From NCBI RefSeq assembly GCF_025165815.1, contig NZ_JAFFZE010000032.1:1-64000 (forward strand): a stretch of DNA of 64,000 nucleotides. The letters are read 5' to 3'. A program made the translations under genes and the position numbers. The notes under the pieces are model-generated. The model ran no database searches, was not told the DNA's origin, and was given only the letters and a program-made list of their open reading frames with translations. This document shows positions 1-64,000 of the stretch, in pieces; the stretch's first letter is position 1, and every line of letters starts with the position of its first letter. This DNA comes from Actinophytocola gossypii (GTDB lineage: Bacteria > Actinomycetota > Actinomycetes > Mycobacteriales > Pseudonocardiaceae).

Positions 1-410
1 AACGCCTCCGGGCGCTCCACCGCGAGCTGCTCGATCTCCACACCACCCTCGGCGGAAGCCATCGCCAGGAACGTCCGATTGGTGCGATCCAACAGAAACG
101 AGAAGTAGTACTCCTCGGCGATGTCCGAGGCCGGAGTCACCAGGACCCGACGCACGGTGTGACCCTTGATGTCCAGGCCCAGGATGTCCTCCGCGCGGGC
201 CTGCGCCTCGGCCGGGTCGGCGGCCAGCTTCACACCGCCCGCCTTGCCCCGGCCGCCGGTCTTGACCTGCGCCTTGATCACCACCGGGACACCGAACTCG
301 GCCGCGGCGTCGCCCGCGGCGGACGCGTCCTCGACGACTCGCTGACCCGGGCCGACGGGCACGCCGTGCCGGGCGAACAGGTCTTTTGCTTGGTACTCGT
401 ACAGGTCCAC
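1..410 (-). CDS. sucC: Succinyl-CoA synthetase (ADP-forming) beta subunit, N-terminal part
   Basis: Only the first ~136 codons are in the window; the gene runs off the left edge. The product begins [12 protein letters not shown] and continues with [19 protein letters not shown] and [14 protein letters not shown], which are the N-terminal ATP-grasp hallmarks of SucC. The enzyme interconverts succinyl-CoA and succinate with nucleotide phosphorylation in the citric acid cycle. The GTG start at 410 is chosen because GGAGG lies 9 nt upstream. It is divergent from the oxalate/formate-type carrier, and a GntR-type palindrome (462-477) sits between them, so this copy may belong to the oxalate regulon. 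Whether it is the only sucC of the genome cannot be seen. A malate-CoA ligase beta subunit is a less likely alternative. Confidence 0.92.
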
Positions 411-461
411 GCGCCGGAGCCTCCAATTCAGGGCTGTGACCGGAACCACTCGGTGTTGTAG

Positions 462-477
462 ACTGTATGCAGTATGG
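462..477. promoter_or_regulatory. GntR operator candidate 1 (sucC/MFS intergenic)
   Basis: Reads ACTGTATGCAGTATGG. The GTATGC core and flanking bases recur at 2586-2601, 12413-12430 and 12595-12612, all in promoters of the same locus. The centre is 36 bp upstream of the MFS ATG and 60 bp from the sucC GTG. Assignment to the GntR protein at 2652 is inferred from position and from the usual FadR-family preference for short AT-containing palindromes. Confidence 0.6.
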
Positions 478-505
478 AACGCTCTTGTCCAGCCGGAGGC
501 CAGTG

Positions 506-1840
506 ATGAGGACCTCAACCAGCCCCGAAACGTTCGACTTCCTCGGCCGCACCTACTCCGTCGGCCCGGACGCCGAGACGATCCTCGGCCGCCGCAGGGA
601 GTGGATGCTGTGGTTGCCGTGGGCCGCGATGGCCGCGATCGGCATCCTGCAGTACGGATTCGGCTCCCTGGTGCCCGCGCTCACCCAACGCGGCTGGGCG
701 CCGGGCGACGTGTTCTGGCTGCTGGCGCTGTGGACCGTGTTCCAGGCCGGCGCCGGCTTTCCGGTCGCGTTCCTGCGCGAACGCGGCCGGATCGGGCCGC
801 GCAGCGCCATGATCGCCGGCGCGGTACTGCTGGCGTTCGGTCCGCTCGCCCTGGCGCACGGCTCGGCGCTCGTGGCCGTCGTCGGCTACTCGGTGCTCAG
901 CGGCACCGGCGCGGGCCTGGTCTACGCGACCTGCTCGTCGACGGTCGCCAAGTGGTACCCGGAGCGCACGGCCGCCAAGGTCTCCCTGGCGACCGGCGCG
1001 TTCGCCTACGGCTCGGTGCCGTTCGCGATCGCGTTCCTGTTCACCGCCGACGGCGGACCGCTGACCGGGATGCTCGTCGTGACGTCGGTGGTGATCTTCC
1101 TGGTGGTGCTCGGCGCCGGCGTGGTGCTGCGCGACCCGCCCGCGCACTGGTGGCCGCCGCAGGTCGACCCGCGCGAGTGGGCGCTGGACCGCACCCAGAG
1201 CCCGGTGAGTGCCGTGCGCCAGTACTCCCCCCGCGAGGCGATGCGCACCGGCGTGGCGCCGCTGATGTACCTGATCCTGTTCTGCGCCAGCGCGGTGTCG
1301 CTGTTCGACATCACGTTCCTTGCGACGCTCGGCACCCGGATGGACGTGGCGCTGTTCGTGGTCGCGATCGGGACCGGCGTGCTGCTCGGCACCAACGGCG
1401 CCGGCCGCGCGCTGGCGATCCGGGTGTCGGACCGGGTCGGCCGTACCCGCACCCTCGGCTGGGTCCTGGCGGTGCTCGGTGTCGGCCAACTGTGCCTGGC
1501 GAGCGCCGCCAGCACCGGCTCGGTCGCGATGCTGCTCCTGGCGACCCTGCTCGCCGGCACCGGCGGCGGCGCGTTCTACCCGCTGTTCGCGAGCCTGGCC
1601 AGGGAGTTCTTCGGCGACCAGAGCGCGGGCGCCCGCCAGACCCATGCCGCGGTGTACAGCGCGAAGGCGTTCGGCGGCGTGCTCGGCGTCGGCGTCGCCG
1701 CGGCCGTGGTGCCCGAGTGGGGCTTCACCACGGTGCTGCTGCTGGCGACGCTGCTCGCCGTCGGATCGGGCGCGCTGTGCCTGAAACTGCGCCAGCCCGG
1801 CCGCTTCCTGCCCGGCCTCCCGCCGCAGCGAACCGCTTGA
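506..1840 (+). CDS. MFS transporter, oxalate/formate antiporter (OFA) type
   Basis: A 444-residue, 12-helix major facilitator protein. The stretch [20 protein letters not shown] after the fourth helix resembles the signature region of the OFA family (OxlT-like), which exchanges oxalate for formate or imports organic acids. ATG 506 is chosen over ATG 467 because GGAGG (495-499) is correctly spaced and because 467 lies inside the predicted operator. The context (formyl-CoA:oxalate CoA-transferase and a ThDP lyase under the same operator motif) supports oxalate or a related small carboxylate as substrate. The family is broad, so the substrate is an inference. The 109 bp downstream of its stop hold no complete gene. 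Confidence 0.82.
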
Positions 1841-1949
1841 CCTCGGCCGTGGCCACGAGTCCGTCAAGCCGCGCGAGATCCTGCTGACCGGGCGATCGCC
1901 CGGTACGAGGAGGAACTGCTGGAACACGGGTACCGGGGGTGACGCCCGG

Positions 1950-2447
1950 TCAGGAAACCCTGGTCGTCGCGACGACCGGCACCGTTTCCGGATAGCGCGG
2001 GATGCACCCGAGCATGCTGTACCCGAACCTGTCCGGGCGATAGCTGACGGTGCCGGTGTTCGGGAACGTGAGCTGCGCGCTTCCGCTGAAGCGCAGCAAC
2101 TCGCCGGCCGGGATCGCCGGATTGGTCAGGTCCATCCGCACCTTCTCCACGCCGGCGCCCTCCAGCGCGACGTGGAACACGGCTTCGTACTCGCCGGCCG
2201 GAACCGGTCGGGTCGCCGGGTAGACGGTCTGCACGACGGTCGCCGAGATCGTCGCGGTCTGCCCCTGGTGTGCGGTGGCCGGCGGCGTGATCGTGACGTC
2301 GAACATCCTCGGGGAGATGACCGGACCGACCGAGCCGCACATGTACTCGACACGCGCGGTGCCCGCCGTCGCGGGAACGGTGCCGAGCGTCATGACACCG
2401 ATGACGACGGCAGCACAGATCGCGATCCTTCGAAGAAGCGATGACAA
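1950..2447 (-). CDS. Secreted hypothetical protein
   Basis: 165 residues from a TTG start at 2447 that has GGAGG five nucleotides upstream; no ATG or GTG gives a comparable N-terminus. The product begins MSSLLRRIAICAAVVIG and has a typical Sec signal with a likely cleavage after PATAGTA. The mature part is rich in beta-strand-forming residues and has two cysteines (YMCGSV and MLGCIP) that could form one disulfide. I do not recognise a named domain; similar small secreted beta-sandwich-like proteins are common in actinomycetes. It is divergent from gntR, sharing a 204-bp intergenic region with operator 2, so co-regulation is possible but unproven. Confidence 0.65.
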   Translation of the reverse strand: MSSLLRRIAICAAVVIGVMTLGTVPATAGTARVEYMCGSVGPVISPRMFDVTITPPATAHQGQTATISATVVQTVYPATRPVPAGEYEAVFHVALEGAGVEKVRMDLTNPAIPAGELLRFSGSAQLTFPNTGTVSYRPDRFGYSMLGCIPRYPETVPVVATTRVS

Positions 2448-2585
2448 GGCGTCCTCCAACCCACTCGGTTCGACACCAGAGAGCTTGGAAGCCGGTCGCG
2501 ACGGCACGCATCTCCGGCCGTGCCGCGGTGGTTTCGGTCACGCGCTGTGAACGTCCTCACGGCTGCCGGAAACGGACATCATGCC

Positions 2586-2601
2586 GCTGTATGCTGTAGA
2601 C
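2586..2601. promoter_or_regulatory. GntR operator candidate 2 (gntR promoter)
   Basis: Reads GCTGTATGCTGTAGAC, sharing CTGTATGC with candidate 1 and GTATGCTG with candidate 3. Its centre is about 58 bp upstream of the gntR start, which suggests autoregulation. It is the most degenerate of the four copies on its right half. Confidence 0.55.
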
Positions 2602-2651
2602 AACGGGCAAGAACCGTCCAGCCGCCCGCAGTCGACCTGATGGAGTCCAGC

Positions 2652-3395
2652 ATGCAGTCGAACGAGTTGCCGAAGGAACTGGCGGCTCGCCGGATCGACC
2701 GGCCGGTTCCCCTGCGTGAGCACGTCTACCAGGCGATGCAGGAGCTGATCATCTCGCGGCGGCTCGCGCCGGGTCAACACCTGGTCGAGAGCGAGCTGGC
2801 GCAGATGCTGGGCGTGTCCCGCCAGCCCGTGCGCGAGGCGCTGCAGTGGCTGAACAACGAGGGCTGGGTCGACCTGCGCCCCGGTTACGGCGCGTTCGTG
2901 CACGCCCCGACGCAGGAGGAGGCCGACCAGCTGCTGGCCGTGCGCCGCCTGCTGGAGAGCGAGTCCGCCCGGCTGGCCGCGCTGCACGCGGACGCCGAGG
3001 GCGTCGCGAAGCTGCGGGACCTGAACCGCCAGGGCGTCGAGGCCCTGGAGAACGACGACGTGGACACCGCCGTCGCGCTGAACGCCGCGGTACACCGCTG
3101 CGTCACCGAGCTGTCCGGCAACAAGGTGCTGCTGGACTTCGCCACCCAGGTGGACCGCAGGGTCCGCTGGTACTACACCCCGATCGCGCGGCAGCGCGGC
3201 GAGCAGTCCTGGCAGGAGCACGCCGCGCTGATCGACGCGATCGAGAACCGCGATGCGGACACCGCCGCCCGCATCATGGCCGAGCACACCGAGCGGACGC
3301 GCAAGTCCTACCTCGAACAGCAGGTGGAGGACGACGCCGACCAGCAGCTGATCGCGCTGCCGGCCCGCCGCCGCCGCAAGGCCTCCAAAGCCTGA
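2652..3395 (+). CDS. GntR-family transcriptional regulator, FadR/FCD subfamily
   Basis: 248 residues. Residues ~15-85 form a winged helix-turn-helix (LREHVYQAMQELIISRRLAPGQ, then LGVSRQPVREALQWL), and residues ~95-215 form the all-helical FCD ligand-binding domain with the expected Asp/His pattern (LNAAVHRCV, QEHAALIDAI, AEHTER). FCD regulators bind small carboxylates and normally repress a neighbouring catabolic operon. Start ATG 2652 has GGAG seven bases upstream; ATG 2640 is an in-frame alternative. A palindrome like those in front of the lyase operon lies in its own promoter, so I predict an autoregulated repressor of the oxalate locus. The C-terminus is strongly basic (ARRRRKASKA), an unusual tail. 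Confidence 0.88.
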   Translation: MQSNELPKELAARRIDRPVPLREHVYQAMQELIISRRLAPGQHLVESELAQMLGVSRQPVREALQWLNNEGWVDLRPGYGAFVHAPTQEEADQLLAVRRLLESESARLAALHADAEGVAKLRDLNRQGVEALENDDVDTAVALNAAVHRCVTELSGNKVLLDFATQVDRRVRWYYTPIARQRGEQSWQEHAALIDAIENRDADTAARIMAEHTERTRKSYLEQQVEDDADQQLIALPARRRRKASKA

Positions 3396-3411
3396 CAAGG
3401 CTCTTCCCGAA

Positions 3412-3430
3412 GGCGGCCACGACGGCCGCC
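3412..3430. terminator. Hairpin after gntR
   Basis: Arms GGCGGCC and GGCCGCC around a 5-nt loop, 17 bp after the gntR stop. There is no T tract, as is usual in high-GC actinomycetes, so termination strength is uncertain. Confidence 0.45.
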
Positions 3431-3503
3431 GGCCCCAGCACGCCCTGGTCCGCACCGACGCGACCACGGCGTCCCCGCGATGCCCGAAGGAGGTGACACC
3501 ACC

Positions 3504-3674
3504 ATGCGTAACTGGCTGACCAGGCGCCACGGCTTCAACGCCGACGGCCGCACCCTCGGCCTCGGCCTCGCCGCCGCGATGGAGAAGCAGCGCGAGCAGG
3601 CGACCCGCGAGGTCGAGGACTACCTGCGCGACAACACGTCCGAGGACCGTCGTGTGACGCCCACCTCGGCTTGA
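3504..3674 (+). CDS. Small protein, first of a tandem paralogous pair
   Basis: 56 residues starting MRNWLTRRHG, preceded by a strong AAGGAGGTG ribosome-binding site. The core ADGRTLGLGLAAAMEKQREQ, then TREVEDYLR, is repeated almost exactly by the next gene (3752-3937), which proves that both are real coding sequences. The protein is hydrophilic and probably two helices, with no signal or membrane segment. I do not recognise a named family. The function is unknown; its position between gntR and terC in the oxalate locus may be incidental. Confidence 0.7.
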   Translation: MRNWLTRRHGFNADGRTLGLGLAAAMEKQREQATREVEDYLRDNTSEDRRVTPTSA

Positions 3675-3707
3675 GCCGGTCCCGACCGGGTACCCAGAAG
3701 ATGGAAC

Positions 3708-3730
3708 CGAGCCGTGGTCCGTACGGCTCG
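3708..3730. terminator. Hairpin between the two small paralogous genes
   Basis: Perfect 8-bp arms CGAGCCGT and ACGGCTCG around the loop GGTCCGT. The same 7-nt loop sequence caps the larger hairpin at 3952-3988 after the second paralogue, so the gene and its hairpin were probably duplicated as a unit. It could be an attenuator, a processing site or a weak terminator. Confidence 0.5.
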
Positions 3731-3751
3731 TCTCCACAGGAGGTGAACACG

Positions 3752-3937
3752 ATGCGCAACTGGCGAGAGACCCTCAAGGCCCTCACCAGCTCTCCCCGCG
3801 GGCATCTGCCCGCCGACGGCCGCACCCTCGGCCTCGGCCTGGCCACCGCGATGGAGGCACAGCGCCGGAACTCCACCCGCGAGGTGGAGGACTACCTGCG
3901 CACGACCCCGCCGGAGCGGGTGAAGACCACCACCTGA
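3752..3937 (+). CDS. Small protein, second of a tandem paralogous pair
   Basis: 61 residues starting MRNWRETLKAL, with a strong AGGAGGTG ribosome-binding site. It shares ADGRTLGLGLATAMEAQR and TREVEDYLR with the upstream paralogue; the N-terminal linker and C-terminal tail differ. The duplication, the strong translation signals and the conserved core argue for a functional small protein, perhaps a structural or protein-protein interaction partner, but no function can be assigned. Confidence 0.7.
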   Translation: MRNWRETLKALTSSPRGHLPADGRTLGLGLATAMEAQRRNSTREVEDYLRTTPPERVKTTT

Positions 3938-3951
3938 CCGCGGAGGAGACC

Positions 3952-3988
3952 GGTGGGCCGGGCCATGGTCCGTATGGCCCGGCCCACC
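3952..3988. terminator. Bidirectional terminator between small gene 2 and terC
   Basis: Perfect 15-bp arms (GGTGGGCCGGGCCAT and its complement) around the loop GGTCCGT. It lies between convergent genes (stops at 3937 and 4006), the expected place for a shared terminator. Confidence 0.75.
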
Positions 3989-4005
3989 GTGCTTCGGCGA
4001 GTCGG

Positions 4006-4995
4006 TCAGTCGACCTCGGCGGGGTGTTCCTCCGGGGTCGGGGCGACCTCGCGGGTGCGGTCGTGGCGGACCTTGAGGAGGCTGGCGATCGTCGTGATGG
4101 CGAGGGTGCCGACGATGACGCCTAGGGACACCATGATGGGGATCTCCGGCGCCCAGGACACGCCGTCGTGGTGCAGGGCCTCCATCACCAGTTTGACGCC
4201 GATGAAGCCGAGCACCACCGACAGGCCGTAGCTCAGGTACACCAGCTTGTCCAGCAGCCCGCCGATCAGGAAGAACAGCTGCCGCAACCCCATCAGCGCG
4301 AACGCGTTCGCGGTGAAGACCAGGTACGGCTCCTTCGTCAGCCCGAAGATCGCGGGGATCGAGTCCAGGGCGAACAGCAGATCCGTCGTCCCGATCGCGA
4401 CCATCACGATCAGCATCGGGGTGACCATGCGGCGACCGTCCACCTTGGTCGTGACCCTGGCGCCGTCGTAGGAGTCCGTGGCCGGCAGGAAGCGCTTGGC
4501 CACCCGCAGCATCGCGTTCTCCTTGAACTCCTCCTCGTCGTCGGAGTGGGTCATCAGCTTCCACGCGGTGTACACCAGGAACGCGCCGAAGACGTAGAAC
4601 AGCCAGTCGAACCTGGTGATCGCCTCGTAGCCCACCATGATGAACAGGCCACGCATCAGCAACGCCAGCACGATCCCGATCGACAGCACCTTCTGCCGGT
4701 ACTGTCTCGGCACCGCGAACGACGACATGATGATCACGAACACGAACAGGTTGTCCACCGACAGTGAGTACTCGGTGATCCACCCGGCGAAGAACTCACC
4801 GCCGAACTGAGCACCCTCGAACACCAGGATCCCGAGTCCGAACAGGATGGCCAGTCCGACATAACACCCGATCCAGACCGTGCACTCCTTGAGCGACGGG
4901 TCCCGCGGGTTGCGCGAGATGAGATAGAAGTCGAAGCAGATCACCGCTGTCAGACCGATGATCGTGACCAGCCACAGCCACAGGGGGACGTTCAT
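4006..4995 (-). CDS. TerC/Alx-family integral membrane protein
   Basis: 329 residues with about nine hydrophobic helices. The TerC signatures are clear: EYSLSVDNLFVFVIIM with the acidic pair in a membrane helix, and TTDLLFALDSIPAIFGLT with a second buried Asp. TerC/Alx proteins export Mn2+ or support metal loading of exported proteins, and many are controlled by Mn-sensing leader RNAs. The 5' leader here carries a perfect 9-bp hairpin (5033-5061). Start ATG 4995 has AAGG upstream. It lies downstream of the Nramp-like gene and a small membrane protein, on the same strand, so metal homeostasis linked to this locus is plausible. Confidence 0.88.
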   Translation of the reverse strand: MNVPLWLWLVTIIGLTAVICFDFYLISRNPRDPSLKECTVWIGCYVGLAILFGLGILVFEGAQFGGEFFAGWITEYSLSVDNLFVFVIIMSSFAVPRQYRQKVLSIGIVLALLMRGLFIMVGYEAITRFDWLFYVFGAFLVYTAWKLMTHSDDEEEFKENAMLRVAKRFLPATDSYDGARVTTKVDGRRMVTPMLIVMVAIGTTDLLFALDSIPAIFGLTKEPYLVFTANAFALMGLRQLFFLIGGLLDKLVYLSYGLSVVLGFIGVKLVMEALHHDGVSWAPEIPIMVSLGVIVGTLAITTIASLLKVRHDRTREVAPTPEEHPAEVD

Positions 4996-5007
4996 CGCCT
5001 ACCTTTC

Positions 5008-5061
5008 GCCCGCGTGCGGGCACGACTCGCCAATGCGCCGCCGGTCACGATAGCGGCGCAT
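5008..5061 (-). promoter_or_regulatory. Structured leader of terC (two hairpins)
   Basis: In the 104 bp before terC there is a perfect 9-bp hairpin with arms ATGCGCCGC (5033-5041) and GCGGCGCAT (5053-5061), and, nearer the start codon, GCCCG/CGGGC (5008-5021). A Mn-type leader RNA would fit a TerC gene, but I do not see the conserved loop sequences of the yybP-ykoY class, so this is only a structured-leader call. Confidence 0.35.
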
Positions 5062-5099
5062 CGACGAGCTTCCCTCGGGGACTTGTCCAGACGTGCAGG

Positions 5100-5657
5100 T
5101 CAGCGGGCCGAGGTGGCTTTCCTCACACCACCACCGCGCGCAGCCTTCCTGCGCTCCTTGGCTTCGTACAGGATCCGCGCGTGCTCGGCGTACCGCAGGT
5201 ACACCTCGCGCGCCCTCGGGTTGTGCTCGGACACCCTGCGCCACCACCTCGGCGCCAGGCGCTCGTGCAGCCACAGGAAGCCGATCGCGAAGCCCGCGCT
5301 CACGATCCCCTGGTACGCCAGGAAACCCAGCGGATCCGGCGGCAGCCCCGCCTCACCGGTGAGCACCAGCCTGGTCAGGACCTCGTGCAGCAGCCGGGCG
5401 ACCGGGAACGCCACCAGCCAGTACAGCGCGGCCGGCGCGAAGCCGCCGAGCCGCACCCGCTCGTTGATCAGCAGCATCGTGTACCCGGCGCCGGCCAGTG
5501 CCAGCGGCACGGCCAGGGTCAGCGCCGACACCAGCGCCCAGCCGGCGGGCTGGCCGACGAACCCGGCCAACCCGCCGGCGGCGACACCGGCGACGAACCC
5601 GACAGCGAGACCGGGCAGGGTGAGCTCGGCCAGACGGTAGAGGCGCATCGCACTCAT
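5100..5657 (-). CDS. Hypothetical multi-pass membrane protein
   Basis: 185 residues with about four hydrophobic segments (residues ~12-35, 40-65, 75-95, 115-130) and a basic C-terminal tail (YEAKERRKAARGG). It starts 3 bp after the stop of the Nramp-like gene, so it is translationally coupled to it; an internal ATG at 5648 is an alternative start. No family recognised. The pairing suggests an accessory subunit of the transporter, which is an inference from adjacency only. Confidence 0.65.
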   Translation of the reverse strand: MSAMRLYRLAELTLPGLAVGFVAGVAAGGLAGFVGQPAGWALVSALTLAVPLALAGAGYTMLLINERVRLGGFAPAALYWLVAFPVARLLHEVLTRLVLTGEAGLPPDPLGFLAYQGIVSAGFAIGFLWLHERLAPRWWRRVSEHNPRAREVYLRYAEHARILYEAKERRKAARGGGVRKATSAR

Positions 5658-5660
5658 TCC

Positions 5661-7160
5661 CTAGTTCACCACTACGCCGAAGCGGAACAGGCTGTAGAAC
5701 AGCATGCCGAGGTAGAACACCGCACCGAACCCGATGATCGCGTTGGACCACCACCGGGGACGGATCGGTTTCGGCAGCATTCTGTTGTTCACCAACAACA
5801 ACACCACGCAGTAGGCACCCATGGCGAACGTGGACAGGAACGCCAGGATGTCCAGCACGCCGCTCGGCCCGTCCGCCGGTCCGAACAGCAGGATCAGGAT
5901 GCCGAACGTGATGACGCCCCACAGGAAGCCCGCGTACAGGTGGGACAGCCGGAACCGCCGCGCGCCCGGCACGTGGAAGTACGTCATGTCCGCCTGACCA
6001 CGCGAGAACGAGTCGAACAGGCCGAGGGTGGCGTTCAGCCCGATCAGCGCGATGAACCCGAAGAACAGCCCGCCGAGGACCGGCCCGCCGGCACTGGCGA
6101 ACGCGTCCGACATGGCCTGCAACGCCGCGTCCCGGTCACCGCCCTCGATCAGCCCCTTGACGTTCGGGTTCTCCCGCGCGGCCGCCTGGGCCAGCACGGT
6201 GAACGAGATCGTCACCAGCATCGTGATGCCCCAGAACAACAGCAGCGCGTCGAAGGTGACCCACTTGCGCCACCCGCGCCACTTCTGCATCTCCTGCGGG
6301 TTGTCGGTGTCGAACATGAACCCGCGGGCCGGCATCTCCTCCTCGTCCTTCGCCGACCGCAGGCCGCGGATCTTCGGCACGTGCGCGCCCATGCCGGCGC
6401 CGGAGTCCCGCAGGTGCAGCGTGTACCACATCTGCTGCATGCCGGACGGGCCGGCGAACGCGATCGAGCCGACCACGATCGGGAACCACGCCTCGGACAG
6501 CGCCTCGGACGGGAAGTACCCGAACGCGAACATGCCGCCCAGCGTGCTGGTCAGGTCGCCCCAGCTGCCGACGATCGACGCGATCACCGCGGTGCCGACC
6601 ACGAGCGTGCCGATCAGGATCGCCAGCACGTTCTCCAGCAGGTTGTAGATGACGCTCGCCAGGCTGAACAGGATCCCGACGAAGATCAGGGCGACGCAGG
6701 CGGTCACGACCCACGGTATGCCGGTGAGCTGCTCGAAGGCTGCCGCACCGGCGGATAGATGGCCCGGCCAGATGTAGACCAGGATCGCGGTGACGAAGAA
6801 GAACCACATCAACGGTTTGAACACGCGTGCCGCGCCGGAGAAGATGCTCTCCCCGGTCGCCATCGCGTAACGCGCCATCTCGAGCATCACCACTGCCTGC
6901 AGGGTGACACCGATCAGGAACAGCCATCGGATCTCCGGTCCGAAGACCAGCACCAGCCGCGGCCACATGTACGACTCGCCCATGCCGACCCCGAGCGCGA
7001 CCAGGAACACGGTCGGGCCCAGCAGGTGGATGGACGGCGGCGCATCCGGCAGCGGGCGAATGGGCATGGGTTCGAGCCCCCCGGCTCGCCATACCCGTTC
7101 CTCGCCCTCGACAGTGGCCTCACCACTGCCGACGGCGGGAGGGTTGTGAGAATCCACCAT
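5661..7160 (-). CDS. Nramp-like divalent cation transporter, non-canonical metal-site motif
   Basis: 499 residues and about 11 membrane helices with the Nramp fold pattern. In helix 1 the usual metal-binding DPGN is replaced by a GVGMGESYMWPR stretch, and the helix-6 segment reads SIAFAGPSGMQQMW rather than the usual A/MPH motif. Nramp homologues without DPGN include the Nramp-related Mg2+ transporters, so Mg2+ is a candidate substrate; that would suit the Mg2+/ThDP-dependent lyase encoded next to it. ATG 7160 follows GGAGG by four bases; GTG 7157 is close. The long insertion between helices (DEEEMPARGFMFDTDN) is also unusual. It is separated by 110 bp, including a hairpin, from the upstream acyl-CoA synthetase gene. 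Confidence 0.78.
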   Translation of the reverse strand: MVDSHNPPAVGSGEATVEGEERVWRAGGLEPMPIRPLPDAPPSIHLLGPTVFLVALGVGMGESYMWPRLVLVFGPEIRWLFLIGVTLQAVVMLEMARYAMATGESIFSGAARVFKPLMWFFFVTAILVYIWPGHLSAGAAAFEQLTGIPWVVTACVALIFVGILFSLASVIYNLLENVLAILIGTLVVGTAVIASIVGSWGDLTSTLGGMFAFGYFPSEALSEAWFPIVVGSIAFAGPSGMQQMWYTLHLRDSGAGMGAHVPKIRGLRSAKDEEEMPARGFMFDTDNPQEMQKWRGWRKWVTFDALLLFWGITMLVTISFTVLAQAAARENPNVKGLIEGGDRDAALQAMSDAFASAGGPVLGGLFFGFIALIGLNATLGLFDSFSRGQADMTYFHVPGARRFRLSHLYAGFLWGVITFGILILLFGPADGPSGVLDILAFLSTFAMGAYCVVLLLVNNRMLPKPIRPRWWSNAIIGFGAVFYLGMLFYSLFRFGVVVN

Positions 7161-7215
7161 TGGACCTCCAGTGTTCGGTGTAACTACCGCCTGCCTGCCT
7201 GTCGACCCCTGCCCG

Positions 7216-7244
7216 GGTGACCGCCGTCCGTCTCGGCGGCCACC
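7216..7244. terminator. Hairpin between acyl-CoA synthetase gene and Nramp-like gene
   Basis: Arms GGTGACCGCC and GGCGGCCACC pair with one mismatch around a 9-nt loop. It may partly terminate the lyase-frc-synthetase operon before the transporter gene, or stabilise the 3' end of its mRNA. Confidence 0.35.
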
Positions 7245-7270
7245 CCGTCGTGAAACGAATCCGTCCGTTG

Positions 7271-9406
7271 CTAGCCGATGAGGCCGGCGGCCCTCGCCCA
7301 CCGGTACTTGGCACCGAGGACCGCGACCGGCCGCTCGGTGGTGTACGGGTACGCGACCACCCGGTGTTCGAAGAGGTAGTCGCAGGCCTGCTCGACCTCG
7401 GTGTCGCCGGCCAGCGACGCCACCACCGGCTTGTCGATCCCCTTGGCCCGCGCCTCGGCGAGGACCTTGGCGGTCAACTCGGCGAACACCATCGGCGGCG
7501 TGACGATCGTATGCCAGTAGCCCAGGATCAGCGCGTGGATGCGCGGGTCCTCCAGGCCAAGGCGGATGGTCGCCTCATACGTCGACGGCGGCTCGCCACC
7601 GGTGATGTCGATCGGGTTGCCCGCCGCCCCGAACGGCGGGATGAACGCGCGGAACGACTCGTCCAGGTCCGGCGGGATGTCCATCAGGGACAGTCCCTCC
7701 GCGACACACGCGTCGGACAGCAGCACCCCGGAGCCGCCCGCACCCGTGATGATGACGACGTTCTCGCCCTGCGGGGTCGGCAGCAGCGGCAGACCCCGAG
7801 CGTACTCCAGCATCTCGTTCAGCCCGGGCGCCCGAACCACGCCGGCCTGGCGGAGGATGTCGTCGTACACCTTGTCGTCGCCGGCGAGCGCACCGGTGTG
7901 CGAGCTGGCCGCCCGCGCACCCATGTCCGTGCGGCCCGCCTTGAGCACGACGACCGGCTTCTTCTTGGTCATGCGTTGCGCGGTCTCCACGAACGCACGC
8001 CCGTCCTTGAGGTCCTCGAGGTGCATGGCGACACACTGGGTGTTGTCGTCGTTCTCGAAGAACGTCAGCAGGTCGTCCTCGTCCACGTCGGACTTGTTGC
8101 CGAGCCCCACGATCGCCGAGACGCCCATCTTGGTGGTCCTGGCGAAGCCGAGGATCGCCATGCCGATGCCGCCGGACTGGGAGGTGAGCGCCACCCCGCC
8201 CTTGACGTCGTACGGCGTGCAGAACGTCGCGCACAGGTTCTGCGGGGTGTAGTAGTAGCCGTAGATGTTCGGGCCGAGCATCCGGACGCCGTACTCGTTC
8301 GCGATGCCGACGATCTCGTCCTGCAGCTCCTGGTTGCCGGTCTCGGCGAACCCGGACGGGATCATCACCGCCGCGGTGACACCCTTCTTGCCGCACTCGG
8401 TCAGCGCCGCCGGCACGAACTTCGCCGGCACGGCGAACACCGCGACGTCGACGTCGCCCGGGACGTCGCCGACCGACTTGTACGCCTTGCGGCCCATGAT
8501 CTCGTCGGCCTTCGGGTTGATCGGGTGGATCTCGCCCTGGTAGCCGCCGTTGATCAGGTTCTTCATCACCGAGTTGCCGATCTTGCCGGCCTGGTCGGAC
8601 GCGCCGACGACCGCGACCGAGCGCGGGTTCATCAGCCGGTTCATCGCGGCCAGGATGTCCTCCTGGCTGTGCTGCACCGGCTGGGCGCGCTCCTCGGTCT
8701 CCAGCAGGATCCGCACGTCGGCCGCGACCGCGCCGCTGGCCGAGGCGAACACCGGGTTGAGGTCGAACTCGCTGATCTCCGGGAAGTCGGTGACCAGCTG
8801 GGAGACCTTCCGGATCACGTCCGCGATCGCGTCCAGGTCGGCCGGCTCGGCGCCGCGGGCGCCCTGGAGCACCTCCGCGGCCTGGATGCCGGTGACCATC
8901 GAGCGGGCCTCGGCGGTGTCCAGCGGCGCCAGCCGGAACGTCACGTCCTTGAGCACCTCGACCAGCACGCCGCCGAGCCCGAACGCGACGACCTTGCCGA
9001 ACGTGCCGTCGGTGGTGGCGCCGACGATCACCTCCTGACCGCCGCCGACCATCTCCTGGATCTGCACCCCGGTGATCGACGCGTCGGCCTTGTACGCCTT
9101 GGCATTGGCGAGGATCTCGTCGTACGCGGCGCGGGCCGCGTCGGCGCCGTCGACGCCGATGACCACGCCGCCTGCCTCGGTCTTGTGCAGGATGTCCGGA
9201 GAGACGATCTTGGCCGCCACCGGTTTGCCGATCTCCTCGGCGAGCTTCGCCGCCTCGTCCGCCGTCGTGGCGAGACCCTCTCGCGGGGTCGGGATACCGT
9301 ACGCGTCGCAGACCCGCTTGCCCTCGGGGGCGGTGAGCGAGTCGCGACCCTCGGCCCGGACCTCGTCCAGGACCTTGCGAACGGCCGCCGTGTCTACTTC
9401 GGACAT
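7271..9406 (-). CDS. Acyl-CoA synthetase, NDP-forming (fused beta-alpha)
   Basis: 711 residues. Residues ~25-235 are an ATP-grasp domain (AAKIVSPDILHKTEAGGV, EFDLNPVF), ~255-380 a CoA-binding Rossmann domain (PRSVAVVGAS) and the rest a succinyl-CoA-ligase-like region with the phosphohistidine loop SSHTGALAG (His503). The enzyme makes an acyl-CoA from acid, CoA and ATP, or runs in reverse to conserve energy. It starts 4 bp after the frc stop. In this operon it could form the initial oxalyl-CoA or succinyl-type donor, or convert formyl-CoA to formate with ATP gain; these are inferences. The usual GPNC motif reads GPNIYG here. Confidence 0.86.
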   Translation of the reverse strand: MSEVDTAAVRKVLDEVRAEGRDSLTAPEGKRVCDAYGIPTPREGLATTADEAAKLAEEIGKPVAAKIVSPDILHKTEAGGVVIGVDGADAARAAYDEILANAKAYKADASITGVQIQEMVGGGQEVIVGATTDGTFGKVVAFGLGGVLVEVLKDVTFRLAPLDTAEARSMVTGIQAAEVLQGARGAEPADLDAIADVIRKVSQLVTDFPEISEFDLNPVFASASGAVAADVRILLETEERAQPVQHSQEDILAAMNRLMNPRSVAVVGASDQAGKIGNSVMKNLINGGYQGEIHPINPKADEIMGRKAYKSVGDVPGDVDVAVFAVPAKFVPAALTECGKKGVTAAVMIPSGFAETGNQELQDEIVGIANEYGVRMLGPNIYGYYYTPQNLCATFCTPYDVKGGVALTSQSGGIGMAILGFARTTKMGVSAIVGLGNKSDVDEDDLLTFFENDDNTQCVAMHLEDLKDGRAFVETAQRMTKKKPVVVLKAGRTDMGARAASSHTGALAGDDKVYDDILRQAGVVRAPGLNEMLEYARGLPLLPTPQGENVVIITGAGGSGVLLSDACVAEGLSLMDIPPDLDESFRAFIPPFGAAGNPIDITGGEPPSTYEATIRLGLEDPRIHALILGYWHTIVTPPMVFAELTAKVLAEARAKGIDKPVVASLAGDTEVEQACDYLFEHRVVAYPYTTERPVAVLGAKYRWARAAGLIG

Positions 9407-9410
9407 GTGC

Positions 9411-10640
9411 TCAGATCACTCCGCTCGTCTTCAGCTCGGCCAGTGCCTCTTCGTCCAGGCCGAGCTCGTTGCCGTAGATCTCCTGGTTGTGCTCGCCGAG
9501 CAGCGGGGAACGCCGGACCTCCGCCGGGGAGTCGGAGAGCTTGATCGGCATGCCGACCGTGGTGAACTCGCCGCGCTCCGGGTGGTCGACCTTCACGACG
9601 ATCTCGTTGTCCGCCAACGACTCGTCCTCGATGATCTCCTTGGTCGACAGGATCGGCCCGCACGGGATGTTGTGCTCGTTGAGCTTGGCGAGCACCTCCC
9701 ACTTGCCGTGGCCGGCCGACCAGTCCTCGATGAGCTGGAACATCTTGTCCAGCTTGTTCAGCCGTGCCTCGGGCGTCGCCCACTCGGGGTCGTTCGCCAG
9801 CTCCGGCCGGCCGATCAGCTGCGTGATCGGCGCCCAGCCGACCGGCTGGACGATCACGTAGATGTAGTCGTTCGGGCCGCCAGGCGCGCACTTGATCGCC
9901 CAGCCCGGCTGTCCGCCGCCGGAGGCGTTGGCCGACCGGGGCACGGTGTCGCCGAACTCCTTGTTCGGGTACTCGGCGAGCGGGCCGTGGGTGAGCCGCT
10001 GCTGGTCGCGCAGCTTGACCCGGCACAGGTTGAGCACCGCGTGCTGCATCGCGACGGTGACCCGCTGCCCGCGGCCGGTGTGCTCGCGCTGGTAGAGCGC
10101 GGCCAGGATGCCGGCTACCACGTGCATGCCGGTACCGGAGTCGCCGATCTGCGCACCGGTGGCCAGCGGCGGGCCGTCCTCGAACCCGGTGGTGGACATC
10201 GAGCCGCCCATGGCCTGGGCGACGACCTCGTAGGCCTTGAAGAACTTGTACGGGCCGTCACCGAACCCCTTGACCGACGCGTAGATCAGCTTCGGGTTGA
10301 TCTCCCGCAGCTTCTCCCATGGGAAGCCCATCCGGTCGATCGCGCCGGGGCCGAAGTTCTCCGCCAGGATGTCGAACTTCTTGACCAGCTCGACGAACAG
10401 CTCCTTGCCCTTGTCCGACTTCATGTTCAGCGTGATGCTGCGCTTGTTGGAGTTCAGCATCGTGAAGTAGAGACTGTCCGCGTCGGGGATGTCGCGGAGC
10501 TGCTTGCGGGTGATGTCGCCGGAGGTGGCCTCGAGCTTGACCACGTCGGCGCCGAACCAGGCCAGGATCTGCGTGGCCGACGGTCCACTTTGGACGTGGG
10601 TCATGTCGAGGACGCGGACGCCTTCGAGTGCCTTGCGCAT
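9411..10640 (-). CDS. frc: Formyl-CoA:oxalate CoA-transferase
   Basis: 409 residues, class III (CaiB/BaiF) CoA-transferase. It closely tracks Oxalobacter formigenes FRC by eye: [37 protein letters not shown] with the catalytic Asp (Asp167), [10 protein letters not shown], and the glycine loop GGGQPGW that shields the active-site anhydride. FRC transfers CoA from formyl-CoA (or succinyl-CoA in related enzymes) to oxalate. It is the middle gene of a tight operon: 12 bp after the lyase stop and 4 bp before the synthetase. This is the strongest single indication that the locus handles oxalate. Confidence 0.88.
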
Positions 10641-10652
10641 GTGCTGGCCCCC

Positions 10653-12380
10653 TTACTTGTACATGGTCTGGTTCATCGTTCCCGGCGCGTAGACCTCCGG
10701 GTCGACCCAGACGTTGATCAGGGACGGCAGGCCGCTCTCCCGCGCCCGCTCCAGCGCCGGCCGGATGTCCTTCGGGTCGCGGACCTCCTCGCCGTAGCCG
10801 CCGAGCATCTTGGCGAACTCGCTGTACCGGATGTCGCCCAGCGTGTTGCCGACGCGCCCTCGGTCGGCGCCGTACTTCTGGATCTGGCCGTAACGGATCT
10901 GGTTCATCGACGAGTTGTTGCCGACGATGCCGACGAACGGCAGGTTGAACCGCACCAGCGTCTCGAAGTCGAAGCCGGTCAACGAGAACGCGCCGTCGCC
11001 GAACAGCGCGACGACCTCCTTGTCCGGCCGCGCGTACTTGGCCGCCATCACGAACGGCACGCCCACGCCGAGCGTCCCGAGCGGACCGGGGTCCATCCAG
11101 TGCCCGGGCGACTTGGGCTGCACGACCTGGCCGGAGAAGGTGACGATGTCGCCGCCGTCACCGATGTAGATGGAGTCCTCGGTGAGGAACTCGTTGATCT
11201 CGTGCACCAGCCGGTACGGGTCGATCGGCGAGGCGTCGGAGTGCTGGCGCGGCAGCCGCTTCTCGTACGCGGCGGTCTCCACCGCACGCAGCTCCTCCAG
11301 CCACGCCTTCCGGCCGACCGCGCCGTTGTCCGTTCGGCCGGACGCCGCCTGGGTGACCGCGGCGAGCACCGCGCCCGCGTCGCCGACGATGCCGAGGTCG
11401 ACGTCGCGGTTCTTGCCGACCGTGCGGTAGTCCAGGTCGATCTGCACGACCGTGGCGTCGGTGGAGAGCCGCTTGCCGTAGCCCATCCGGAAGTCGAACG
11501 GGGTGCCGACGATGATGATCAGGTCGGCGTTCTGGAACGCGTACCGGCGGGCGAGCTGGAGGTGGTGCGGGTCGCCCGGGGCCAGCGTGCCGCGGCCGGA
11601 GCCGTTCATGAACGCCGGCACGTTGAGCGTGCGGACGAACTCGGTGGCCGCGTCGGTGCCCCGGGTGGTCCACACCTGGCTGCCGAGCAGGACGCACGGC
11701 TTCTCCGCGTTGACGACCAGGTCGGCCAGGCGCTCGACCGCGGCCGGGTCGCCCGCGCTGCGGGTGGAGGCCCGGTAGGCGCCCGCCTTGGGGATGCGGG
11801 CCTTCTCCAGCGGCACCTTGGCGTCCAGCACGTCACGCGGGATCTCCAGGAAGGAGGGGCCGGGCGCGCCGAGGTAGCACTCGCGGAAGGCCATCGACAC
11901 CAGGTCCGCGGCGCGTTCGGTGTGCGGCACCGTGGCGGCGAACTTGGTGATCGGATTCATCATGTCGACGTGCGGGAGGTCCTGCAGGGAGCCCATCTTG
12001 TGCTGGGACAGGGCGCCCTGGCCGCCGATCAGCAGCATCGGGCTCTCCGCGCGCAGGGCGTTGGCCACGCCGGTGACGGCGTCGGTCGTGCCGGGGCCAG
12101 CGGTGACGACCGCACAACCGGGTTTGCCGGTGATGCGGGCGTACCCGTCGGCTGCGTGCGCGGCGACCTGCTCGTGGCGTACGTCGATGACGTCGATTCC
12201 CTCGTCGACACATCCGTCGTAGATGTCGATGATGTGCCCGCCGCAGAGCGTGAAGATCACGTCCACGCCCTCGGCCTTGAGCGCCTTGGCCACCAGATGA
12301 CCCCCGGAGATCATCTCCGGGTTCTCCTGACCGTCGCTGCCCGGCGTCTCCCGGACCGTTGAAGCCATGTGACTCGTCAT
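10653..12380 (-). CDS. ThDP-dependent lyase, oxalyl-CoA decarboxylase / 2-hydroxyacyl-CoA lyase type
   Basis: 575 residues with the three ThDP-enzyme domains: PYR ~25-190 with catalytic Glu70 (VRHEQ), central ~205-345, and PP ~395-560 with the cofactor motif GDGAF (461-465) ending in NN (488-489). The context with frc suggests oxalyl-CoA decarboxylation to formyl-CoA and CO2. However, the Tyr-Glu pair expected in classical oxalyl-CoA decarboxylase is absent: residues 129-138 read MGSLQDLPHV, which resembles 2-hydroxyacyl-CoA lyase (MGAFQEFPQV in the human enzyme). So it may cleave another 2-hydroxyacyl-CoA to formyl-CoA and a carbonyl. GGAG directly abuts ATG 12380, so ATG 12368 may be the true start. 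First gene of the operon, with an operator about 40 bp upstream. Confidence 0.8.
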   Translation of the reverse strand: MTSHMASTVRETPGSDGQENPEMISGGHLVAKALKAEGVDVIFTLCGGHIIDIYDGCVDEGIDVIDVRHEQVAAHAADGYARITGKPGCAVVTAGPGTTDAVTGVANALRAESPMLLIGGQGALSQHKMGSLQDLPHVDMMNPITKFAATVPHTERAADLVSMAFRECYLGAPGPSFLEIPRDVLDAKVPLEKARIPKAGAYRASTRSAGDPAAVERLADLVVNAEKPCVLLGSQVWTTRGTDAATEFVRTLNVPAFMNGSGRGTLAPGDPHHLQLARRYAFQNADLIIIVGTPFDFRMGYGKRLSTDATVVQIDLDYRTVGKNRDVDLGIVGDAGAVLAAVTQAASGRTDNGAVGRKAWLEELRAVETAAYEKRLPRQHSDASPIDPYRLVHEINEFLTEDSIYIGDGGDIVTFSGQVVQPKSPGHWMDPGPLGTLGVGVPFVMAAKYARPDKEVVALFGDGAFSLTGFDFETLVRFNLPFVGIVGNNSSMNQIRYGQIQKYGADRGRVGNTLGDIRYSEFAKMLGGYGEEVRDPKDIRPALERARESGLPSLINVWVDPEVYAPGTMNQTMYK

Positions 12381-12412
12381 CTCCTCATGTCATCCGTGGG
12401 TCGGAGGTGGCG

Positions 12413-12430
12413 CATACTGCATACCGTATG
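12413..12430. promoter_or_regulatory. GntR operator candidate 4 (lyase-frc operon promoter)
   Basis: Reads CATACTGCATACCGTATG; on the other strand it matches candidates 1 and 3 (GGTATGCAGTATG). The centre is about 41 bp from the lyase start, a position typical for a repressor overlapping the promoter. Confidence 0.65.
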
Positions 12431-12594
12431 ACTCTAATGACGGCCAGCGTCCCGGTCTACGTTTTGTCGCTCGCGCCTGTCGAACCTGTTGTCTGATCCC
12501 GCTCCGGATGGCTCGCAGTGGCCTGCCGTGCGCACCCCGCAAGCCTCTGACCAGCCGATCCTCGGTCTTCTCTTCTCGTTTCGGCCAACTTCCC

Positions 12595-12612
12595 ATACTG
12601 TATGCTGCATAC
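12595..12612. promoter_or_regulatory. GntR operator candidate 3 (reductase promoter)
   Basis: Reads ATACTGTATGCTGCATAC and contains a perfect 6-1-6 palindrome, GTATGC-T-GCATAC (12600-12612), the best copy of the four. Its centre is 36 bp upstream of the GTG start at 12642, the same spacing as candidate 1 to the MFS start. Confidence 0.7.
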
Positions 12613-12641
12613 CAAACGAACACAAGAACGGAGCTTCCGCA

Positions 12642-13613
12642 GTGAAAGTTGCTGTTCTTGGGGCCGGAGCCATCGGCGCGTACGTCGGTGCGGCGCTGCA
12701 CCGAGCCGGAGCCGAGGTGCATCTCATCGCCAGAGGTCCCCATCTGGAGAAGATCCGCGAGTCGGGAGTGCAGGTGCTGAGCCCGCGCGGAGACTTCGCG
12801 GCCCGTCCACACGCGACAGACGACCCGACCGAGGTGGGCCCGGTCGACCACGTGTTCCTCGGCCTGAAGGCGAACCGGTACGCCGAGGCGGGCCCGATGG
12901 TCAAGCCGTTGCTGCACGACGACACCACGATCATCGCGGCGCAGAACGGGATTCCGTGGTGGTACTTCCACGGGGTGGCCGGCAAGTACGCCGGCTACCG
13001 CATCGACAGCGTCGACCCGGACGGTGCCGTCTCCGCGGCGCTGCCGGTGGAGCGCGCGATCGGGTGCGTGGTCTACGCGGCCACCGAGATCGAGTCCCCC
13101 GGCGTGATCCGGCACCTGGAGGGCACGAGGTTCTCCATCGGCGAGCCGACCGGCGAGATCAGCCCGCGGTGCACGGAGTTCGCCGAGGCGATGGTGGCGG
13201 GCGGGCTCAAGTGCCCGGTGGAGCCGGACCTGCGCAAGGACATCTGGCTCAAGCTGATGGGCAACATCGCGTTCAACCCGATCAGCGCCCTGACCAGAGC
13301 GACGATCGCCGGGATCTGCCGGCACCTGAGCACCCGCGAGCTGGTCGTCCAGATGATGCGCGAGACCCTGGACGTCGCCGCCAGACTGGACGCCCACCCG
13401 GAGATCTCGATCGAACGACGGCTGGCCGGCGCGGAACGCACCGGCGAGCACAAGACGTCCACCCTGCAGGACCTGGAGAAGGGCAAACCCCTCGAACTGG
13501 ACGTGATCCTCAAGGCGGTCGTCGAACTGGCCGACCTCACCGGCGCCGAAGCCCCGACGGTACGGGTCGTCAGCGCCCTGGCCGACCTACTGAACGAACA
13601 GGTCACCGGCTGA
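12642..13613 (+). CDS. Ketopantoate reductase (ApbA/PanE) family oxidoreductase
   Basis: 323 residues from GTG 12642, with GGAG eight bases upstream. The N-terminal Rossmann motif GAGAIGAYVGAAL (residues ~6-18) binds NADPH, and the C-terminal helical domain has the family pattern KDIWLKLMGNIAFNPISAL, which carries the catalytic Lys and two Asn. PanE proper makes pantoate for CoA. Here, with its own copy of the regulon palindrome and divergent from the oxalate operon, it more likely reduces a 2-oxo acid of the pathway such as glyoxylate or a related compound, or boosts CoA supply. The substrate is not readable from sequence. Confidence 0.82.
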   Translation: MKVAVLGAGAIGAYVGAALHRAGAEVHLIARGPHLEKIRESGVQVLSPRGDFAARPHATDDPTEVGPVDHVFLGLKANRYAEAGPMVKPLLHDDTTIIAAQNGIPWWYFHGVAGKYAGYRIDSVDPDGAVSAALPVERAIGCVVYAATEIESPGVIRHLEGTRFSIGEPTGEISPRCTEFAEAMVAGGLKCPVEPDLRKDIWLKLMGNIAFNPISALTRATIAGICRHLSTRELVVQMMRETLDVAARLDAHPEISIERRLAGAERTGEHKTSTLQDLEKGKPLELDVILKAVVELADLTGAEAPTVRVVSALADLLNEQVTG

Positions 13614-13626
13614 GCTGGGCTGAGTG

Positions 13627-13667
13627 GAGTTTGAGAAACGTTGCGAGCCGCGAAGTTTCTCAAACTC
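13627..13667. terminator. Bidirectional terminator
   Basis: Perfect 13-bp arms GAGTTTGAGAAAC and GTTTCTCAAACTC around a 15-nt loop, placed between convergent genes (stops at 13613 and 13682). The arms are AT-rich compared with the surroundings. Confidence 0.75.
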
Positions 13668-13681
13668 TGCCCGAATTCGAA

Positions 13682-14182
13682 TCACGGGTAGCGGCGCTGT
13701 CGTGACCCGATGACGAGGTACCAGATGCCGAGGCCGACGAGCATCGCGACGCCGAGCAGGATGCGGTTGATGCCGGTCGGGCCGGGAAGGATTCGCTCGT
13801 CCTCGAGCGGGGGAAGCGTGGCGGCGATCTCGTCGACCCGGTCCTCGATCCGCTGCTGCTCGGCCTCGGAGAGTCCGTCCTCGCCCAGGTCGGCGGCGAG
13901 GGTGAGCACCTCGCTGTTCTGGGCGGCGCTGAACCCCTCCAGGCCGCGGAACGCACTCGACGGCACGGGAACGCCGGTGGTGCAGGTCAGCCTCGTGCCG
14001 TCCTCGATGTTCAGCTCCAGCCGGGCCGCGTCGCAGTCGTCGCCGGGGCTCGCGAACTCGACGGAGCGCTTCCCGGAGGTCTCGCTCCACTCGAGGAAGC
14101 CGACGAACACCAGGGCGCCGCCACCGAGCAGGAGCACGAACACGGTGAGGACCAGCCCGAGGAAGGCGAGCGCGGTGCGCAT
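13682..14182 (-). CDS. Hypothetical membrane-anchored protein
   Basis: 166 residues starting MRTALAFLGLVLTVFVLLLG. It has an N-terminal membrane helix (~3-30), an extracytoplasmic region of about 100 residues with two cysteines (DDCDAA and LTCTTG, possibly a disulfide) and an acidic helical stretch (EAEQQRIEDRVDEI), then a second membrane helix (~140-160) and a basic end (GSRQRRYP). No named family recognised. Transcribed after the serine hydrolase gene with a 44-bp gap, so they may form an operon. Confidence 0.65.
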   Translation of the reverse strand: MRTALAFLGLVLTVFVLLLGGGALVFVGFLEWSETSGKRSVEFASPGDDCDAARLELNIEDGTRLTCTTGVPVPSSAFRGLEGFSAAQNSEVLTLAADLGEDGLSEAEQQRIEDRVDEIAATLPPLEDERILPGPTGINRILLGVAMLVGLGIWYLVIGSRQRRYP

Positions 14183-14226
14183 GCGTCCAACGGTATGCGC
14201 CGACGAGTCGCCCCGGTGCCTGCCGG

Positions 14227-15309
14227 TCACCTTCCGGACAGCGGTCCGACGCGTTCGAGGATGCCCATGGTCAGGTCGAACTCGATGTCCTCGAGGTTCC
14301 ACTCGTCGTCCCGGTAGGCCTGGTTGCTGACCCAGAACGTCATCGCGTCGGTGTCCAGGGCTCGGGCGTAGTTCGCCAGCGACCAGGAGTTGCCGCCGTT
14401 GTGCCAGGCGACTCGGCCCAGGTCGGTTTCGTACATTCCCCAGCCGTACGCGTAGGTCTCCGCCGAATCCGGAACCGGCTGGTGCGGGGTGAACAGCTTC
14501 GCCCTGGCCGGTGCCGGGAGGACGTCGTCGCCGAGAAGGGCGCGGTGCCAGCGGAACATGTCGCGGGCGGTGGAGAGCATGCCGCCGTTGCCGCGCAGGT
14601 TCCAGTACGGGCCGTCCGCCGCCCACGGGTGCTCGTACGGGCGGCCGTGCGGCTCTCCCCCGGCGTCGTACTCGACGGCGACCTGGTCGGGGTCCCAGTC
14701 GGGCAGCACGTAGCCGGTGCTGGTCATGCCGGCGGGGGTGAACAGGTACCGGGACAGGAACTCCTCGTAGCCCAGGCCGGACACCGTCTCCACGATCGCG
14801 GCCAGCACGCTGTAGCCGACGTTCGAGTAGTGGAACTCCGCCCCGGGCTCGGCCACCAGTTCGGCGGCCATCGCCTCGGTGAGCATGGCGTCACGGGACA
14901 CCACGTCGTAGTCGTCGCCGAGGGTGTCGGGCAGGCCGGCGGTGTGGGTGAGCAGGTGGTGGAGGGTGATCGTGCGCTTGTCGGCGGGGACGGGGGTGAG
15001 GTGGCGGTCGATCCGGTCGTTCACGTGGAGCTCGCCCATGGTCTCCAGCTCGAGGATCGCGGCGGCGGTGAACTGCTTGGTCAGCGACATCACGTCGTAG
15101 ACCGTGTCGCAGGTCGCCGGGACACCGGCCTCGCGGTCGGCCAGGCCGTGGCCCGCGCAGTGGACGATCTCACCACCCCGCGCGGCGACGACCGTGCCGC
15201 TGGTGTCGGGCAGCGTGAACGCGACGAACTCGGCGAGTCCGTCCGGCGGTGGCGAGCAGCCAACCGACGCGAGGGCGAGCAGCAGGGCGGGGACGACGGT
15301 TCTGCGCAT
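14227..15309 (-). CDS. Serine hydrolase, beta-lactamase class C/penicillin-binding-like lipoprotein
   Basis: 360 residues. The N-terminus MRRTVVPALLLALASVGCSP is a lipoprotein signal with Cys18 in the lipobox. The catalytic SxxK reads SLTK (VMSLTKQFTAAAI), the YxN motif is YSNVGYS, and the third motif is HNGG. This family includes D-alanyl-D-alanine carboxypeptidases, esterases and class C beta-lactamases; the sequence does not decide among them. It acts outside the cytoplasmic membrane. The gene is divergent from the helix-turn-helix membrane protein at 15407. Confidence 0.82.
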   Translation of the reverse strand: MRRTVVPALLLALASVGCSPPPDGLAEFVAFTLPDTSGTVVAARGGEIVHCAGHGLADREAGVPATCDTVYDVMSLTKQFTAAAILELETMGELHVNDRIDRHLTPVPADKRTITLHHLLTHTAGLPDTLGDDYDVVSRDAMLTEAMAAELVAEPGAEFHYSNVGYSVLAAIVETVSGLGYEEFLSRYLFTPAGMTSTGYVLPDWDPDQVAVEYDAGGEPHGRPYEHPWAADGPYWNLRGNGGMLSTARDMFRWHRALLGDDVLPAPARAKLFTPHQPVPDSAETYAYGWGMYETDLGRVAWHNGGNSWSLANYARALDTDAMTFWVSNQAYRDDEWNLEDIEFDLTMGILERVGPLSGR

Positions 15310-15406
15310 GTCCCGGAACGTTGACCGGCGGACTCGGGCTGATCAACATGTACGGGTGTTCGGGTTCGTTCGGAACACCGTTCGGCGATCGTCCCAGGGA
15401 GCGACC

Positions 15407-15838
15407 ATGCCATCCACCCCACCGCCGGCACCCGAGTCGGCCACCGACGAGGCGGCGTTCGTCGCCGAGCTGCGGAGGCTGCGAACCTGGTCCGGGCACA
15501 GCTTCCGGCAGCTCGAACGCCAGGCGCGGGCGCTCGGCGAGACCCTGCCCCACTCCACGGCGGCGACGATGCTCGCCAGGAACCGGCTGCCCCGCGCGGA
15601 ACTCGTCGTCGCGTTCGTCCGAGCGTGCGGCCTGGGCGACGACGACGCACGGCAGTGGGTGACCGTTCGCGCCGCGATCGCGGACGGCACGGCCGCGGCA
15701 CCCGCGGCACCGGTCCGACGGGCGCCCCGCTGGCGACTGGCGGTCGCGGCCGCGGCGGCACTGGCCGTGGCGTTCGCGGGCGGCACGGTGTCCACCGGGT
15801 GGACCGACGTCGAGGAGGTCGAGGTCGTCACGCCCTGA
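15407..15838 (+). CDS. Helix-turn-helix protein with C-terminal membrane anchor
   Basis: 143 residues from ATG 15407 (GGGAG upstream). Residues ~15-85 form an XRE-like domain of the actinomycete type (ELRRLRTWSGHSFRQLERQA, then LPHSTAATMLARNRLPRAEL); residues ~103-122 form a single membrane helix (LAVAAAAALAVAFAGGTV), followed by a short external tail. A DNA-binding-like domain tethered to the membrane suggests signalling, but related proteins with this N-terminal domain often do not bind DNA. No partner gene is evident. Confidence 0.7.
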   Translation: MPSTPPPAPESATDEAAFVAELRRLRTWSGHSFRQLERQARALGETLPHSTAATMLARNRLPRAELVVAFVRACGLGDDDARQWVTVRAAIADGTAAAPAAPVRRAPRWRLAVAAAAALAVAFAGGTVSTGWTDVEEVEVVTP

Positions 15839-15849
15839 CGAACACGCAA

Positions 15850-15883
15850 GTGGCGGGGCTCCCCCGAGGGGAAGCCCCGCCAC
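15850..15883. terminator. Strong bidirectional terminator
   Basis: Arms GTGGCGGGGCT and AGCCCCGCCAC extended by CCCC/GGGG with one mismatch and a 2-nt loop, between convergent genes whose stops are at 15838 and 15887. Confidence 0.75.
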
Positions 15884-15886
15884 CGT

Positions 15887-16732
15887 TCACTTCCGGTTGT
15901 ACAGGCGCATCGTCAGGGTGCCGAAGACCGCGACCAGCACCGCGCTCGCGACCAGCACCCAGGTGATCTCGCCGGCGTCCGGGTTGCCCTGCATCAGGCC
16001 CCGGGTCGCGGCCACCAGGTGGGTGATCGGGTTGACCTCGGTGAACACGCGCAGCCAGCCCGGCATGGTGTCCGGCTCGACGAACACGTTGGACAGGAAC
16101 GTCAACGGGAACAGCACCATCATGCTGACGCCCATCACCGACTTCTCCGAGCGCAACAGCAGCCCGAACATCGTCCACACCCACGAGAACGCGAACGAGA
16201 ACAACACCAGCAGCAGGATCCCCACCGCCACGCCGACCGCGCCGCCCTCCGGCCGGAAGCCGAGGATCAGGCCGACGATCAGGATCACCACGGCCGCGGT
16301 GAGGTACCGGAACACGTCACCGAACAGGGCACCGACCAGAGCGGCCGGCCGCCAGATCGGCAGCGTGCGGAACCGGTCGAACACGCCCTTCGAGATGTCG
16401 ACGTTGATGCCCGTCCCGGTGTACATCGTGATCATCACGACGCTGGTCACCATGATGCCCGGCAGCAGGAACTGCAGGTACTCGGTCACCGAGCCGGCCA
16501 GCGCCCCACCGAACAGGTAGGTGAACATCAGCACCATCATGATCGGGAACATGGTGACGTCGATCAGCTGCTCCGGCACGTGCTTGATCTTGAGCATCGC
16601 ACGCCAGCCGAACGTGCGCGCCGCGGACCACGCCGACGGTCTCGGCGGCGCCTCTCCGGCGGCGAGCACGGCGTTCAGGCTCTCCGCCGCGGGCGTGTAG
16701 GTGGACGTCTGTTCCGTGGTGGCGGTACTCAT
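15887..16732 (-). CDS. ABC-2 type transporter permease, DrrB-like
   Basis: 281 residues with six membrane helices and the ABC-2 permease pattern ([62 protein letters not shown]). It forms the membrane part of an exporter with the ATPase encoded directly upstream; the start ATG overlaps the ATPase stop by 4 bp. DrrAB-type pumps export daunorubicin-like or other hydrophobic compounds; the real substrate is unknown. Confidence 0.88.
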
Positions 16733-17709
16733 GCCGCGACCTCCTCGGTGGTGGCTGGGTGGTCGGTCAGGGCGAGGAACACCTCGTCGAGGGTCGGCTG
16801 CCCGAGTGCGAAGTTGTCGACGACGATCCCGGCACCGGCCAGCTCGGCCAGCGCGCGCGACGCCTGCTCGGCGGCCTCCCGGTCGGAGTCGTCCCCGGAC
16901 AGCTGCGCGGTCAGCGCGACCGGGTCCGCGTCGAGGTGCACGCCGGCGCCGAGCACGCCGGACAGCACCCGCAGCGCCGACTCCCGCTGCGCCGCGTCGC
17001 GCAGCCGGACGTGGATCGAGCCCGCGCCGACCGACGCCTTGAGCTCGCCGGGCGTGCCCTCGGCGATGACCTTCCCGTGGTCGATCACCGCGATCCTGGA
17101 CGCCAGCTGGTCGGCCTCGTCCAGGTACTGGGTGGTCAGCAGCACCGTCGTGCCCTGCGCGACGATGATCCGGACGATGTCCCAGACCTGGTTGCGGCTG
17201 CGCGGGTCGAGGCCGGTGGTCGGCTCGTCCAGGAACAGCACGTCCGGGGTCTTCAGGATGGACGCGGCGATGTCGATCCGCCGCCGCATGCCGCCGGAGT
17301 AGTTCTTGACCTGCCGGTCCGCGGCGTCGCTGAGCCCGAACGCGGCCAGCAGCTGGCTCGCGCGGTCCCGCGCCGCCGGCTTGCCGTGCCCGAGCAGCCT
17401 GCCGATCAGCACCAGGTTCTCGCTGCCGGTCAGGTCCTCGTCGACCGAGGCGTACTGCCCGGTCAGGCTGACCTTCGCGCGCACCGCGTCCGCCTCGCGG
17501 ACCACGTCGTGCCCGAACACCCTGGCCTCGCCGCCGTCCGGGCGCAGCAGGGTGGCCAGCATCTTCACCGCCGTCGTCTTGCCGGCTCCGTTGGGGCCGA
17601 GCACCCCGTACACCGAGCCGGCCGGGACCGTCAGGTCGATCCCGTCCACGGCGCGGTTGTCGCCGAACGTCTTCACCAGTCCGGCGGTCTCGATCGCCAC
17701 TTCCGTCAT
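16729..17709 (-). CDS. ABC transporter ATPase, DrrA-like
   Basis: 326 residues: Walker [11 protein letters not shown] (~39-48), signature YSGGMRRR, Walker [13 protein letters not shown], then the C-terminal domain typical of the DrrA family. It energises the permease at 15887-16732. The start follows the FMN reductase stop by 16 bp with a GGGGAAG ribosome-binding site, so reductase, ATPase and permease are one transcript, and the large AAA protein may head it. Confidence 0.9.
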
Positions 17710-17725
17710 CTCTTCTTCCCCTCTC

Positions 17726-18256
17726 TCACGCCAGGTATGGCCGGGTGGCCCGGGCGTCCCGGAGCGCGAATCCCCACCACGTCAGTTGATCCATCATCGT
17801 CGTGACCGCGACCTCGTCCTCGTCCCTCGGCGTGCCGTCCGCGCCGAGCGACGTGAGGTCGATGGCCACCTCGGCGCGTACCGCCATCACGTGCAGTTCG
17901 GTGAAGACCACCCGCAGCGCCTCGACCGCGTAGTGCCCCCGGCTGCGGCACCCGTAGGACACGAACCCGACCGGCTTCGCCAGCCACTCGTCGTAGGCGG
18001 CGTCGATCGCCTGCTTGAGGCCCGCCGGGAAGCTGCGGTTGTACTCGGGGGTGACGACCACGAACCCCTCGGCCCGGTCGATCGCCGTGCCGAACTCCCG
18101 CATCGCGGACGTCACCCCCTCCGGGGGTTCGAGCACGTCGAGCACGACATCGTCGCGCCGAGCGGCCCGGTCGACAAACCATTTTCCGATCGAGCCGCCG
18201 GTCCGGCCGTCCGCCGGGTCACCGATGATCACCGCCGTCCGCAGCCGCTCGTCCAT
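17726..18256 (-). CDS. NADPH-dependent FMN reductase-like flavoprotein
   Basis: 176 residues with the flavodoxin-like fold of the FMN_red family: an N-terminal nucleotide loop ([18 protein letters not shown]), the active-site loop [17 protein letters not shown] and GFVSYG. Such enzymes use NADPH to reduce FMN, azo dyes or quinones. It has a good GGAGG ribosome-binding site and is co-directional with the DrrAB-like pump, suggesting a redox detoxification and export module. Confidence 0.82.
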
Positions 18257-18294
18257 CTCGTCCTCCTCGGTCCCACCCGGAAGGCGCCAGTCGG

Positions 18295-18317
18295 TCCGCC
18301 AGATTCGATCTGGCGGA
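18295..18317. terminator. Perfect inverted repeat between AAA ATPase gene and FMN reductase gene
   Basis: Arms TCCGCCAGAT and ATCTGGCGGA around a 3-nt loop, five bases past the stop of the large ATPase gene. It may terminate that gene or act as an operator for the downstream reductase-pump genes; the sequence does not decide. Confidence 0.45.
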
Positions 18318-18321
18318 TCGA

Positions 18322-21300
18322 CTAGAGCCGCCAGACGGCCGGCTCGGCCGGCGCGTAGCGGCAGGTGGCGCCGGTGGACACCGCCTCGCGCAGGTGCGCG
18401 GCCAGCTCGGGGTGGCGGTCGTCGAGCTTGCGCAGCGTGTCGCGGATGCGACCGGTGACCGCCTTGCGCGCGCGTTCGGCCTCGTCGCCGAGGCGACGGG
18501 TGCGGCCGCCGAGCCCCGCGGCCGAGCGCAGCTCGGTGAGCAGGGCCTCGCGTTCCTCGTCCAGCGCGGCGGCCCGGGTGTCGTCGCCGGACAGGGCGGC
18601 GGCGTCGATCTCGTCGTCCAGTTGGGACAGCCGTTTTCGGTACGCGGCCTTCGCCGTGGCGTCCAGGACGTCGTCGCCGCCAAGCCGGGAGGCGGCCACC
18701 ACCTCCTCGCCGCCCTCGGGGTTCAGCAGCCGCGTCGCCGGGACCTCGGTTCCCGGCGAGGACAGCAGTACGTGCAGGTCACGCAGGCCCTTGGCGTCGG
18801 GCATCAGTACGGTCCGGCCGGCCATCGCCAGCGTCCACACCGCACCGTCCCGGCGGAACTCGGTGGTCTCCGCCGGAGGCGACGCGGGCGCGGGCGCGGC
18901 GGTGCCAGCGCGGTGCCGCACGCCGATCGCCGCGGCCTCGCGGGTGGCCTCCTCGACCAGCGTCGCCGCGGTCGCCCTGTCCGCCAGCGAGCCTCGGCCG
19001 CGCAGGGCGGTGGCCAGCCCGAGCTTGGCCTCGATCACCCACGGGCGGGCGCCGAGCAGCTCGGCCGAGCGCAGCGCGGAGGTGAACCCGTCGGCGGCGG
19101 CAGGCCAGCGCGCCTGCGCCGCGTCCACTGTCGCCACCCACAGCCGCACCGGGCCGGCGACGTCGCAGCCGTACAGCGACACCAGCCAGTGGTCGGCGTA
19201 CGGGGCGAGGTCGGCGCGGGCCCGCTCGCACGTCGCCGGGTCGCGGGTCAGCGCCGCGACGTGCGCGCGGAGGCGGAACAGCAGCGGCAGGAACGAGCCG
19301 CCGACCGGCTTGGTCCTGGCGTCGGCGACGGCCAGGCAACGGGCGGCCTCCTCGGCGTCGTCCCGGAGGGCCGCGGTGATGCCGTCGAGCAGTTCGGGGA
19401 ACGGGTATGTCGACTCCCCCACCGCGCGCCGCAGCTCGTCCAGCGTGTCGAAGTCACCGCGCAACGCGGCCAGCGCCCACCTCAGGTGGTGGCCGATGTG
19501 CCCGAAATGCGGGTGCTCGTGTTCGTCGCCATCCTCGAACCCCTTGGCCAGGAAGGCCTCCGCCTCGGCGAACCGGCCCCGCATGCCGGCGATGATGGCC
19601 TGGTCGACGCTCGCCGCCATGGCCATCGTCGGCGCGGGAACCACCTCGGCCAGGCGCACGAACTCGCGGAAACGATCGTCGTATCGGGGTTGGCCCTGTT
19701 CGAGCGCGGCGACCCAGCCGAGCGAGTTCGCCCACTGCTCCATCTCCCGGTCGCCGGTCCGGCGGGCGACCGTGACCAACTCGTCGGTGAGGGCCTGCCG
19801 CTCGGCGGCGTTGCCCAGCCCCCACAGCTGGTCGTGCATGGTCCACAGGCTGAAGCCGAGCTGCTCGTCGTCGTTGTCGCTGCGGGCGGTGGCGATGAGC
19901 TGCAGGATCACCTCCTGCGCCAGGTGGTCGAGGGACCTGCCGCCGGACCGGTCGACCTCGCCGCCGCGCACCAGCCTGCCGTGCGCGGCGCGCAGCAGGT
20001 CGGCCTTGGCCTTCGCGCCGGCCACCTGGTCGCCGACGCCGTACAGGGTCAACGCGACCCTGGCCAGCACCTCCGGATCGTCGATGGCGAGCGCGACGTC
20101 GGCCGCCTCCCGGAAGACCACGGCCGCGTCCTCGCTCGGGCCGAAGTGGTAGAGCAGGCTCCCCAGGTCGAGGCAGACGCGGGCCCGGCGGGGGTCGTCG
20201 CGGCCGCAGAACTCCAGCGCCCGGCGGTAGTGGCTGGTGGCCTCCTCGAACGCGACCCGGCGGCGCGCGTCCTTGGCGGCGGCCAGCAGGTGGTCGAGCA
20301 CCCGGGCCGGCGCCAGCTCGTCGGCGGCCAGGTAGGCGTGCCGGGCGAGGTCGGCCGGGAAGATCCGTTCGGCCAGCGCGGTCGAGGACTCCAGCGCCCG
20401 CACGACCGCCGCGTGCCGCTGCTTCCGCTCGTCCTCGTCGAGCGACTCGTACAGCGTCTCCCGCACCAAATCGTGGGCGAAGGCGAACAGCCCGTCGCCG
20501 AGCGGCACCACCAGCCGGGCGGTCACCGCCTCGTCGAGCAGCCGCGCCACCTGCGGCGTCGGCGCGCCGACGATCGCGGTGAGCACCCGCCGGTGGAACT
20601 CCCGGCCCAGTACCGAGGCCCCGGTGAGCAGGTCCGACACCACCGGCGCGAGCAGCGACAACCGCCGCCGCACCGCGTCCCGCACGCCCGGCGCGACGGC
20701 GGTCGGCGTGCCGCCTCGGTGCCACAGCCGTGCGGTCTGCTCCACGAAGAACGGGTTGCCGCCGGTGCGCAGGTGGACCTCGGCGACGGTGGCCCGGTCG
20801 GGCTCGGTGCCGGTGGTGCGGCTGAGCAGCGCGCCGACGTCGGCCTCGTCGAGCCCGGTGAGCGTGATCGTGGTGGCCCGGGCGAGCAGCGGGAGCAGCA
20901 GCGGCGCCAGCGGGTGCCCGCCGGCCTCGACCTCCACGTCCCGGTAGGTGCCGACCAGCAGCACCCGCTCGAACCAGGTGTGCTGGGCGACGAACTCCAG
21001 CAGCCGTACCGACTCCGGGTCGGCCCAGTGCAGGTCGTCGAGCACGACCACCACCGGGCGTTCCTGGGCGACGGCGACCAGCGCGCTGGCGACCGCGTCG
21101 TAGAGCTGGAAGGTCGCCGCCGGCTCGGTGGTGGGCGCGTCGCCGAGCAGGAACGCCAGCGGCGAGCCGGCCGCCGACTCGGCCGCCGCCCACTCGTTCC
21201 CGGTGGCGTGCCGGCGCAGCGCGCGGACGACCTGCACCCACGGCCAGTACCCGGGCGCCGCGGCGGAGTCCCAGCAGGAGCCGGACAGCACCAGCGCGCC

Positions 21301-21486
21301 AGCCCGCCTGGCGGCCTCCATGGCGGCGGTGACCAGTGTGGTCTTGCCGATCCCGGCCTCGCCGGTGACCAGCACCATGCCGCCGTGGCTGTCGGCGACG
21401 CGGCCGATCTCGGCGTGCAGCAGCGCGGCGGGGTGGTCCCGCCCGATGAGCTCGGCAACTGCCATGTCGGATACGTCGACTTTCAC
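18322..21486 (-). CDS. Large AAA ATPase with MalT/LuxR-like architecture but no C-terminal DNA-binding domain
   Basis: 1054 residues. Near the N-terminus is an AAA-16-type NTPase: ELIGRDHPAALL, Walker A GEAGIGKTTL, Walker B VVVLDDLHWADPES. The middle (~400-850) is helical and TPR-like. The C-terminus is not a LuxR helix-turn-helix. Instead it has AGRTVLMPDAKGLRDLHVLL followed by a coiled region (YRKRLSQLDDEIDAA) and GLGGRTRRLGDEAERARKAV, a tail seen in a recurrent group of actinomycete ATPases. It is probably a signalling or regulatory protein. The start is GTG 21486 or ATG 21465; neither has a strong ribosome-binding site. Confidence 0.78.
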   Translation of the reverse strand: MKVDVSDMAVAELIGRDHPAALLHAEIGRVADSHGGMVLVTGEAGIGKTTLVTAAMEAARRAGALVLSGSCWDSAAAPGYWPWVQVVRALRRHATGNEWAAAESAAGSPLAFLLGDAPTTEPAATFQLYDAVASALVAVAQERPVVVVLDDLHWADPESVRLLEFVAQHTWFERVLLVGTYRDVEVEAGGHPLAPLLLPLLARATTITLTGLDEADVGALLSRTTGTEPDRATVAEVHLRTGGNPFFVEQTARLWHRGGTPTAVAPGVRDAVRRRLSLLAPVVSDLLTGASVLGREFHRRVLTAIVGAPTPQVARLLDEAVTARLVVPLGDGLFAFAHDLVRETLYESLDEDERKQRHAAVVRALESSTALAERIFPADLARHAYLAADELAPARVLDHLLAAAKDARRRVAFEEATSHYRRALEFCGRDDPRRARVCLDLGSLLYHFGPSEDAAVVFREAADVALAIDDPEVLARVALTLYGVGDQVAGAKAKADLLRAAHGRLVRGGEVDRSGGRSLDHLAQEVILQLIATARSDNDDEQLGFSLWTMHDQLWGLGNAAERQALTDELVTVARRTGDREMEQWANSLGWVAALEQGQPRYDDRFREFVRLAEVVPAPTMAMAASVDQAIIAGMRGRFAEAEAFLAKGFEDGDEHEHPHFGHIGHHLRWALAALRGDFDTLDELRRAVGESTYPFPELLDGITAALRDDAEEAARCLAVADARTKPVGGSFLPLLFRLRAHVAALTRDPATCERARADLAPYADHWLVSLYGCDVAGPVRLWVATVDAAQARWPAAADGFTSALRSAELLGARPWVIEAKLGLATALRGRGSLADRATAATLVEEATREAAAIGVRHRAGTAAPAPASPPAETTEFRRDGAVWTLAMAGRTVLMPDAKGLRDLHVLLSSPGTEVPATRLLNPEGGEEVVAASRLGGDDVLDATAKAAYRKRLSQLDDEIDAAALSGDDTRAAALDEEREALLTELRSAAGLGGRTRRLGDEAERARKAVTGRIRDTLRKLDDRHPELAAHLREAVSTGATCRYAPAEPAVWRL

Positions 21487-21556
21487 GTGGTTCGTCTGGT
21501 GGTCCCGATCGTAGGCAAGACCACCGACAAACCGCGTGCGTCCTCAGTTGCGGTGG

Positions 21557-24397
21557 TCAGTGGCGGTGATCGCTGACCGAGCCGGTGCGGGGGTCGTAGA
21601 GGATGTAGCCGCCCTGGAAGTTGTGCCGGCGGATGCCGTTGTGGGCGAACTCGTCGCTCGTCGGGTAGCCGAGGTAGCTCCGTTCCCAGCCGCGCGCGGC
21701 CCACCGGGCCCGGATCGGCCCGTGCACCTCGTGCGCGCCCGTCGCCCGGCTCCAGTAGATGGACCCGAGCCGGTCGCCCTTGCGGAAGTGGTTGTAGGCG
21801 CCGAGACCGTCCGGGGTCGGGGTCTCGCCGGTGTACGGGTAGCCGAGGAAGCCGCGCTCCCAGCCCAGCGCCGCCCACTTGCCCCGGATCGCGTTGCGCA
21901 CGTCGTGCGCGCCGGTCCCCCGGCTCCAGAAGATCGAGCCCCGCTGGAAGTGGTTGTAGCAGCCGGTCGCGGTGCAGGTCTCGTTCGTGGTCGGGTAGCC
22001 GAGGACGCCCCGGTCCCGGTCGAGCGCGTCGTACCGGCTGTAGATGGCGCCGGCCACCCGCTTCGCCCCGGTGCCCGGCGTCCAGAAGATCCCTCGGCCG
22101 CCGCTGCCGTTGGGCGCGAACAGGGTGTATACGCCGCCGCCCGCGCCCGGCAGCTCGTCGGTGATCGGCGCGCCGAACACCGGGTGCCCGCCGACGGCCA
22201 GGAAGTTCGTCAGGATCCCGCCGAAGATCCCCTTCGCGCCGTGCGCCGGGGTCCAGTACATCCGGCCGCCCGCGTACTCGCGCCAGCGCACCGAGGTGTC
22301 ACCCTGCTCGGCGAGCGTCGGCGCCCCGAGCCGGTTCCGCAGCGCCTCGTCGCCGGCGTACCGCCGGTCGATCGGCGTCAGGTAGGTGACGCCCAGGGTC
22401 TGGTCGGCGTCGCCGAGCCGCAGCTCGCGCACCCGGTTCCGGTCGCCGTCGGCCCAGGCCTCGAAGGTCGCGACGCCGTCGGCGGCCGTCCCCGGCGCGA
22501 CGATCGTCAGCACGGAGCCGACGGTGAACAGCCCGGAGCTGGTCTGCTCGTCGCCGATGGTGAACGCCGCCGCGACGCTGCTCTCGATCGTGATCCGGCG
22601 CTGCTTGGGGTGCACCACGAAGGTCCGCGCCGCCACCGCGCCCCTGCTGTCGGTGGCCGCCGCGGTGATCTCCAGGTGCGTGTCACCGGGATGGCCCTCG
22701 AAGGGCATGGTGAACGTCGGCCCCTGCTGCTGCTCGCCGGGGTGGTCGTGGCAGTTGCCGATGCCCCGGCAGTGCACGAGCTTCGCCGACCAGTCGACCG
22801 GCAGCGCGCCGTCCTCGGCGTCGGTGGCGCTGCCGGTGGCCGTGATGGTCTCGCCGACCACGAACCGGTGCTCCGGGTCCGGCGGGCTCAGGGTCAGCTC
22901 CGGCGGGTGGTTGCCGGGGTACACGGTCGCGGTCGCGGAGTCCGACGCCCGGGACTCGCGCACGGTCAGCGTGGCGGTGAAGCTCTCGCCCGGCCCGTAG
23001 GTGTGGGTCACCGTCGCGCCGGTGCCGGTGGTGCCGTCACCGAAGTCCCACTCGTAGCCGAGGGGGTCGTTGTTGGGGTCGTACGAGCCGGAGCCGTCGA
23101 AGGTCACCGTGCGGGTCGCCGGATCGACGGTGCTCGTGATCACCGCCGTGGGCGGGTGGTTCCCCGGCGCGTACACCAGCCGGCGGATGGTGGCGGCACC
23201 GATGTCGGCGAACGCGATGTCCCCGCTGCCCGGCACGGCGGCGAACTTGACCGGCCTCCCGACGCCGCTGCCGAGCCCGCCGTCCTCGGGCGGCGTGACG
23301 AGCCTGCCCTGGTCGTCGAACCGCAGGGTCCACAGGTGGTTCGGGCTCGTGTAGTCGCCGAAGAAGTACCGGCCCCGGTAGGCCTCGGGGTAGGTCTCGC
23401 CGGTGTACACGATCCCGCCGGTGACGCTGCTGCCCTCGGAGCGCGGATACGTCCACAGCGGTGCGGTGCCGGTGACCGCGGCGCACTCCGGGACCTCGCG
23501 CCACACCGGCGTGCGCTGGTTGCCCTCCCAGCAGGGCCAGCCGTAGCTCGCGCCGGCGTTGACCAGGTTGATCTCCTCGTAGCTGCCCATGCCGACGTCG
23601 CCGAGCAGCGGGCGCCCGGACACCGGGTCCAGGCTGAACCGGAACGGGCTGCGGAACCCGCTGGCGTAGACCAGGCTGCGGGCCGACCGGGGGTTCGCCG
23701 GATCGAAGTACGGGTTGGTCGGCACGCCGGTGCCGTCGGGGCGCAGGCGCAGCAGCTTGCCGTGCGGATCGTCGATGTCCAGTGCGCGCAGTGACAGCGG
23801 GTCCGCACCCTGGAAGTGCGCGGAGTCGCCGATGCTGACCCAGACCGAGCCGTCCTCGGCGGCGATCACACTGCCGACGCCGTGCACGTTCGAGTCCGCC
23901 GAGGCCCGCAGGATCACCTGCTCGTCGGTCAGGCCCGTCGGGTCGCCCGCCGCGTCGACGGTCACCGTCCACCGGCTCAGCCGCATGACGCCCTGCGCGC
24001 CGGAGCCGGCGCCGGTGCCGTCAACCACGCGGCCGGTGTACACGGCGCGGCTGGTGGCGTAGTCCGGTGCCACGGCGAAGCCGGTGAGGCCGAGGTCGCC
24101 GGTGGCGTTGGTGGGCAGCATGGCCAGCTGCCGGGGCTCGCCCGTCTCGGGCACCCACATGACCTTGCCGAACTTGCCCGTGGCGATCAGGCTCTGGTCC
24201 GGCAGGTAGCCGAAGTCGGTGATCAGGTCACCCGGTCCGGCGGCCGACGGCGGCTCCATCCCGGTCGGGATCTCCTGCAGTACGAAGCCGTCCTCGAGGA
24301 CCGGCGCCGCCTGCGCCGGCCGTCCCACGACGATCACCACGAGGCCGCCCAGCACCGCGACGGCCGCCCCGAGGGCGAGCCAGACCTTGTTGCGCAC
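21557..24397 (-). CDS. Secreted PQQ-type sugar dehydrogenase fused to PKD domain and LGFP repeats
   Basis: 946 residues. GTG 24397 (AGGAG upstream) gives MRNKVWLALGAAVAVLGG and a signal cleaved near AQAA; an ATG 11 codons earlier would spoil it. The N-terminal ~400 residues form a beta-propeller of the glucose/sorbosone dehydrogenase family (GDLGLTGFAVAPDY, DPHGKLLRLRPDG, NPRSARSLVYASGFRSPFRF, GSYEEINLV). Then comes a PKD domain (DGSGSYDPNNDPLGYEWDFG), a second Ig-like segment, and about five C-terminal LGFP repeats (LGYPTTNE, LGYPYTGE, LGYPTSDE), which bind actinobacterial cell-wall arabinogalactan or peptidoglycan. It probably acts on sugars at the cell surface. Confidence 0.85.
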   Translation of the reverse strand: MRNKVWLALGAAVAVLGGLVVIVVGRPAQAAPVLEDGFVLQEIPTGMEPPSAAGPGDLITDFGYLPDQSLIATGKFGKVMWVPETGEPRQLAMLPTNATGDLGLTGFAVAPDYATSRAVYTGRVVDGTGAGSGAQGVMRLSRWTVTVDAAGDPTGLTDEQVILRASADSNVHGVGSVIAAEDGSVWVSIGDSAHFQGADPLSLRALDIDDPHGKLLRLRPDGTGVPTNPYFDPANPRSARSLVYASGFRSPFRFSLDPVSGRPLLGDVGMGSYEEINLVNAGASYGWPCWEGNQRTPVWREVPECAAVTGTAPLWTYPRSEGSSVTGGIVYTGETYPEAYRGRYFFGDYTSPNHLWTLRFDDQGRLVTPPEDGGLGSGVGRPVKFAAVPGSGDIAFADIGAATIRRLVYAPGNHPPTAVITSTVDPATRTVTFDGSGSYDPNNDPLGYEWDFGDGTTGTGATVTHTYGPGESFTATLTVRESRASDSATATVYPGNHPPELTLSPPDPEHRFVVGETITATGSATDAEDGALPVDWSAKLVHCRGIGNCHDHPGEQQQGPTFTMPFEGHPGDTHLEITAAATDSRGAVAARTFVVHPKQRRITIESSVAAAFTIGDEQTSSGLFTVGSVLTIVAPGTAADGVATFEAWADGDRNRVRELRLGDADQTLGVTYLTPIDRRYAGDEALRNRLGAPTLAEQGDTSVRWREYAGGRMYWTPAHGAKGIFGGILTNFLAVGGHPVFGAPITDELPGAGGGVYTLFAPNGSGGRGIFWTPGTGAKRVAGAIYSRYDALDRDRGVLGYPTTNETCTATGCYNHFQRGSIFWSRGTGAHDVRNAIRGKWAALGWERGFLGYPYTGETPTPDGLGAYNHFRKGDRLGSIYWSRATGAHEVHGPIRARWAARGWERSYLGYPTSDEFAHNGIRRHNFQGGYILYDPRTGSVSDHRH

Positions 24398-24500
24398 CGT
24401 TCTCCTGAGCGGACACGTACCCTTTGCCAACTATGCGTCGACCTTATCGCCGGATGGAGTGAAGGCGTTTCACCCGGTCGTGTCGGGTTCCGCTCGGTGG

Positions 24501-24869
24501 TCAGCCCGGTTCTTCCAGAATATGACCGGAGAAGACGAACACCCGGACCGCGGTGCCGGTGGTCGGGTGCACCTGGGCCAGGTAGGCGGTCGCGGGGGTG
24601 CCGACGATGTCCTCGATCGCGGCGAGGAAGTCGGCGCGAGTGGCCTCGTGCAGTGCCTCGTGGTGGCGGATCACCGCCTCCCGGTGCCCGCGCTCGCCGA
24701 GCACGGAGTCGGCGACGGTCAGGCTGTCGATCGACAGCACGACGAGGCTCACCGGGTCGTCGTCGCTGACCGAGACCTGGACGTTGCGGGGGCCGCGGCC
24801 GTAGAACTGTCGTTCCAGGCTCGTCACCTTCTCGGCGACGGCGTTGCGCTGCGCCCTGGTTATCCGCAT
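24501..24869 (-). CDS. DUF2294 family protein
   Basis: 122 residues from ATG 24869, giving MRITRAQRNAVAEKV; a longer form from 24965 is possible but exceeds the usual family length. The conserved core QFYGRGPRNVQVSVSDDD and the helix around HHEALHEATRADFLAAIEDI match DUF2294. The biochemical role of the family is unknown to me. Divergent from the cysteine dioxygenase gene. The 279-bp gap between them contains two direct ATTGTCTCCC repeats (24901-24910, 24915-24924). Confidence 0.75.
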   Translation of the reverse strand: MRITRAQRNAVAEKVTSLERQFYGRGPRNVQVSVSDDDPVSLVVLSIDSLTVADSVLGERGHREAVIRHHEALHEATRADFLAAIEDIVGTPATAYLAQVHPTTGTAVRVFVFSGHILEEPG

Positions 24870-25148
24870 GGCGCTTTCCCTTCGCCGGCATTCGCCGAGC
24901 ATTGTCTCCCAGAGATTGTCTCCCGGCTCTCCCGCCGGATAGGCTAACGGGCGAGCATCGCTCATCCCACCGGGAAACCATAGTGGCTGATCGGGCCGTG
25001 CCGCAGCGTGTCACCGGCACAGGTGAGCCGCGCGGCGGCACGACTCGAGCGAGATACCTCTCGTGGTGGCCTCGAGCGAGGGTCGCGGGTGCACTGCCGC
25101 GGCCGGCGTGCGCGGACACCGCGGGATGCGACCGAAAGGGCTTGTCTC

Positions 25149-25691
25149 GTGAGTACGTACGTTCGTTCCGACGCGCCTTCCGCACGAACTCCGGCGGAAT
25201 TGCGCGAAATCGTCACCGAAATCGCCGAAAAGCCCGAGGAATGGGTTGAGTCGGTCCGTTTCGATCTGACCAGAAGGTTCTATTCGCGACTGCACCGCAC
25301 CGATTCCCACGAGGTGTGGCTGATCTGCTGGGACATCGGCCAGGACACGCTGCTGCACGACCACGGCGGCAGCGTCGGCGCGTTCACCGTGGTCCGCGGG
25401 TCGCTGACCGAGGACCACGGCTCGGTGCGCCGCACCGGGCTCCGCACCCGCCGGCACCGCGCGGGCGACACGGTCGGGTTCGGCGCCGACTACCTGCACA
25501 ACCTGGTGAACGTGGGCACCGAGCCGACGGTGTCCGTGCACGCCTACTCCCCACCGCTGCGCTCGATGAACTTCTACTGCTGGCTGCCGACCGGCATGCA
25601 CCACCTGCGGGAAATCTCCTGCGACAACCCCGAGCCGGACACCACCGCGCTGGAGACCGAGGCGGCCCGACTGCGGGAGGCGGCGCTGTGA
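25149..25691 (+). CDS. Cysteine dioxygenase family cupin protein
   Basis: 180 residues from GTG 25149. The cupin iron site is visible: LLHDHGGSVGAF supplies two His (about 69 and 71) and DYLHNLVN the third (about 116). The enzyme family oxidises cysteine or a related thiol to the sulfinic acid with O2. It overlaps the rhodanese gene by 4 bp (GTGA), a pairing common in actinomycetes that suggests sulfur-compound processing. Substrate preference (cysteine or 3-mercaptopropionate) is not clear. Confidence 0.85.
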   Translation: MSTYVRSDAPSARTPAELREIVTEIAEKPEEWVESVRFDLTRRFYSRLHRTDSHEVWLICWDIGQDTLLHDHGGSVGAFTVVRGSLTEDHGSVRRTGLRTRRHRAGDTVGFGADYLHNLVNVGTEPTVSVHAYSPPLRSMNFYCWLPTGMHHLREISCDNPEPDTTALETEAARLREAAL

Positions 25692-26089
25692 CCGACCGGA
25701 TCAGTGGCCTGTTGGCGGCCGCTCGGGCGGTCATCACCCGGCACGAACCGGCGGCCGCGGCCGAGGTGCTGCGCCGCGGCGGGCTTCTCGTCGACCTGCG
25801 GCCGACGGAGTTCCGGTGGCGGTTCGGGGAGGTGCCGGGGGCGATCGCGGTGTCCCGGCACGTGCTGGAGTGGCGGCTCGACGTGACCAGCGAGCATCGG
25901 CTGGACGAGCTCGGGTACGGCGAGGCGGACCGGGAGATCGTGCTGATGTGCAACGAGGGCTACACGTCGAGTCTGGCCGCGCACCAGGTGATGACCCAGC
26001 TCGGGCTGACCAACGTCGCCGACGTCATCGGCGGCTACACCGCCTGGCGCGACGCGGGCCTGCCCACCGTGACCCGCCTGGCCCGGTAA
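25688..26089 (+). CDS. Rhodanese-like sulfurtransferase
   Basis: 133 residues, single rhodanese domain: VDLRPTEFRWRFGEVPGAIAV at the start of the fold and the active-site loop MCNEGYTSSLAA with the sulfur-accepting Cys at about residue 87. It moves sulfane sulfur between donors and thiol acceptors. It starts inside the stop codon of the cysteine dioxygenase gene, so both are made together. A large inverted repeat follows it. Confidence 0.86.
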   Translation: MTDRISGLLAAARAVITRHEPAAAAEVLRRGGLLVDLRPTEFRWRFGEVPGAIAVSRHVLEWRLDVTSEHRLDELGYGEADREIVLMCNEGYTSSLAAHQVMTQLGLTNVADVIGGYTAWRDAGLPTVTRLAR

Positions 26090-26095
26090 CGCCGA

Positions 26096-26154
26096 ATGCC
26101 CTGAAGGTGACCTTCGGAGACGCCGGGCGTCGGCGAAGGTGACCTTCAGGGCAT
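26096..26154. terminator. Large inverted repeat after the rhodanese gene
   Basis: Two 21-nt arms (26096-26116, 26134-26154) pair with one central mismatch. Each arm contains GAAGGTGACCTTC, itself nearly palindromic. It lies between convergent genes (stops 26089 and 26174). It is likely a bidirectional terminator and also looks like a dispersed repeat element. Confidence 0.65.
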
Positions 26155-26173
26155 CGGGTGCCCCCGGGGCAGG

Positions 26174-26515
26174 TCAGGCGATGCGACCGTGTGCGAGCAC
26201 GATGCCCCCGAGCCGGTCGTCCGGCAGGTCGAGGAGCTTGGCGAGCACCTCGTGCGCCGGACCGGTCTCCTGCCAGAACACCCGGCGCGGAGCCATGACG
26301 TCCTGGTCGGCGGGCATCCGGGACGCGACGACGTCGTCCTCGTCGTTGAGCTGGACCACGTCGACCACGTCGTGGTGGGCGCGAACCCCCACCACCGCGA
26401 CGACGTCGCCGTGCTCGTCCCTCGGGTCGACGAACCGGAAGCCACGGGCCACGAGGGCACGGAGCTGGTCATCGGTGCTCGTCGCGCCGGGGCGGGACGT
26501 TGCACTGGCGGCCAT
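26174..26515 (-). CDS. Hypothetical small cytoplasmic protein
   Basis: 113 residues from ATG 26515, which has AAGGAGG four bases upstream; an ATG seven codons earlier has none. The protein has a variable Ser/Thr-rich N-terminus and a core FRFVDPRDEHGDVVAVVGVR, then DVVQLNDEDDVVASRMPADQ. No membrane segment. No family recognised. Confidence 0.65.
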   Translation of the reverse strand: MAASATSRPGATSTDDQLRALVARGFRFVDPRDEHGDVVAVVGVRAHHDVVDVVQLNDEDDVVASRMPADQDVMAPRRVFWQETGPAHEVLAKLLDLPDDRLGGIVLAHGRIA

Positions 26516-26555
26516 CGGGCCTCCTTCGGTGCTCACACCGGTCTGTGCGCCGGTT

Positions 26556-26786
26556 TCAGCTGGTCTTCACGCGCTCCAGGAACGACACCAGGTCGGCCCG
26601 CTCGTAGACGAGCACGGGCCCGCGGGGGTCGCGCGAGTTCCGCACCGCCGCCACTCCCCGCTCCGGCCACGCCAGCTCGACACAGTTGCCGACCGCGCCG
26701 CTGCGGCTGCTCTTGCGCCAGGTGGCGTCACCGAGCTCGACCGCGGACATTCCGTTACGAACGCCGGTGTTGTGACTGTCTGTCAT
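26556..26786 (-). CDS. DUF397 protein
   Basis: 76 residues with the family pattern WRKSSRSGAVGNCVELAWPE, VAVRNSRDPRGPVL-like strand and FLERVK end. DUF397 proteins are small partners of Scr1-type helix-turn-helix regulators and are nearly confined to actinomycetes, where such pairs affect development and antibiotic production. The matching regulator is encoded 244 bp upstream at 27031-27945. Confidence 0.85.
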   Translation of the reverse strand: MTDSHNTGVRNGMSAVELGDATWRKSSRSGAVGNCVELAWPERGVAAVRNSRDPRGPVLVYERADLVSFLERVKTS

Positions 26787-26842
26787 GTCTGCCCACCTTC
26801 CCCTGCCCCGACAACCCCCACTGCGACCGACAGTGGGTGCAT

Positions 26843-26905
26843 CTGCACGTGCAGTTGCATGAAAAACGCTAACACGTGCTGGTGCAGCGGTAAATGCACG
26901 TGCAG
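26843..26905. promoter_or_regulatory. Repeated CACGTG palindromes upstream of the DUF397 gene
   Basis: CTGCACGTGCAG (26843-26854, perfect 12-bp palindrome) and TGCACGTGCAG (26895-26905) are 52 bp apart, about five helical turns. A third CACGTG lies at about 26873 and another at about 26990. Placement just upstream of the DUF397 start and downstream of the regulator gene suggests operators. The binding protein is not known. Confidence 0.45.
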
Positions 26906-27030
26906 ACGCCACGGGCGCACACGATCTGGTCATCATCCGTGACGGGAAGTGTCCGCGCAGGTCAGCGCGGCGGGTTACTTTTCGTGATCACGTGAACTAC
27001 TTTCAGATGTCACCCAGTTGGGTAACGGAT

Positions 27031-27945
27031 TCAGATCGCCGCGCGGATCTTCGACACCAGCTGGCGGCTGCGGTCGGGCGTCTCCGCGTCCACCGCGAGG
27101 TGGTCGATCACGCGGCCGTACTGCTCGATCTCGCCCGGTCGGTCCAGGTACAGCGCGCCGGCCAGGTGCTCGATGTAGACCACGTCCGGCAGCGCGGGCT
27201 CGGCGAACCGCAGCACGCTGAACGACCCCTCGGCCGAGTAGCCGCTCATCTCGTTCGGCACCACCTGCAGCGTCACGTTCGGCTGCCTGGTCACCTCGAG
27301 CAGGTGGTCGAGCTGCCGGCGCAGCACCGCCGGCCCGCCGATCGGCCGGTGCAGCACCGACTCGTCGACCACCGCCCACAGCCGGGGCGCGCCGGACCGG
27401 GACAGCACCTTCTGACGCTGTAAACGCAGCCTGACCCGCCGCTCGCCGCCCTCGTCGAGCTGATCCGGGCGTCCGTGGCTGATCACCGCGCGCACGTACT
27501 CCTCGGTCTGCAGCAGACCGGGCACGAACTGCAGCTCGTAGTTCTGGATCAGCGACGCGGACTCCTCGAGCCCGACGAAGTCCTGGAACCAGTCCGGCAT
27601 CGAGTCGGTGTACCGGTGCCACCAGCCGCGCTCGTTGGACTTGCGGACCATCTCCAGGAACACCGAGCGCTCACCGGGGTCGGTGACCCCGTACATGCTG
27701 AGCAGGTCGGCGACGTCGCGCTCCTTGAAGCCGACGCGGCCGAGCTCCATCCGGCTGATCTTCGAGTCCGAGCCCCGGATGTGGTAGCCGGCGTCGGCGC
27801 GGGTGATGTCGGCGGCCTCGCGCAGCCGCCGCAGCTGCGCGCCGAGCACGATCCGGCGGGCGGTGGGCGCGCCACTGGCCTCGGCGCCGGGCGCACCCGG
27901 CGTGACCGACTCCTCCGCGTCACCGCGTGGGTCGTCCGCGGCCAT
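27031..27945 (-). CDS. Scr1-type helix-turn-helix regulator (DUF5753)
   Basis: 304 residues. Residues ~30-90 form an XRE helix-turn-helix (LGAQLRRLREAADITRADAG, then SKISRMELGRVGFKERDVADLL). The rest is the DUF5753 domain (WFQDFVGLEESASLIQNYE, VPGLLQTEEYVRA, RRQLDHLLEVT, VPNEMSGYSAEGSFSVLRF). These regulators work with DUF397 partners, here at 26556-26786. The N-terminal 28 residues are low-complexity Ala/Gly/Pro/Glu and may be over-called, but no better start is evident. Confidence 0.87.
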   Translation of the reverse strand: MAADDPRGDAEESVTPGAPGAEASGAPTARRIVLGAQLRRLREAADITRADAGYHIRGSDSKISRMELGRVGFKERDVADLLSMYGVTDPGERSVFLEMVRKSNERGWWHRYTDSMPDWFQDFVGLEESASLIQNYELQFVPGLLQTEEYVRAVISHGRPDQLDEGGERRVRLRLQRQKVLSRSGAPRLWAVVDESVLHRPIGGPAVLRRQLDHLLEVTRQPNVTLQVVPNEMSGYSAEGSFSVLRFAEPALPDVVYIEHLAGALYLDRPGEIEQYGRVIDHLAVDAETPDRSRQLVSKIRAAI

Positions 27946-28108
27946 CTCCGCCCCTCCATCGTCGACTATCGGGTCAGCATCGACGACTCAGAGTACGCGC
28001 TCTGCGGCCAACCGGGGAGTAGCACCGCCGTTCTCACGTGCCGGCGCATGTGCGAACGGCGGTGCGTTCCATCGGCTTTCGCCGATCTCGCAGGTCAGTC
28101 GGGACGGG

Positions 28109-29263
28109 TCAGGCGGTGACCAGGCTCAGCCCGTACCGGCCGAGGATCTCGTTCACCGGCTGGAACCAGGTCTCGCCGCCGGAGGAGCAGTTGCCCCAGC
28201 CGCCGGAGGTCACTCCCTGTGCCTGCTCGCCGGTGATGAACGACCCACCGGAGTCACCACCCTCCGCGCACACACTGGTCTTGGTCATCTGGTGCACGGC
28301 GCCCTCGGCGTAGTTGACCGTCTCGTTCTTGGCGAGCACCCGGCCGCAGTGCCAGTGCGTGGTCGAGCCGGACCGGCAGATCGACGAGCCGACCGGTGCC
28401 TCGGACGAGCCGCGCACGAGCCGGTCGGGAACGGTGCCCCAGCCGAGCACCACCGGCACCGTCCACCAGCCGTGGCCGATGCGCACGAACGCGTAGTCGT
28501 CGCCGGGGAAGGAGCTGCCCGCGAAGCTGCCCATGGCGGAGCCGTCCCACCCCTTGACCGACGCGCCGGTGCCGCCGCAGTGCCCGGCGGTGACGAACCC
28601 GCCGTGCACGGAGAACCCGATCGAGCAGCGCACCCGGTCGTTGATGTAGTACGGGTCGCCGCCGACGGTCCCGGCCGCGAGGGTCTCGGGCCGCGCGTCG
28701 ACCTCCTCGACCGTCACCGGCACCGTCCCGGACGCCCGGTCGACGAAGGCCTTGACGTCCGCGCGGTCGGTGCTTCCCTGCACGACCGACACCACCAGGC
28801 CACCCGCTCTCGGGTCGACCCGCCAGCTCGCGACGCTCGCCGGGGCCTTCCCCCTGTCCAGCCGCGCCTTCGCCGCGTCCAGCGACGCCAGGGTGTGCTC
28901 GACGACCGCCACCTCGGCGCCGGTGGCCCGGACCTCGTCGGCCCGGTCCGCGCCGGCGAGCCCGACGACGAGCGTGCCGCGCTCCGCGTCGAACCAGGAG
29001 CCGCCGTAGTCCGCGCCGGCGGCGGCCTTCGCCTTCGGGTCGATCCGCATGGCGGACGCCTCCTGGCGCACCCGCGCGACCGCCTGCGCCTCGGTCAGGC
29101 CGAGGTCGCGCTGCATGGCGGCGATCATTCCGTCGGACGCGGCGGCCGGTGCGGTTGCCGGGTCCTCCGGGGCGGCCGACACGGCGGGCGCCGTCACCAC
29201 ACCCAGTGCGACGAGCGCGCACGCGCCCGCCGCCACGAGCAGTCTGCCTCTCCTCATTCTCAT
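28109..29263 (-). CDS. Secreted chymotrypsin-like serine protease with prodomain (streptogrisin type)
   Basis: 384 residues from ATG 29263 (GAGGG upstream). A Sec signal (MRMRRGRLLVAAGACALVAL, cleavage near VSAA) is followed by a propeptide of the alpha-lytic protease/streptogrisin kind (~35-190). The mature S1 domain begins around VGGDPYYINDRVRC, with TAGHC (His), DDYAFVRIG (Asp) and EGGDSGGSF (Ser) as triad and three cysteine pairs. It is exported, the propeptide assists folding and is then removed. A perfect LacI-type palindrome lies 69 bp upstream of the start. Confidence 0.88.
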   Translation of the reverse strand: MRMRRGRLLVAAGACALVALGVVTAPAVSAAPEDPATAPAAASDGMIAAMQRDLGLTEAQAVARVRQEASAMRIDPKAKAAAGADYGGSWFDAERGTLVVGLAGADRADEVRATGAEVAVVEHTLASLDAAKARLDRGKAPASVASWRVDPRAGGLVVSVVQGSTDRADVKAFVDRASGTVPVTVEEVDARPETLAAGTVGGDPYYINDRVRCSIGFSVHGGFVTAGHCGGTGASVKGWDGSAMGSFAGSSFPGDDYAFVRIGHGWWTVPVVLGWGTVPDRLVRGSSEAPVGSSICRSGSTTHWHCGRVLAKNETVNYAEGAVHQMTKTSVCAEGGDSGGSFITGEQAQGVTSGGWGNCSSGGETWFQPVNEILGRYGLSLVTA

Positions 29264-29331
29264 CTGATTGCCCTCGCTGTCTCTCGCTGGTGTTCGCAGG
29301 GGAGCCGGGCCCGGGCCCGGCCTTCGAGATC

Positions 29332-29347
29332 GTGAGAGCGCTCTCAC
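29332..29347. promoter_or_regulatory. LacI-family-type operator upstream of the protease gene
   Basis: Perfect 16-bp palindrome GTGAGAGCGCTCTCAC. The GAGCGCTC centre with CG at the axis is typical of LacI-family operators in actinomycetes, such as those of cellulose-use regulators. It sits in the 230-bp gap between the protease start and the divergent small gene at 29494. Confidence 0.6.
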
Positions 29348-29493
29348 CTCCAACCGTGGTATGTCCGGCACCGCCCCGTCAAGGTCCAGACCAAAGTTGC
29401 CCGGCCCGGGCCAGTAGGGGACGACCCGGAAATAACCCCCATCAGGGCCGTTCTCGCTGGCCGGAGCCGGGAAAGCGGTCGCACCATGGCTGT

Positions 29494-29844
29494 ATGACCC
29501 ACGAACTGTCCAGCTCCGAACTGCGGGCCATCGTCCGCACGGACGACCCGACCAGGCGCTATCAGGTCGACGCGTCGCTCACGATCGTCGTCCACGACCT
29601 GGACGCGTTGCGCGCGGCCGCCCGGCGCGCCTTCGACCACGGCCGCTTCGCCAGTGAGCAGGAACGCGCGCGGGCCTGGGCCGCCATCGCCGACCACCCG
29701 GACCGACTGATCTCCCAGGCCATCGACTTCGCCCGGCTGACCGAGGACATCCCCGGCATCCTGGGCCACACCGCCGAGTGGACCGTCAGGCGCGACGAGC
29801 GCGGGTGCCGGGAAGATCCGCCTCCACCCGCGCCGCGGTCCTGA
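29494..29844 (+). CDS. Hypothetical protein
   Basis: 116 residues starting MTHELSSSELRAIVRTDD. The core (VDASLTIVVHDLDALRAAARRAF, then ERARAWAAIADHPDRLISQAID) looks like a small alpha/beta protein. No family recognised. Its last 59 bp overlap the end of the convergent IclR gene, which is unusual; the C-terminal REDPPPPAPRS part is low-complexity, so the true functional end may be earlier. No clear ribosome-binding site is seen. Confidence 0.5.
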   Translation: MTHELSSSELRAIVRTDDPTRRYQVDASLTIVVHDLDALRAAARRAFDHGRFASEQERARAWAAIADHPDRLISQAIDFARLTEDIPGILGHTAEWTVRRDERGCREDPPPPAPRS

Positions 29845-30568
29845 GCAGCGGCGGCAGCAGGTCGCGGCGCATGGCCTCCAGCGACGTCCGGCTCGCGTGG
29901 GCGGAGACGTTCACCGCGGCGACCACCGCGCCCGAGCGGTCCCGGACCGGCACCGCCAGCGCGCGCAGGCCCTCCTCCAGCTCCTGGTTCACCAGCGACC
30001 AGCCCTGGCCGCGCACCCGCGCGAGCTCCCCGCGCAGCGCCGCCACCGAGGCGACGGTCCGCGCGGTCAGCCGTTCCAACCTGACCGTCGACAGGTACTC
30101 GGCCAGTTCCTCGTCACCGAGACCGGCGAGCAGCACCCGGCCCATCGAGGTGGCGTAGGCGGGGAAGCGGGTGCCGACGCTGATCGACACGGTCATGATC
30201 CGGCTCACCGGGACGCGCGCCACGTACACCACGTCGTGCCCGTCCAGCACGGAGATCGACGAGGACTCGTTGACCTCGCGGACCAGGGCCTCCAGGTGCG
30301 GCTCGGCCACCTCGGGGAGCGTCAGGCTGGACAGGTACGCGTACCCCAGCTCCAGCACCTTCGCGGTCAGCGAGAAGAACCGGCCGTCGTTGCGGACGTA
30401 GCCGAGGTCGGCCAGGGTCAGCAGGAACCGCCGGGCGACCGCGCGGGTGACGCCGGTGACCGCGGCGACCTCGCTCAGCGTCAGTTCCGGGTGCTCGTGG
30501 TCGAAGGCGCGGATCACCGACAGCCCGCGCTCCAGCGACTGCACGAAGTCCGGCCCACGCCCCGCCAC
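29786..30568 (-). CDS. pcaR: IclR-family regulator, PcaR/PcaU type
   Basis: 260 residues. The N-terminal winged helix (FVQSLERGLSVIRAFDHEHP, TLSEVAAVTGVTRAVARRFL) and the C-terminal effector domain (SSISVLDGHDVVYVARVPVS, GTRFPAYATSMGRVLLAG, REVNESSS) match the protocatechuate/beta-ketoadipate regulators of the IclR family. It is the last gene of the pcaIJHG operon, 14 bp after pcaG, so it should be co-expressed with it. Candidate binding sites are the GAACGAGCGT repeats in the divergent promoter at about 33.6 kb. Whether it activates or represses cannot be told. Confidence 0.83.
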   Translation of the reverse strand: MAGRGPDFVQSLERGLSVIRAFDHEHPELTLSEVAAVTGVTRAVARRFLLTLADLGYVRNDGRFFSLTAKVLELGYAYLSSLTLPEVAEPHLEALVREVNESSSISVLDGHDVVYVARVPVSRIMTVSISVGTRFPAYATSMGRVLLAGLGDEELAEYLSTVRLERLTARTVASVAALRGELARVRGQGWSLVNQELEEGLRALAVPVRDRSGAVVAAVNVSAHASRTSLEAMRRDLLPPLLRTAARVEADLPGTRARRA

Positions 30569-30582
30569 CGCTCACTCCCCGA

Positions 30583-31137
30583 CTACAGACTGAAGAACAC
30601 CGTCTCACGCTCGCCCTGCAACCGGATGTCGAACGTGTACCCGTCGGCCGACCGCGGCGCGATCAGCGTCGAGCGCCGGTCCGCCGGCAGGGCCGACAGC
30701 ACCGCGTCGTCCGAATTGGACGGCTGGTCGGCGAAGTAGACCCTGGTCACGACCCGGTCGAGCAGCCCGCGGGCGAACACCGACAAGTCTACGTGCGGTG
30801 CCTGGAGCCGTCCGTCGACACCGGGCACCCGGCCGGGCAGCAGGGTGCGGATCCCCCACCGGCCGTCGTCGTCGGTGGCGCTGCGGCCGTAGCCGCGGAA
30901 GCCGGGTACCGCGCCGCGCGGGTCGTCCGGGTGGTCGAACCGGCCGTCCGGATCGGCCTGCCAGCTCTCGATCAGCGCGTCCGGCACCGGCTCGCCGGCA
31001 CCGTCGAACACCCTGCCGCGCAACCAGATCGCGCCGGGCGCGTCCTCGGCGACCACGTCCGGACCGTCCAACCAGGTCAAAGCGTGCGAGAAGAACGGGC
31101 CCACGGTCTGGGAAGGCGTGAGTTTCACTGTGTTCAT
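30583..31137 (-). CDS. pcaG: Protocatechuate 3,4-dioxygenase alpha subunit
   Basis: 184 residues, normal length for PcaG. Family motifs: TPSQTVGPFFSHAL near the N-terminus, WLRGRVFDGAGEPVPDALIE, WQADPDGRFDHP, and HVDLSVFARGLLDRVVTRVYF. The subunit lacks the iron ligands and builds the (alpha-beta)n enzyme with PcaH, which opens protocatechuate between C3 and C4 to 3-carboxymuconate. Its ATG overlaps the TGA of a 9-codon leader (31134-31163). Confidence 0.93.
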   Translation of the reverse strand: MNTVKLTPSQTVGPFFSHALTWLDGPDVVAEDAPGAIWLRGRVFDGAGEPVPDALIESWQADPDGRFDHPDDPRGAVPGFRGYGRSATDDDGRWGIRTLLPGRVPGVDGRLQAPHVDLSVFARGLLDRVVTRVYFADQPSNSDDAVLSALPADRRSTLIAPRSADGYTFDIRLQGERETVFFSL

Positions 31138-31163
31138 GGTTCGCTCCGTTCCGTCGCCAACAC
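31134..31163 (-). other. Nine-codon leader mini-cistron before pcaG
   Basis: GTG 31163 to TGA 31134 would encode MLATERSEP. It has a strong GGAGGG upstream and its stop overlaps the pcaG ATG (ATGA), a classical translational-coupling arrangement. The same ribosome-binding site and peptide (MSATERSE) occur in frame at the N-terminus of pcaJ at 32649, so the element is duplicated. Confidence 0.5.
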
Positions 31164-31180
31164 GCCGTCTTCCCTCCCGC

Positions 31181-31879
31181 TCACTGGTGCTCCATCGGAG
31201 TCTGTTCGCGTCCCCTGAGGAAGATGTCGAACCGGAACGCCAGCGCCCACTCCGGCACCGTCTCGGACAGGTCGAACGACGAGATCATCCGCGAGCGGGC
31301 CGCCTCGGGCACGGCGAGGTAGATCGGGTCCTGGTGGAAGAGCGGGTCGCCGGGGAAGTACATCTGGGTCACCAGGCGTTGCACGAACGCGCGGCCGAAC
31401 AGCGAGAAGTGCAGGTGCGTCGCCCGCCACGCGTTCTCGTGGTTGCGCCACGGATAGGCACCCGGCTTGATCGTGACGAAGCGGTACCGGCCGGTCGAGT
31501 CGGTCAGGCAGCGGCCGACGCCGGTGAAGTTCGGGTCCAGCGGCGCCGGGTGCTGGTCGCGGACGTGCGCGTACCGCCCGGCCGAGTTCGCCTGCCACAG
31601 CTCCACCAGCGTGTCCGGCACCGCGCGCCCGTCGCTGTCCAGCACCCGCCCGTGCACGATGATCCGCTCCCCCAGCGGTTCGCCGTCGTGCTGGCGGGTC
31701 AGGTCGTGGTCGGTGGGCAGCACCCGGCCCTCGCCGAGCACCGGGCCGGTGACCTCGGTCAGGGTGTGCGGCAGCAGCACCGGCTCCTGGGTGGGCGCGC
31801 GCAGCACGGTCGAGCCGTAGCCGGGCGAGGCGAGCGGCGGATGCGTGCCGCCCGGGTCCCGCTGGTAGCCGATGATCAC
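31181..31879 (-). CDS. pcaH: Protocatechuate 3,4-dioxygenase beta subunit
   Basis: 232 residues. The non-haem Fe(III) ligands are visible: a Tyr in GRYAHVRDQH, a Tyr in KPGAYPWRNHENAW, and the His pair in THLHFSLFG. It forms the catalytic subunit with PcaG. The ATG at 31879 overlaps the pcaJ stop by 4 bp. The leader mini-cistron for pcaG begins 18 bp after its stop. Confidence 0.94.
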   Translation of the reverse strand: MIIGYQRDPGGTHPPLASPGYGSTVLRAPTQEPVLLPHTLTEVTGPVLGEGRVLPTDHDLTRQHDGEPLGERIIVHGRVLDSDGRAVPDTLVELWQANSAGRYAHVRDQHPAPLDPNFTGVGRCLTDSTGRYRFVTIKPGAYPWRNHENAWRATHLHFSLFGRAFVQRLVTQMYFPGDPLFHQDPIYLAVPEAARSRMISSFDLSETVPEWALAFRFDIFLRGREQTPMEHQ

Positions 31880-32649
31880 GACTGGCTCCCTTCCACGAGG
31901 CCACGCAACACGGTCAGCTCCTGCTCGGTCGGCGGTGCGGTGGTGCCGACCGACGGGGCGACCCGCAGGTCCCAGCCGGTCGCGGCCAGCACGTCGGGCA
32001 CCGCGACGCCGGGGTGCACGCGGGTCAGCGTCAGCTCCCGGGTATCCGGATCGGGCTCCAGTACACCGAGGTCGGTGACCACCCGGACCGGCCCGGCACC
32101 ACGCAGGCCGAGCGCGGCTCGGTGCCCGGCCCCGGTCCCGTAGCCGACCGAGGTGACGAAGTCGAGCGCGTCCACGAACGTCCGAGGGCTCTGCCGGACC
32201 ATGACGAACACCTCCCGGCAGGAGGCCGCGATCTCCGGCGCCCCGCCGGACCCCGGAAGCCGCACCTTCGGCGAGGCGTAGCTGCCGCCGACGAACGTCG
32301 TGTTGAGGTTGCCGAAGCGGTCCAGCTGCGCCGCGGACAGGAACCCGACGTCGATCCGCCCTGGCTGGAGCCAGTAGTTGAACACCTCGGGCACCGACAC
32401 CACGGCGTCCGCGGTCTCCCCCAACTCACCGTCCCCGATGGACAGTGGCAGTCTGCTCGGCTTGGCCCCGATCGCGCCGGACTCGTAGATCAGCACGAGG
32501 TCCGGGTTGTGCACCCGCCGCGCGAGGTTCGCCGCGGTACTGGGCAACCCGATCCCGACGAAGCACGACACGTGCCCGGCCAACGCCCGCGCGGCCTCGA
32601 TGGCCATCATCGCTGTGTTCGATTCTTCGCTTCGCTCAGTCGCTGACAC
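31876..32649 (-). CDS. pcaJ: 3-oxoadipate CoA-transferase subunit B (GctB/CatJ-like)
   Basis: About 257 residues if translated from GTG 32649, which has GGAGGAGGG upstream; starts at ATG 32610 or 32607 would remove a repeated leader (MSATERSEESNTA). The core shows the type I CoA-transferase beta pattern: FVGIGLPSTAANLARR, VLIYESGAIGAKP with the catalytic Glu, ELGETADAVVSVPEVFNYWL and FGNLNTTFVG. With subunit A it moves CoA from succinyl-CoA to 3-oxoadipate. The GctAB-like type is also used for other dicarboxylates, so the substrate is assigned by the pca context. Confidence 0.85.
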   Translation of the reverse strand: MSATERSEESNTAMMAIEAARALAGHVSCFVGIGLPSTAANLARRVHNPDLVLIYESGAIGAKPSRLPLSIGDGELGETADAVVSVPEVFNYWLQPGRIDVGFLSAAQLDRFGNLNTTFVGGSYASPKVRLPGSGGAPEIAASCREVFVMVRQSPRTFVDALDFVTSVGYGTGAGHRAALGLRGAGPVRVVTDLGVLEPDPDTRELTLTRVHPGVAVPDVLAATGWDLRVAPSVGTTAPPTEQELTVLRGLVEGSQS

Positions 32650-32663
32650 GCCGTCTTCCCTCC
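32646..32663 (-). repeat. 18-nt repeat carrying ribosome-binding site and GTG start (second copy at 31160-31177)
   Basis: On the coding strand both copies read GGAGGGAAGACGGCGTGT, identical over 18 nt, and similarity continues downstream as GCGAC then GAGCGAA-like sequence. One copy starts pcaJ, the other starts the mini-cistron before pcaG. Confidence 0.75.
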
Positions 32664-32699
32664 TCCCGTGCTCGGCGCTGACGCGCCTGCGCGCGCTCG

Positions 32700-33548
32700 T
32701 CAGTCCAGACGGCGTACGCTCCCTCGCTCTCGCTCCCGCACCGATTCCAGCCACTCGGTGAACCGCTCGCGGGATCGGCTCACGGCGTCCCAGGCGCGGT
32801 AGGCGTCGTTGTCCCGTTCGTAGTAGTCCTGCGCGTACGAGGGTCGTGCGCCGCCCGGGACCTCCGCCACCGCGGTCACCACCCACGACGGCAGCACCAC
32901 CGCGCCCGGCCGGGGCTCCAGCTCGTCGACGACCTCCTCGACCGTCACCAGCGACCGGCTCGCCGCGAGCACCGCCTCCTTCTGCACGCCGACCAGGCCC
33001 CAGAGCTGCACGTTGCCGCGCCGGTCGGCCCGCTGGGCGTGGATCACCGTGACGTCCGGGCGGAGCGCCGCCACCGCCGCCAGCTCCTCGCCGGTGAACG
33101 GGCAGGTGACCGTGCGGATCGTGTCCGTGTGGCCGGCGAGGTCGGTGCCCTGGTAGCCGCGCAGTACCGCGAACGGCAGGCCGGACGCGCCGGCGACGTA
33201 CCGGTTCGCCATGCCGGCGTGGCTGTGTTCCTCCAGCTCCAGCGGCGCCGGCCACCCGTTCTCCACCGCGTCCCGCAGCCGGTGCAGTGAGCCGACGCCG
33301 GGGTTGCCGCCCCAGGCGAACACGAGTTTGCGCGCGCAGCCGGCGCCGATGAGCTGGTCGTAGACGAGGTCCGGGGTCATCCGCACCAGGGTCAGGTCGC
33401 GCCTGCGCTGCCGGATGATCTCCAGCCCGGCGCGTGCGGGGATGAGGTGGGTGAAGCCCTCCAGCGCCACGGTGTCGCCGTCCCGCACCAGCTCCGCGAC
33501 GCCGTCGGCCAGTCCCACCAGCTCGGCCAATGCCCTCTCCGTTCGCAT
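32700..33548 (-). CDS. pcaI: 3-oxoadipate CoA-transferase subunit A (GctA/CatI-like)
   Basis: 282 residues from ATG 33548. Type I CoA-transferase alpha features: VRDGDTVALEGFTHLIPARA, LTLVRMTPDLVYDQLIGAG, WGGNPGVGSLHRLRDA, VTVIHAQRADRRGNVQLWG. It partners pcaJ, whose GTG lies 51 bp downstream. No strong ribosome-binding site precedes the ATG, so leaderless translation is possible. First gene of the leftward pca operon; it diverges from the ABC importer operon with a 141-bp shared promoter region. Confidence 0.85.
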   Translation of the reverse strand: MRTERALAELVGLADGVAELVRDGDTVALEGFTHLIPARAGLEIIRQRRRDLTLVRMTPDLVYDQLIGAGCARKLVFAWGGNPGVGSLHRLRDAVENGWPAPLELEEHSHAGMANRYVAGASGLPFAVLRGYQGTDLAGHTDTIRTVTCPFTGEELAAVAALRPDVTVIHAQRADRRGNVQLWGLVGVQKEAVLAASRSLVTVEEVVDELEPRPGAVVLPSWVVTAVAEVPGGARPSYAQDYYERDNDAYRAWDAVSRSRERFTEWLESVRERERGSVRRLD

Positions 33549-33551
33549 GAC

Positions 33552-33651
33552 GAACGAGCGTTCACTACTCGCACGATAGGAGCGGCCCACTGGTCAGTCA
33601 ACGGTTGACGGCCCCGTGAGGTACCTCTACGTTCACCACGAGAACGAGCGT
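33552..33651. promoter_or_regulatory. Divergent promoter region with repeated GAACGAGCGT boxes
   Basis: GAACG-AG-CGTTC (33552-33563) is a perfect 5-2-5 inverted repeat just upstream of pcaI. GAACGAGCGT recurs at 33642-33651 just upstream of the importer gene, and CGTTCAC occurs at 33559-33565 and 33630-33636. These are candidate sites for the IclR regulator at 29786-30568, letting one protein control both operons. Confidence 0.5.
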
Positions 33652-33689
33652 GCGATCTCCGAACACGCCACTCGATAGGGAGTCCGCCG

Positions 33690-34652
33690 ATGCGCCGACA
33701 CCTCGCCGCGCTCCTGTTAGCGCCGATCCTCCTCGCCACGGCCGCCTGCGGCTCGGACGGCGACGACGGCGGGGGCGGGTCCCCCGACCAGCCGGACAAG
33801 GTCACCGTCGGGGTCATCCCGATCCTCGACGTGGCGCCGATCTACCTGGGCGTCGAGAAGGGCTTCTTCGCCGAGCGGGACATCGAGGTCTCGCTCGAGA
33901 CGGCCGAGGGCGGTGCGGCGATCGTGCCGGCGGTGGTCTCCGGCCAGTACCAGTTCGGCTTCAGCAACGTGGTCTCCATGCTGCTGGCGCACTCCCAGGG
34001 CCTGCCGATCAAGATCGTCAGCAACGGCGTCAACTCCACCGGCGTGGACGGCGAGGACTTCGCCGCGCTGATGGTCAAGGCCGACAGTCCTATCGAGACG
34101 GCGGCCGATCTGGAGGGCAAGACGGTCGCGGCGAACACGTTGCAGAACATCGTCGACACCAGCGTGCGCGCGTCGGTACGCGAGGCGGGCGGCGACCCGA
34201 GCAAGGTGAAGTTCACCGCGCTGCCGTTCCCGGATCAGCCTGCCGCGCTCGCGAACGGCCAGGTCGACGCGGTGTTCGTGGTGGAGCCGTTCCAGCAGGC
34301 GGTGCTCGCCCAGGGCGGCCGTAAGATCGCCTCCAGCTACGTCGACGCGGCGCCGGACCTCACGGTGGCCGTGTACTTCGCCTCCCAGCAGCTGCTCGCC
34401 GAGGACCCGGACCTGGCCAAGCGGTTCACCGAGGCCATGGCCGAGTCACTGTCCTATGCGGACTCCCATCCGGACGAGGCCCGGCAGATCATCGGCACCT
34501 ACACCGAGATCGCGCCGGAGGTGATCGAGCAGCTCACGCTCCCGAAGTGGCCGGCGGAGGTCAACCGGGAGTCCGTGCAGACCCTCGCTGACCTGGCGCT
34601 GGAGGACGGGCTGTTGCCGGAAGAGGCCGACGTGGAGGCCCTTCTGCCGTGA
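33690..34652 (+). CDS. ABC transporter substrate-binding lipoprotein, NMT1/SsuA-like
   Basis: 320 residues. Lipoprotein signal MRRHLAALLLAPILLATAAC with Cys20. The periplasmic-binding fold is of the NMT1/SsuA class: VTVGVIPILDVAPIYLGVEKGFF, FGFSNVVSMLLAHSQGLP, AADLEGKTVAANTLQNIVD, ALANGQVDAVFVVEPF. It starts an importer operon with two permeases and an ATPase. The neighbours suggest an aromatic acid or aldehyde as ligand. Overlaps the next gene by 4 bp. Confidence 0.88.
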   Translation: MRRHLAALLLAPILLATAACGSDGDDGGGGSPDQPDKVTVGVIPILDVAPIYLGVEKGFFAERDIEVSLETAEGGAAIVPAVVSGQYQFGFSNVVSMLLAHSQGLPIKIVSNGVNSTGVDGEDFAALMVKADSPIETAADLEGKTVAANTLQNIVDTSVRASVREAGGDPSKVKFTALPFPDQPAALANGQVDAVFVVEPFQQAVLAQGGRKIASSYVDAAPDLTVAVYFASQQLLAEDPDLAKRFTEAMAESLSYADSHPDEARQIIGTYTEIAPEVIEQLTLPKWPAEVNRESVQTLADLALEDGLLPEEADVEALLP

Positions 34653-35413
34653 GACTCGTGCTGGGGTTGGCGGGGTTGCTCGGCTTCGGCGTGTTGCTGG
34701 AGCTGGCGCCGAGGATCGGGCTCGTCTCCGAGCGGTACGCCCCGCCCACCAGCACGATCCTGACCACGCTCGCCGAGCAGGCGGGCGAGGCGCGGTTCTG
34801 GACGGCGGTACTCGACACCACCCGCACCTGGCTGCTCGGCCTGGCCATCGCGGTGCTGCTGGGCGTGCTCGCCGGCATCGCGCTCGGCTCGGTGCCGATC
34901 GTGCGCGCGGCGACGTCCTCGACCATCGAGTTCCTGCGCCCGATCCCGTCGGTGGCGCTGATCCCGCTCGTGGTCGTGCTGTACGGGCCCACGGTCACCT
35001 CGACGCTCGTGCTCGTCGTGTACGCGGCGTTCTGGCAGGTGCTCGTCCAGGTGCTGCACGGGGTCGCCGACATCGACCCGGTGGCGCACGACACCGCCCG
35101 CTCCTACCGGCTCGGCCGCCTGGCGCGGGTGCGATACCTGGTGTGGCCGACCGCGCTCCCCTACGTCGTGACCGGCGTGCGCCTGGCCGCGACCGTCGCG
35201 CTGATCCTCACCATCACCGGGGAGCTGGTGATCGGCCCCCCCGGGCTCGGGCAGGAGATCGCGATCGCGCGCACCTCCGGCGCGGTACCGGCGATGTACG
35301 CCTTGATCGTGGTCACCGGGCTGTTCGGGGTGGTCGCGAACGTGATGACCCGGGCCGCGGAACGCCGCGCGTTGCACTGGCATCCGTCGATGCGGACGGA
35401 GGTGCCGGCATGA
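34649..35413 (+). CDS. ABC transporter permease (SsuC/TauC-like) 1
   Basis: 254 residues, six membrane helices. The permease EAA loop region reads DTARSYRLGRLARVRYLVWPTALPYVVTGVR-like, following the family pattern, with EFLRPIPSVALIPLVVVLYG before it. Starts in the stop of the binding-protein gene and overlaps permease 2 by 4 bp. Confidence 0.88.
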   Translation: MRLVLGLAGLLGFGVLLELAPRIGLVSERYAPPTSTILTTLAEQAGEARFWTAVLDTTRTWLLGLAIAVLLGVLAGIALGSVPIVRAATSSTIEFLRPIPSVALIPLVVVLYGPTVTSTLVLVVYAAFWQVLVQVLHGVADIDPVAHDTARSYRLGRLARVRYLVWPTALPYVVTGVRLAATVALILTITGELVIGPPGLGQEIAIARTSGAVPAMYALIVVTGLFGVVANVMTRAAERRALHWHPSMRTEVPA

Positions 35414-36183
35414 CCGTCCTGCGCCGCGTCGTGCTCGCGCTCGGGCTGCCGGTCGTGCTGGTGGCCGCGTGGTGGTTCGCCAGCGCCGGCAGCACCGACT
35501 TCTACTTCCCGCCGCTCGCCACGATCGTCGAGGTGTTCCCGGAGACCTGGTTCGGCTCGCGGCTGACCGACGACGTGCTGCCGAGCCTGGCCAGGCTGGG
35601 CATCGGGTACGCGGCCGCGCTGCTGCTCGGCGTCGCGCTGGGCATCGTGATCGGCTCGAACCGGTGGGTGCGGGCGACGACCGAGCCGCTGCTGGAGTTC
35701 CTGCGCGCGATCCCGCCGCCGGTGCTGGTGCCGATCCTGATCCTGGTCGCGGGCATCGGCGACACCATGAAGGTCCTGGTGATCGTCTCCGGCTGCCTGT
35801 GGCCGGTGCTGCTGAACACCGTCGAGGGGGTGCGCTCGGTCGACGACGTGCTCGCCGACACCTGCCGCACGTACCGGATCCGCGGCCGGCTGCGCTGGTG
35901 GCACCTGGTGGTCCGCTCGGCCAGCCCGCAGATCGTCACCGGCGCGCGGCAGGCGCTGTCGGTCGGGATCATCCTGATGGTGATCAGCGAGATGTTCGCG
36001 GCGAACAGCGGCCTCGGGTACTCGGTGATCCAGTTCAAGGACGGCTTCCAGATCCCGCAGATGTGGAGCGGGGTGATCCTGCTCGGTCTGCTGGGGGTGC
36101 TGCTGTCGGTGCTGTTCCGGCTGGTCGAGCACCGGGTGCTGAGCTGGTACCACGGCAGCCGAACCGCGAGTGAGGAACCCTGA
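35410..36183 (+). CDS. ABC transporter permease (SsuC/TauC-like) 2
   Basis: 257 residues with six membrane helices: EFLRAIPPPVLVPILILVAG, then ADTCRTYRIRGRLRWWHLVV and SVGIILMVISEMFAANSGLG. A second, different permease means the importer is a heterodimer in the membrane, less common for this family, whose members usually use one permease gene. Confidence 0.88.
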   Translation: MTVLRRVVLALGLPVVLVAAWWFASAGSTDFYFPPLATIVEVFPETWFGSRLTDDVLPSLARLGIGYAAALLLGVALGIVIGSNRWVRATTEPLLEFLRAIPPPVLVPILILVAGIGDTMKVLVIVSGCLWPVLLNTVEGVRSVDDVLADTCRTYRIRGRLRWWHLVVRSASPQIVTGARQALSVGIILMVISEMFAANSGLGYSVIQFKDGFQIPQMWSGVILLGLLGVLLSVLFRLVEHRVLSWYHGSRTASEEP

Positions 36184-36184
36184 G

Positions 36185-36964
36185 ATGCTTGCCGTCAACG
36201 GACTGTCCAAGGTCTACACAGGACGCGGGCGCCGGGTCGAGGCGATCGGCGACCTCACCTTCACCGTCGAGGGCGGCAGCTTCGTCTGCGTAGTCGGCCC
36301 GTCCGGCTGCGGCAAGACCACGTTGCTGCGCTGCTGCGCCGGCCTGCTGCCGCCGACCTCGGGCACGGTCGCGCTGTCCGGCGCACCGGTGACCGGGCCG
36401 CCGGACGGGCTGGCGGTGGTGTTCCAGGAGTACGGCCGGAGCCTGTTCCCGTGGCTGCGGGTCGCCGACAACGTCGACCTGCCGCTGCGCGCGGCCGGGG
36501 TCGCCAGGGCCGAGCGGCGTGACCTGGTGACCGAGGCACTCGACGCGGTCGGCCTCGGGGACGCGCACCAGGCGTACCCGTGGCAGCTGTCCGGCGGGAT
36601 GCAGCAGCGGGTGGCGATCGCGCGGGCGATCGCGTACCAGCCGAGGGTGCTGCTGATGGACGAGCCGTTCGCCGCCGTCGACGCGCAGACCCGCGCGGAC
36701 CTGGAGGACCTGATCCGCTCGGTGTGGCAGCGGCTCGGCGTGACCCTGGTGTTCGTCACCCACGACATCGACGAGGCGGTGTACCTGTCCCAGCGGGTGA
36801 TCATGCTGACCGCCTCGCCGACCCGGGTGGCCGACGACCTGGTGATCGACCTCCCGGCCGAACGCGACCAGCTGACCACTCGTAGCGACCCTCGGTTCAC
36901 CGAGCTGCGCGGCCTGGTCTACGCCCAGATCCAGAAGGCCAAGCTCGAAGGGAGAACCCGATGA
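36185..36964 (+). CDS. ABC transporter ATPase (SsuB/TauB-like)
   Basis: 259 residues: Walker A GPSGCGKTTLLRC, signature LSGGMQQRVAIARAI, Walker B VLLMDEPFAAVDA, H-loop VTHDIDEAVYL. ATG 36185 follows the permease stop by one base and uses a GAGGA eight bases upstream; GTG 36170 is an alternative. Overlaps the aldehyde dehydrogenase start by 4 bp. Confidence 0.9.
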   Translation: MLAVNGLSKVYTGRGRRVEAIGDLTFTVEGGSFVCVVGPSGCGKTTLLRCCAGLLPPTSGTVALSGAPVTGPPDGLAVVFQEYGRSLFPWLRVADNVDLPLRAAGVARAERRDLVTEALDAVGLGDAHQAYPWQLSGGMQQRVAIARAIAYQPRVLLMDEPFAAVDAQTRADLEDLIRSVWQRLGVTLVFVTHDIDEAVYLSQRVIMLTASPTRVADDLVIDLPAERDQLTTRSDPRFTELRGLVYAQIQKAKLEGRTR

Positions 36965-38421
36965 GCGGACTGCTCGACCCCGGCGTGTTCGCCGGCAGCG
37001 TGTACAGCGGGGGCTGGACCCAGCCGCGGGGTGGGAGCGCGCCGATCGTCGCGCCGGCCACCGGTGCGGAACTCGGCACCACCGGCGTCGCCGACGCCGC
37101 CGATGTCGCCGACGCCTGCGCGGCCGCCGCCTCGGCTCAGCGCGAATGGGCCGCGGCGACCTACGCCGACCGGGCCGGGGTGCTCCGCCGCGCGGGGGCG
37201 CTGGTCGAGGAGCATGCCGACGAACTGCGGAACTGGGTGATCCGGGAGACCGGCGCGGTGCCCGGGCTCGCCGCGTTCGCGGTCGGGGTGGCCGCGCAGG
37301 AGTGCTACGAGGCGGCCGCGCTGGCGTCCCGGCCGCCGGGTGAGCTGCTGCCGACGACGGAGCCGAGGCTGTCGCTGCTGCGCCGGGTCCCGGTCGGTGT
37401 GGTCGGGGTGATCTCGCCGTTCAACGTGCCGCTGATCCTGTCCATCCGCTCGGTCGCGCCCGCGCTGGCGCTGGGCAACGCGGTGGTGCTCAAGCCGGAC
37501 GTGCGCACGCCGGTGAGCGGCGGGTTCGCCATCGCGCGGCTGCTCGCCGAGGCCGGGTTGCCCGACGGGCTGCTGCACGTGCTGCCCGGTGGCGCGGACG
37601 CGGGCACGGCGCTGGTCGAGGACCGGCACGTGCGGGTGGTGTCGTTCACCGGGTCGACCGAGGTCGGCCGGCGGGTCGGGGAGCTGGCCGCGCGGCACCT
37701 CAAGCGGGCGCACCTGGAGCTGGGCGGCAACTCGGCGCTGGTCGTGCTGGACGACGTGGACGTGGACCGCGCGGTGTCGGCGGCGGCGTGGGGTTCCTAC
37801 CTGCACCAGGGCCAGATCTGCATGACCACCGGGCGGCACCTGGTGCACGAGCGGGTCGCGTCGACCTACGTGGAGGCCCTGGCCGAGCACGCCAAGGCGC
37901 TGCCGGTCGGCGACCCGGCGGCCGGCGAGGTGGCGCTCGGCCCGCTGATCGACGCCGGTCAGCGGGACAAGGTGCACACGCTCGTCACGTCCACACTGGA
38001 CGCCGGCGCGACCTTGCTGGCCGGCGGTTCGTACGAGGACCTGTTCTACCGGCCGACCGTGCTCGACCACGTCGGCCCCGGCATGCCCGCCTACGCCAAC
38101 GAGGTGTTCGGGCCGGTGGCGCCGGTCGTGCGGTTCGCGAGCGTCGACGAGGCGGTGGCGCTGGCCGCGGACAGCGCGTACGGGCTGTCCCTGTCGATCC
38201 TGACCGGGGACGCGATGCGCGGGCTCGCGCTGGCCGACCGGATCCCCACCGGGATCGTGCACATCAACGACCAGACGGTGAACGACGAGGCGGTGGCGCC
38301 GTTCGGCGGCGTGCTCGACTCCGGCACGGGCGCCCGGTTCGGCGGCTCGGCGAACCTGGACGCGTTCACCGACTCGCGCTGGATCACCGTGCGCGGCGAC
38401 ATCCCGGAGTACCCGTTCTGA
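36961..38421 (+). CDS. Aromatic aldehyde dehydrogenase (benzaldehyde/vanillin dehydrogenase type)
   Basis: 486 residues, NAD(P)-dependent aldehyde dehydrogenase fold: NVPLILSIRSVAPALALGNAV, SFTGSTEVGRRVG, catalytic Glu in HLELGGNSALVVL (about 253) and catalytic Cys in QGQICMTTGRH (about 286). The GQICMT form is shared with benzaldehyde, salicylaldehyde and vanillin dehydrogenases. In this operon it would oxidise 4-hydroxybenzaldehyde to 4-hydroxybenzoate for PobA. Its stop shares one base with the PobA start. Confidence 0.87.
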   Translation: MSGLLDPGVFAGSVYSGGWTQPRGGSAPIVAPATGAELGTTGVADAADVADACAAAASAQREWAAATYADRAGVLRRAGALVEEHADELRNWVIRETGAVPGLAAFAVGVAAQECYEAAALASRPPGELLPTTEPRLSLLRRVPVGVVGVISPFNVPLILSIRSVAPALALGNAVVLKPDVRTPVSGGFAIARLLAEAGLPDGLLHVLPGGADAGTALVEDRHVRVVSFTGSTEVGRRVGELAARHLKRAHLELGGNSALVVLDDVDVDRAVSAAAWGSYLHQGQICMTTGRHLVHERVASTYVEALAEHAKALPVGDPAAGEVALGPLIDAGQRDKVHTLVTSTLDAGATLLAGGSYEDLFYRPTVLDHVGPGMPAYANEVFGPVAPVVRFASVDEAVALAADSAYGLSLSILTGDAMRGLALADRIPTGIVHINDQTVNDEAVAPFGGVLDSGTGARFGGSANLDAFTDSRWITVRGDIPEYPF

Positions 38422-39602
38422 TGGAACGCACGCAGGTCGCGATCATCGGTGCCGGCCCGGCCGGGCTGCTGCTGGCGCACCTGTTGCACCTGCGCGGCAT
38501 CGACTCGGTGGTGCTGGAGCGGCAGTCCAGGGCGCACATCGAGCGGCGGATCCGGGCCGGGGTGCTGGAGCAGGGCAGCGTCGACCTGCTGACGTCGGTG
38601 GGTCTCGCGGATCGCCTGCACCGGGAACGCCTGGTGCACCACGGGGTCGAGCTGCTGTTCGACGGGGTCGGCCACCGGGTGCCGTTGTCCGAGCTGTCCG
38701 GCCGCGAGCTGACCATCTACGGCCAGCACGAGCTGGTGAAGGACCTGGTGGCCGCGCGGCTGGCGACCGGCCGGCCGTTGTGGTTCGACGCGCCCGCCGT
38801 GTCCGTCGAGGGCGTCGAGGACGCGCCGGTGGTGCGGTACGTGCACGACGGCCGGGAGCACGAGCTGCGCTGCGACGTGGTGGCCGGCTGCGACGGCTTC
38901 CACGGGGTCAGCCGCCCGGCGGCGGGCGGGGCGTTGCGCGAGTACGAGCACGGGTACCCGTACGCGTGGCTGGGTGTGCTGGCCGAGGCGCCGCCGTCGG
39001 CCGAGGAGCTGATCTACGCCTCGCACGACCGGGGTTTCGCGCTGCACAGCATGCGTTCCCCCACGGTCACCCGGCTGTACCTGCAGGTGGCGCCGGACGA
39101 GTCCGCCGAGTCCTGGCCGGACAGTCGCGTGTGGAAGGAACTCGCCGTCCGGCTCGGCCGGGACCAAGGGTTCGAGCTGACCGAGGGTCCGATCGTGGAC
39201 AAGTCGGTGACGGCGCTGCGCAGCTTCGTGGTGGAGCCGATGCGGCACGGCAGGCTGTTCCTCGCCGGCGACGCCGCGCACATCGTCCCGGCGACCGGCG
39301 CGAAGGGCCTCAACCTGGCGGTCGTCGACGTCGCCGTGCTGGCGTCCGCGCTCGGCCGGTTCTTCGCCGACGGCGACGAGTCCGGGATGGACGCCTACTC
39401 GGCCACGTGTCTGGCCAGGATCTGGCGGGTACAGCACTTCTCGTGGTGGATGACGTCGGTGCTGCACCTGGCGCCGGACGGCGACCCGTTCACCCGCCGC
39501 CTGCAACTGTCCCAGCTGCGGTACCTGACCAGCTCGACCGCGGCCGCGACGTCGTTCGCGGAGAACTACGTCGGCCTCCCCTTCCCGGAAGGAGTCACAT
39601 GA
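38421..39602 (+). CDS. pobA: 4-hydroxybenzoate 3-monooxygenase
   Basis: 393 residues, the usual PobA length. FAD motifs: GAGPAGLLLAHLL (9-21), the CDGFHGVSRPA segment (~160), and LFLAGDAAHIVPATGAKGLNLA (~280-300). The substrate-side features ERQSRAHIERRIRAGVLEQG and QHELVKDL match PobA. It hydroxylates 4-hydroxybenzoate to protocatechuate with NAD(P)H and O2, feeding PcaHG from the divergent operon. Confidence 0.94.
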   Translation: MERTQVAIIGAGPAGLLLAHLLHLRGIDSVVLERQSRAHIERRIRAGVLEQGSVDLLTSVGLADRLHRERLVHHGVELLFDGVGHRVPLSELSGRELTIYGQHELVKDLVAARLATGRPLWFDAPAVSVEGVEDAPVVRYVHDGREHELRCDVVAGCDGFHGVSRPAAGGALREYEHGYPYAWLGVLAEAPPSAEELIYASHDRGFALHSMRSPTVTRLYLQVAPDESAESWPDSRVWKELAVRLGRDQGFELTEGPIVDKSVTALRSFVVEPMRHGRLFLAGDAAHIVPATGAKGLNLAVVDVAVLASALGRFFADGDESGMDAYSATCLARIWRVQHFSWWMTSVLHLAPDGDPFTRRLQLSQLRYLTSSTAAATSFAENYVGLPFPEGVT

Positions 39603-40723
39603 GTCCCACCGAGGTTCCCCCGTTCCGCGCCGACCACGTGGGCAGCCTGCTGCGGCCGGCCGCGCTGCTGGCCGCCCGCGACGACCACGCCGCCGGGCGG
39701 ATCTCCGCCGAGGAGCTGCGGTCGGCCGAGGACACCGCGATCCGCGAGGTGGTCGCGATGCAGGCGGAGGCCGGGCTGCGCTCGGCGACCGACGGCGAGT
39801 TCCGGCGCACGTCCTGGCACATGGACTTCATCTACCGGCTCGGCGGCATCGGCCGGTCCGACGACGAGTCGATCAAGGTGCGGTTCGAGAACCCGGACGG
39901 GGTGATCGAGTTCAGCTCGGCGGCGCTGCACGTGGACGGCCCGGTCCGGCTGACCGAGACCGTGTTCGCCGACGACTTCACGTTCCTGCGCGAGGTCGCG
40001 GGCGACGCGGTCACCCCGAAGCTGACGATCCCGTCGCCGAGCATGGTCCACTACCGGGGCGGCCCGGCCGCGCTGGACCCGACGGTCTACCCGGACGAGG
40101 ACCTGTTCTGGGCGGACCTGTCCGAGGCGTACGCGGAGCAGGTGGCCGGGGTCTACCAGCTGGGCTGCCGGTACCTCCAGCTCGACGACACCAGCCTGGC
40201 CTACCTGAACGACCCGAACCAGCGCGCCCAGCTCGCCGCGCGCGGGGACGACGCCGAGCACCAGCACCTGCGCTACATCAGGCAGATCAACACCGCGCTC
40301 GCCGGCCGCCCGGACGACCTGCGGGTGACCACGCACATGTGCCGGGGCAACTTCCGCTCGTCGTGGGCGGCCGAGGGCGGCTACGACTTCGTCGCCGAGG
40401 CCCTGTTCTCCGAGCTGGCCGTGGACGGCTTCTTCCTGGAGTACGACGACCCCCGGTCCGGCTCGTTCGCGCCGCTGCGGTTCGTGCCGCCCGGGAAGAT
40501 GGTCGTACTCGGCCTGGTGACCACCAAACGCGGCGAGCTGGAGTCGAAGGACGAGCTGAAGCGGCGGATCGACGAGGCGTCGAAGTACGTTCCGCTGGAG
40601 CAGCTGTGCCTGTCCCCGCAGTGCGGCTTCTCGTCCACCGTGGAGGGCAACGTGCTGACCCACGACGAGCAGGTCGCCAAGCTGGCGCTGATCGTCGAGG
40701 TCGCTAGCGAGGTGTGGGGCTGA
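39599..40723 (+). CDS. MetE-like cobalamin-independent methyltransferase (catalytic domain only)
   Basis: 374 residues, about half of full-length MetE and equal to the C-terminal catalytic barrel. The zinc ligands are present: THMCRGN (His and Cys), FLEYDD (Glu) and LSPQCGFSS (Cys). Family members transfer a methyl group to a thiol, classically homocysteine. It is the last gene of the aromatic operon, overlapping PobA by 4 bp, so it may take methyl groups derived from a methoxy-aromatic or serve thiol recycling; this is inferred from context only. Its end overlaps the convergent amidohydrolase by 20 bp. Confidence 0.82.
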   Translation: MSPTEVPPFRADHVGSLLRPAALLAARDDHAAGRISAEELRSAEDTAIREVVAMQAEAGLRSATDGEFRRTSWHMDFIYRLGGIGRSDDESIKVRFENPDGVIEFSSAALHVDGPVRLTETVFADDFTFLREVAGDAVTPKLTIPSPSMVHYRGGPAALDPTVYPDEDLFWADLSEAYAEQVAGVYQLGCRYLQLDDTSLAYLNDPNQRAQLAARGDDAEHQHLRYIRQINTALAGRPDDLRVTTHMCRGNFRSSWAAEGGYDFVAEALFSELAVDGFFLEYDDPRSGSFAPLRFVPPGKMVVLGLVTTKRGELESKDELKRRIDEASKYVPLEQLCLSPQCGFSSTVEGNVLTHDEQVAKLALIVEVASEVWG

Positions 40724-41807
40724 CGCCCTGGTGCAGGCGGGCGGCGTTGCCCGCGCCGACCGCGTACGCGAGCCGTTCGGCAGCGTCGGCGTCCAGCACG
40801 TCGTCGGCGAGCCAGGAGTCGAGCAGGCGGCCGAAGTGGTGCCGCCACAGCACGGCGCCGAGGTGGTGCAGCTCGGGCAGCACGTTGCCGTCCGAGGAGT
40901 AGAGCACCGAGTCGAACGGGGCCAGTTCCAGCGCCTCGGCGAGCACGTCGTCCGCGCGGACGCCGACGAACGGGAGCGTCAGTCCGATGTCGACGGACAC
41001 GTGGTCGAACACGTGCGCCAGGTACGCGGCGTTGCGGTGGAACGGCCAGCAGTGCAGCAGCACCACGTTCGCCCGGGTGGTGCGCAGGAAGTCGGTCAGC
41101 AGCAGCGGGTCGACCTCGCGCAGGTGCAGGTCCTCGTCGCCGAACCCGGTGTGGAACTGCAGCGGCAGGCCCAGTTCGGCGGCGACCCGCGCGGCCTCGT
41201 GCACGACCCAGGCGTGCAGCACCGGGTCGGTCAGCCGCGACCCGCCCGAGCGGAGCCACTCGCCGGCCGCGCGGGTCGCGTCGCGGTCGGACGGGCACTC
41301 GCCCGGCACGTCGAGCCCGGACCGGTAGGCGACGACGGTCTTCAGCGCCACCGCGTCGCGTGCCCGGTCCCGCAGCTCCGCGCGGAACGCGTCGAGCAGG
41401 CCGTGCGCGCCGTGCCCGGCCGTGCTCTCGGCGACCTGCTCGACCCGGACGACCTCGTGCCCGCGCCCGCACACCTCGCCCGGCGAGAGTTCCGGGGACG
41501 GTGCGTAGCCGGTGTCGACGAACCAGTGCTCCACGCCGGTCGCGCGCAGCAGCCGGTCGGTGGTCTCCCGCCAACCCAGCTCGGCGCGGCGCTCCAGGTA
41601 GTCCTCCGGCGCGGCGTGCGCGGGCAGGTCGAGCAGCGGCGCGCACCACCGGCGCACGGCCAGCCCGAGCGAGGAGTGCCACCGGTCACGGGTGCCGGCG
41701 GCGGCCGCCTCGGTCAGCCCGCCGGCGAACTCGGCCGGTTCGGGGTCACGGGCGAGCACGGCGTGGCAGTGCTGGTCGATCAGCGGCACGTCGTCGGTCG
41801 CGGCCAT
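40704..41807 (-). CDS. Amidohydrolase (FluG N-domain-like)
   Basis: 367 residues, TIM-barrel metal-dependent hydrolase: IDQHCHAVL (HxH), QFHTGFGDEDLHL, VVLLHCWPFHRNAAYLA and YSSDGN (metal Asp). It resembles the N-terminal amidohydrolase half of FluG, whose C-terminal half is a glutamine-synthetase-like domain; that half is encoded separately by the upstream gene, whose stop lies 4 bp before this start. The pair may make and cleave a gamma-glutamyl or similar amide. Substrate unknown. Confidence 0.82.
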   Translation of the reverse strand: MAATDDVPLIDQHCHAVLARDPEPAEFAGGLTEAAAAGTRDRWHSSLGLAVRRWCAPLLDLPAHAAPEDYLERRAELGWRETTDRLLRATGVEHWFVDTGYAPSPELSPGEVCGRGHEVVRVEQVAESTAGHGAHGLLDAFRAELRDRARDAVALKTVVAYRSGLDVPGECPSDRDATRAAGEWLRSGGSRLTDPVLHAWVVHEAARVAAELGLPLQFHTGFGDEDLHLREVDPLLLTDFLRTTRANVVLLHCWPFHRNAAYLAHVFDHVSVDIGLTLPFVGVRADDVLAEALELAPFDSVLYSSDGNVLPELHHLGAVLWRHHFGRLLDSWLADDVLDADAAERLAYAVGAGNAARLHQGVSPTPR

Positions 41808-41811
41808 CGGA

Positions 41812-43107
41812 TCACCACCGCCAGCGGGTCGCGGCGGCCAGCTGGTGCGGGTCCAGGTCGGCGCAGCGTTCCGCCTCGGCACGTCGCACGGTCAGGATCG
41901 CGTCGTGCAGCTCGGGGCCGAGGGCGTCGGCCAGGACCGTCGACGCGGCGAGGGCGTCGGCCGCCGCCTCGGCCGACCTCGGCAGCCGGTGGACGCCGGC
42001 GGCCCCGGGGTCGTCGAGCAGGGCCGGGTCGCCGGTGACCGGAGGCGGCAGGCGCAGGTCGTCGGCCATCCCGGCCAGCCCCGCGGCGATCACGCAGCCG
42101 ACGACCAGGTACGGGTTCGCGGTGCCGTCGAAGCACTTGAGCTCGGCGTTGGCCGACTCCTCGGTGCCGGCGATCACGCGCAGGGCGGTCTCCCGCGTCT
42201 CGTGCCCCCAGCTCTGCCAGATGCCGGCCCAGCGGGAGGGTCGCAGCCGCAGGAAGCTCGCCGGGTGCCCGGCGCCGATCGCCAGCAGCGCGGGCAGCTC
42301 GCGGAGCAGGCCGGCCAGGAACGCCTCGCCGGGCGGCCGCATCGCCGCGAACGTGTTGCCCGCGTCGTCGTGGACCGACAGGTGCAGGTGAGCGCCGGAG
42401 CCCGCGCCGTCCGGGTCGACACTGGGTGCGAAGGTGGCCCGCCAGCCGTGCGCGAGGCTTCGCGAACGGACCGTGTGCCGGACCAGCACCGCGTCGTCCG
42501 CGGCACCGACGGGGCCGTTCGGCGCGACCGACACCTCCAGTTGGGCGGTGGCGTACTCGGGGTGGAACTGCTCGACCGCGAGCCCCTGGCGGGTGAGGTC
42601 GTCGACCAGGTCCACCGCGTACCCGGCGACGTGCTCCAGCCGGATCTGCCCGTAGCCCGGGCCGTCGAACGCCGGGGTGAAGTCACCGGTTCCGAGGATC
42701 CACTCGTGCTCGAACGCCATCCGCAGCGTGAGCCCCCGGCGCACGGCCGCTGCCTCCTGCCGAGCGGCGAACGCACGCTGACAGGCGACGAACGACTCGC
42801 CGGTCTTGGTCAGTTTGTCCGCCGGCGCCCACGCCCAGCCCGGCATCGCCGACAACGCCACCAGCCGGTCGAGGTCCGGCACCAACCGCAGGTCACCGTC
42901 CGGGCCGCCCAGGTACTCCCCCGCCACCATCACGTCGTCCGCCCCGAACGCCTCGAAACACGGCGACGCCCCGACCCCGGCCGAGACCGCCGCGTCCAGC
43001 CGCTCCAGGGGCACCGTCTTGACCCGGGTGATCCCGGCGTTGTCCACGAACGACAGCTCCACCAGCCGCACCCCGGCCGCGCGCAACGCCTCCACGTTCG
43101 TCGCCAT
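41812..43107 (-). CDS. Glutamine synthetase-like ligase (FluG C-domain-like)
   Basis: 431 residues, close to glutamine synthetase length. Beta-grasp N-domain (LVELSFVDNAGITRVKTVPL), catalytic motifs FEHEWIL, QLEVSVAPNGP, GSGAHLHLSV, SFLRLRPSRWAGIWQSWG, and NAELKCFDGTANPYL. Several positions differ from housekeeping GlnA, so an ATP-dependent gamma-glutamyl ligase for an amine other than ammonia is more likely. ATG 43107 chosen. Upstream lie an isomerase-like gene and an NAD-epimerase gene on the same strand. Confidence 0.83.
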   Translation of the reverse strand: MATNVEALRAAGVRLVELSFVDNAGITRVKTVPLERLDAAVSAGVGASPCFEAFGADDVMVAGEYLGGPDGDLRLVPDLDRLVALSAMPGWAWAPADKLTKTGESFVACQRAFAARQEAAAVRRGLTLRMAFEHEWILGTGDFTPAFDGPGYGQIRLEHVAGYAVDLVDDLTRQGLAVEQFHPEYATAQLEVSVAPNGPVGAADDAVLVRHTVRSRSLAHGWRATFAPSVDPDGAGSGAHLHLSVHDDAGNTFAAMRPPGEAFLAGLLRELPALLAIGAGHPASFLRLRPSRWAGIWQSWGHETRETALRVIAGTEESANAELKCFDGTANPYLVVGCVIAAGLAGMADDLRLPPPVTGDPALLDDPGAAGVHRLPRSAEAAADALAASTVLADALGPELHDAILTVRRAEAERCADLDPHQLAAATRWRW

Positions 43108-43151
43108 GCGATCAGGGTCGCAGGTGAGCCGCCGGCGCGTCCACGGATGGC

Positions 43152-43865
43152 TCAGCCGAGCCAGCGCAGCAGGGTGGCGGCGTCCTCGGCGAACGCGGCC
43201 GGGTCGTCGTCGCGGACGAACTCCAGCAGGGCGTGCCCGTCGCCCATGGCGGAGAGCACCGGCAGCCACATCGACTCCCGGGCGGCGAGGGGCAGCCGGT
43301 CGCCGGTGTCGGTCCAGGAGAACACGTGCGCGGTGACCGGGCGCAGAGTCTCCACCGCGGTGAGCGCGTCGGCGGCCGAGGACCCGATCGGGGGCTGCCA
43401 GTACGGGCGGGCCGCCGGCACCTCGGCCAGGAGCTCCACAGTGGACTCCAGGGTGTCGGTGAGGGTGTTCGCGTGGTACTCCAGGCAGACCGTGACCCCC
43501 TCGCTCGCGGCGAGCGCGGCCACCCGGGCGATGTCGGCGACGACGGCGGCCCGGTCGGTCTCGGCCGCCGACCCGCGCTGCCCCGCCCAGATCCGAACCC
43601 GCGGCGCCCCGAGCGCGACCGCGGTACGGAGCACGTCGTCGAACGAGCCGCCCGCCCCGGCCCGGTAGTACGAGCCGTACGCGCTGACCTCGATCCCCGC
43701 GTCGGCGCACCGGGCGGCGGTCTCCCGGGCGGCCACCTCGTCGGGAACGTGCACGTCACCGCCCCACTCGACCGCCCGCAGCCCGGCCCCGACGACGAGC
43801 GAGACGATCTCGGGAACGCTCAGCTGACGGAAGGTGACGGAGACCAAACCGGGAACGAGGGTCAT
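43152..43865 (-). CDS. Sugar phosphate isomerase/epimerase-like TIM barrel protein
   Basis: 237 residues, AP-endonuclease-2/xylose-isomerase-like barrel: EIVSLVVGAGLRAVEWGGDV, GIEVSAYGSYYRAG, ALGAPRVRIWAGQRG, VTVCLEYHANTLTDT with the metal Glu. It overlaps the epimerase gene by 4 bp. Such proteins isomerise sugars, hydroxypyruvate-like acids or inositol derivatives; the substrate is unknown. Length is slightly short for the family (usually ~260-280). Confidence 0.8.
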   Translation of the reverse strand: MTLVPGLVSVTFRQLSVPEIVSLVVGAGLRAVEWGGDVHVPDEVAARETAARCADAGIEVSAYGSYYRAGAGGSFDDVLRTAVALGAPRVRIWAGQRGSAAETDRAAVVADIARVAALAASEGVTVCLEYHANTLTDTLESTVELLAEVPAARPYWQPPIGSSAADALTAVETLRPVTAHVFSWTDTGDRLPLAARESMWLPVLSAMGDGHALLEFVRDDDPAAFAEDAATLLRWLG

Positions 43866-44629
43866 CCGACGCTCCCGGTGTTGTCCATCGGCGCCCAGCC
43901 GAGCTCTCGTTTCGCCTTGGCCAGGCTCATCGTGCGTTCGTCGCCGTCGCCGCTGATGGCGTAGAAGTCGAAGCCGTGGCCGCGGCGGGCGAGGGCGGCC
44001 TCGATCGCGGCGGCCACGTCGCGGGCCGAGGTGGAGATGGCGCGCTGCATCGCCGGGCCGTCCTTGGGCCACGCGTCGTCGGGCACCGGGAAGCACAGCC
44101 GCAGGCACACCGCGTCCATCCCCCAGGCGACCGTCGCGTTGCGGCAGACCTCCTCGCCGAGCCGCTTGGCGAGCCCGTAGAAGTCGTACCCGTCCGGCGG
44201 CGTCGACTCGTCCGGGTAGCGGCCGAGCCGGTCGTCGTCGCGGGGCGCCGGGCCGGGGTCCGCGCCGTAGAGCGGGTGCGCGTACACGGACATGCTGCTG
44301 GTGTAGACCATGTGGGTGGCCCCTGCCCGGTGTACGCCGGTCAGCGCCGCGTACATGCCGGGCACGGCGACGTCCAGGTGCGCCCGCGCGGTCTCCGGCG
44401 TGCCCCAGTCCGCGTTCGGCCCCATCGCCATGAACACCAGGGAGTCGACCCCCTCGGCGAGCGACGCGACGAGGTCGACGTCGTGCAGGTCGCCGGTGTG
44501 GTAGGCCACGCCGGGCGTTGGGACCTTCGGCTCGGCCAGGTCGAGCACCCGAAGCTCGTGCCGCCGCGCCAGGTGCGGCACCACGATCGACCCGACCGAG
44601 CCGCAGCCACCGATCACCAGCAGGCGCAT
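43862..44629 (-). CDS. NAD-dependent epimerase/dehydratase (extended SDR)
   Basis: 255 residues. GGCGSVGSIVVPHLARR gives the NAD-binding glycine motif, YTSSMSVYAHPLYG the catalytic Ser region and YDFYGLAKRLGEE the YxxxK pair. It is co-transcribed with the isomerase-like gene and starts 10 bp after the MFS gene. Together they suggest uptake and rearrangement of a sugar-like or cyclitol-like compound before the ligase and amidohydrolase steps. Confidence 0.84.
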   Translation of the reverse strand: MRLLVIGGCGSVGSIVVPHLARRHELRVLDLAEPKVPTPGVAYHTGDLHDVDLVASLAEGVDSLVFMAMGPNADWGTPETARAHLDVAVPGMYAALTGVHRAGATHMVYTSSMSVYAHPLYGADPGPAPRDDDRLGRYPDESTPPDGYDFYGLAKRLGEEVCRNATVAWGMDAVCLRLCFPVPDDAWPKDGPAMQRAISTSARDVAAAIEAALARRGHGFDFYAISGDGDERTMSLAKAKRELGWAPMDNTGSVG

Positions 44630-44639
44630 GACGCTCCCT

Positions 44640-45827
44640 TCAGACCCGCACGTGCGCGTCCCGTCCGGCGCGCAGCCCGACCACAGTGTGCACGGCCGCG
44701 ACCCCGGCGAGCACCGCGAGCGGCACCCGCCAGCCGCCGGTCGCGTCGTGCAGCGCGCCGATCGCCACCGGTCCGACGGCGGCGAACAGGTACCCGATCG
44801 CCTGCCCCATCCCGGCCAGCGACGCCGACGAGCGCGGGTCCGCCGCGCGCAGGCTGAAGAACGCGAGCGCGAGGAAGAACAGGGTGCCCGCGCCGGTCCC
44901 GGTGACCAGCGCCCACACCGGCGCCAGCTCGGGCGCGAACAGCAGCCCCAGGTAGCCCGCCATCGCCAGCACCGACCCGCCCGCCGCGATCATCCGCTGA
45001 TCCGGCAGCCGCCGCAGCACCAGCGGCAGCACGAGGCTCATCACGACGCCGATCATCTGGTAGACGAACAGCATCCAGCCCGCGTACTCCTCGCTCCGCC
45101 CGGTGTCCTGCACGATCGACGGGAACCAGGCGACCATCGTGTAGAACCCGCAGGCGGACAGCGCCATGAACGCCGAGACCTCCCAGGCGAGCGGCACCCG
45201 CCACGGCGCCCTCGGCCGGTCGGTCACCGGCTCCGGCTCGGTCCGGCGACGCAGCTGCGGGCTCCACAGCGCGATCGCGACCAGTGCGAGCCCCGCCCAG
45301 CACCCGAGCGAGGCACGCCAACCGCCGGGCAGCACCCCGGCCAGCGGCACCGCGACCCCGGCCGCGGCGGCGGCGACGATCCCCATGACGGCGGTGTAGA
45401 CGCCGGTGACCGCGCCGACGTGGTCGGGGAAGTCCCGTTTGGTCATGCTCGGCATCAGCACGTTGCCGACGGCGATGGCCGCGCCGAGGAACACCGTGCC
45501 GGTCCAGAGCAGCCCCGGCACCGGAAGCGACCGGAGCACGATGCCGGCGACGAGCCCGACCATGGCCACCAGCAGCATCCGGTCGACGCCGAACCGCCGG
45601 GCCAGTCGCGGCACCTGCGGCGAGACGGCCGCGAACGTGAGCAGTGGCAGGGTGCCGATGAACCCGGCCTCGCCCGCGGTGAGCCCGATGTCCTGGCGGA
45701 TCGTCTCGAGCATCGGCCCGACCGAGGTCAGTGCCGGACGCAGGTTGGCCGCGACCAGGAGAAACCCGACGACCAGCAGAACGCGGCGGCCGGTCCCCTG
45801 GTCCTTAGCAGTCCTCACGACCGTCAC
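44640..45827 (-). CDS. MFS transporter, CynX/NimT family
   Basis: 395 residues and 12 membrane helices. The N-terminal VGFLLVAANLRPALTSVGPML and GFIGTLPLLTFAAVSPQVPRL are typical of the cyanate/nitroimidazole (CynX/NimT) branch of the major facilitator family. First gene of the leftward epimerase/isomerase/ligase/amidohydrolase set, so it probably imports the substrate or exports a product. The substrates of this branch are poorly known. Confidence 0.86.
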   Translation of the reverse strand: MTVVRTAKDQGTGRRVLLVVGFLLVAANLRPALTSVGPMLETIRQDIGLTAGEAGFIGTLPLLTFAAVSPQVPRLARRFGVDRMLLVAMVGLVAGIVLRSLPVPGLLWTGTVFLGAAIAVGNVLMPSMTKRDFPDHVGAVTGVYTAVMGIVAAAAAGVAVPLAGVLPGGWRASLGCWAGLALVAIALWSPQLRRRTEPEPVTDRPRAPWRVPLAWEVSAFMALSACGFYTMVAWFPSIVQDTGRSEEYAGWMLFVYQMIGVVMSLVLPLVLRRLPDQRMIAAGGSVLAMAGYLGLLFAPELAPVWALVTGTGAGTLFFLALAFFSLRAADPRSSASLAGMGQAIGYLFAAVGPVAIGALHDATGGWRVPLAVLAGVAAVHTVVGLRAGRDAHVRV

Positions 45828-46198
45828 GGAGCAACGGTGTCACACCGGCCGACCCGCCGGCAAATCACCACCGGAGCGCGCAGCAGATCGCCGGCACGCA
45901 GCGCGGCCGGGCGCGGCGGTCCGCGCAGCGCGGTTCCGGCACGTGCGCGCTTCGGGCGGCGGTCTCCCAGGCCCCCGGTGGCACCTCGAACGCCGGCACC
46001 AGGACCGGGACCGTCCCCTCGTCGTCCACCGGCTCGGTGACCCCGCGCTCGGCGAGAGCGGACGCCCGTACCCACTCGGAGCGCGCGACAACGGGCGGCG
46101 GGCCGCACCTCGGATCGGACGCCCGTGCCGCGCGCACGGGCCCCGCGTTCCCGGAACGTTCCGGGAACTCCACGGGATCGGTGGCCGCCTGGCCCGGC
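45828..46198. other. Intergenic region with a 22-bp perfect palindrome
   Basis: No convincing gene lies here. At 46147-46168 there is a perfect palindrome with arms GTTCCCGGAAC and GTTCCGGGAAC and no spacer. It is 31 bp upstream of the GTG of the interrupted YbaB-like gene and could be an operator for it. Confidence 0.6.
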
Positions 46199-46498
46199 GT
46201 GCCGATCCGATCCCGCGACGAGTTGGCCGCACACGCCGAACGCGCGGAACGAGGACTGCTCGCGCTGTAACGCGACCTCGCCGGCCGGGTGCTGACCGCG
46301 CGGGACGACCACGGCGTCGTGGAGGTCTCGGTGGACAGCACGGGCGCGGTGGTCGAGGTCGCCCTCGACGCGTCGGTCGTGTCCCGGATGGACCCGTCGA
46401 CCCTCGCGCACGCGGTGCTGCGCGCGACGAGGGCGGCCCAGGAAGCCGCGCGGCGGCTGGTCGGACAGCGCCGCGCGTACCACCTCGGTACCGAGTGA
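46199..46498 (+). pseudogene. YbaB/EbfC-like DNA-binding protein gene interrupted by an in-frame TAA
   Basis: From GTG 46199 the frame encodes a helical start (SRDELAAHAERAERGLLAL), hits TAA at 46268-46270, then continues in the same frame with RDLAGRVLTARDDHGVVEVS and VALDASVVSRMDPSTLAHAV, ending at 46498. The joined product of about 99 residues has the YbaB layout: coiled helix, three strands, helix. A single nonsense codon breaks it. Reinitiation at GTG 46289 would give a 69-residue strand-helix part. A sequencing error or a recent inactivation are both possible. A tiny ORF (46514-46591) with a purine-rich leader follows and may be a remnant. Confidence 0.6.
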
Positions 46499-46637
46499 AA
46501 GGCAGGAAACCCATGAAGGCCGGTCTCACCGGCGGGCGGGGCGCACGCGGCGCGGGACGGGAGTCCGGAGGCCGGCCGCTGAGCACGTGAGGTTCGCCAC
46601 CCGTGTGGGTGATCGCCGGATCTGGTGAGATGGCGGC

Positions 46638-47411
46638 GTGGCCTGGATCGAGCTCGAGAACGCGGTGAACGTGCGGGACGTCGGTGGACTGCCCACGGTT
46701 GGGGGTGGTTCCACGGTGCCCGGGCGGCTCGTTCGCTCGGACAACCTGCAGGACCTCTCCCCCACCGACGTCACCCGCCTGGTCGACGAGGTCGGCGTAC
46801 GCACGGTGATCGACCTGCGCAGCCACGCCGAGGTCACCTCCGAGGGGCCGGGGCCGCTGCGCGCCGTCGACCACGTGCGGCACCTGCACCTGTCGGTCCT
46901 CCCGGAGAGCCAGGGCATGACCGACGCCGCCGCCGACGCGCTCGCGCTGAACCGGCGGCGGGCCCGCGAGCGGGACGCGTCGGACCTGATGCTGGCGTTC
47001 TACCTCGGCTACCTGGAGGACCGTCCGGACAGCATCGTCGGGGCGCTGCGCGCGATCGCGGACGCGCCGGGGGCCGCACTCGTGCACTGCGCGGCCGGCA
47101 AGGACCGCACCGGCGTGGTCGTCGCGCTGGCGCTGAGCGTCGCGGGCGTGCGGCGCGAGGTCGTGGTGGCCGACTACACCGCGACCGCCGAGCGCATCGA
47201 CCGGGTCCTCGACCGGCTGCGCTCCTCGCCGACCTACGCCGAGGACGTCGACCGCCTGCCCGCCGAGGAGCACCGTCCACGAGCGGCCACAATGGACAGG
47301 TTGCTGGCCCGACTGGACAGCGACCACGGCGGCGTGCTGGGCTGGCTCGCCGAGCACGGCTTCGATGCGCGGGACGCCAAACGCTTGCGCGACAAGCTCC
47401 TGGAGGTCTGA
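46638..47411 (+). CDS. Tyrosine-protein phosphatase (dual-specificity/PtpB-like)
   Basis: 257 residues from GTG 46638. The P-loop HCAAGKDRTG (Cys about 150) is the CX5R signature, and the N-terminus NVRDVGGLPT plus LVRSDNLQDLSPTDV match the PtpB/SIW14-like group of actinobacterial phosphatases. These remove phosphate from tyrosine residues or phosphoinositides. It is followed one base later by a short-chain dehydrogenase gene, so the two are co-transcribed. Confidence 0.88.
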   Translation: MAWIELENAVNVRDVGGLPTVGGGSTVPGRLVRSDNLQDLSPTDVTRLVDEVGVRTVIDLRSHAEVTSEGPGPLRAVDHVRHLHLSVLPESQGMTDAAADALALNRRRARERDASDLMLAFYLGYLEDRPDSIVGALRAIADAPGAALVHCAAGKDRTGVVVALALSVAGVRREVVVADYTATAERIDRVLDRLRSSPTYAEDVDRLPAEEHRPRAATMDRLLARLDSDHGGVLGWLAEHGFDARDAKRLRDKLLEV

Positions 47412-47412
47412 C

Positions 47413-48102
47413 ATGGCTAGGTCCGCGCTGGTCACCGGTGGTACCGGCGGGCTGGGGGTCGCGGTCACGACCGCGTTCCTCGACGCCGGCTGGCGGGTCG
47501 TGGTGCCGTGGGTGGTCGAGCGCGAGCTGACCCGGATGCCGAAGCACCCCCGGCTCAAGCTGGTCCGCGCCGACCTGTTCGACGAGAAGTCCGCCCTCGA
47601 GTGCGCGGCCGCCGCGGCGTCCAACGCGGACGCCCCGCTGCGCGCGGTGGTCAACCTGGTCGGCGGCTTCGCCGCGGGCGGGCGGGTGCACGAGACCCCG
47701 ATCGACGAGTTCGAGAACCAGCTGCTGCTCAACCTCCGGGCGACGTACCTGACCTGCCACGCGACCCTGCCGTACCTGGTCCAGTCCGGCGGCGGGTCGA
47801 TCGTGTGCATGTCCAGCCGCGCGGCCAAGCGCCCGTTCGCCGGCGCCGCCGGCTACGTGACGTCGAAGGCCGGCATCCTCGCCCTGGTCGACGCCCTGAA
47901 CGTCGAGTACGCGGACGCCGGCGTACGCGCCAACGCCGTACTCCCCGGCGTCATCGACACCCCCGCCAACCGCGAGGCCATGCCCGACTCCGACCGCCGC
48001 GACTGGGTCGCCCCCGCCGACATCGCCCGCACCATCCTGTTCCTCGCCGGCACCGAGAGCTCCACCATCAGCGGCGCCCACATCCCCGTCGACCGCGCCT
48101 GA
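47413..48102 (+). CDS. Short-chain dehydrogenase/reductase
   Basis: 229 residues from ATG 47413. TGGTGGLG (8-15) is the nucleotide-binding motif; NLVGGF, then the catalytic Ser and Tyr-Lys in MSSRAAKRPF and GYVTSKAG (Tyr about 147). The substrate is not predictable. It follows the phosphatase gene at once and is followed by a hairpin. Confidence 0.86.
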   Translation: MARSALVTGGTGGLGVAVTTAFLDAGWRVVVPWVVERELTRMPKHPRLKLVRADLFDEKSALECAAAAASNADAPLRAVVNLVGGFAAGGRVHETPIDEFENQLLLNLRATYLTCHATLPYLVQSGGGSIVCMSSRAAKRPFAGAAGYVTSKAGILALVDALNVEYADAGVRANAVLPGVIDTPANREAMPDSDRRDWVAPADIARTILFLAGTESSTISGAHIPVDRA

Positions 48103-48105
48103 CCG

Positions 48106-48133
48106 CCCTGACCCCTAAGGGGCGATTTCAGGG
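48106..48133. terminator. Nested hairpin after the dehydrogenase gene
   Basis: Outer arms CCCTGA and TCAGGG enclose a CCCCTAAGGGG palindrome, 4 bp after the stop at 48102. Likely terminator upstream of the ABC operon. Confidence 0.55.
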
Positions 48134-48180
48134 AGCGGGCCGGATGCCGGCCGGGGCGGCGTCCCCATAGTGTCTGTGGC

Positions 48181-49110
48181 GTGGTTCTCATCGAGACGGA
48201 CTCGCTCGAAAAGCGATACGACGACAAGGTCACCGCGCTCGCCGACCTCTCCGTGGCGATCGAGCCGGGGATCGTCGGACTGGTCGGGGTGAACGGGGCC
48301 GGCAAGAGCACGCTGATCAAGCTCGCGCTCGGTCTGCTGGCGCCCACCGGCGGCAGCATCCGCGTACTGGGGCACGACCCGATCGCCGACGGGGAGGCGG
48401 TGCGCGCTCGGGTCGGCTACATGCCGGAGCACGACTGCCTGCCACCCGACGTGATCGCGGCCGAGTTCGTGACGCACATGGCGAGAGTCAGCGGTCTGCC
48501 GGCGGCGACGGCCCGCGAGCGCGCGTCGGAGACGCTGCGCCACGTCGGCCTGTACGAGGAGCGCTACCGCCGCATCGGCGGGTACTCCACCGGCATGAAG
48601 CAGCGGGTCAAGCTCGCGCAGGCGCTCGTGCACGACCCGGAGCTGCTCCTGCTGGACGAGCCGACCAACGGGCTCGACCCGGAGGGCAGGCGCGCCATGC
48701 TGGACCTGGTGCACCGGATCGGCAGCGAGTTCGGGATCTCGGTCGTCGTCTGCTCGCACCTGCTCGGCGAGATCGAGCGGATCTGCACCTCGCTGGTCGC
48801 GATCGACGCCGGCCGGCTGCTGCGCTCGGCGACCCTCTCGTCGATGACCCAGCACAGCGACCTGCTCATGGTCGAGATCGACGAGGACCCGGCCGACCTC
48901 GCCGAGTTCCTCGGCCGGCACGGGCTCGAGGTGCGCAAGGACAAGCGCTCGCTGATGGTGCGCATCGGCGGCGAGCCGGACGAGACCTACGACCTGATCC
49001 GGGACGCGGTCGCCGAGCTCGACCTGTCGCTGCACCGGCTGGAGCAGCACCGCCACCAGGTCGCCGACCTGTTCCGGGACCTGCCCACCGCGGAGGCGAC
49101 GCATGCCTGA
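48181..49110 (+). CDS. ABC-2 transporter ATPase 1
   Basis: 309 residues from GTG 48181: Walker A GVNGAGKSTLI, signature YSTGMKQRVKLAQAL, Walker B LLLLDEPTNGLD, then an extra C-terminal domain of about 90 residues. Overlaps permease 1 by 8 bp. First gene of a four-gene operon with two ATPases and two permeases, probably one heteromeric exporter or two related ones. Confidence 0.88.
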   Translation: MVLIETDSLEKRYDDKVTALADLSVAIEPGIVGLVGVNGAGKSTLIKLALGLLAPTGGSIRVLGHDPIADGEAVRARVGYMPEHDCLPPDVIAAEFVTHMARVSGLPAATARERASETLRHVGLYEERYRRIGGYSTGMKQRVKLAQALVHDPELLLLDEPTNGLDPEGRRAMLDLVHRIGSEFGISVVVCSHLLGEIERICTSLVAIDAGRLLRSATLSSMTQHSDLLMVEIDEDPADLAEFLGRHGLEVRKDKRSLMVRIGGEPDETYDLIRDAVAELDLSLHRLEQHRHQVADLFRDLPTAEATHA

Positions 49111-49963
49111 CACACCCACCGGTGTCATCCACGACATCGGCTACCAACGCTACGAGGGGCCTCGGCTCGGCCGCGGCTACGCGACCCGGTCGCTGTTCAC
49201 CCGCAACGTGCGCGCCGCCTACGGGCTCGGCCGCAGCGCCTGGGCCAAGGTCCTGCCGATCGGCCTGCTCGCGGCGGCGTCGATCGCGGCGCTGATCCTC
49301 GTCGTGGTCAACACCCAGCTGCCGATCGAGGTGATCGACTACGTCGGCATCGCGTCGACGTTCACCTACGCCGCCACGGTCTTCGTCGCGGTCGTCGCGC
49401 CGGAGCTGGTGTCCACCGACCTGCGCAACAACCTGGTCGCGCTGTACCTGTCCCGCCCGCTGCGGCCCCGCGACTACGCGCTGGCCAAGCTGGCGGCACT
49501 GGCCACGGCGACGTTCGTGATGTTCGCCGGGCCGATGGTGGTGCTGTTCCTCGGCATGGCGTTCAGCACCGACAACGGGTTCGCCGGGGTGATCGAGGAG
49601 TTCGGCGGGCTGCTCGCCGGCCTCGCCGCCGCGGCGATCCACGCGGCCGTGCTGGCCGCGATCGCGCTGCCGTTCGCGTCGCTGACCGGCCGCCGGGTGT
49701 TCGCCACCGGCATGATCATCGCGGTGAGCCTGCTGACCGCGCCGATCAGCGCGATCCTGCAGACGCTCAGTGAGGACGCGGGCGGCCAGCTCGCCGGCCT
49801 GATCAACCCGGTCAACCTGCTCAACGGCGTCGACCGCTGGCTGTTCGACGGGGGCGTCTTCGACGTCGGCCCGTACGGCGCGGTGTACGGCCTCGTCTCG
49901 CTCCTGGTCATCGCCGTCGGCACGGCGTGCACGCTCTTGCGGTATCGGAAGGTGAAGCCATGA
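49103..49963 (+). CDS. ABC-2 transporter permease 1
   Basis: 286 residues. A cytoplasmic N-terminus (IHDIGYQRYEGPRLGRGYAT) precedes about six helices, with VAPELVSTDLRNNLVALYLSRPL, a motif of ABC-2 permeases of this class. Overlaps the second ATPase gene by 4 bp. Confidence 0.86.
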   Translation: MPDTPTGVIHDIGYQRYEGPRLGRGYATRSLFTRNVRAAYGLGRSAWAKVLPIGLLAAASIAALILVVVNTQLPIEVIDYVGIASTFTYAATVFVAVVAPELVSTDLRNNLVALYLSRPLRPRDYALAKLAALATATFVMFAGPMVVLFLGMAFSTDNGFAGVIEEFGGLLAGLAAAAIHAAVLAAIALPFASLTGRRVFATGMIIAVSLLTAPISAILQTLSEDAGGQLAGLINPVNLLNGVDRWLFDGGVFDVGPYGAVYGLVSLLVIAVGTACTLLRYRKVKP

Positions 49964-50871
49964 CCGCGGTGGAATTGGACTCGGTGTCCCGCTGGTACGG
50001 CAACGTGGTCGCGGTCAACGACGTCACGCTGACCGTCAACCCCGGCCTCACCGGCCTGCTCGGCCCGAACGGCGCCGGCAAGACGACCGTGCTGCACCTG
50101 ATGGCGGGGCTGCTCGCGCCGTCGCAGGGCACGGTGACGGTCGGCGGCGAGGCCGCGTGGCGCAACCCGGACATGTACAAGCAGCTCGGCCTGGTCACCG
50201 AGCGGGAGAGCGTGCCGGGGTTCCTGACCGCGCGGGAGTTCGTGCTCGCCTCGGCGAAGCTGCACAAGCTGCCGGACCCGCGGGCCGCGACCCGCGCGGC
50301 GCTGGGCATCGTCGAGATGGAGTCCGCGCAGGACCGGGAGATCTCGACCTACTCCAAGGGGATGCGCCAGCGCACCCGGGTCGCCGCCGCGCTGGTGCAC
50401 GACCCGACGGTGCTGCTGCTCGACGAGCCGTTCAACGGCATGGACCCGAGGCAGCGCATGCACATGATGGAGCTGCTGCACCGGATGGCCGACGAGGGCC
50501 GGACGATCCTGTTCAGCTCGCACATCCTGGAGGAGGTCGAGCAGCTGTCCGGCACGGTGCAGGTGATCGTGTCCGGCCGGCTGGCCGCCTCCGGCGACTA
50601 CCGGCACATCCGGCGGCTGATGACCAACCGCCCGCACGTGTTCACCATCTCCTCGTCCGACGACCGCCGCCTCGCGACCGTCCTGATCGGACAGGAGTCG
50701 GTGTCCGGCGTGTCGATGGCGGACGGCGCGCTGCAGGTGCACGCGAGCGACTACGGCACGTTCACCCGGGCACTGGCGAAGCTGGCCAAGAAGTCCGGCA
50801 TCCGGCTGACCAGCGTCCTGCCGGCCGACGAATCCCTCGAGAAGGTCTTCTCCTACCTGGTGGCGGCATGA
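49960..50871 (+). CDS. ABC-2 transporter ATPase 2
   Basis: 303 residues: Walker [12 protein letters not shown], signature YSKGMRQRTRVAAAL, Walker B VLLLDEPFNGMD, and a C-terminal accessory domain. It starts inside the permease 1 stop and overlaps permease 2 by 4 bp. Confidence 0.88.
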   Translation: MTAVELDSVSRWYGNVVAVNDVTLTVNPGLTGLLGPNGAGKTTVLHLMAGLLAPSQGTVTVGGEAAWRNPDMYKQLGLVTERESVPGFLTAREFVLASAKLHKLPDPRAATRAALGIVEMESAQDREISTYSKGMRQRTRVAAALVHDPTVLLLDEPFNGMDPRQRMHMMELLHRMADEGRTILFSSHILEEVEQLSGTVQVIVSGRLAASGDYRHIRRLMTNRPHVFTISSSDDRRLATVLIGQESVSGVSMADGALQVHASDYGTFTRALAKLAKKSGIRLTSVLPADESLEKVFSYLVAA

Positions 50872-51584
50872 ACACGACTGTCATGGCACTGACCGCGCGG
50901 GCCCTGCTCGGCCGGCGGCGAGTACTCCTGCTGTTGCCGATGCCGTTGGTGCTGATCGGCATGACGCTGATCGGCTCGACCGCGTCCGGCGTCGAGGCGT
51001 CCGAATGGGGCCCGACGGTGTTCGGCAACCTCGGGTTGAGCGTGATCCTGCCGCTGACCGCGCTGATCGTCGGCAGCAGCGTGCTCGGCCTGGAAATCGA
51101 CGACGGCACGATCACGCACCTGCTGACGAAACCGTTGCCGCGCAGCGAGATCATCCTGTCCAAGCTGTGCGTGGCCTGGCTGGTGACGACGGTGGCGACC
51201 GGGGTTCCGCTCGCCGTGTCGGCGCTGATCGCCGGGTCCGGAGCGCTCGCGGTGGGGTTGGTGGCCGGGGCGCTGCTGGGGTCGCTCGCGTACTGCGCGC
51301 TGTTCCTTGCGCTGAGCGTGATCAGCAAGCGTCCGGTGGCGGTGGGGCTGGTCTACATCATGCTGTGGGAGAACCTGCTGGTCGGCTTCGTGGACGGGGC
51401 GCGGGTGTTCAGCGTCCAGCAGCACGCCACGTCCTTCGCCAACGCGATCGCGCAGTCGGACATGCTCAACGACACCGTCCCCGTGGTCACCGCGATGATC
51501 GTCGCCGCGGTGTTCGTCGGCGTCGGCACCGTCGGCGCGACGATGAAGCTGCGCTCCTTCGGCCTCACCGGCGAGGCGACCTAG
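50868..51584 (+). CDS. ABC-2 transporter permease 2
   Basis: 238 residues, about six helices: ARALLGRRRVLLLLPMPLVL at the N-terminus and LEIDDGTITHLLTKPLPRSE as the cytoplasmic coupling segment. Last gene of the operon; its stop overlaps the convergent ATPase-TPR gene by 4 bp. Confidence 0.86.
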   Translation: MNTTVMALTARALLGRRRVLLLLPMPLVLIGMTLIGSTASGVEASEWGPTVFGNLGLSVILPLTALIVGSSVLGLEIDDGTITHLLTKPLPRSEIILSKLCVAWLVTTVATGVPLAVSALIAGSGALAVGLVAGALLGSLAYCALFLALSVISKRPVAVGLVYIMLWENLLVGFVDGARVFSVQQHATSFANAIAQSDMLNDTVPVVTAMIVAAVFVGVGTVGATMKLRSFGLTGEAT

Positions 51585-53173
51585 CCGTAGCGGGCGTTCT
51601 CGAGCATGACCGCGATCAGCTCGGTGCGACTGGTCCTGGTGTCGGGGTGGTCCGGGCCGAGGATGTGGCGGCGGGAGCTGAGCACGTCGCGCAGTTCGGT
51701 CGCCGCCTCGCGGAAGCGGCCCATGCCCATCAGGACCGCGGCCAGGTTGTGCCGGCTGACCAGAGTGTCCGGGTGCGTCGCGCCGAGCACCCGGACACAC
51801 GCGTCCAGCTCGGCGCGGTGCGCGGTGAGCGCCTCGTCCTGGCGGCCGAGGTTGTTCAGGACGGCGGCCACGTGGTCGCGGCTGGTCAGGGTGTCCGGGT
51901 GGTCGGGGCCGAGCAGGCGGTTGCGGGTCGACAGCACGCCGCGGTGCTCGGTCAGCGCGGCCTCGTAGCGGCCGAGCGCGTTGAGCGCGACGCCGACGTT
52001 GGTGCGGCTGACGAGGGTGTCGGGGTGGTCGGGGCCGAGCAGGTGGCGGCGCGCGTCGAGGACGTCGCGGTGGCAGGCCAGCGCCTCCTCGTGCCGGCCC
52101 AGGTGCCCGAGGATGGCGGCGTGGCTGTTGCGGCGGCTGAGGTTCTCGACGAGGTCGGCCGGAGTGTCGATGGGGTCGTCGAGGGTGCGGGCGTGCATCT
52201 CGAGCGCCAGTTGGTAACGGCCGGCCCGGCCGGCGGCGTGGCCCATGGAGCGGGCGTCGGTGGTGCCGGCGTGGCGTAGTGCGGTGCGCAGGACCTCGTC
52301 GGGGACCGGGTCGAACGGGTGCGTGCGCTGCGTGTGGTCGACCAGGTAGTCGAAGACCGTGACGGTGTCGCCGTCGCGGGCCAGCAGGGGTGACGGGTCG
52401 GGCTCGGTCGCCCAGGCCCAGGCGTCCGCTGTGGACTCTCCGGGCTGGTAACGGGCTTGCACCTCGTCGAGCAGTGCGACCGGGAGCGGGCCGCGGAACC
52501 CGGCCCGGCGGCAGTCGACGGCGGCGGAGACGAGCGCGGCGCCGCGCGGGTGGGTGCCGTCGCGCCAGCGGGCGAGCAGACGGGGTCCGCCGGCGAGGTG
52601 CTCGGGCAGCCGGTCGGTGTGCGCCAGGGCGTCGGCGAGCGCCGGGACTCGGCGGGCGCGGGCCAGCTCGGCCGCCGAGAACGCCGGTGCGAGGTGGATC
52701 AGCTCGGCGGTGGCGAGCAGGCGGTGACGGCATTCGGCGAGGGTGCGGTCGGACTCGGTGGTCAGCAGCTCGTACTCGTGCCGGCGCATGGTCGCGACGG
52801 CCACCCGGTGCCCGCCGACGAGGAGGTCGTCGAGCGTGCCCGGGGTGAGGACGTCGAGGAACCGGTCGAGGTCGTCGAGCCAGAGCACGGCGCGGCGGGC
52901 GGTCGCCATCTCCGCGACGGTGGCGGCGAGGTCGGTCGGGGCGGGCGCGAACAGCCGGTGCCGGCCGAGCGCCGCCGACGTCGCCGCCCAAGCCAGCCGG
53001 GACTTCCCCGCCGCCGCGTCCCCGACGACCAGCGCGAACCGACCGGGCCGCAACAGGTCGACGAGCTCGTCGTGACGGTCGCGGCGGACGTAGGGCGGGG
53101 TGCCGCCGACGGCCCGGTGCACCCCGATGGTCACCGGGTCGCGGACCGAGCGCACGCTGCCGTGGCGCCTCAT
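51581..53173 (-). CDS. P-loop ATPase with C-terminal tetratricopeptide repeats
   Basis: 530 residues. The N-domain has Walker A VVGDAAAGKSRLAW (~48-61) and Walker B AVLWLDDLDRFLD. The C-terminal ~190 residues are four 42-residue Kinesin-light-chain-type TPRs, each with an LGPDHPDTL-like turn and LGRxxEAL helix. This build is common in actinomycete signal-transduction ATPases of STAND type. No effector domain is visible at either end, so it may be a scaffold or a regulator with an unlinked partner. Confidence 0.8.
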   Translation of the reverse strand: MRRHGSVRSVRDPVTIGVHRAVGGTPPYVRRDRHDELVDLLRPGRFALVVGDAAAGKSRLAWAATSAALGRHRLFAPAPTDLAATVAEMATARRAVLWLDDLDRFLDVLTPGTLDDLLVGGHRVAVATMRRHEYELLTTESDRTLAECRHRLLATAELIHLAPAFSAAELARARRVPALADALAHTDRLPEHLAGGPRLLARWRDGTHPRGAALVSAAVDCRRAGFRGPLPVALLDEVQARYQPGESTADAWAWATEPDPSPLLARDGDTVTVFDYLVDHTQRTHPFDPVPDEVLRTALRHAGTTDARSMGHAAGRAGRYQLALEMHARTLDDPIDTPADLVENLSRRNSHAAILGHLGRHEEALACHRDVLDARRHLLGPDHPDTLVSRTNVGVALNALGRYEAALTEHRGVLSTRNRLLGPDHPDTLTSRDHVAAVLNNLGRQDEALTAHRAELDACVRVLGATHPDTLVSRHNLAAVLMGMGRFREAATELRDVLSSRRHILGPDHPDTRTSRTELIAVMLENARYG

Positions 53174-53365
53174 TCACACCTCCTACCGTTCGCGTCGTCG
53201 CGACCGTGCTCAGCGTGACACGTTCCGGCACGGGAAGATGACACGAGCCCGTAGTCCCGACGGGTTCGCGGCCAGGACGCCGACAGGGCATGATCGAGTA
53301 CCCGCGGATCGGCTCGAGGCGCCTACCCGGCGGTTGTCCGCACGTCACGAGACGCGCGAGCCCGC

Positions 53366-53535
53366 GGGTCGGCGGAGTCGGCGCGGTCGGCGGAGTCGGC
53401 GCGGTCAGCGCGGTCAGCGCGAGTCGGCGCGAGTCGGCGGAGTCGGCGCGAGTCGGCTCAGTCAGCGCGAGTCGGCTCAGTCAGCGCGAGTCGGCTCGGT
53501 CAGCGCGAGTCGGCGCGAGTCGGCGCGGTCGGCGC
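53366..53535. repeat. GC-rich degenerate tandem repeat (minisatellite)
   Basis: About 170 bp built from 9- to 10-nt units close to GCGAGTCGG, with variants GCGGTCGGC and CTCAGTCAGC. It lies in the 445-bp gap between the ATPase-TPR gene and the membrane protein at 53619. No gene is credible in this stretch. The repeat could form slipped structures. Confidence 0.8.
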
Positions 53536-53618
53536 GATGATCGAGCTTCCGCGTGCCTGCGGTCTGCGCGATGATCCATGCCGGGCGCGGCAACGAAACC
53601 GAAGGATGAGGTGGCGCG

Positions 53619-54200
53619 GTGGTGAACGGGGTTGGCACGGACGGGCGCTGGTGGGTGACCGTGCTGTCGGGAACGGCATGCCTGGTGGCGCTCGTGGTGT
53701 GGATGTTCAGTTCCGGGACGGCGCAACTGGTGTCCGGGTTCCTCGGCGCGTTGGCCGGGCTGGTGCTCGTCGTGGTGTCGGTGGTGAAGGCGATCGTCGA
53801 TCACCGGCCTGGGGTGGTGCTGGTGACGCTGGCGTTCCTGGGCGTCGGGGCGTTGCTGAGCGCGATCGTGTTCGGTTTCGCGTACGTCGGTGAGTCGTTG
53901 ACGTACGTGGGCGGCGAACCGGCGACGGCCGAGATCACCCGCTGCGAGGAGGAAACCGGCGAACCGGACGACGACTGTGTGGCGCGCTGGACCGTCGGCG
54001 GGCGGGAACACACCGGCGAGATCGAATTGTCGTTCGCCCAGCAACCGGGCGACACGGTTCCGGTCCACGCGGTGGACGGCGAGGCGGTACGGGCGGGCGG
54101 GCTGACGGTGCTGGTGGTGGCGTCGAGCGGGGTCGCCGTGCTGTCGCCGGTGGTGGCGTTCGTGATCTACGTGTCCGTTCGCCGCTCCCGCCGGACCTGA
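53619..54200 (+). CDS. Hypothetical membrane protein (DUF3592-like)
   Basis: 193 residues from GTG 53619. Three hydrophobic helices in the first 95 residues, then an external beta-rich part (TAEITRCEEETGEPDDDCVARW, ELSFAQQPGDTVPVHAV) with two Cys, and a final helix (VVAFVIYVSV) with a basic tail. The strand pattern resembles DUF3592 membrane proteins. No partner evident. Confidence 0.65.
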   Translation: MVNGVGTDGRWWVTVLSGTACLVALVVWMFSSGTAQLVSGFLGALAGLVLVVVSVVKAIVDHRPGVVLVTLAFLGVGALLSAIVFGFAYVGESLTYVGGEPATAEITRCEEETGEPDDDCVARWTVGGREHTGEIELSFAQQPGDTVPVHAVDGEAVRAGGLTVLVVASSGVAVLSPVVAFVIYVSVRRSRRT

Positions 54201-54267
54201 CGGATGGAGCCCGTACCGGGGGTTCGTCGGGCTTGTCGGTTCTGGTGGCGGGTGTGGTGGTCGTCGG

Positions 54268-54963
54268 TTACGTGTCGGTGCGGCGTTCGGGGTGGCCGTT
54301 GGCTTGGCGGAGGGAGCGGCGGAGGACGAGGGCGTAGCGCAGTTGCCTTGCGGCGTAGCGGATCTGTCGGCGGCGGGACGGGCGTAGGTCGTACAGTTCG
54401 GCGCGGAACTCGGCGCTGAAGCGGTCGCGGTGTTCGGCCGGTAGCAGGAACACCGACATCGACAGCAGGACGCGGGACAGCGGATTCAGGTGCAGCACCA
54501 GCACGCCGGTGGACACCTCCGCGCCGGACAGGGCCAGGTCGCGGGCTATGTCGTGCGCGTCGGCCAGGGTGCGGGTGAGGGCCGTCGCGTTGGGGATTCC
54601 GGCGGCCAGGTCGCGGACGCGGGCTATCGCGAAGGTCAGTTCCCACGGGTCGTCCACTTCGGACAACGCGGTCAGGCGATCGCTGATCAGGTCCGCTTCG
54701 GCGAGGTGTTTCGGGCGGTGGCGGCCGGTGCCCATGTGCCGGGACATCGAGTGGGCCAGCAGGCGCGCGCGGACGTAGGACTGCCCGAGCACGGTCGCGA
54801 GCACGCGGGCGCGTCCGCGCGAGCGGGTGTCCGCGAAGGACATGCCGATGGCGCGGAACACCTCGCCGTGCCGGCCGCTCTGCGGGGACACCTCGAACTG
54901 GACCAGGGCGCGGAGACGCAGGACCAGCCCGGAAACCGTGTAGCGGAGCCGCACGCCGATCAC
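54268..54963 (-). CDS. Hypothetical protein co-transcribed with PadR
   Basis: 231 residues from GTG 54963, which overlaps the PadR stop (GTGA). Mostly helical and basic, without a membrane helix. Segments: FRAIGMSFADTRSRGRARV, DPWELTFAIARVRDLAAGIP, and EHRDRFSAEFRAELYDLRPS, the last also seen near the ends of other actinomycete proteins of unknown role. It is the probable target or effector of PadR control. Confidence 0.65.
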   Translation of the reverse strand: MIGVRLRYTVSGLVLRLRALVQFEVSPQSGRHGEVFRAIGMSFADTRSRGRARVLATVLGQSYVRARLLAHSMSRHMGTGRHRPKHLAEADLISDRLTALSEVDDPWELTFAIARVRDLAAGIPNATALTRTLADAHDIARDLALSGAEVSTGVLVLHLNPLSRVLLSMSVFLLPAEHRDRFSAEFRAELYDLRPSRRRQIRYAARQLRYALVLRRSLRQANGHPERRTDT

Positions 54964-55304
54964 TGGCCGCCACTCCCCGCGAGTCCGGGACGCAGCCGAA
55001 GCCGCGCCACGGTGGCGTCGGCGCGGGCCAGTGCGGCCTGGACGGACGCGATGCCGTTGGGGTCGAGCCGGTAGTAGCGCCGGCGGGGCCTGCCCTCCTC
55101 TCGGGGATCGATGTTCTCCCAGTGGCTGCGCAGCCACCCGACCTTCTCCAACCGCGCGAGGATCGGGTGGATCGTGCCGCTCGGCAGGCCGGCGGCGGCG
55201 CAGATCTCCAGTCCGTACATCTCCCGTGACGGGTCTTCCAGCAGCGCGTGCAGCACGCGCTGGGTCGGAAGCGTCATCCGTGGAGGCGAGCTCTCCCCAG
55301 GCAT
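54960..55304 (-). CDS. PadR-family transcriptional regulator
   Basis: 114 residues. Winged helix with MTLPTQRVLHALLEDPSREM, YGLEICAAAGLPSGTIHPIL and RLEKVGWLRSHWE, then the family GRPRRRYYRLDPNG wing and a short C-terminal helix. ATG 55304 lies 8 bp from a strong palindrome (55312-55334), suggesting autorepression. The downstream gene overlaps by 4 bp. Confidence 0.88.
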   Translation of the reverse strand: MPGESSPPRMTLPTQRVLHALLEDPSREMYGLEICAAAGLPSGTIHPILARLEKVGWLRSHWENIDPREEGRPRRRYYRLDPNGIASVQAALARADATVARLRLRPGLAGSGGQ

Positions 55305-55311
55305 TGGGCAA

Positions 55312-55334
55312 CTCTACTTAGCCCCTAGGTAGAG
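55312..55334. promoter_or_regulatory. PadR operator candidate
   Basis: Arms CTCTACTTAG and CTAGGTAGAG match at 9 of 10 positions around CCC. It is directly upstream of the padR start and unusually AT-rich for the region. Confidence 0.65.
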
Positions 55335-55361
55335 CACAACCGTGAGTGACGACGTACGCGA

Positions 55362-56471
55362 TCAGGCGATCTTTCGCCACCACCCGTCCGGGTCGGGTGC
55401 GTCGGCGACGGATAACAGCTCACCGGGTCGTGGGACCGCGACCTGGACGTCGTGCCGCGCGGCGTCGGTGAGCAAGCGCTCGACCGGTTCGGACCAGGCG
55501 TGCATGGCCAGGTTGAACGTTGCCCAGTGGACCGGCACGAGCAGGCCGCCGCCGACCGCCCGGTGGGTGGCCACGCCCTCCTCCGGTGTCATGTGGATGT
55601 CCGGCCAGTACGGCGAGTAGGCGCCGATCTGGATGAACGTCACGTCGAACGGGCCGTACCGCTCGCCGATCTCGCGGTAGCCGTCGAAGAAGCCGGAGTC
55701 ACCGGTGTAGAACACGCGCTGCCCGGCGCCGGCGACCACCCACGACGCCCACAGGGTCCCGTTGCCGCCCGGTCTGAGCCGGCCGGAGAAGTGCCGGGCC
55801 GCGGTGGCGGTCAGTTCGACGCCGCCGACGGTGGCCGTCTCGGTCCAGTCGAGTTCGTCGACGCGGGACGGCGGGACCCGCCACCGCTCGAGGTGTGCGC
55901 CGACGCCGAGCGGGACGACGAACCTGGCCTCCGGCCACAGCGCCGCACTCCGCCGGATCGTGGCCATGTCGAGGTGGTCGTAGTGGTCGTGCGAGATGAC
56001 CACGGCGTCGACCGGCGGCAGGTCCTCCAGCGGCACCGGCACCGGGTGCAGCCGTCGTGGGCCGAGCACGGCGGACGGCGAGGCCCGCTCGCTCCACACG
56101 GGGTCGAACAGGATCCGCCGGCCGTCGAGCTCGACCAGCACGGTGGCGTGGCCGAACCAACTCACGCGTAAGCCGTCCGGACGGGTGGTGAAGTCGGGTC
56201 TGACCAACGGCACCGGGGCGGTCGGACGTCGTCGTTCGGCACCGAAGGCCATGTCCCGCAGCGCCCCGGTCGGCGGTGTGACGTTGGCCGGCACCGTGTT
56301 GTGGAAGGCGCCGTCCCGGTAGTTCGGCGAGGCGCGCATCCGGGCCAACCGGTCCCCCGCCGGGCGGCCGCCGAGCGCGGCCGGCACCTGCCAGCCCGCC
56401 CGGACCAGCGCGGCGCCCGCGCCCACCGGTACCAGCAGCGTCGAGCGCCGTACCAGCTCGTTGACTCGCAT
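55362..56471 (-). CDS. Metallo-beta-lactamase-fold hydrolase, NAPE-PLD/UlaG-like
   Basis: 369 residues from ATG 56471. The metal site HDHYDHLD is clear, preceded by WFGHATVLVELDG and followed by TATAARHFSGR, FYTGDSGFFDG and PVHWATFNLAMHAW, the pattern of N-acyl-phosphatidylethanolamine phospholipase-like proteins. A hydrophobic N-terminal segment (LVPVGAGAALV) may anchor it to the membrane. The natural substrate in bacteria is unknown. Confidence 0.86.
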   Translation of the reverse strand: MRVNELVRRSTLLVPVGAGAALVRAGWQVPAALGGRPAGDRLARMRASPNYRDGAFHNTVPANVTPPTGALRDMAFGAERRRPTAPVPLVRPDFTTRPDGLRVSWFGHATVLVELDGRRILFDPVWSERASPSAVLGPRRLHPVPVPLEDLPPVDAVVISHDHYDHLDMATIRRSAALWPEARFVVPLGVGAHLERWRVPPSRVDELDWTETATVGGVELTATAARHFSGRLRPGGNGTLWASWVVAGAGQRVFYTGDSGFFDGYREIGERYGPFDVTFIQIGAYSPYWPDIHMTPEEGVATHRAVGGGLLVPVHWATFNLAMHAWSEPVERLLTDAARHDVQVAVPRPGELLSVADAPDPDGWWRKIA

Positions 56472-56532
56472 CGTTGTCCCCCTTCTCGGTCGTCGACATC
56501 GATACTGCCCTGAGCCGGCTGAGGGAAAACTG

Positions 56533-56567
56533 AGAACGCCGCACACCTGGATGGTGCGCGGCGTTCT
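56533..56567 (-). terminator. Intrinsic terminator of the DoxX-like gene
   Basis: Arms AGAACGCCGC with CACC and the complement, 14 of 15 pairs, 5-nt loop. Read leftward it is followed by CAGTTTTCCC, a short T tract, 26 bp past the stop at 56594. Confidence 0.75.
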
Positions 56568-56593
56568 GGCAGGTCAGCGGTTGTTTTCACCGC

Positions 56594-57100
56594 TCAGCGA
56601 GTGGCGGCGCGGCGGCGCTGGGCGCCGTAGAGCACCAGGATCGCGCTGAGCAGGATCAGATTCTTGATAACGAACTCGCCCTCCGTGGTCAGCATCAGCA
56701 CGTTGCCCCCCTGGAAGGTGACCTCAGGCTGGGTGATCAAGGCGAGGAACGTCCCGGTCAGGTGCGCGAACAGCAGCGGCAGCACGACCCGCAGGCCGCG
56801 GCCGAACAGCAGCGCGGCACCGAGCAGGACCTCGACCACGCCGAGGAACGGCACGAACCAGCCGCCGTCGAGCAGCGGGATCCAGTTCACGGTGTTGTCG
56901 ACGAACTCCGCGACCGGGGTGTCGTTGGTGATCTTGAGTGCGCCGAACCAGAGGAACGTGATCGCCAGCGTCAGGCGCAGGGCCGGTAGGCCGATGCGGC
57001 CGGCGAGGTCGCCGAGGGCGGCTTCGGTGCGGGCGATCAGGTTCGGTCGGGGCTCGGTCCGCGGCGCCTGCTCGGCGGGTCGCTCCTGCATCGTGGTCAT
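56594..57100 (-). CDS. DoxX/DUF417-like membrane protein
   Basis: 168 residues from ATG 57100 (AGGAG eight bases upstream). Four helices; LRLTLAITFLWFGALKITND, then GVVEVLLGAALLFGRGLRVV and VIKNLILLSAILVLYG, match the DoxX-like superfamily, whose members are linked to redox or thiol stress. The 263 bp between this start and the carboxyltransferase stop hold no gene I can support. Confidence 0.8.
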   Translation of the reverse strand: MTTMQERPAEQAPRTEPRPNLIARTEAALGDLAGRIGLPALRLTLAITFLWFGALKITNDTPVAEFVDNTVNWIPLLDGGWFVPFLGVVEVLLGAALLFGRGLRVVLPLLFAHLTGTFLALITQPEVTFQGGNVLMLTTEGEFVIKNLILLSAILVLYGAQRRRAATR

Positions 57101-57363
57101 CTGTGGTCTCCTCTCGCTCCGCAACAAGACTGGCCTGCGAGAGGGGTGCGTCGCGTCCGTTGGGCGGCGGCATCTTCCCTGCGTAGCGGGGGTGAGCGAC
57201 GGTGTGCGGCGGTACGCCCGGTGGGGCCGCGCGGGCGACGCCGGCGGCGGTACGGCAGGGGTCCTCGGCTACGCCCCGGGGAGGAGACTGGTCCCGGCCG
57301 GGCTGGGACGGCGAGCGGGGTTCCGCTGGTCGGAAAGGTAACGGCGGGTAGTACCCGTTCGAG

Positions 57364-58683
57364 TTACGGGCCGGCGATTCCGTGGACGACGCCGAGTTCG
57401 CGGAGATCTTCGGGGCGTAGCCTGAGCCGGCCGGCGAGCTCGGGGACGTCGGCCGGGGGGCGTTTGAGGATGGCCGCCGCGAGTTCGGGGGCGATGACCG
57501 AGAAGTAGGCGTCCGGGGTGATCCAGACGCGGTCGGCCGAGCACAGGGCGAGCGCGCCGCCGGAGCCACCCTCGCCGATGACCAGGGTCGTCACCGGCAC
57601 CCGGGCGGCCGCGACGGCGGCGAACAGCTCGGCGATGGCTGGGCCGGCTCCGGCACGCTCGGCGTCCGGGTCCGCGGCGGCGCCCGGGGTGTCGACGAGG
57701 GTCAGGACCGGCAGGCCGAGCCGGTCGGCCAGGCGGACCAGACGGCTCGCGGTGCGGAACCCGGCCGGGGTGGTCGCGGTTCCGGTCTGGGCGGCGAACG
57801 CGACCGAGTGACCGTGGCGGCGGCCGATGCCGCAGAGCATGCCGTCGTCGACGCCGCCCGCGCGGTCACCGCGGATCGGCAGGCGGGTGTCGAAGTAGTC
57901 GTCGAGGTAGGCGGTCGCGCGGGGGCGCGCGGGGGCGCGGGCGCGTCGGACGGCGTGCCAGCCGTCGGTGGCCGGGGTCAGGGCGCCGAGCGCGCGTGGG
58001 ATCTCGACCGGATCGGCCGGGGTCCCGCGCAGGAGGGTGAGCCATTCGGCGAGGCGGGCGGGGAGGTCGGTGAGCACCTCGTCGACGTGACCGGCCGCGT
58101 GCTGGGCGGCGGCGGTGTAGGCGGGATCGTCGGCGTGCTCGGGCCGGCGGACACGACGCCCGGCGAAACCGATCTGCGCGCCGTCGAGGGCGAGCACGAT
58201 GTCGGCCCCGGCGCCGAGCGACGCCCAGACGCCGCCGGTGGCCGGATCGCGGAGGACGGCGACGTGCGGAAGGCCGGACTCGCGCAGGCGTACGGCGGCG
58301 CGGGTGATGAGCTGGAGCTGGCGCAGGGAGAGGACGCCTTCCTGCATCCGGGTGCCGCCGGTGGCGACCAGGGACACGACGGGGAGACCGTGGACGCGGG
58401 CGTGGTCGAAGGCGTGCACGATCCGGGCGCCGGTGCCGGTGCCGACGGAGCCGCCGAGGAAGCGGAACTCGAACGCGATCAGCACGGCGGGGGTTTCGCC
58501 GACGGTGCCTCGGCCGCAGATGGCGGACTCGGTGGTGCCGGTGCGTTCGGTCGCGCGTGCGCGGGACAGGTCGTAGCCGTCCCAGTCGAGCGGGCCGCTC
58601 GGGCCGAACGGCTCGGCCGGCGGGTCGAACTCGACGAAGTCCTCGGTGAGCTGGTCGATGAGCGCGTGTGCTCCGTCAGTCAC
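57364..58683 (-). CDS. Biotin-independent-type carboxyltransferase, fused beta and alpha domains
   Basis: 439 residues. The N-half resembles AccD/MdcD (AFEFRFLGGSVGTGTGARIV, ATGGTRMQEGVLSL, ADIVLALDGAQIGFAG) and the C-half AccA/MdcE (LPVLTLVDTPGAAADPDAER, IGEGGSGGALAL, YFSVIAPE). No biotin carboxylase or carrier gene is nearby. With matB and matC upstream it occupies the place of MatA (malonyl-CoA decarboxylase), so decarboxylation of malonyl-CoA to acetyl-CoA is a reasonable inference; a subunit of an acyl-CoA carboxylase is the alternative. Separated by 90 bp with two direct repeats from matB. Confidence 0.83.
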   Translation of the reverse strand: MTDGAHALIDQLTEDFVEFDPPAEPFGPSGPLDWDGYDLSRARATERTGTTESAICGRGTVGETPAVLIAFEFRFLGGSVGTGTGARIVHAFDHARVHGLPVVSLVATGGTRMQEGVLSLRQLQLITRAAVRLRESGLPHVAVLRDPATGGVWASLGAGADIVLALDGAQIGFAGRRVRRPEHADDPAYTAAAQHAAGHVDEVLTDLPARLAEWLTLLRGTPADPVEIPRALGALTPATDGWHAVRRARAPARPRATAYLDDYFDTRLPIRGDRAGGVDDGMLCGIGRRHGHSVAFAAQTGTATTPAGFRTASRLVRLADRLGLPVLTLVDTPGAAADPDAERAGAGPAIAELFAAVAAARVPVTTLVIGEGGSGGALALCSADRVWITPDAYFSVIAPELAAAILKRPPADVPELAGRLRLRPEDLRELGVVHGIAGP

Positions 58684-58712
58684 GGCCTAGCCCTCGCGGG
58701 GAGTGGGGTTGA

Positions 58713-58755
58713 GACGGGAGCGTACGACTCGCGCGACGGGAGCGTACGACTCGCG
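58713..58755. repeat. Two 21-nt direct repeats
   Basis: GACGGGAGCGTACGACTCGCG occurs at 58713-58733 and again at 58735-58755, one base apart. It lies between matB and the carboxyltransferase gene. The reverse complement contains GCGAGTC, the unit of the minisatellite at 53366-53535. Confidence 0.85.
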
Positions 58756-58773
58756 GGAGGGGCGGGGGCGGGG

Positions 58774-60204
58774 TCATGGGAGGGAGCGCTTCATGATCTT
58801 GCCCATTTCGTTGCGGGGGAGGGAGTCGCGGTAGTGGATGACGCGGGGGCGTTTGTGCGGGGCCAGGAGGCGGGCGACGTGGTCGATGAGGGTTTCGGGG
58901 GGTGGGGGGTCGGCGGTGGGGACGATCCAGGCGACGATGCGTTCTCCGAGGTCCTCGTCGGGTTCGGCGGTTACGGCCGCTTCGGCCACGGCGGGGTGTT
59001 CGAGCAGGGCGTTCTCGATCTCGCCGGCGCCGATCTTGTAGCCGCCGCTCTTGATCAGGTCGGTGGCGCGGCGGCCGACTATGCGGACGTAGCCGTCCGG
59101 GTCGCGGACCGCCATGTCGCCGGTGCGGAACCAGCCGTCGTGCAGGGATTCGGCGGTGGCGTCGGGGCGGTTGAGGTACTCGAGGAACAGGTTGGGGCCC
59201 TGCACCTCGATCTCGCCCACCGTCTCGCCGTCCCAGGTGGGGAGGGGGGCACCGTGGTCGTCGACCAGGCGGAGGGACGCGCCGGTGACCGGTGGGCCGA
59301 CGGCGCCGGGCCGGCGGTCGCCGTCGGCGCGGACGGCGGTGTTCATCAGGGTCTCGGTCATGCCGTAGCGCTCGACCACGCGCTGGCCGGTGGTGGCGGT
59401 GATGCGCTCGTGCACGGTCGCGGGCAGCGCGGCCGAGCCGGACACCAGCAGCCGCGCGCCGCCGACCGCGGTGGCCAGGGTCGCGTCCTCGGCGCAGTCG
59501 GCGGCCAGGCGGTGGTACATGGTCGGGACGCCGAACAGCATGGTGCCCTCCCCCGCCAGCGCGGCGCCGACGGCGGCCGAGGAGAACCGGCCGACGTGGT
59601 GCAGGGTCCCGCCCCGGCGCAGTGGGCCGACGACGCCGAGGATCAGGCCGTGCACGTGGAACAGCGGCAGGCCGTGCACGAGCACGTCGGCCGCGGTCCA
59701 CGACCACGCCTCGGCGAGCGCGTCCAGGTTGCTCGCGACCGCGCGCCTGGGCAGGACCACACCCTTCGGCGGGCCGGTGGTGCCGGACGTGTAGACCACG
59801 AACGCGGGCAGGGCGTCGTCGTGCTCCCGGACCGGCGGGGTGACGGCACCGGCAGCGGCGGTCAGGGTGACCGGTAGGCGGGGCAGGGCCGCGAGCGCGG
59901 GCGGCAGCGGCGTGTCCGGTGCCGACAGCACCAGGTCCGGAGTGCTGTCGGCGACGATGTGGGCCAGTTCCCGCTCGCCGACCTTCGGGTTCACCGGGAC
60001 CACGGGCACCCCGGCGACCAGCGCGCCGACCACGGCCACGCACGTCTCGATGGTCGGCGTCGCCCATACCGCTACCCGGCGGTGGCCGGCGAGCCTGTCG
60101 GCCAGGTTTCCGGCGAGGCGGGACAGGTCGCGGTAGGACAGGGCCGCGTCGGGGAAGCGCAGGGCGGTTCGGTCACCGGCGGTGACGAGCTCCGGGAACA
60201 GCAT
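58774..60204 (-). CDS. matB: Malonyl-CoA synthetase
   Basis: 476 residues, acyl-AMP ligase family. It follows Streptomyces MatB closely by eye: RVAVWATPTIETCVAVVGAL, VYTSGTTGPPKGVVLPRRA, GLPLFHVHGLILG, TMLFGVPTMYHRLA, ERYGMTETLMNT, DLIKSGGYKIGAGEIENALL and the C-terminal catalytic Lys in NEMGKIMKRSLP. It makes malonyl-CoA from malonate, CoA and ATP. It starts 7 bp after matC, so uptake and activation are coupled. Confidence 0.93.
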   Translation of the reverse strand: MLFPELVTAGDRTALRFPDAALSYRDLSRLAGNLADRLAGHRRVAVWATPTIETCVAVVGALVAGVPVVPVNPKVGERELAHIVADSTPDLVLSAPDTPLPPALAALPRLPVTLTAAAGAVTPPVREHDDALPAFVVYTSGTTGPPKGVVLPRRAVASNLDALAEAWSWTAADVLVHGLPLFHVHGLILGVVGPLRRGGTLHHVGRFSSAAVGAALAGEGTMLFGVPTMYHRLAADCAEDATLATAVGGARLLVSGSAALPATVHERITATTGQRVVERYGMTETLMNTAVRADGDRRPGAVGPPVTGASLRLVDDHGAPLPTWDGETVGEIEVQGPNLFLEYLNRPDATAESLHDGWFRTGDMAVRDPDGYVRIVGRRATDLIKSGGYKIGAGEIENALLEHPAVAEAAVTAEPDEDLGERIVAWIVPTADPPPPETLIDHVARLLAPHKRPRVIHYRDSLPRNEMGKIMKRSLP

Positions 60205-60211
60205 GAATCTC

Positions 60212-61459
60212 CTAACCCCAGTTGGGCACGACGAACACGAGCCAGCTCACCAGCGGAGCCGTGGCCACCACGATCCCGCCGTAGACCATGAGCTGCCGGA
60301 AGAACCGGTCCCGGTCGACGTTCTTGGCGTTCGCGAGCACCAGCGCGCCGTTCGTCGAGAACGGGCTCACGTCCACCATCGTGGACGCCACCGCCAGCGC
60401 CGCCACCATGCCGACCGGACCGATCGTGCCCTGCGCGAGGAACGGCACCGCCAGCGGGATCAGCGCGCCCATCAACCCCACCGACGACGCGAACGCCGAC
60501 ACCACCCCGCCGATGTAGCACAGCAGCAACGCGGCGACCAGCGGCACGCCGACCTCGCTGACCGCGTTGCCCGCCCAGTCGATGGTGCCGATCTCCTGCA
60601 GCACCCCGACGTAGGTGAGCATGCCGCAGATCAACAACACCGTCGGCCAGGTGATCTCGTTGACCGCCTTGCGACTGCTCGACGGCCACGCCACGCTCAG
60701 CACCACGGCGACGGTGATCGCGGTGAGTCCGGCGTCGAACTCGAACACCAACGTGCAGACCACCAGTGCGACCAGCCCGACCAGGGTGGCGATCTTGGGC
60801 GCGTCGAGCGGGATGCGTTGCTCGTGCGGGAGTTTCTCCTCGGTCGGTTCGGCGCGGCCCAGCTTGGCGCCGCCGAGCACGACGTACAGCACGGCCGCGA
60901 TGGCGGTGTTCATGCCGAGGCTCGCGAGGAACAGCACCACCGGGCTGCCCTCGATGCCGTTGTTGTCGACGATGCCGTTGACGATCGAGCCGTACACGCT
61001 GATCGGCGAGAACCCGCCGCCCTGCGCGCCGTGCACGACCATCGCGCCCATGAGCAGCGGGCTGATGCCGTACTGGGCGGCGAACCCGAGCGCGATCGGC
61101 GCGACGATCGCGCACGCGGCCGGCGACACGGCGCCGATCGCGGTCAGCGCGCCGGTGACCACGAACATCACCCACGGGATCAGCGCGATCCGCCCGCCGA
61201 CCAGCCGGACCGCGGCGGCCACCAGCCAGTCGGTCGTGCCGTTCGCCCTGGCGATGCCGAACAGGTAGGTCACGCCGACCAGCACGACGAAGATGTCGCC
61301 GGGGAACCCCGCGAAGATCCCGTCGGCGTCCAGCCCGCCGGCGAGGGTGCCGACCAGGAACGCACCGGCGAACGCCAGCGCCCCCATGTTCACCGACAGC
61401 GTCGTGGCCAGCACGAAGATCACCACGAGCGCGAGGATCGAGATCAGCTCAGCGGACAC
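60212..61459 (-). CDS. matC: Malonate transporter, MatC family
   Basis: 415 residues from GTG 61459, with AAGGAGG six bases upstream. About 11-12 helices in two homologous halves: AISPAACAIVAPIALGF-like segment after GALTAIGAVS, and GGVVSAFASSVGLMGALIPL in the second half, as in the MatC/ion-transporter superfamily. It imports malonate. Divergent from the GntR gene, with paired palindromes between them. Confidence 0.88.
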   Translation of the reverse strand: MSAELISILALVVIFVLATTLSVNMGALAFAGAFLVGTLAGGLDADGIFAGFPGDIFVVLVGVTYLFGIARANGTTDWLVAAAVRLVGGRIALIPWVMFVVTGALTAIGAVSPAACAIVAPIALGFAAQYGISPLLMGAMVVHGAQGGGFSPISVYGSIVNGIVDNNGIEGSPVVLFLASLGMNTAIAAVLYVVLGGAKLGRAEPTEEKLPHEQRIPLDAPKIATLVGLVALVVCTLVFEFDAGLTAITVAVVLSVAWPSSSRKAVNEITWPTVLLICGMLTYVGVLQEIGTIDWAGNAVSEVGVPLVAALLLCYIGGVVSAFASSVGLMGALIPLAVPFLAQGTIGPVGMVAALAVASTMVDVSPFSTNGALVLANAKNVDRDRFFRQLMVYGGIVVATAPLVSWLVFVVPNWG

Positions 61460-61492
61460 GACCGTCCTCCTTGACGCCGGCACCACTGGACT

Positions 61493-61507
61493 AGTGGCTG
61501 AGCCACT
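61493..61507. promoter_or_regulatory. Malonate GntR operator candidate 1
   Basis: Perfect 7-1-7 palindrome AGTGGCT-G-AGCCACT, 36 bp from the matC GTG. Its core TGGCTGAGCCA matches the second site at 61551-61561. Confidence 0.7.
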
Positions 61508-61550
61508 TTGCTGCCGTCGCCCCACCGGTGTCAAGCCTCAAGTGGTCAAA

Positions 61551-61561
61551 TGGCTCAGCCA
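61551..61561. promoter_or_regulatory. Malonate GntR operator candidate 2
   Basis: TGGCT-C-AGCCA, the same 11-bp palindrome as site 1 apart from the axis base. It ends 14 bp before the GTG of the regulator gene, so autoregulation is likely. The two centres are 56 bp apart. Confidence 0.68.
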
Positions 61562-61575
61562 GTAGACTGCCGGGT

Positions 61576-62277
61576 GTGGCGGACGCACTCGGGCCGGTCA
61601 GCAGGTCCAAGCTCTACGCGCAGGTGGTCGACCGGATCCGGGCCCATGTCGCCGAGTCCGGCCTGCGCGCCGGCGACCGGCTGCCGTCCGAACGCGACCT
61701 GGCCGAGCGGCTCGGGGTCAGCCGCGCGTCGGTGAAGCAGGCGATCGTCGTGCTCGAGGTGCAGGGCCTGCTGGACGTCCGGCACGGCGGCGGCACCTAC
61801 CTGCGGCGCGACTCGCTGGACGTGGAGCCGGTGGAGGAGCTGATGGCCCGCCGCCGGCGGCTGCCCGACGTGCTGGAGGCGCGCGAGGCGCTGGAGACCA
61901 AGCTCGCCGAGCTGGCCGCCCGCCGCCGCACCGACGCCGACCTGGCGGCCATCGACGCCGCCCTGGCCCACATGGCGCAGGAGGTCGACGCCGGCGACCC
62001 CGGCGAGGAGGGCGACCGGCGGTTCCACGCGGCGGTGACGGCGGCGGCGTCCAGCAGCATCCTGGCCGAGTTCATGCGCTCGATCGCCGACCAGATCACC
62101 GAGAGCCGGCACGAGTCGCTGCGCCAGCCCGGCCGGCCGGCGCGGTCGCTCGGCCAGCACCGGCGCATCGCCGAGGCCATCCGCGCCGGCGACCCGCGCG
62201 CGGCCGCGGCCGCCATGCGCCGGCACGTGCAGACGGTCAGCAAGGTGCGGCTGCTGGACTGGAACCCGCAGGATTGA
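61576..62277 (+). CDS. GntR-family regulator (FCD), probable malonate regulator
   Basis: 233 residues from GTG 61576. Winged helix SKLYAQVVDRIRAHVAESGL, RLPSERDLAERLGVSRASVKQ and GLLDVRHGGGTYL; then an FCD domain with FHAAVTAAAS and QHRRIAEAIRAGD. There is little room for a ribosome-binding site after the operator, so the message may be nearly leaderless. Divergence from matC and paired operators make it the MatR equivalent by context. Confidence 0.87.
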   Translation: MADALGPVSRSKLYAQVVDRIRAHVAESGLRAGDRLPSERDLAERLGVSRASVKQAIVVLEVQGLLDVRHGGGTYLRRDSLDVEPVEELMARRRRLPDVLEAREALETKLAELAARRRTDADLAAIDAALAHMAQEVDAGDPGEEGDRRFHAAVTAAASSSILAEFMRSIADQITESRHESLRQPGRPARSLGQHRRIAEAIRAGDPRAAAAAMRRHVQTVSKVRLLDWNPQD

Positions 62278-62311
62278 CCGTCCTTCGAGCACGTTCCCGC
62301 ACACTGGCCGC

Positions 62312-62794
62312 ATGACTCCTGGCGACCGCGAAGCCATCACCGACACCGTCCTCCGCATGGGCTGGTTCCTGGACCGCCGGGACTGGGCCGGGTTGCGTGA
62401 CCTGTTCACCGAGCGGGTCTACACCGACTACACCGACCTGTGGGGCGGCGAGCCGCGCGAGGGCACGGTGGACCAGCTGCTGAGCACCACCGCGCAGGGC
62501 TCGTGGCGCCGCACCATGGACGGCCTGGAGGCCACCCAGCACCTGATCACGAACGTGCTGGTCGACGTCACCGGCGACGAAGCCCGCGCGACGGCGAACG
62601 TGCTTGGCGTGCACCGGCTCGCCAACCCGCACGGGTCTCCACTGTGGACACTCGGCGGCACGTACGAGTTCGGCCTCACCCGCACCGCGGCCGGCTGGCG
62701 CATCAACGCGATCACCAACCGGATCAGCTGGGTGGACGGCAACCAGCAGGTCCTGTTCCGCGCCGCCATGGCCGCCGCCGCGAAGGCGGCGTGA
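62312..62794 (+). CDS. SnoaL/NTF2-like protein
   Basis: 160 residues of the NTF2-like fold: AITDTVLRMGWFLDRRDWAG, LFTERVYTDYTDLWGG, ATQHLITNVLVDVTGDEARA and WRINAITNRISWVDGN. Proteins of this group are small dehydratases, isomerases or binding proteins. Close behind the GntR gene (35 bp). Its last 71 bp overlap the convergent MFS gene. Confidence 0.78.
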   Translation: MTPGDREAITDTVLRMGWFLDRRDWAGLRDLFTERVYTDYTDLWGGEPREGTVDQLLSTTAQGSWRRTMDGLEATQHLITNVLVDVTGDEARATANVLGVHRLANPHGSPLWTLGGTYEFGLTRTAAGWRINAITNRISWVDGNQQVLFRAAMAAAAKAA

Positions 62795-63896
62795 CCCGGC
62801 TCCGGCCCAGCAGCGCGACCACCAGACCGACGGCGGCGCAGCCGAGCGGAGCGAACCACGCCGCGGTGAGGCCGGCGGTGTCGACCAGGCGCCCGGTCAC
62901 CGCCTGCCCGACGGCGGTGCCGACGGGACCGCCCGCGCCGAGGACTCCCATGGCCAGCGGCAGGCCGGCCCGCGGTGTGACCGTCTCGGTCAGCGTGTAG
63001 AGGGTGATCATGTACGGCGCGATGACCACGCCGGCCGCCAGGATCGCCGGGGCCGGCCAGTCGCGCGCGCCGAACGCCAGCACCATCATCCCGGCCACCA
63101 GGGTGGCGCTGAACGTGACGTACCTGGCCCGCACCCCGAACCGGGCGGGCAACCACGCGTACGCCACGCCGGCGACCACGCTGCCCAGCCCGAGCAGGGC
63201 GTACCGGCCGCCCGCGTTGCCCGCCGACGCCGTCACCGCCACCTGAACCGAGCCGAACACCGCGCCGACCGCGGCCATCCCGACCGTGAGGACGGTCATC
63301 GGCGCCCACGGAACCCGCCCGCCACCGCGGACGCCACCACCGACGTGTGAGTACATCGTGGACAGTGGCAGGGCGGCGCCGACCAGCAGCACCGCCATGC
63401 CGAGCAGCGGCCAGGACCCGCCGACCGCGAGCAGCCCGACCACCGCCGGGCCGAGCACGAAGCTCAACTCGTCCACCGCGCCCTCGTAGGCGAAACCCGT
63501 GCGCAGCAACGGAGACCCGCCGAGCGCGGCCGCCCAGTGCACGCGCACGAGCAGCCCGACGTGCGGCTGGGTCAGGCCGACGAGGACGGCCGCCGCGAAC
63601 ATCGCTGGGCGGTCGCTCGCCAGCACCAGACCCAGCACGGCCAGGGCGTTGAGCACCGCGAGCACCATGCCGAGCCGGCGGGCGCCGAAGCGGGCCGCGA
63701 GCGCGCCCGCGGCCAGGCCGCTGACGGCGATGGCCACGCTCTGCGCGCCGGCCGCCAGCCCGGCGAACGTGTGGCCGCCGGCCGGCTCCAGCACCAGGAG
63801 CGTGCCGAGCGGGGTCATCGCGTACGGCAGCCTGGCCAGCAGGCCGAGCGGAAGGAACGGAACCGGCACGGAACGCGCCAGCGCGCGGTAGGACAT
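62724..63896 (-). CDS. MFS transporter
   Basis: 390 residues from ATG 63896 (GGAG upstream), about 12 helices: LPLGLLARLPYAMTPLGTLL, GLAAGALAARFGARRLGMVL (the inter-helix basic motif) and YEGAVDELSFVLGPAVVGLL. It resembles sugar-efflux-like members of the family. The C-terminal tail (PPSRRRPWRRGTGPAG) runs into the convergent NTF2-like gene. The final 104 bp of the window show no gene. Confidence 0.82.
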   Translation of the reverse strand: MSYRALARSVPVPFLPLGLLARLPYAMTPLGTLLVLEPAGGHTFAGLAAGAQSVAIAVSGLAAGALAARFGARRLGMVLAVLNALAVLGLVLASDRPAMFAAAVLVGLTQPHVGLLVRVHWAAALGGSPLLRTGFAYEGAVDELSFVLGPAVVGLLAVGGSWPLLGMAVLLVGAALPLSTMYSHVGGGVRGGGRVPWAPMTVLTVGMAAVGAVFGSVQVAVTASAGNAGGRYALLGLGSVVAGVAYAWLPARFGVRARYVTFSATLVAGMMVLAFGARDWPAPAILAAGVVIAPYMITLYTLTETVTPRAGLPLAMGVLGAGGPVGTAVGQAVTGRLVDTAGLTAAWFAPLGCAAVGLVVALLGRSRVTPPSRRRPWRRGTGPAGCRPPS

Positions 63897-64000
63897 CAGC
63901 GTCTCCAGGGCACACCTGACAGACGCGTCTACCCAGCCACCGGACGCGTGCTCGACCCGATTCCGCCCGGACGGTACCCCCATCCGGAGTCGGAGGGACC

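Follow-up and report, generated by a model that had tools for sequence, protein, structure and literature searches.

A conserved operator predicts a GntR regulon for oxalate use in Actinophytocola gossypii and related actinobacteria

The FCD-type GntR regulator encoded at positions 2652 to 3395 (forward strand) of the 64,000-bp stretch of Actinophytocola gossypii DNA analyzed here, called the window, is likely to be an autoregulated repressor of oxalotrophy that binds four predicted operators in the same stretch. Plants and fungi commonly release oxalate into soil, yet among the open-licence papers listed by our searches, none dealt in its title or abstract with how actinobacteria control the transcription of genes for oxalate use. 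A regulator, an operator, and targets are now predicted for this process with strong cross-genome support. The GntR regulon that a preliminary description had proposed for the oxalate locus is supported as a prediction, as the operator is conserved and gntR co-occurs with frc, and both the PanE-like gene and one copy of sucC belong to the set, as had been claimed.

Results

The preliminary description quoted four strings sharing a GTATGC core, located upstream of sucC and an MFS gene, of gntR, of the oxc-like-frc-synthetase operon, and of panE. A position check recovered each string where it had been reported, and the placement relative to these genes was confirmed. Operator 1 (458 to 477, forward strand; GTAGACTGTATGCAGTATGG; profile E value, 0.038) lies between sucC on the reverse and the MFS gene on the forward strand, and its 20-mer is identical in 6/6 Actinophytocola genomes. 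Operator 2 (2582 to 2601, forward strand; TGCCGCTGTATGCTGTAGAC; E value, 0.41), located 5′ of gntR, is the weakest of the four and its left part is unconserved; its core, TGTATGCTGTAG, precedes gntR in six Actinophytocola genomes as well as in G019 and G021. Operator 3 (12412 to 12431, reverse strand; TCATACGGTATGCAGTATGC; E value, 0.008) is positioned 5′ of the oxc-frc-acs operon, and operator 4 (12593 to 12612, forward strand; CCATACTGTATGCTGCATAC; E value, 0.037), which is kept in relatives, 5′ of the PanE-like gene. The four sites are variants of the 20-bp consensus ATAC-K-GTATGC-A-RTATNC. With respect to the palindrome claimed earlier, this consensus is indeed near-symmetric, whereas the single sites are imperfect, with 6, 4, 6, and 5 of 8 arm pairs matching in the inner 16 bp. 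The operator core CTGTATGCAG matches the palindromic GT-Nx-AC pattern of the FadR subfamily imperfectly, since GC replaces AC in most sites; for operators of this subfamily, a GT-N2-(A/G)C-type core is outlined in PMC4494728. In view of the near-palindromic logo, a purely tandem, NanR-like operator is no more than one option for reading the sites.

Measured from the centers used in the preliminary description, the distances to the start codons are 36.5 bp for the MFS gene (ATG, 506), 38.5 bp for panE (GTG, 12642), 41.5 bp for oxc (ATG, 12380), 58.5 bp for gntR (ATG, 2652), and 59.5 bp for sucC (GTG, 410); instead of two sites lying exactly 36 bp from a start codon, as had been stated, there is a range of 36.5 to 59.5 bp. 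A sigma-70 scan, which is weak in a GC-rich actinobacterium, gave one promoter-like match directed towards sucC and overlapping operator 1, and no promoter-like match around oxc and panE. These results bear on the possibility that the same GntR is an activator, with ligand-dependent binding followed by recruitment of RNA polymerase. Activation has a precedent in the FCD regulator CitO with citrate, as outlined in PMC4746285, and would fit the finding that neither oxc nor panE shows a clear sigma-70 consensus, as at activated promoters. However, the centers of the 20-bp operators, 38 to 61 bp from the starts and near the gene in relatives too, suit repression better, and the sole promoter-like match, weak evidence as the scan is, coincides with an operator. 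We consider activation unlikely and retain repression as the preferred reading.

The GTATGC hexamer is not enriched (9 copies in the 64-kb window versus 9.4 expected) and, at this chance-level frequency, was rejected as a signal. The three-hexamer pattern GYATRC-N-GYATRC-N-GYATRC occurs with up to two mismatches at five places in 7.38 Mb, three of which are window sites, and with up to three mismatches at 19 places versus 20 for the reversed control; the gntR site has four mismatches to it. In relatives, the pattern was rarer than the reversed control in G028 (2 versus 11) and equally frequent in G036 (4 and 4). It was too loose as a genome key at three mismatches, and a matrix and a profile were used instead. 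With a full-site profile at an E value of ≤5, the 7.38-Mb genome yielded only the four sites, the profile having been built from 32 sites that include these four and thus being partly self-trained. Many copies at unrelated genes, an outcome that according to the preliminary description would have refuted the regulon, were thus not seen among the strong matches in this genome. The frequency of the hexamer, the resemblance of TATGCT to a −10 element, and the choice of the four sites by eye would suit an explanation by which the repeats are due to chance or form a shared promoter element instead of an operator.

The strongest proof that the site is real is its strong conservation in genomes outside the training set: it recurs before the same transcription units in actinobacteria that belong to several genera and orders. 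Across 47 aligned sites, the conserved block comprises 18 to 20 bp and has sharp edges; the matrix left out L079 to L083, which duplicate loci listed under G handles, as well as G039, G015, L087, L089, and L090. Using a matrix derived from Actinophytocola only, the operator was found before oxc in 28/28 scored genomes of the class versus 0/28 controls (29 loci were fetched, and L293, without an oxc match, was not scored). At nine other loci, the same matrix completely separated 30 operon-leading windows, scoring at least 12.5, from 63 operon-internal windows, scoring at most 11.3; two hyi windows had been left out by hand, that of G036 (16.3), whose status as operon head is uncertain, and that of G021 (1.5), which overlaps the MFS gene. 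Upstream of gntR, 17/29 windows were positive versus 0/29 controls, and 12/29 scored below 12.3. In G036, where the gene order is altered, the site moves with the new operon head, frc. The sharp-edged block, the hits before oxc in untrained genomes, and the separation from operon-internal windows reduce the probability of chance or of a shared promoter element to a practically negligible level. The sites, their conservation, and their tie to the target genes and to the gntR gene are computed results.

The assignment of the regulator at 2652 as an FCD-type GntR was borne out by both domain cut-offs (PF00392, winged helix, 69 of 27 bits; PF07729, FCD, 97 of 24 bits). The protein passes no NCBIfam equivalog cut-off and scored 96.6 of 260 bits, below the cut-off, with the NanR model NF003011. 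In a 23-row alignment, three histidines of the FCD domain, which we take to be metal-site residues, are conserved, and Asn replaces the usual Asp. Among 41 genomes, GntR and Frc occurred together in 11, each alone in 1, and neither in 28. Of 394 class genomes, 31 contained Frc, and all of these (31/31) contained GntR; of the 49 class genomes with a GntR match, 18 had no Frc match, and some of the GntRs in these genomes are only 44 to 50% identical. In Streptomyces L087, the GntR is present, but the 20 kb retrieved contain no oxalate genes and no good site precedes gntR. Another regulator might bind the sites, gntR being a mere neighbor; a CRP/GlxR-like element, TGTGA-N6-TCAC(G), also lies 5′ of operator 2 (2546 to 2561, forward strand). 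This element precedes gntR in 6/6 Actinophytocola genomes and, as a variant, in G021, and none was found there in G019. Against another regulator stand the co-occurrence of GntR with Frc, the absence of both a GntR match and a site in G015 despite its oxc and frc genes, the presence of the site before gntR itself, and the GntR type of the core. We regard it as very improbable and continue with GntR as the binder.

Only the first 136 codons of the window's sucC gene are present (3 to 410, reverse strand; PRK00696, 167 of 370 for this fragment), as the contig end cuts the gene; the full-length G003 ortholog reaches 493.7 of 370 and passes the cut-off. The window gene is a second genomic sucC copy, and in several relatives sucC heads a sucC-sucD-hyi-glxR-gcl operon, whose Gcl passes the equivalog cut-off. 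The proposed inclusion of sucC in the regulon is thus retained and refined to a second sucCD copy, which in several relatives leads an operon with hyi-glxR-gcl. In G019, the flanks of the second sucCD are unrelated to those of the TCA copy, but the two copies are 99.85% identical across 2,061 bp, and because of this equality a SucCD turned into an oxalate ligase is less likely. A SucC tree showed no single oxalate clade and five label changes, at least two of which are forced by well-supported branches, with 11/23 inner branches open and some branches long.

The second gene of the oxc-frc-acs operon, frc (9411 to 10640, reverse strand), encodes a formyl-CoA:oxalate CoA-transferase (TIGR03253, 669.7 of 504.2, above the cut-off) that has solved Frc/YfdW structures among its relatives. 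The product of acs (7271 to 9406, reverse strand) has the domains of an ADP-forming acyl-CoA synthetase (PF13549, PF13607, PF13380, and PF19045) and passed no NCBIfam cut-off. The thiamine-diphosphate enzyme in the oxc position (10653 to 12380, reverse strand) scored 239.1 of 739.4 with TIGR03254, below the cut-off, and has HACL-like residues. According to a published table, Glu121 of O. formigenes Oxc is Gln in HACLs; in the window enzyme, Gln133 aligns with AcHACL Gln128 instead of an Oxc-type Glu, and Ile495 aligns with Glu493 (offset by hand). Canonical Oxc was rejected as its family on the basis of this score and these residues, and its role is assigned by context only. The gene is placed before frc in the oxalate loci of relatives as well, and a 65 to 66% identical relative precedes frc in Cupriavidus and Phyllobacterium, whereas canonical Oxc does so in Skermanella, Azospirillum, and Paracoccus. 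The enzyme, annotated as "acetolactate synthase/lyase," is probably the decarboxylase of the pathway.

The PanE-like reductase (12642 to 13613, forward strand) belongs to the PanE/ApbA family by cut-off and scored 431 of 223 with the PRK06522.1-4 subfamily. Its gene is linked to oxalate genes across the loci of relatives; in Phyllobacterium, its neighborhood includes gcl, frc, and genes for a transhydrogenase. The protein, annotated as "ketopantoate reductase," is probably an oxalyl-CoA reductase. Oxalate assimilation is known to involve an oxalyl-CoA reductase of the PanE family (Schneider et al. 2012, as cited in PMC3720670), so the gene is expected in the regulon; the earlier remark that it is not usually listed in oxalate catabolism does not hold.

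The OFA-like MFS transporter (506 to 1840, forward strand; PF07690) stayed below the cut-offs of the OFA oxalate/formate models (TIGR00890, 103 of 375; TIGR04259, 91 of 335), and its PDB relatives include an L-lactate transporter and the oxalate:formate antiporter OxlT. The Nramp-like membrane protein (5661 to 7178, reverse strand; NF037982, 466 of 50; PF01566, 19.6 of 29.8) contains neither DPGN nor MPH, presumably the metal-site strings of Nramp proteins; no PDB entry is related to it in sequence at an E value of ≤1, and its structure model has a mean pLDDT of 42. Also located in this region are a TerC/Alx family protein (4006 to 4995, reverse strand; TIGR03718, 380 of 246) and a 185-residue protein of no assigned family (5100 to 5657, reverse strand; no Pfam match up to an E value of 10), which is kept in most related loci.

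The predicted regulon is larger than previously proposed, as in relatives the site precedes an aldehyde dehydrogenase gene (7/7), one type of formate dehydrogenase (4/4), and OFA-like transporter genes. Taken together, the targets are consistent with a single pathway. For carbonic anhydrase, a possible further member, the sites in G003 and G005 overlap the start codon and the coding sequence; homologues are present in G001 and G004, and none were found in G000, G002, and G019 at an E value of ≤1e-30. Some additional site matches in relatives have no evident link.

Discussion

As the same signal stands before the same genes in many relatives, oxalate use is probably switched as a unit. We infer that GntR is the binder and acts by repression, what its effector is, and which roles the PanE-like protein, SucCD, Acs, and the transporters play. 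The FCD-GntR would bind the near-palindrome within or close to the promoters, most likely as a repressor, and the weaker site before its own gene would provide autoregulation. Upon entry of oxalate, a C2 ligand (our guess being oxalate, oxalyl-CoA, or glyoxylate) may bind to the FCD domain and free the operators. This would switch on uptake by the OFA-like MFS transporter and perhaps the Nramp-like protein, activation by Frc, SucCD, and Acs, and decarboxylation by the enzyme in the oxc position. Also switched on would be the PanE-like protein, which would reduce oxalyl-CoA to glyoxylate, the glycerate route of Gcl, GlxR, and Hyi, and, in relatives, formate oxidation. While oxalyl-CoA is drained through the reductive branch without return of formyl-CoA, the second SucCD probably provides succinyl-CoA or ATP. 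For the CoA-transferases YfdE and UctC, PMC3720670 reports no CoA transfer from succinyl-CoA to oxalate.

A more far-reaching combination is rather doubtful as a whole: one FCD-GntR would run the entire oxalotrophy program; a second sucCD owned by the regulon would prime oxalate activation by supplying succinyl-CoA for Frc as the PanE-like branch drains oxalyl-CoA, while in some genomes (G019) gene conversion would keep it equal to its TCA counterpart; an HACL-like enzyme would replace canonical Oxc; and the Nramp-like protein without metal-site strings would carry oxalate instead of an OFA transporter. The predicted regulon itself suggests likely functions for genes annotated otherwise, namely, the lyase, the ketopantoate reductase, the second sucCD, the aldehyde dehydrogenase, and the Nramp-like protein.

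The proposed system resembles the organic-acid regulons of FadR/FCD-subfamily GntR proteins (GlcC, LldR, PdhR, and DgoR, as outlined in PMC4494728) in its GntR and FCD domains, the near-palindromic GT-N2-(A/G)C core, and a site before the regulator's own gene, but it serves another pathway and its GntR lies below the NCBIfam equivalog cut-offs. E. coli NanR, with its (GGTATA)3 operator (as described in PMC8012715), is likewise an FCD-type GntR, and the sites found here can be read as GYATRC hexamers in 7-bp steps; however, their consensus is near-palindromic, and the NanR model gives 97 of 260. With oxalate assimilation in Methylobacterium extorquens, which uses an oxalyl-CoA reductase (PanE2), the likeness is one of pathway, as the PanE-like gene would fit the conversion of oxalyl-CoA to glyoxylate, and so would the gcl operon. 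On plasmids of Skermanella, Azospirillum, and Paracoccus, gntR lies directly before oxc-frc with sucCD nearby, sucCD being close to frc in four alphaproteobacterial plasmids examined, but the GntRs are approximately 30% and the Oxc proteins 26 to 27% identical to the window proteins. The predicted regulon also opens to testing the question why the oxalate loci of two phyla have their own succinyl-CoA synthetase. By eye, GTATAC-type repeats can also be seen before gntR in Skermanella and Azospirillum.

Conservation of the predicted operator

The preliminary description had placed four copies of one palindrome in front of sucC/MFS, gntR, the lyase-frc-synthetase (here oxc-frc-acs) operon, and a PanE-like gene, and all four strings were confirmed where it had located them. 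As 20-mers, the sites occupy positions 458-477 (+), 2582-2601 (+), 12412-12431 (-), and 12593-12612 (+), with their centers 38.5 (MFS), 39.5 (panE), 41.5 (oxc), 57.5 (sucC), and 60.5 bp (gntR) from the start codons. The consensus of 47 sites from 15 loci is a block of 18 to 20 bp with sharp edges, ATAC-K-GTATGC-A-RTATNC, which is near-palindromic (ATACTG-TATG-CAGTAT). Its likeness to the FadR-subfamily pattern, as excerpted from PMC4494728, consists in a GT-N2-(A/G)C core; the site can alternatively be read as GYATRC hexamers in 7-bp steps, reminiscent of NanR (excerpt of PMC8012715), a reading that we do not press. CTGGTATAC-type repeats are present upstream of gntR in alphaproteobacterial gntR-oxc-frc loci (L211, at approximately 6279, and L212); a kinship of the operator cores of different phyla is possible.

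The hexamer GTATGC alone occurs in the window at chance level, and a loose pattern allowing three mismatches is no more frequent in the genome than its reverse. A genome-wide search with a site model, which had been proposed as a check, reported only the four sites (profile, E <= 5); since these were themselves among the 32 sites from which the profile was built, the decisive test lies in other genomes. A matrix derived from ten unique Actinophytocola sites was therefore run on nine loci outside this genus (genomes G019, G021, G012, G028, and G036, two Crossiella, one Saccharopolyspora, and one Streptomyces). Here, 30 operon-leading windows scored 12.5 to 29.9, whereas 63 operon-internal windows did not exceed 11.3; two windows were excluded from this comparison by hand, one being hyi in G036 with a score of 16.3. 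As background, 99% of 2,700 random windows stayed within 12.3, and the highest score among them was 19.9. The upstream regions of orthologous loci, likewise suggested for inspection, bore out the conservation: scores of at least 12.3 were found before oxc in 28 of 28 tool-drawn class genomes (controls within oxc, 0 of 28), and 17 of 29 regions preceding gntR attained this level (none of 29 controls). In Nonomuraea, a member of a different order, the gene order is kept and the oxc site is identical to that of the window; the site before oxc is present and weaker in Streptomyces loci L088, L209, and L210.

Co-occurrence of GntR and Frc

Among 41 genomes including our own, GntR was found in 12, Frc (formyl-CoA:oxalate CoA-transferase) in 12, and both in 11. 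Among 394 class genomes, again including our own, GntR (E <= 1e-50) was detected in 49 and Frc (E <= 1e-150) in 31, all 31 with GntR; 18 of the 49 GntR-bearing genomes had no Frc match. Genome G015 contains oxc and frc but gave no match to GntR, and the region upstream of its oxc lacks a site (best matrix score, 1.1). In G036, frc heads its own operon and has a site (22.9). Streptomyces locus L087 counts against a tie of GntR to the oxalate genes, as it has GntR, whereas the 20 kb fetched contain no oxalate genes and a good site is likewise missing.

Gene content of the predicted regulon

The window comprises the first 64 kb of the 66-kb contig C18 in a genome of 7.38 Mb. It carries sucC (truncated at the contig end) and genes for an OFA-like MFS protein, the FCD-type GntR (2652-3395), TerC/Alx, a 185-aa protein, an Nramp-like protein, an ADP-forming-type acyl-CoA synthetase, Frc, a thiamine-diphosphate enzyme, and a PanE-like reductase. 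Frc scores above its equivalog cut-off (670 versus 504), and the thiamine-diphosphate enzyme (10653-12380, -), whose gene is called oxc by position, scores below that for Oxc (239 versus 739). Because its residues are HACL-like (Gln133 and Ile495 in the residue table), its decarboxylase role is contextual. The enzymes before frc in Cupriavidus and Phyllobacterium are 65-66% identical to it, whereas the Oxc in that position in Skermanella, Azospirillum, and Paracoccus shares only 26-27% identity. A HACL-like distant relative has apparently taken the place that canonical Oxc holds in alphaproteobacterial loci.

PanE2 is described as an oxalyl-CoA reductase yielding glyoxylate (excerpt of PMC12686821), reduction of oxalyl-CoA to glyoxylate is mentioned for methylotrophs (excerpt of PMC3720670, citing Schneider 2012), and the reductase is placed ahead of glyoxylate carboligase in an excerpt of PMC12927642. 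A Phyllobacterium plasmid groups a PanE homologue and transhydrogenase genes together with gcl-hyi-reductase, sucCD, frc, and oxlT. The sucCD genes flank oxc-frc in Skermanella, Azospirillum, and Paracoccus; the Methylobacterium nodulans and Ancylobacter stretches showed no such flanking sucCD. In A. algeriensis (G003), G028, Crossiella, and Nonomuraea, the site is followed by sucC, sucD, hyi, glxR, and gcl, in this order, with a 1.5-kb gap interrupting the series in Crossiella locus L084. Gcl (874 versus 791, PRK11269) and GlxR (362 versus 341) exceed their equivalog cut-offs, and Hyi falls below (265 versus 353). G019 has sucCD without hyi, glxR, and gcl alongside, and in the window the sucC operon continues past the contig end.

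Two sucC copies are present in 10 of 11 cluster-bearing genomes (one in G021), and one in five relatives without GntR. Both copies of our own genome (C18:3-410 and C19:3-407) stop at contig edges, with 281 bp in common at 98.6%. The copies are 76-84% alike in G001, G003, G005, G028, and G036. In G019, the two sucCD copies (C1:5190048 and C1:736099), one of them that of the TCA cycle, are 99.85% identical along 2,061 bp, while their flanks are unrelated. Gene conversion is the simplest reading for G019 and suggests that sucCD encodes an ordinary succinyl-CoA synthetase.

In addition, an aldehyde dehydrogenase gene near SSADH has a site in all seven genomes holding it among 16 searched (our own [G000], G001, G003, G005, and G021 by matrix, G002 by profile, and G004 by eye). 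One type of formate dehydrogenase has a site in four of four genomes (G002 to G005), and sites were further found for an FDH of G012, OFA-like transporters of G001 and G012, and TerC-like genes of G003 and, by eye, G005. Our own genome has three weaker matches of this sort, one at the aldehyde dehydrogenase (C13:11134), one at the fdsB start (C47:1894), and one upstream of an OFA-like gene (C41:309416); all three are absent from the profile list at E <= 5. Matches without evident link lie near a gamma-glutamyltransferase-like gene (C47:464746) and within an acetyltransferase-like gene (C46:134093; both names by eye), and several occur in relatives, e.g., G003 C2:931968 and G001 C8:206165. Two Actinophytocola genomes have a carbonic-anhydrase-like gene (named by eye) whose start codon is overlapped by an operator-like site (L136, at approximately 2562, G003 C8:109062; L146, G005 C269:12005).

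Proposed mechanism

We favor a model in which the predicted GntR would repress its targets until a C2 acid relieves repression, and would regulate its own gene via the predicted site in front of it. FCD histidines serve in metal-assisted carboxylate binding, with which their conservation in this GntR is consistent. A TGTGA-N6-TCAC element (window 2546-2561), which we take to be a CRP/GlxR-like consensus, lies upstream of the gntR operator in six of six Actinophytocola genomes, its start 35 to 37 bp ahead; a variant occurs in G021, and none was found before gntR in G019. This CRP-like element suggests additional carbon-source control. FCD-GntR regulons are a known kind, and a search of titles and abstracts of open-licence papers found no paper on this oxalate regulon, the prediction of which is well supported.

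The Nramp-like protein (5661-7178, -), which has no DPGN or MPH strings, is a possible candidate for an oxalate transporter. In 12 distinct related loci, its gene comes directly after acs in the gene order; an OFA-like MFS gene takes this place instead in G028, G036, and Streptomyces L088.
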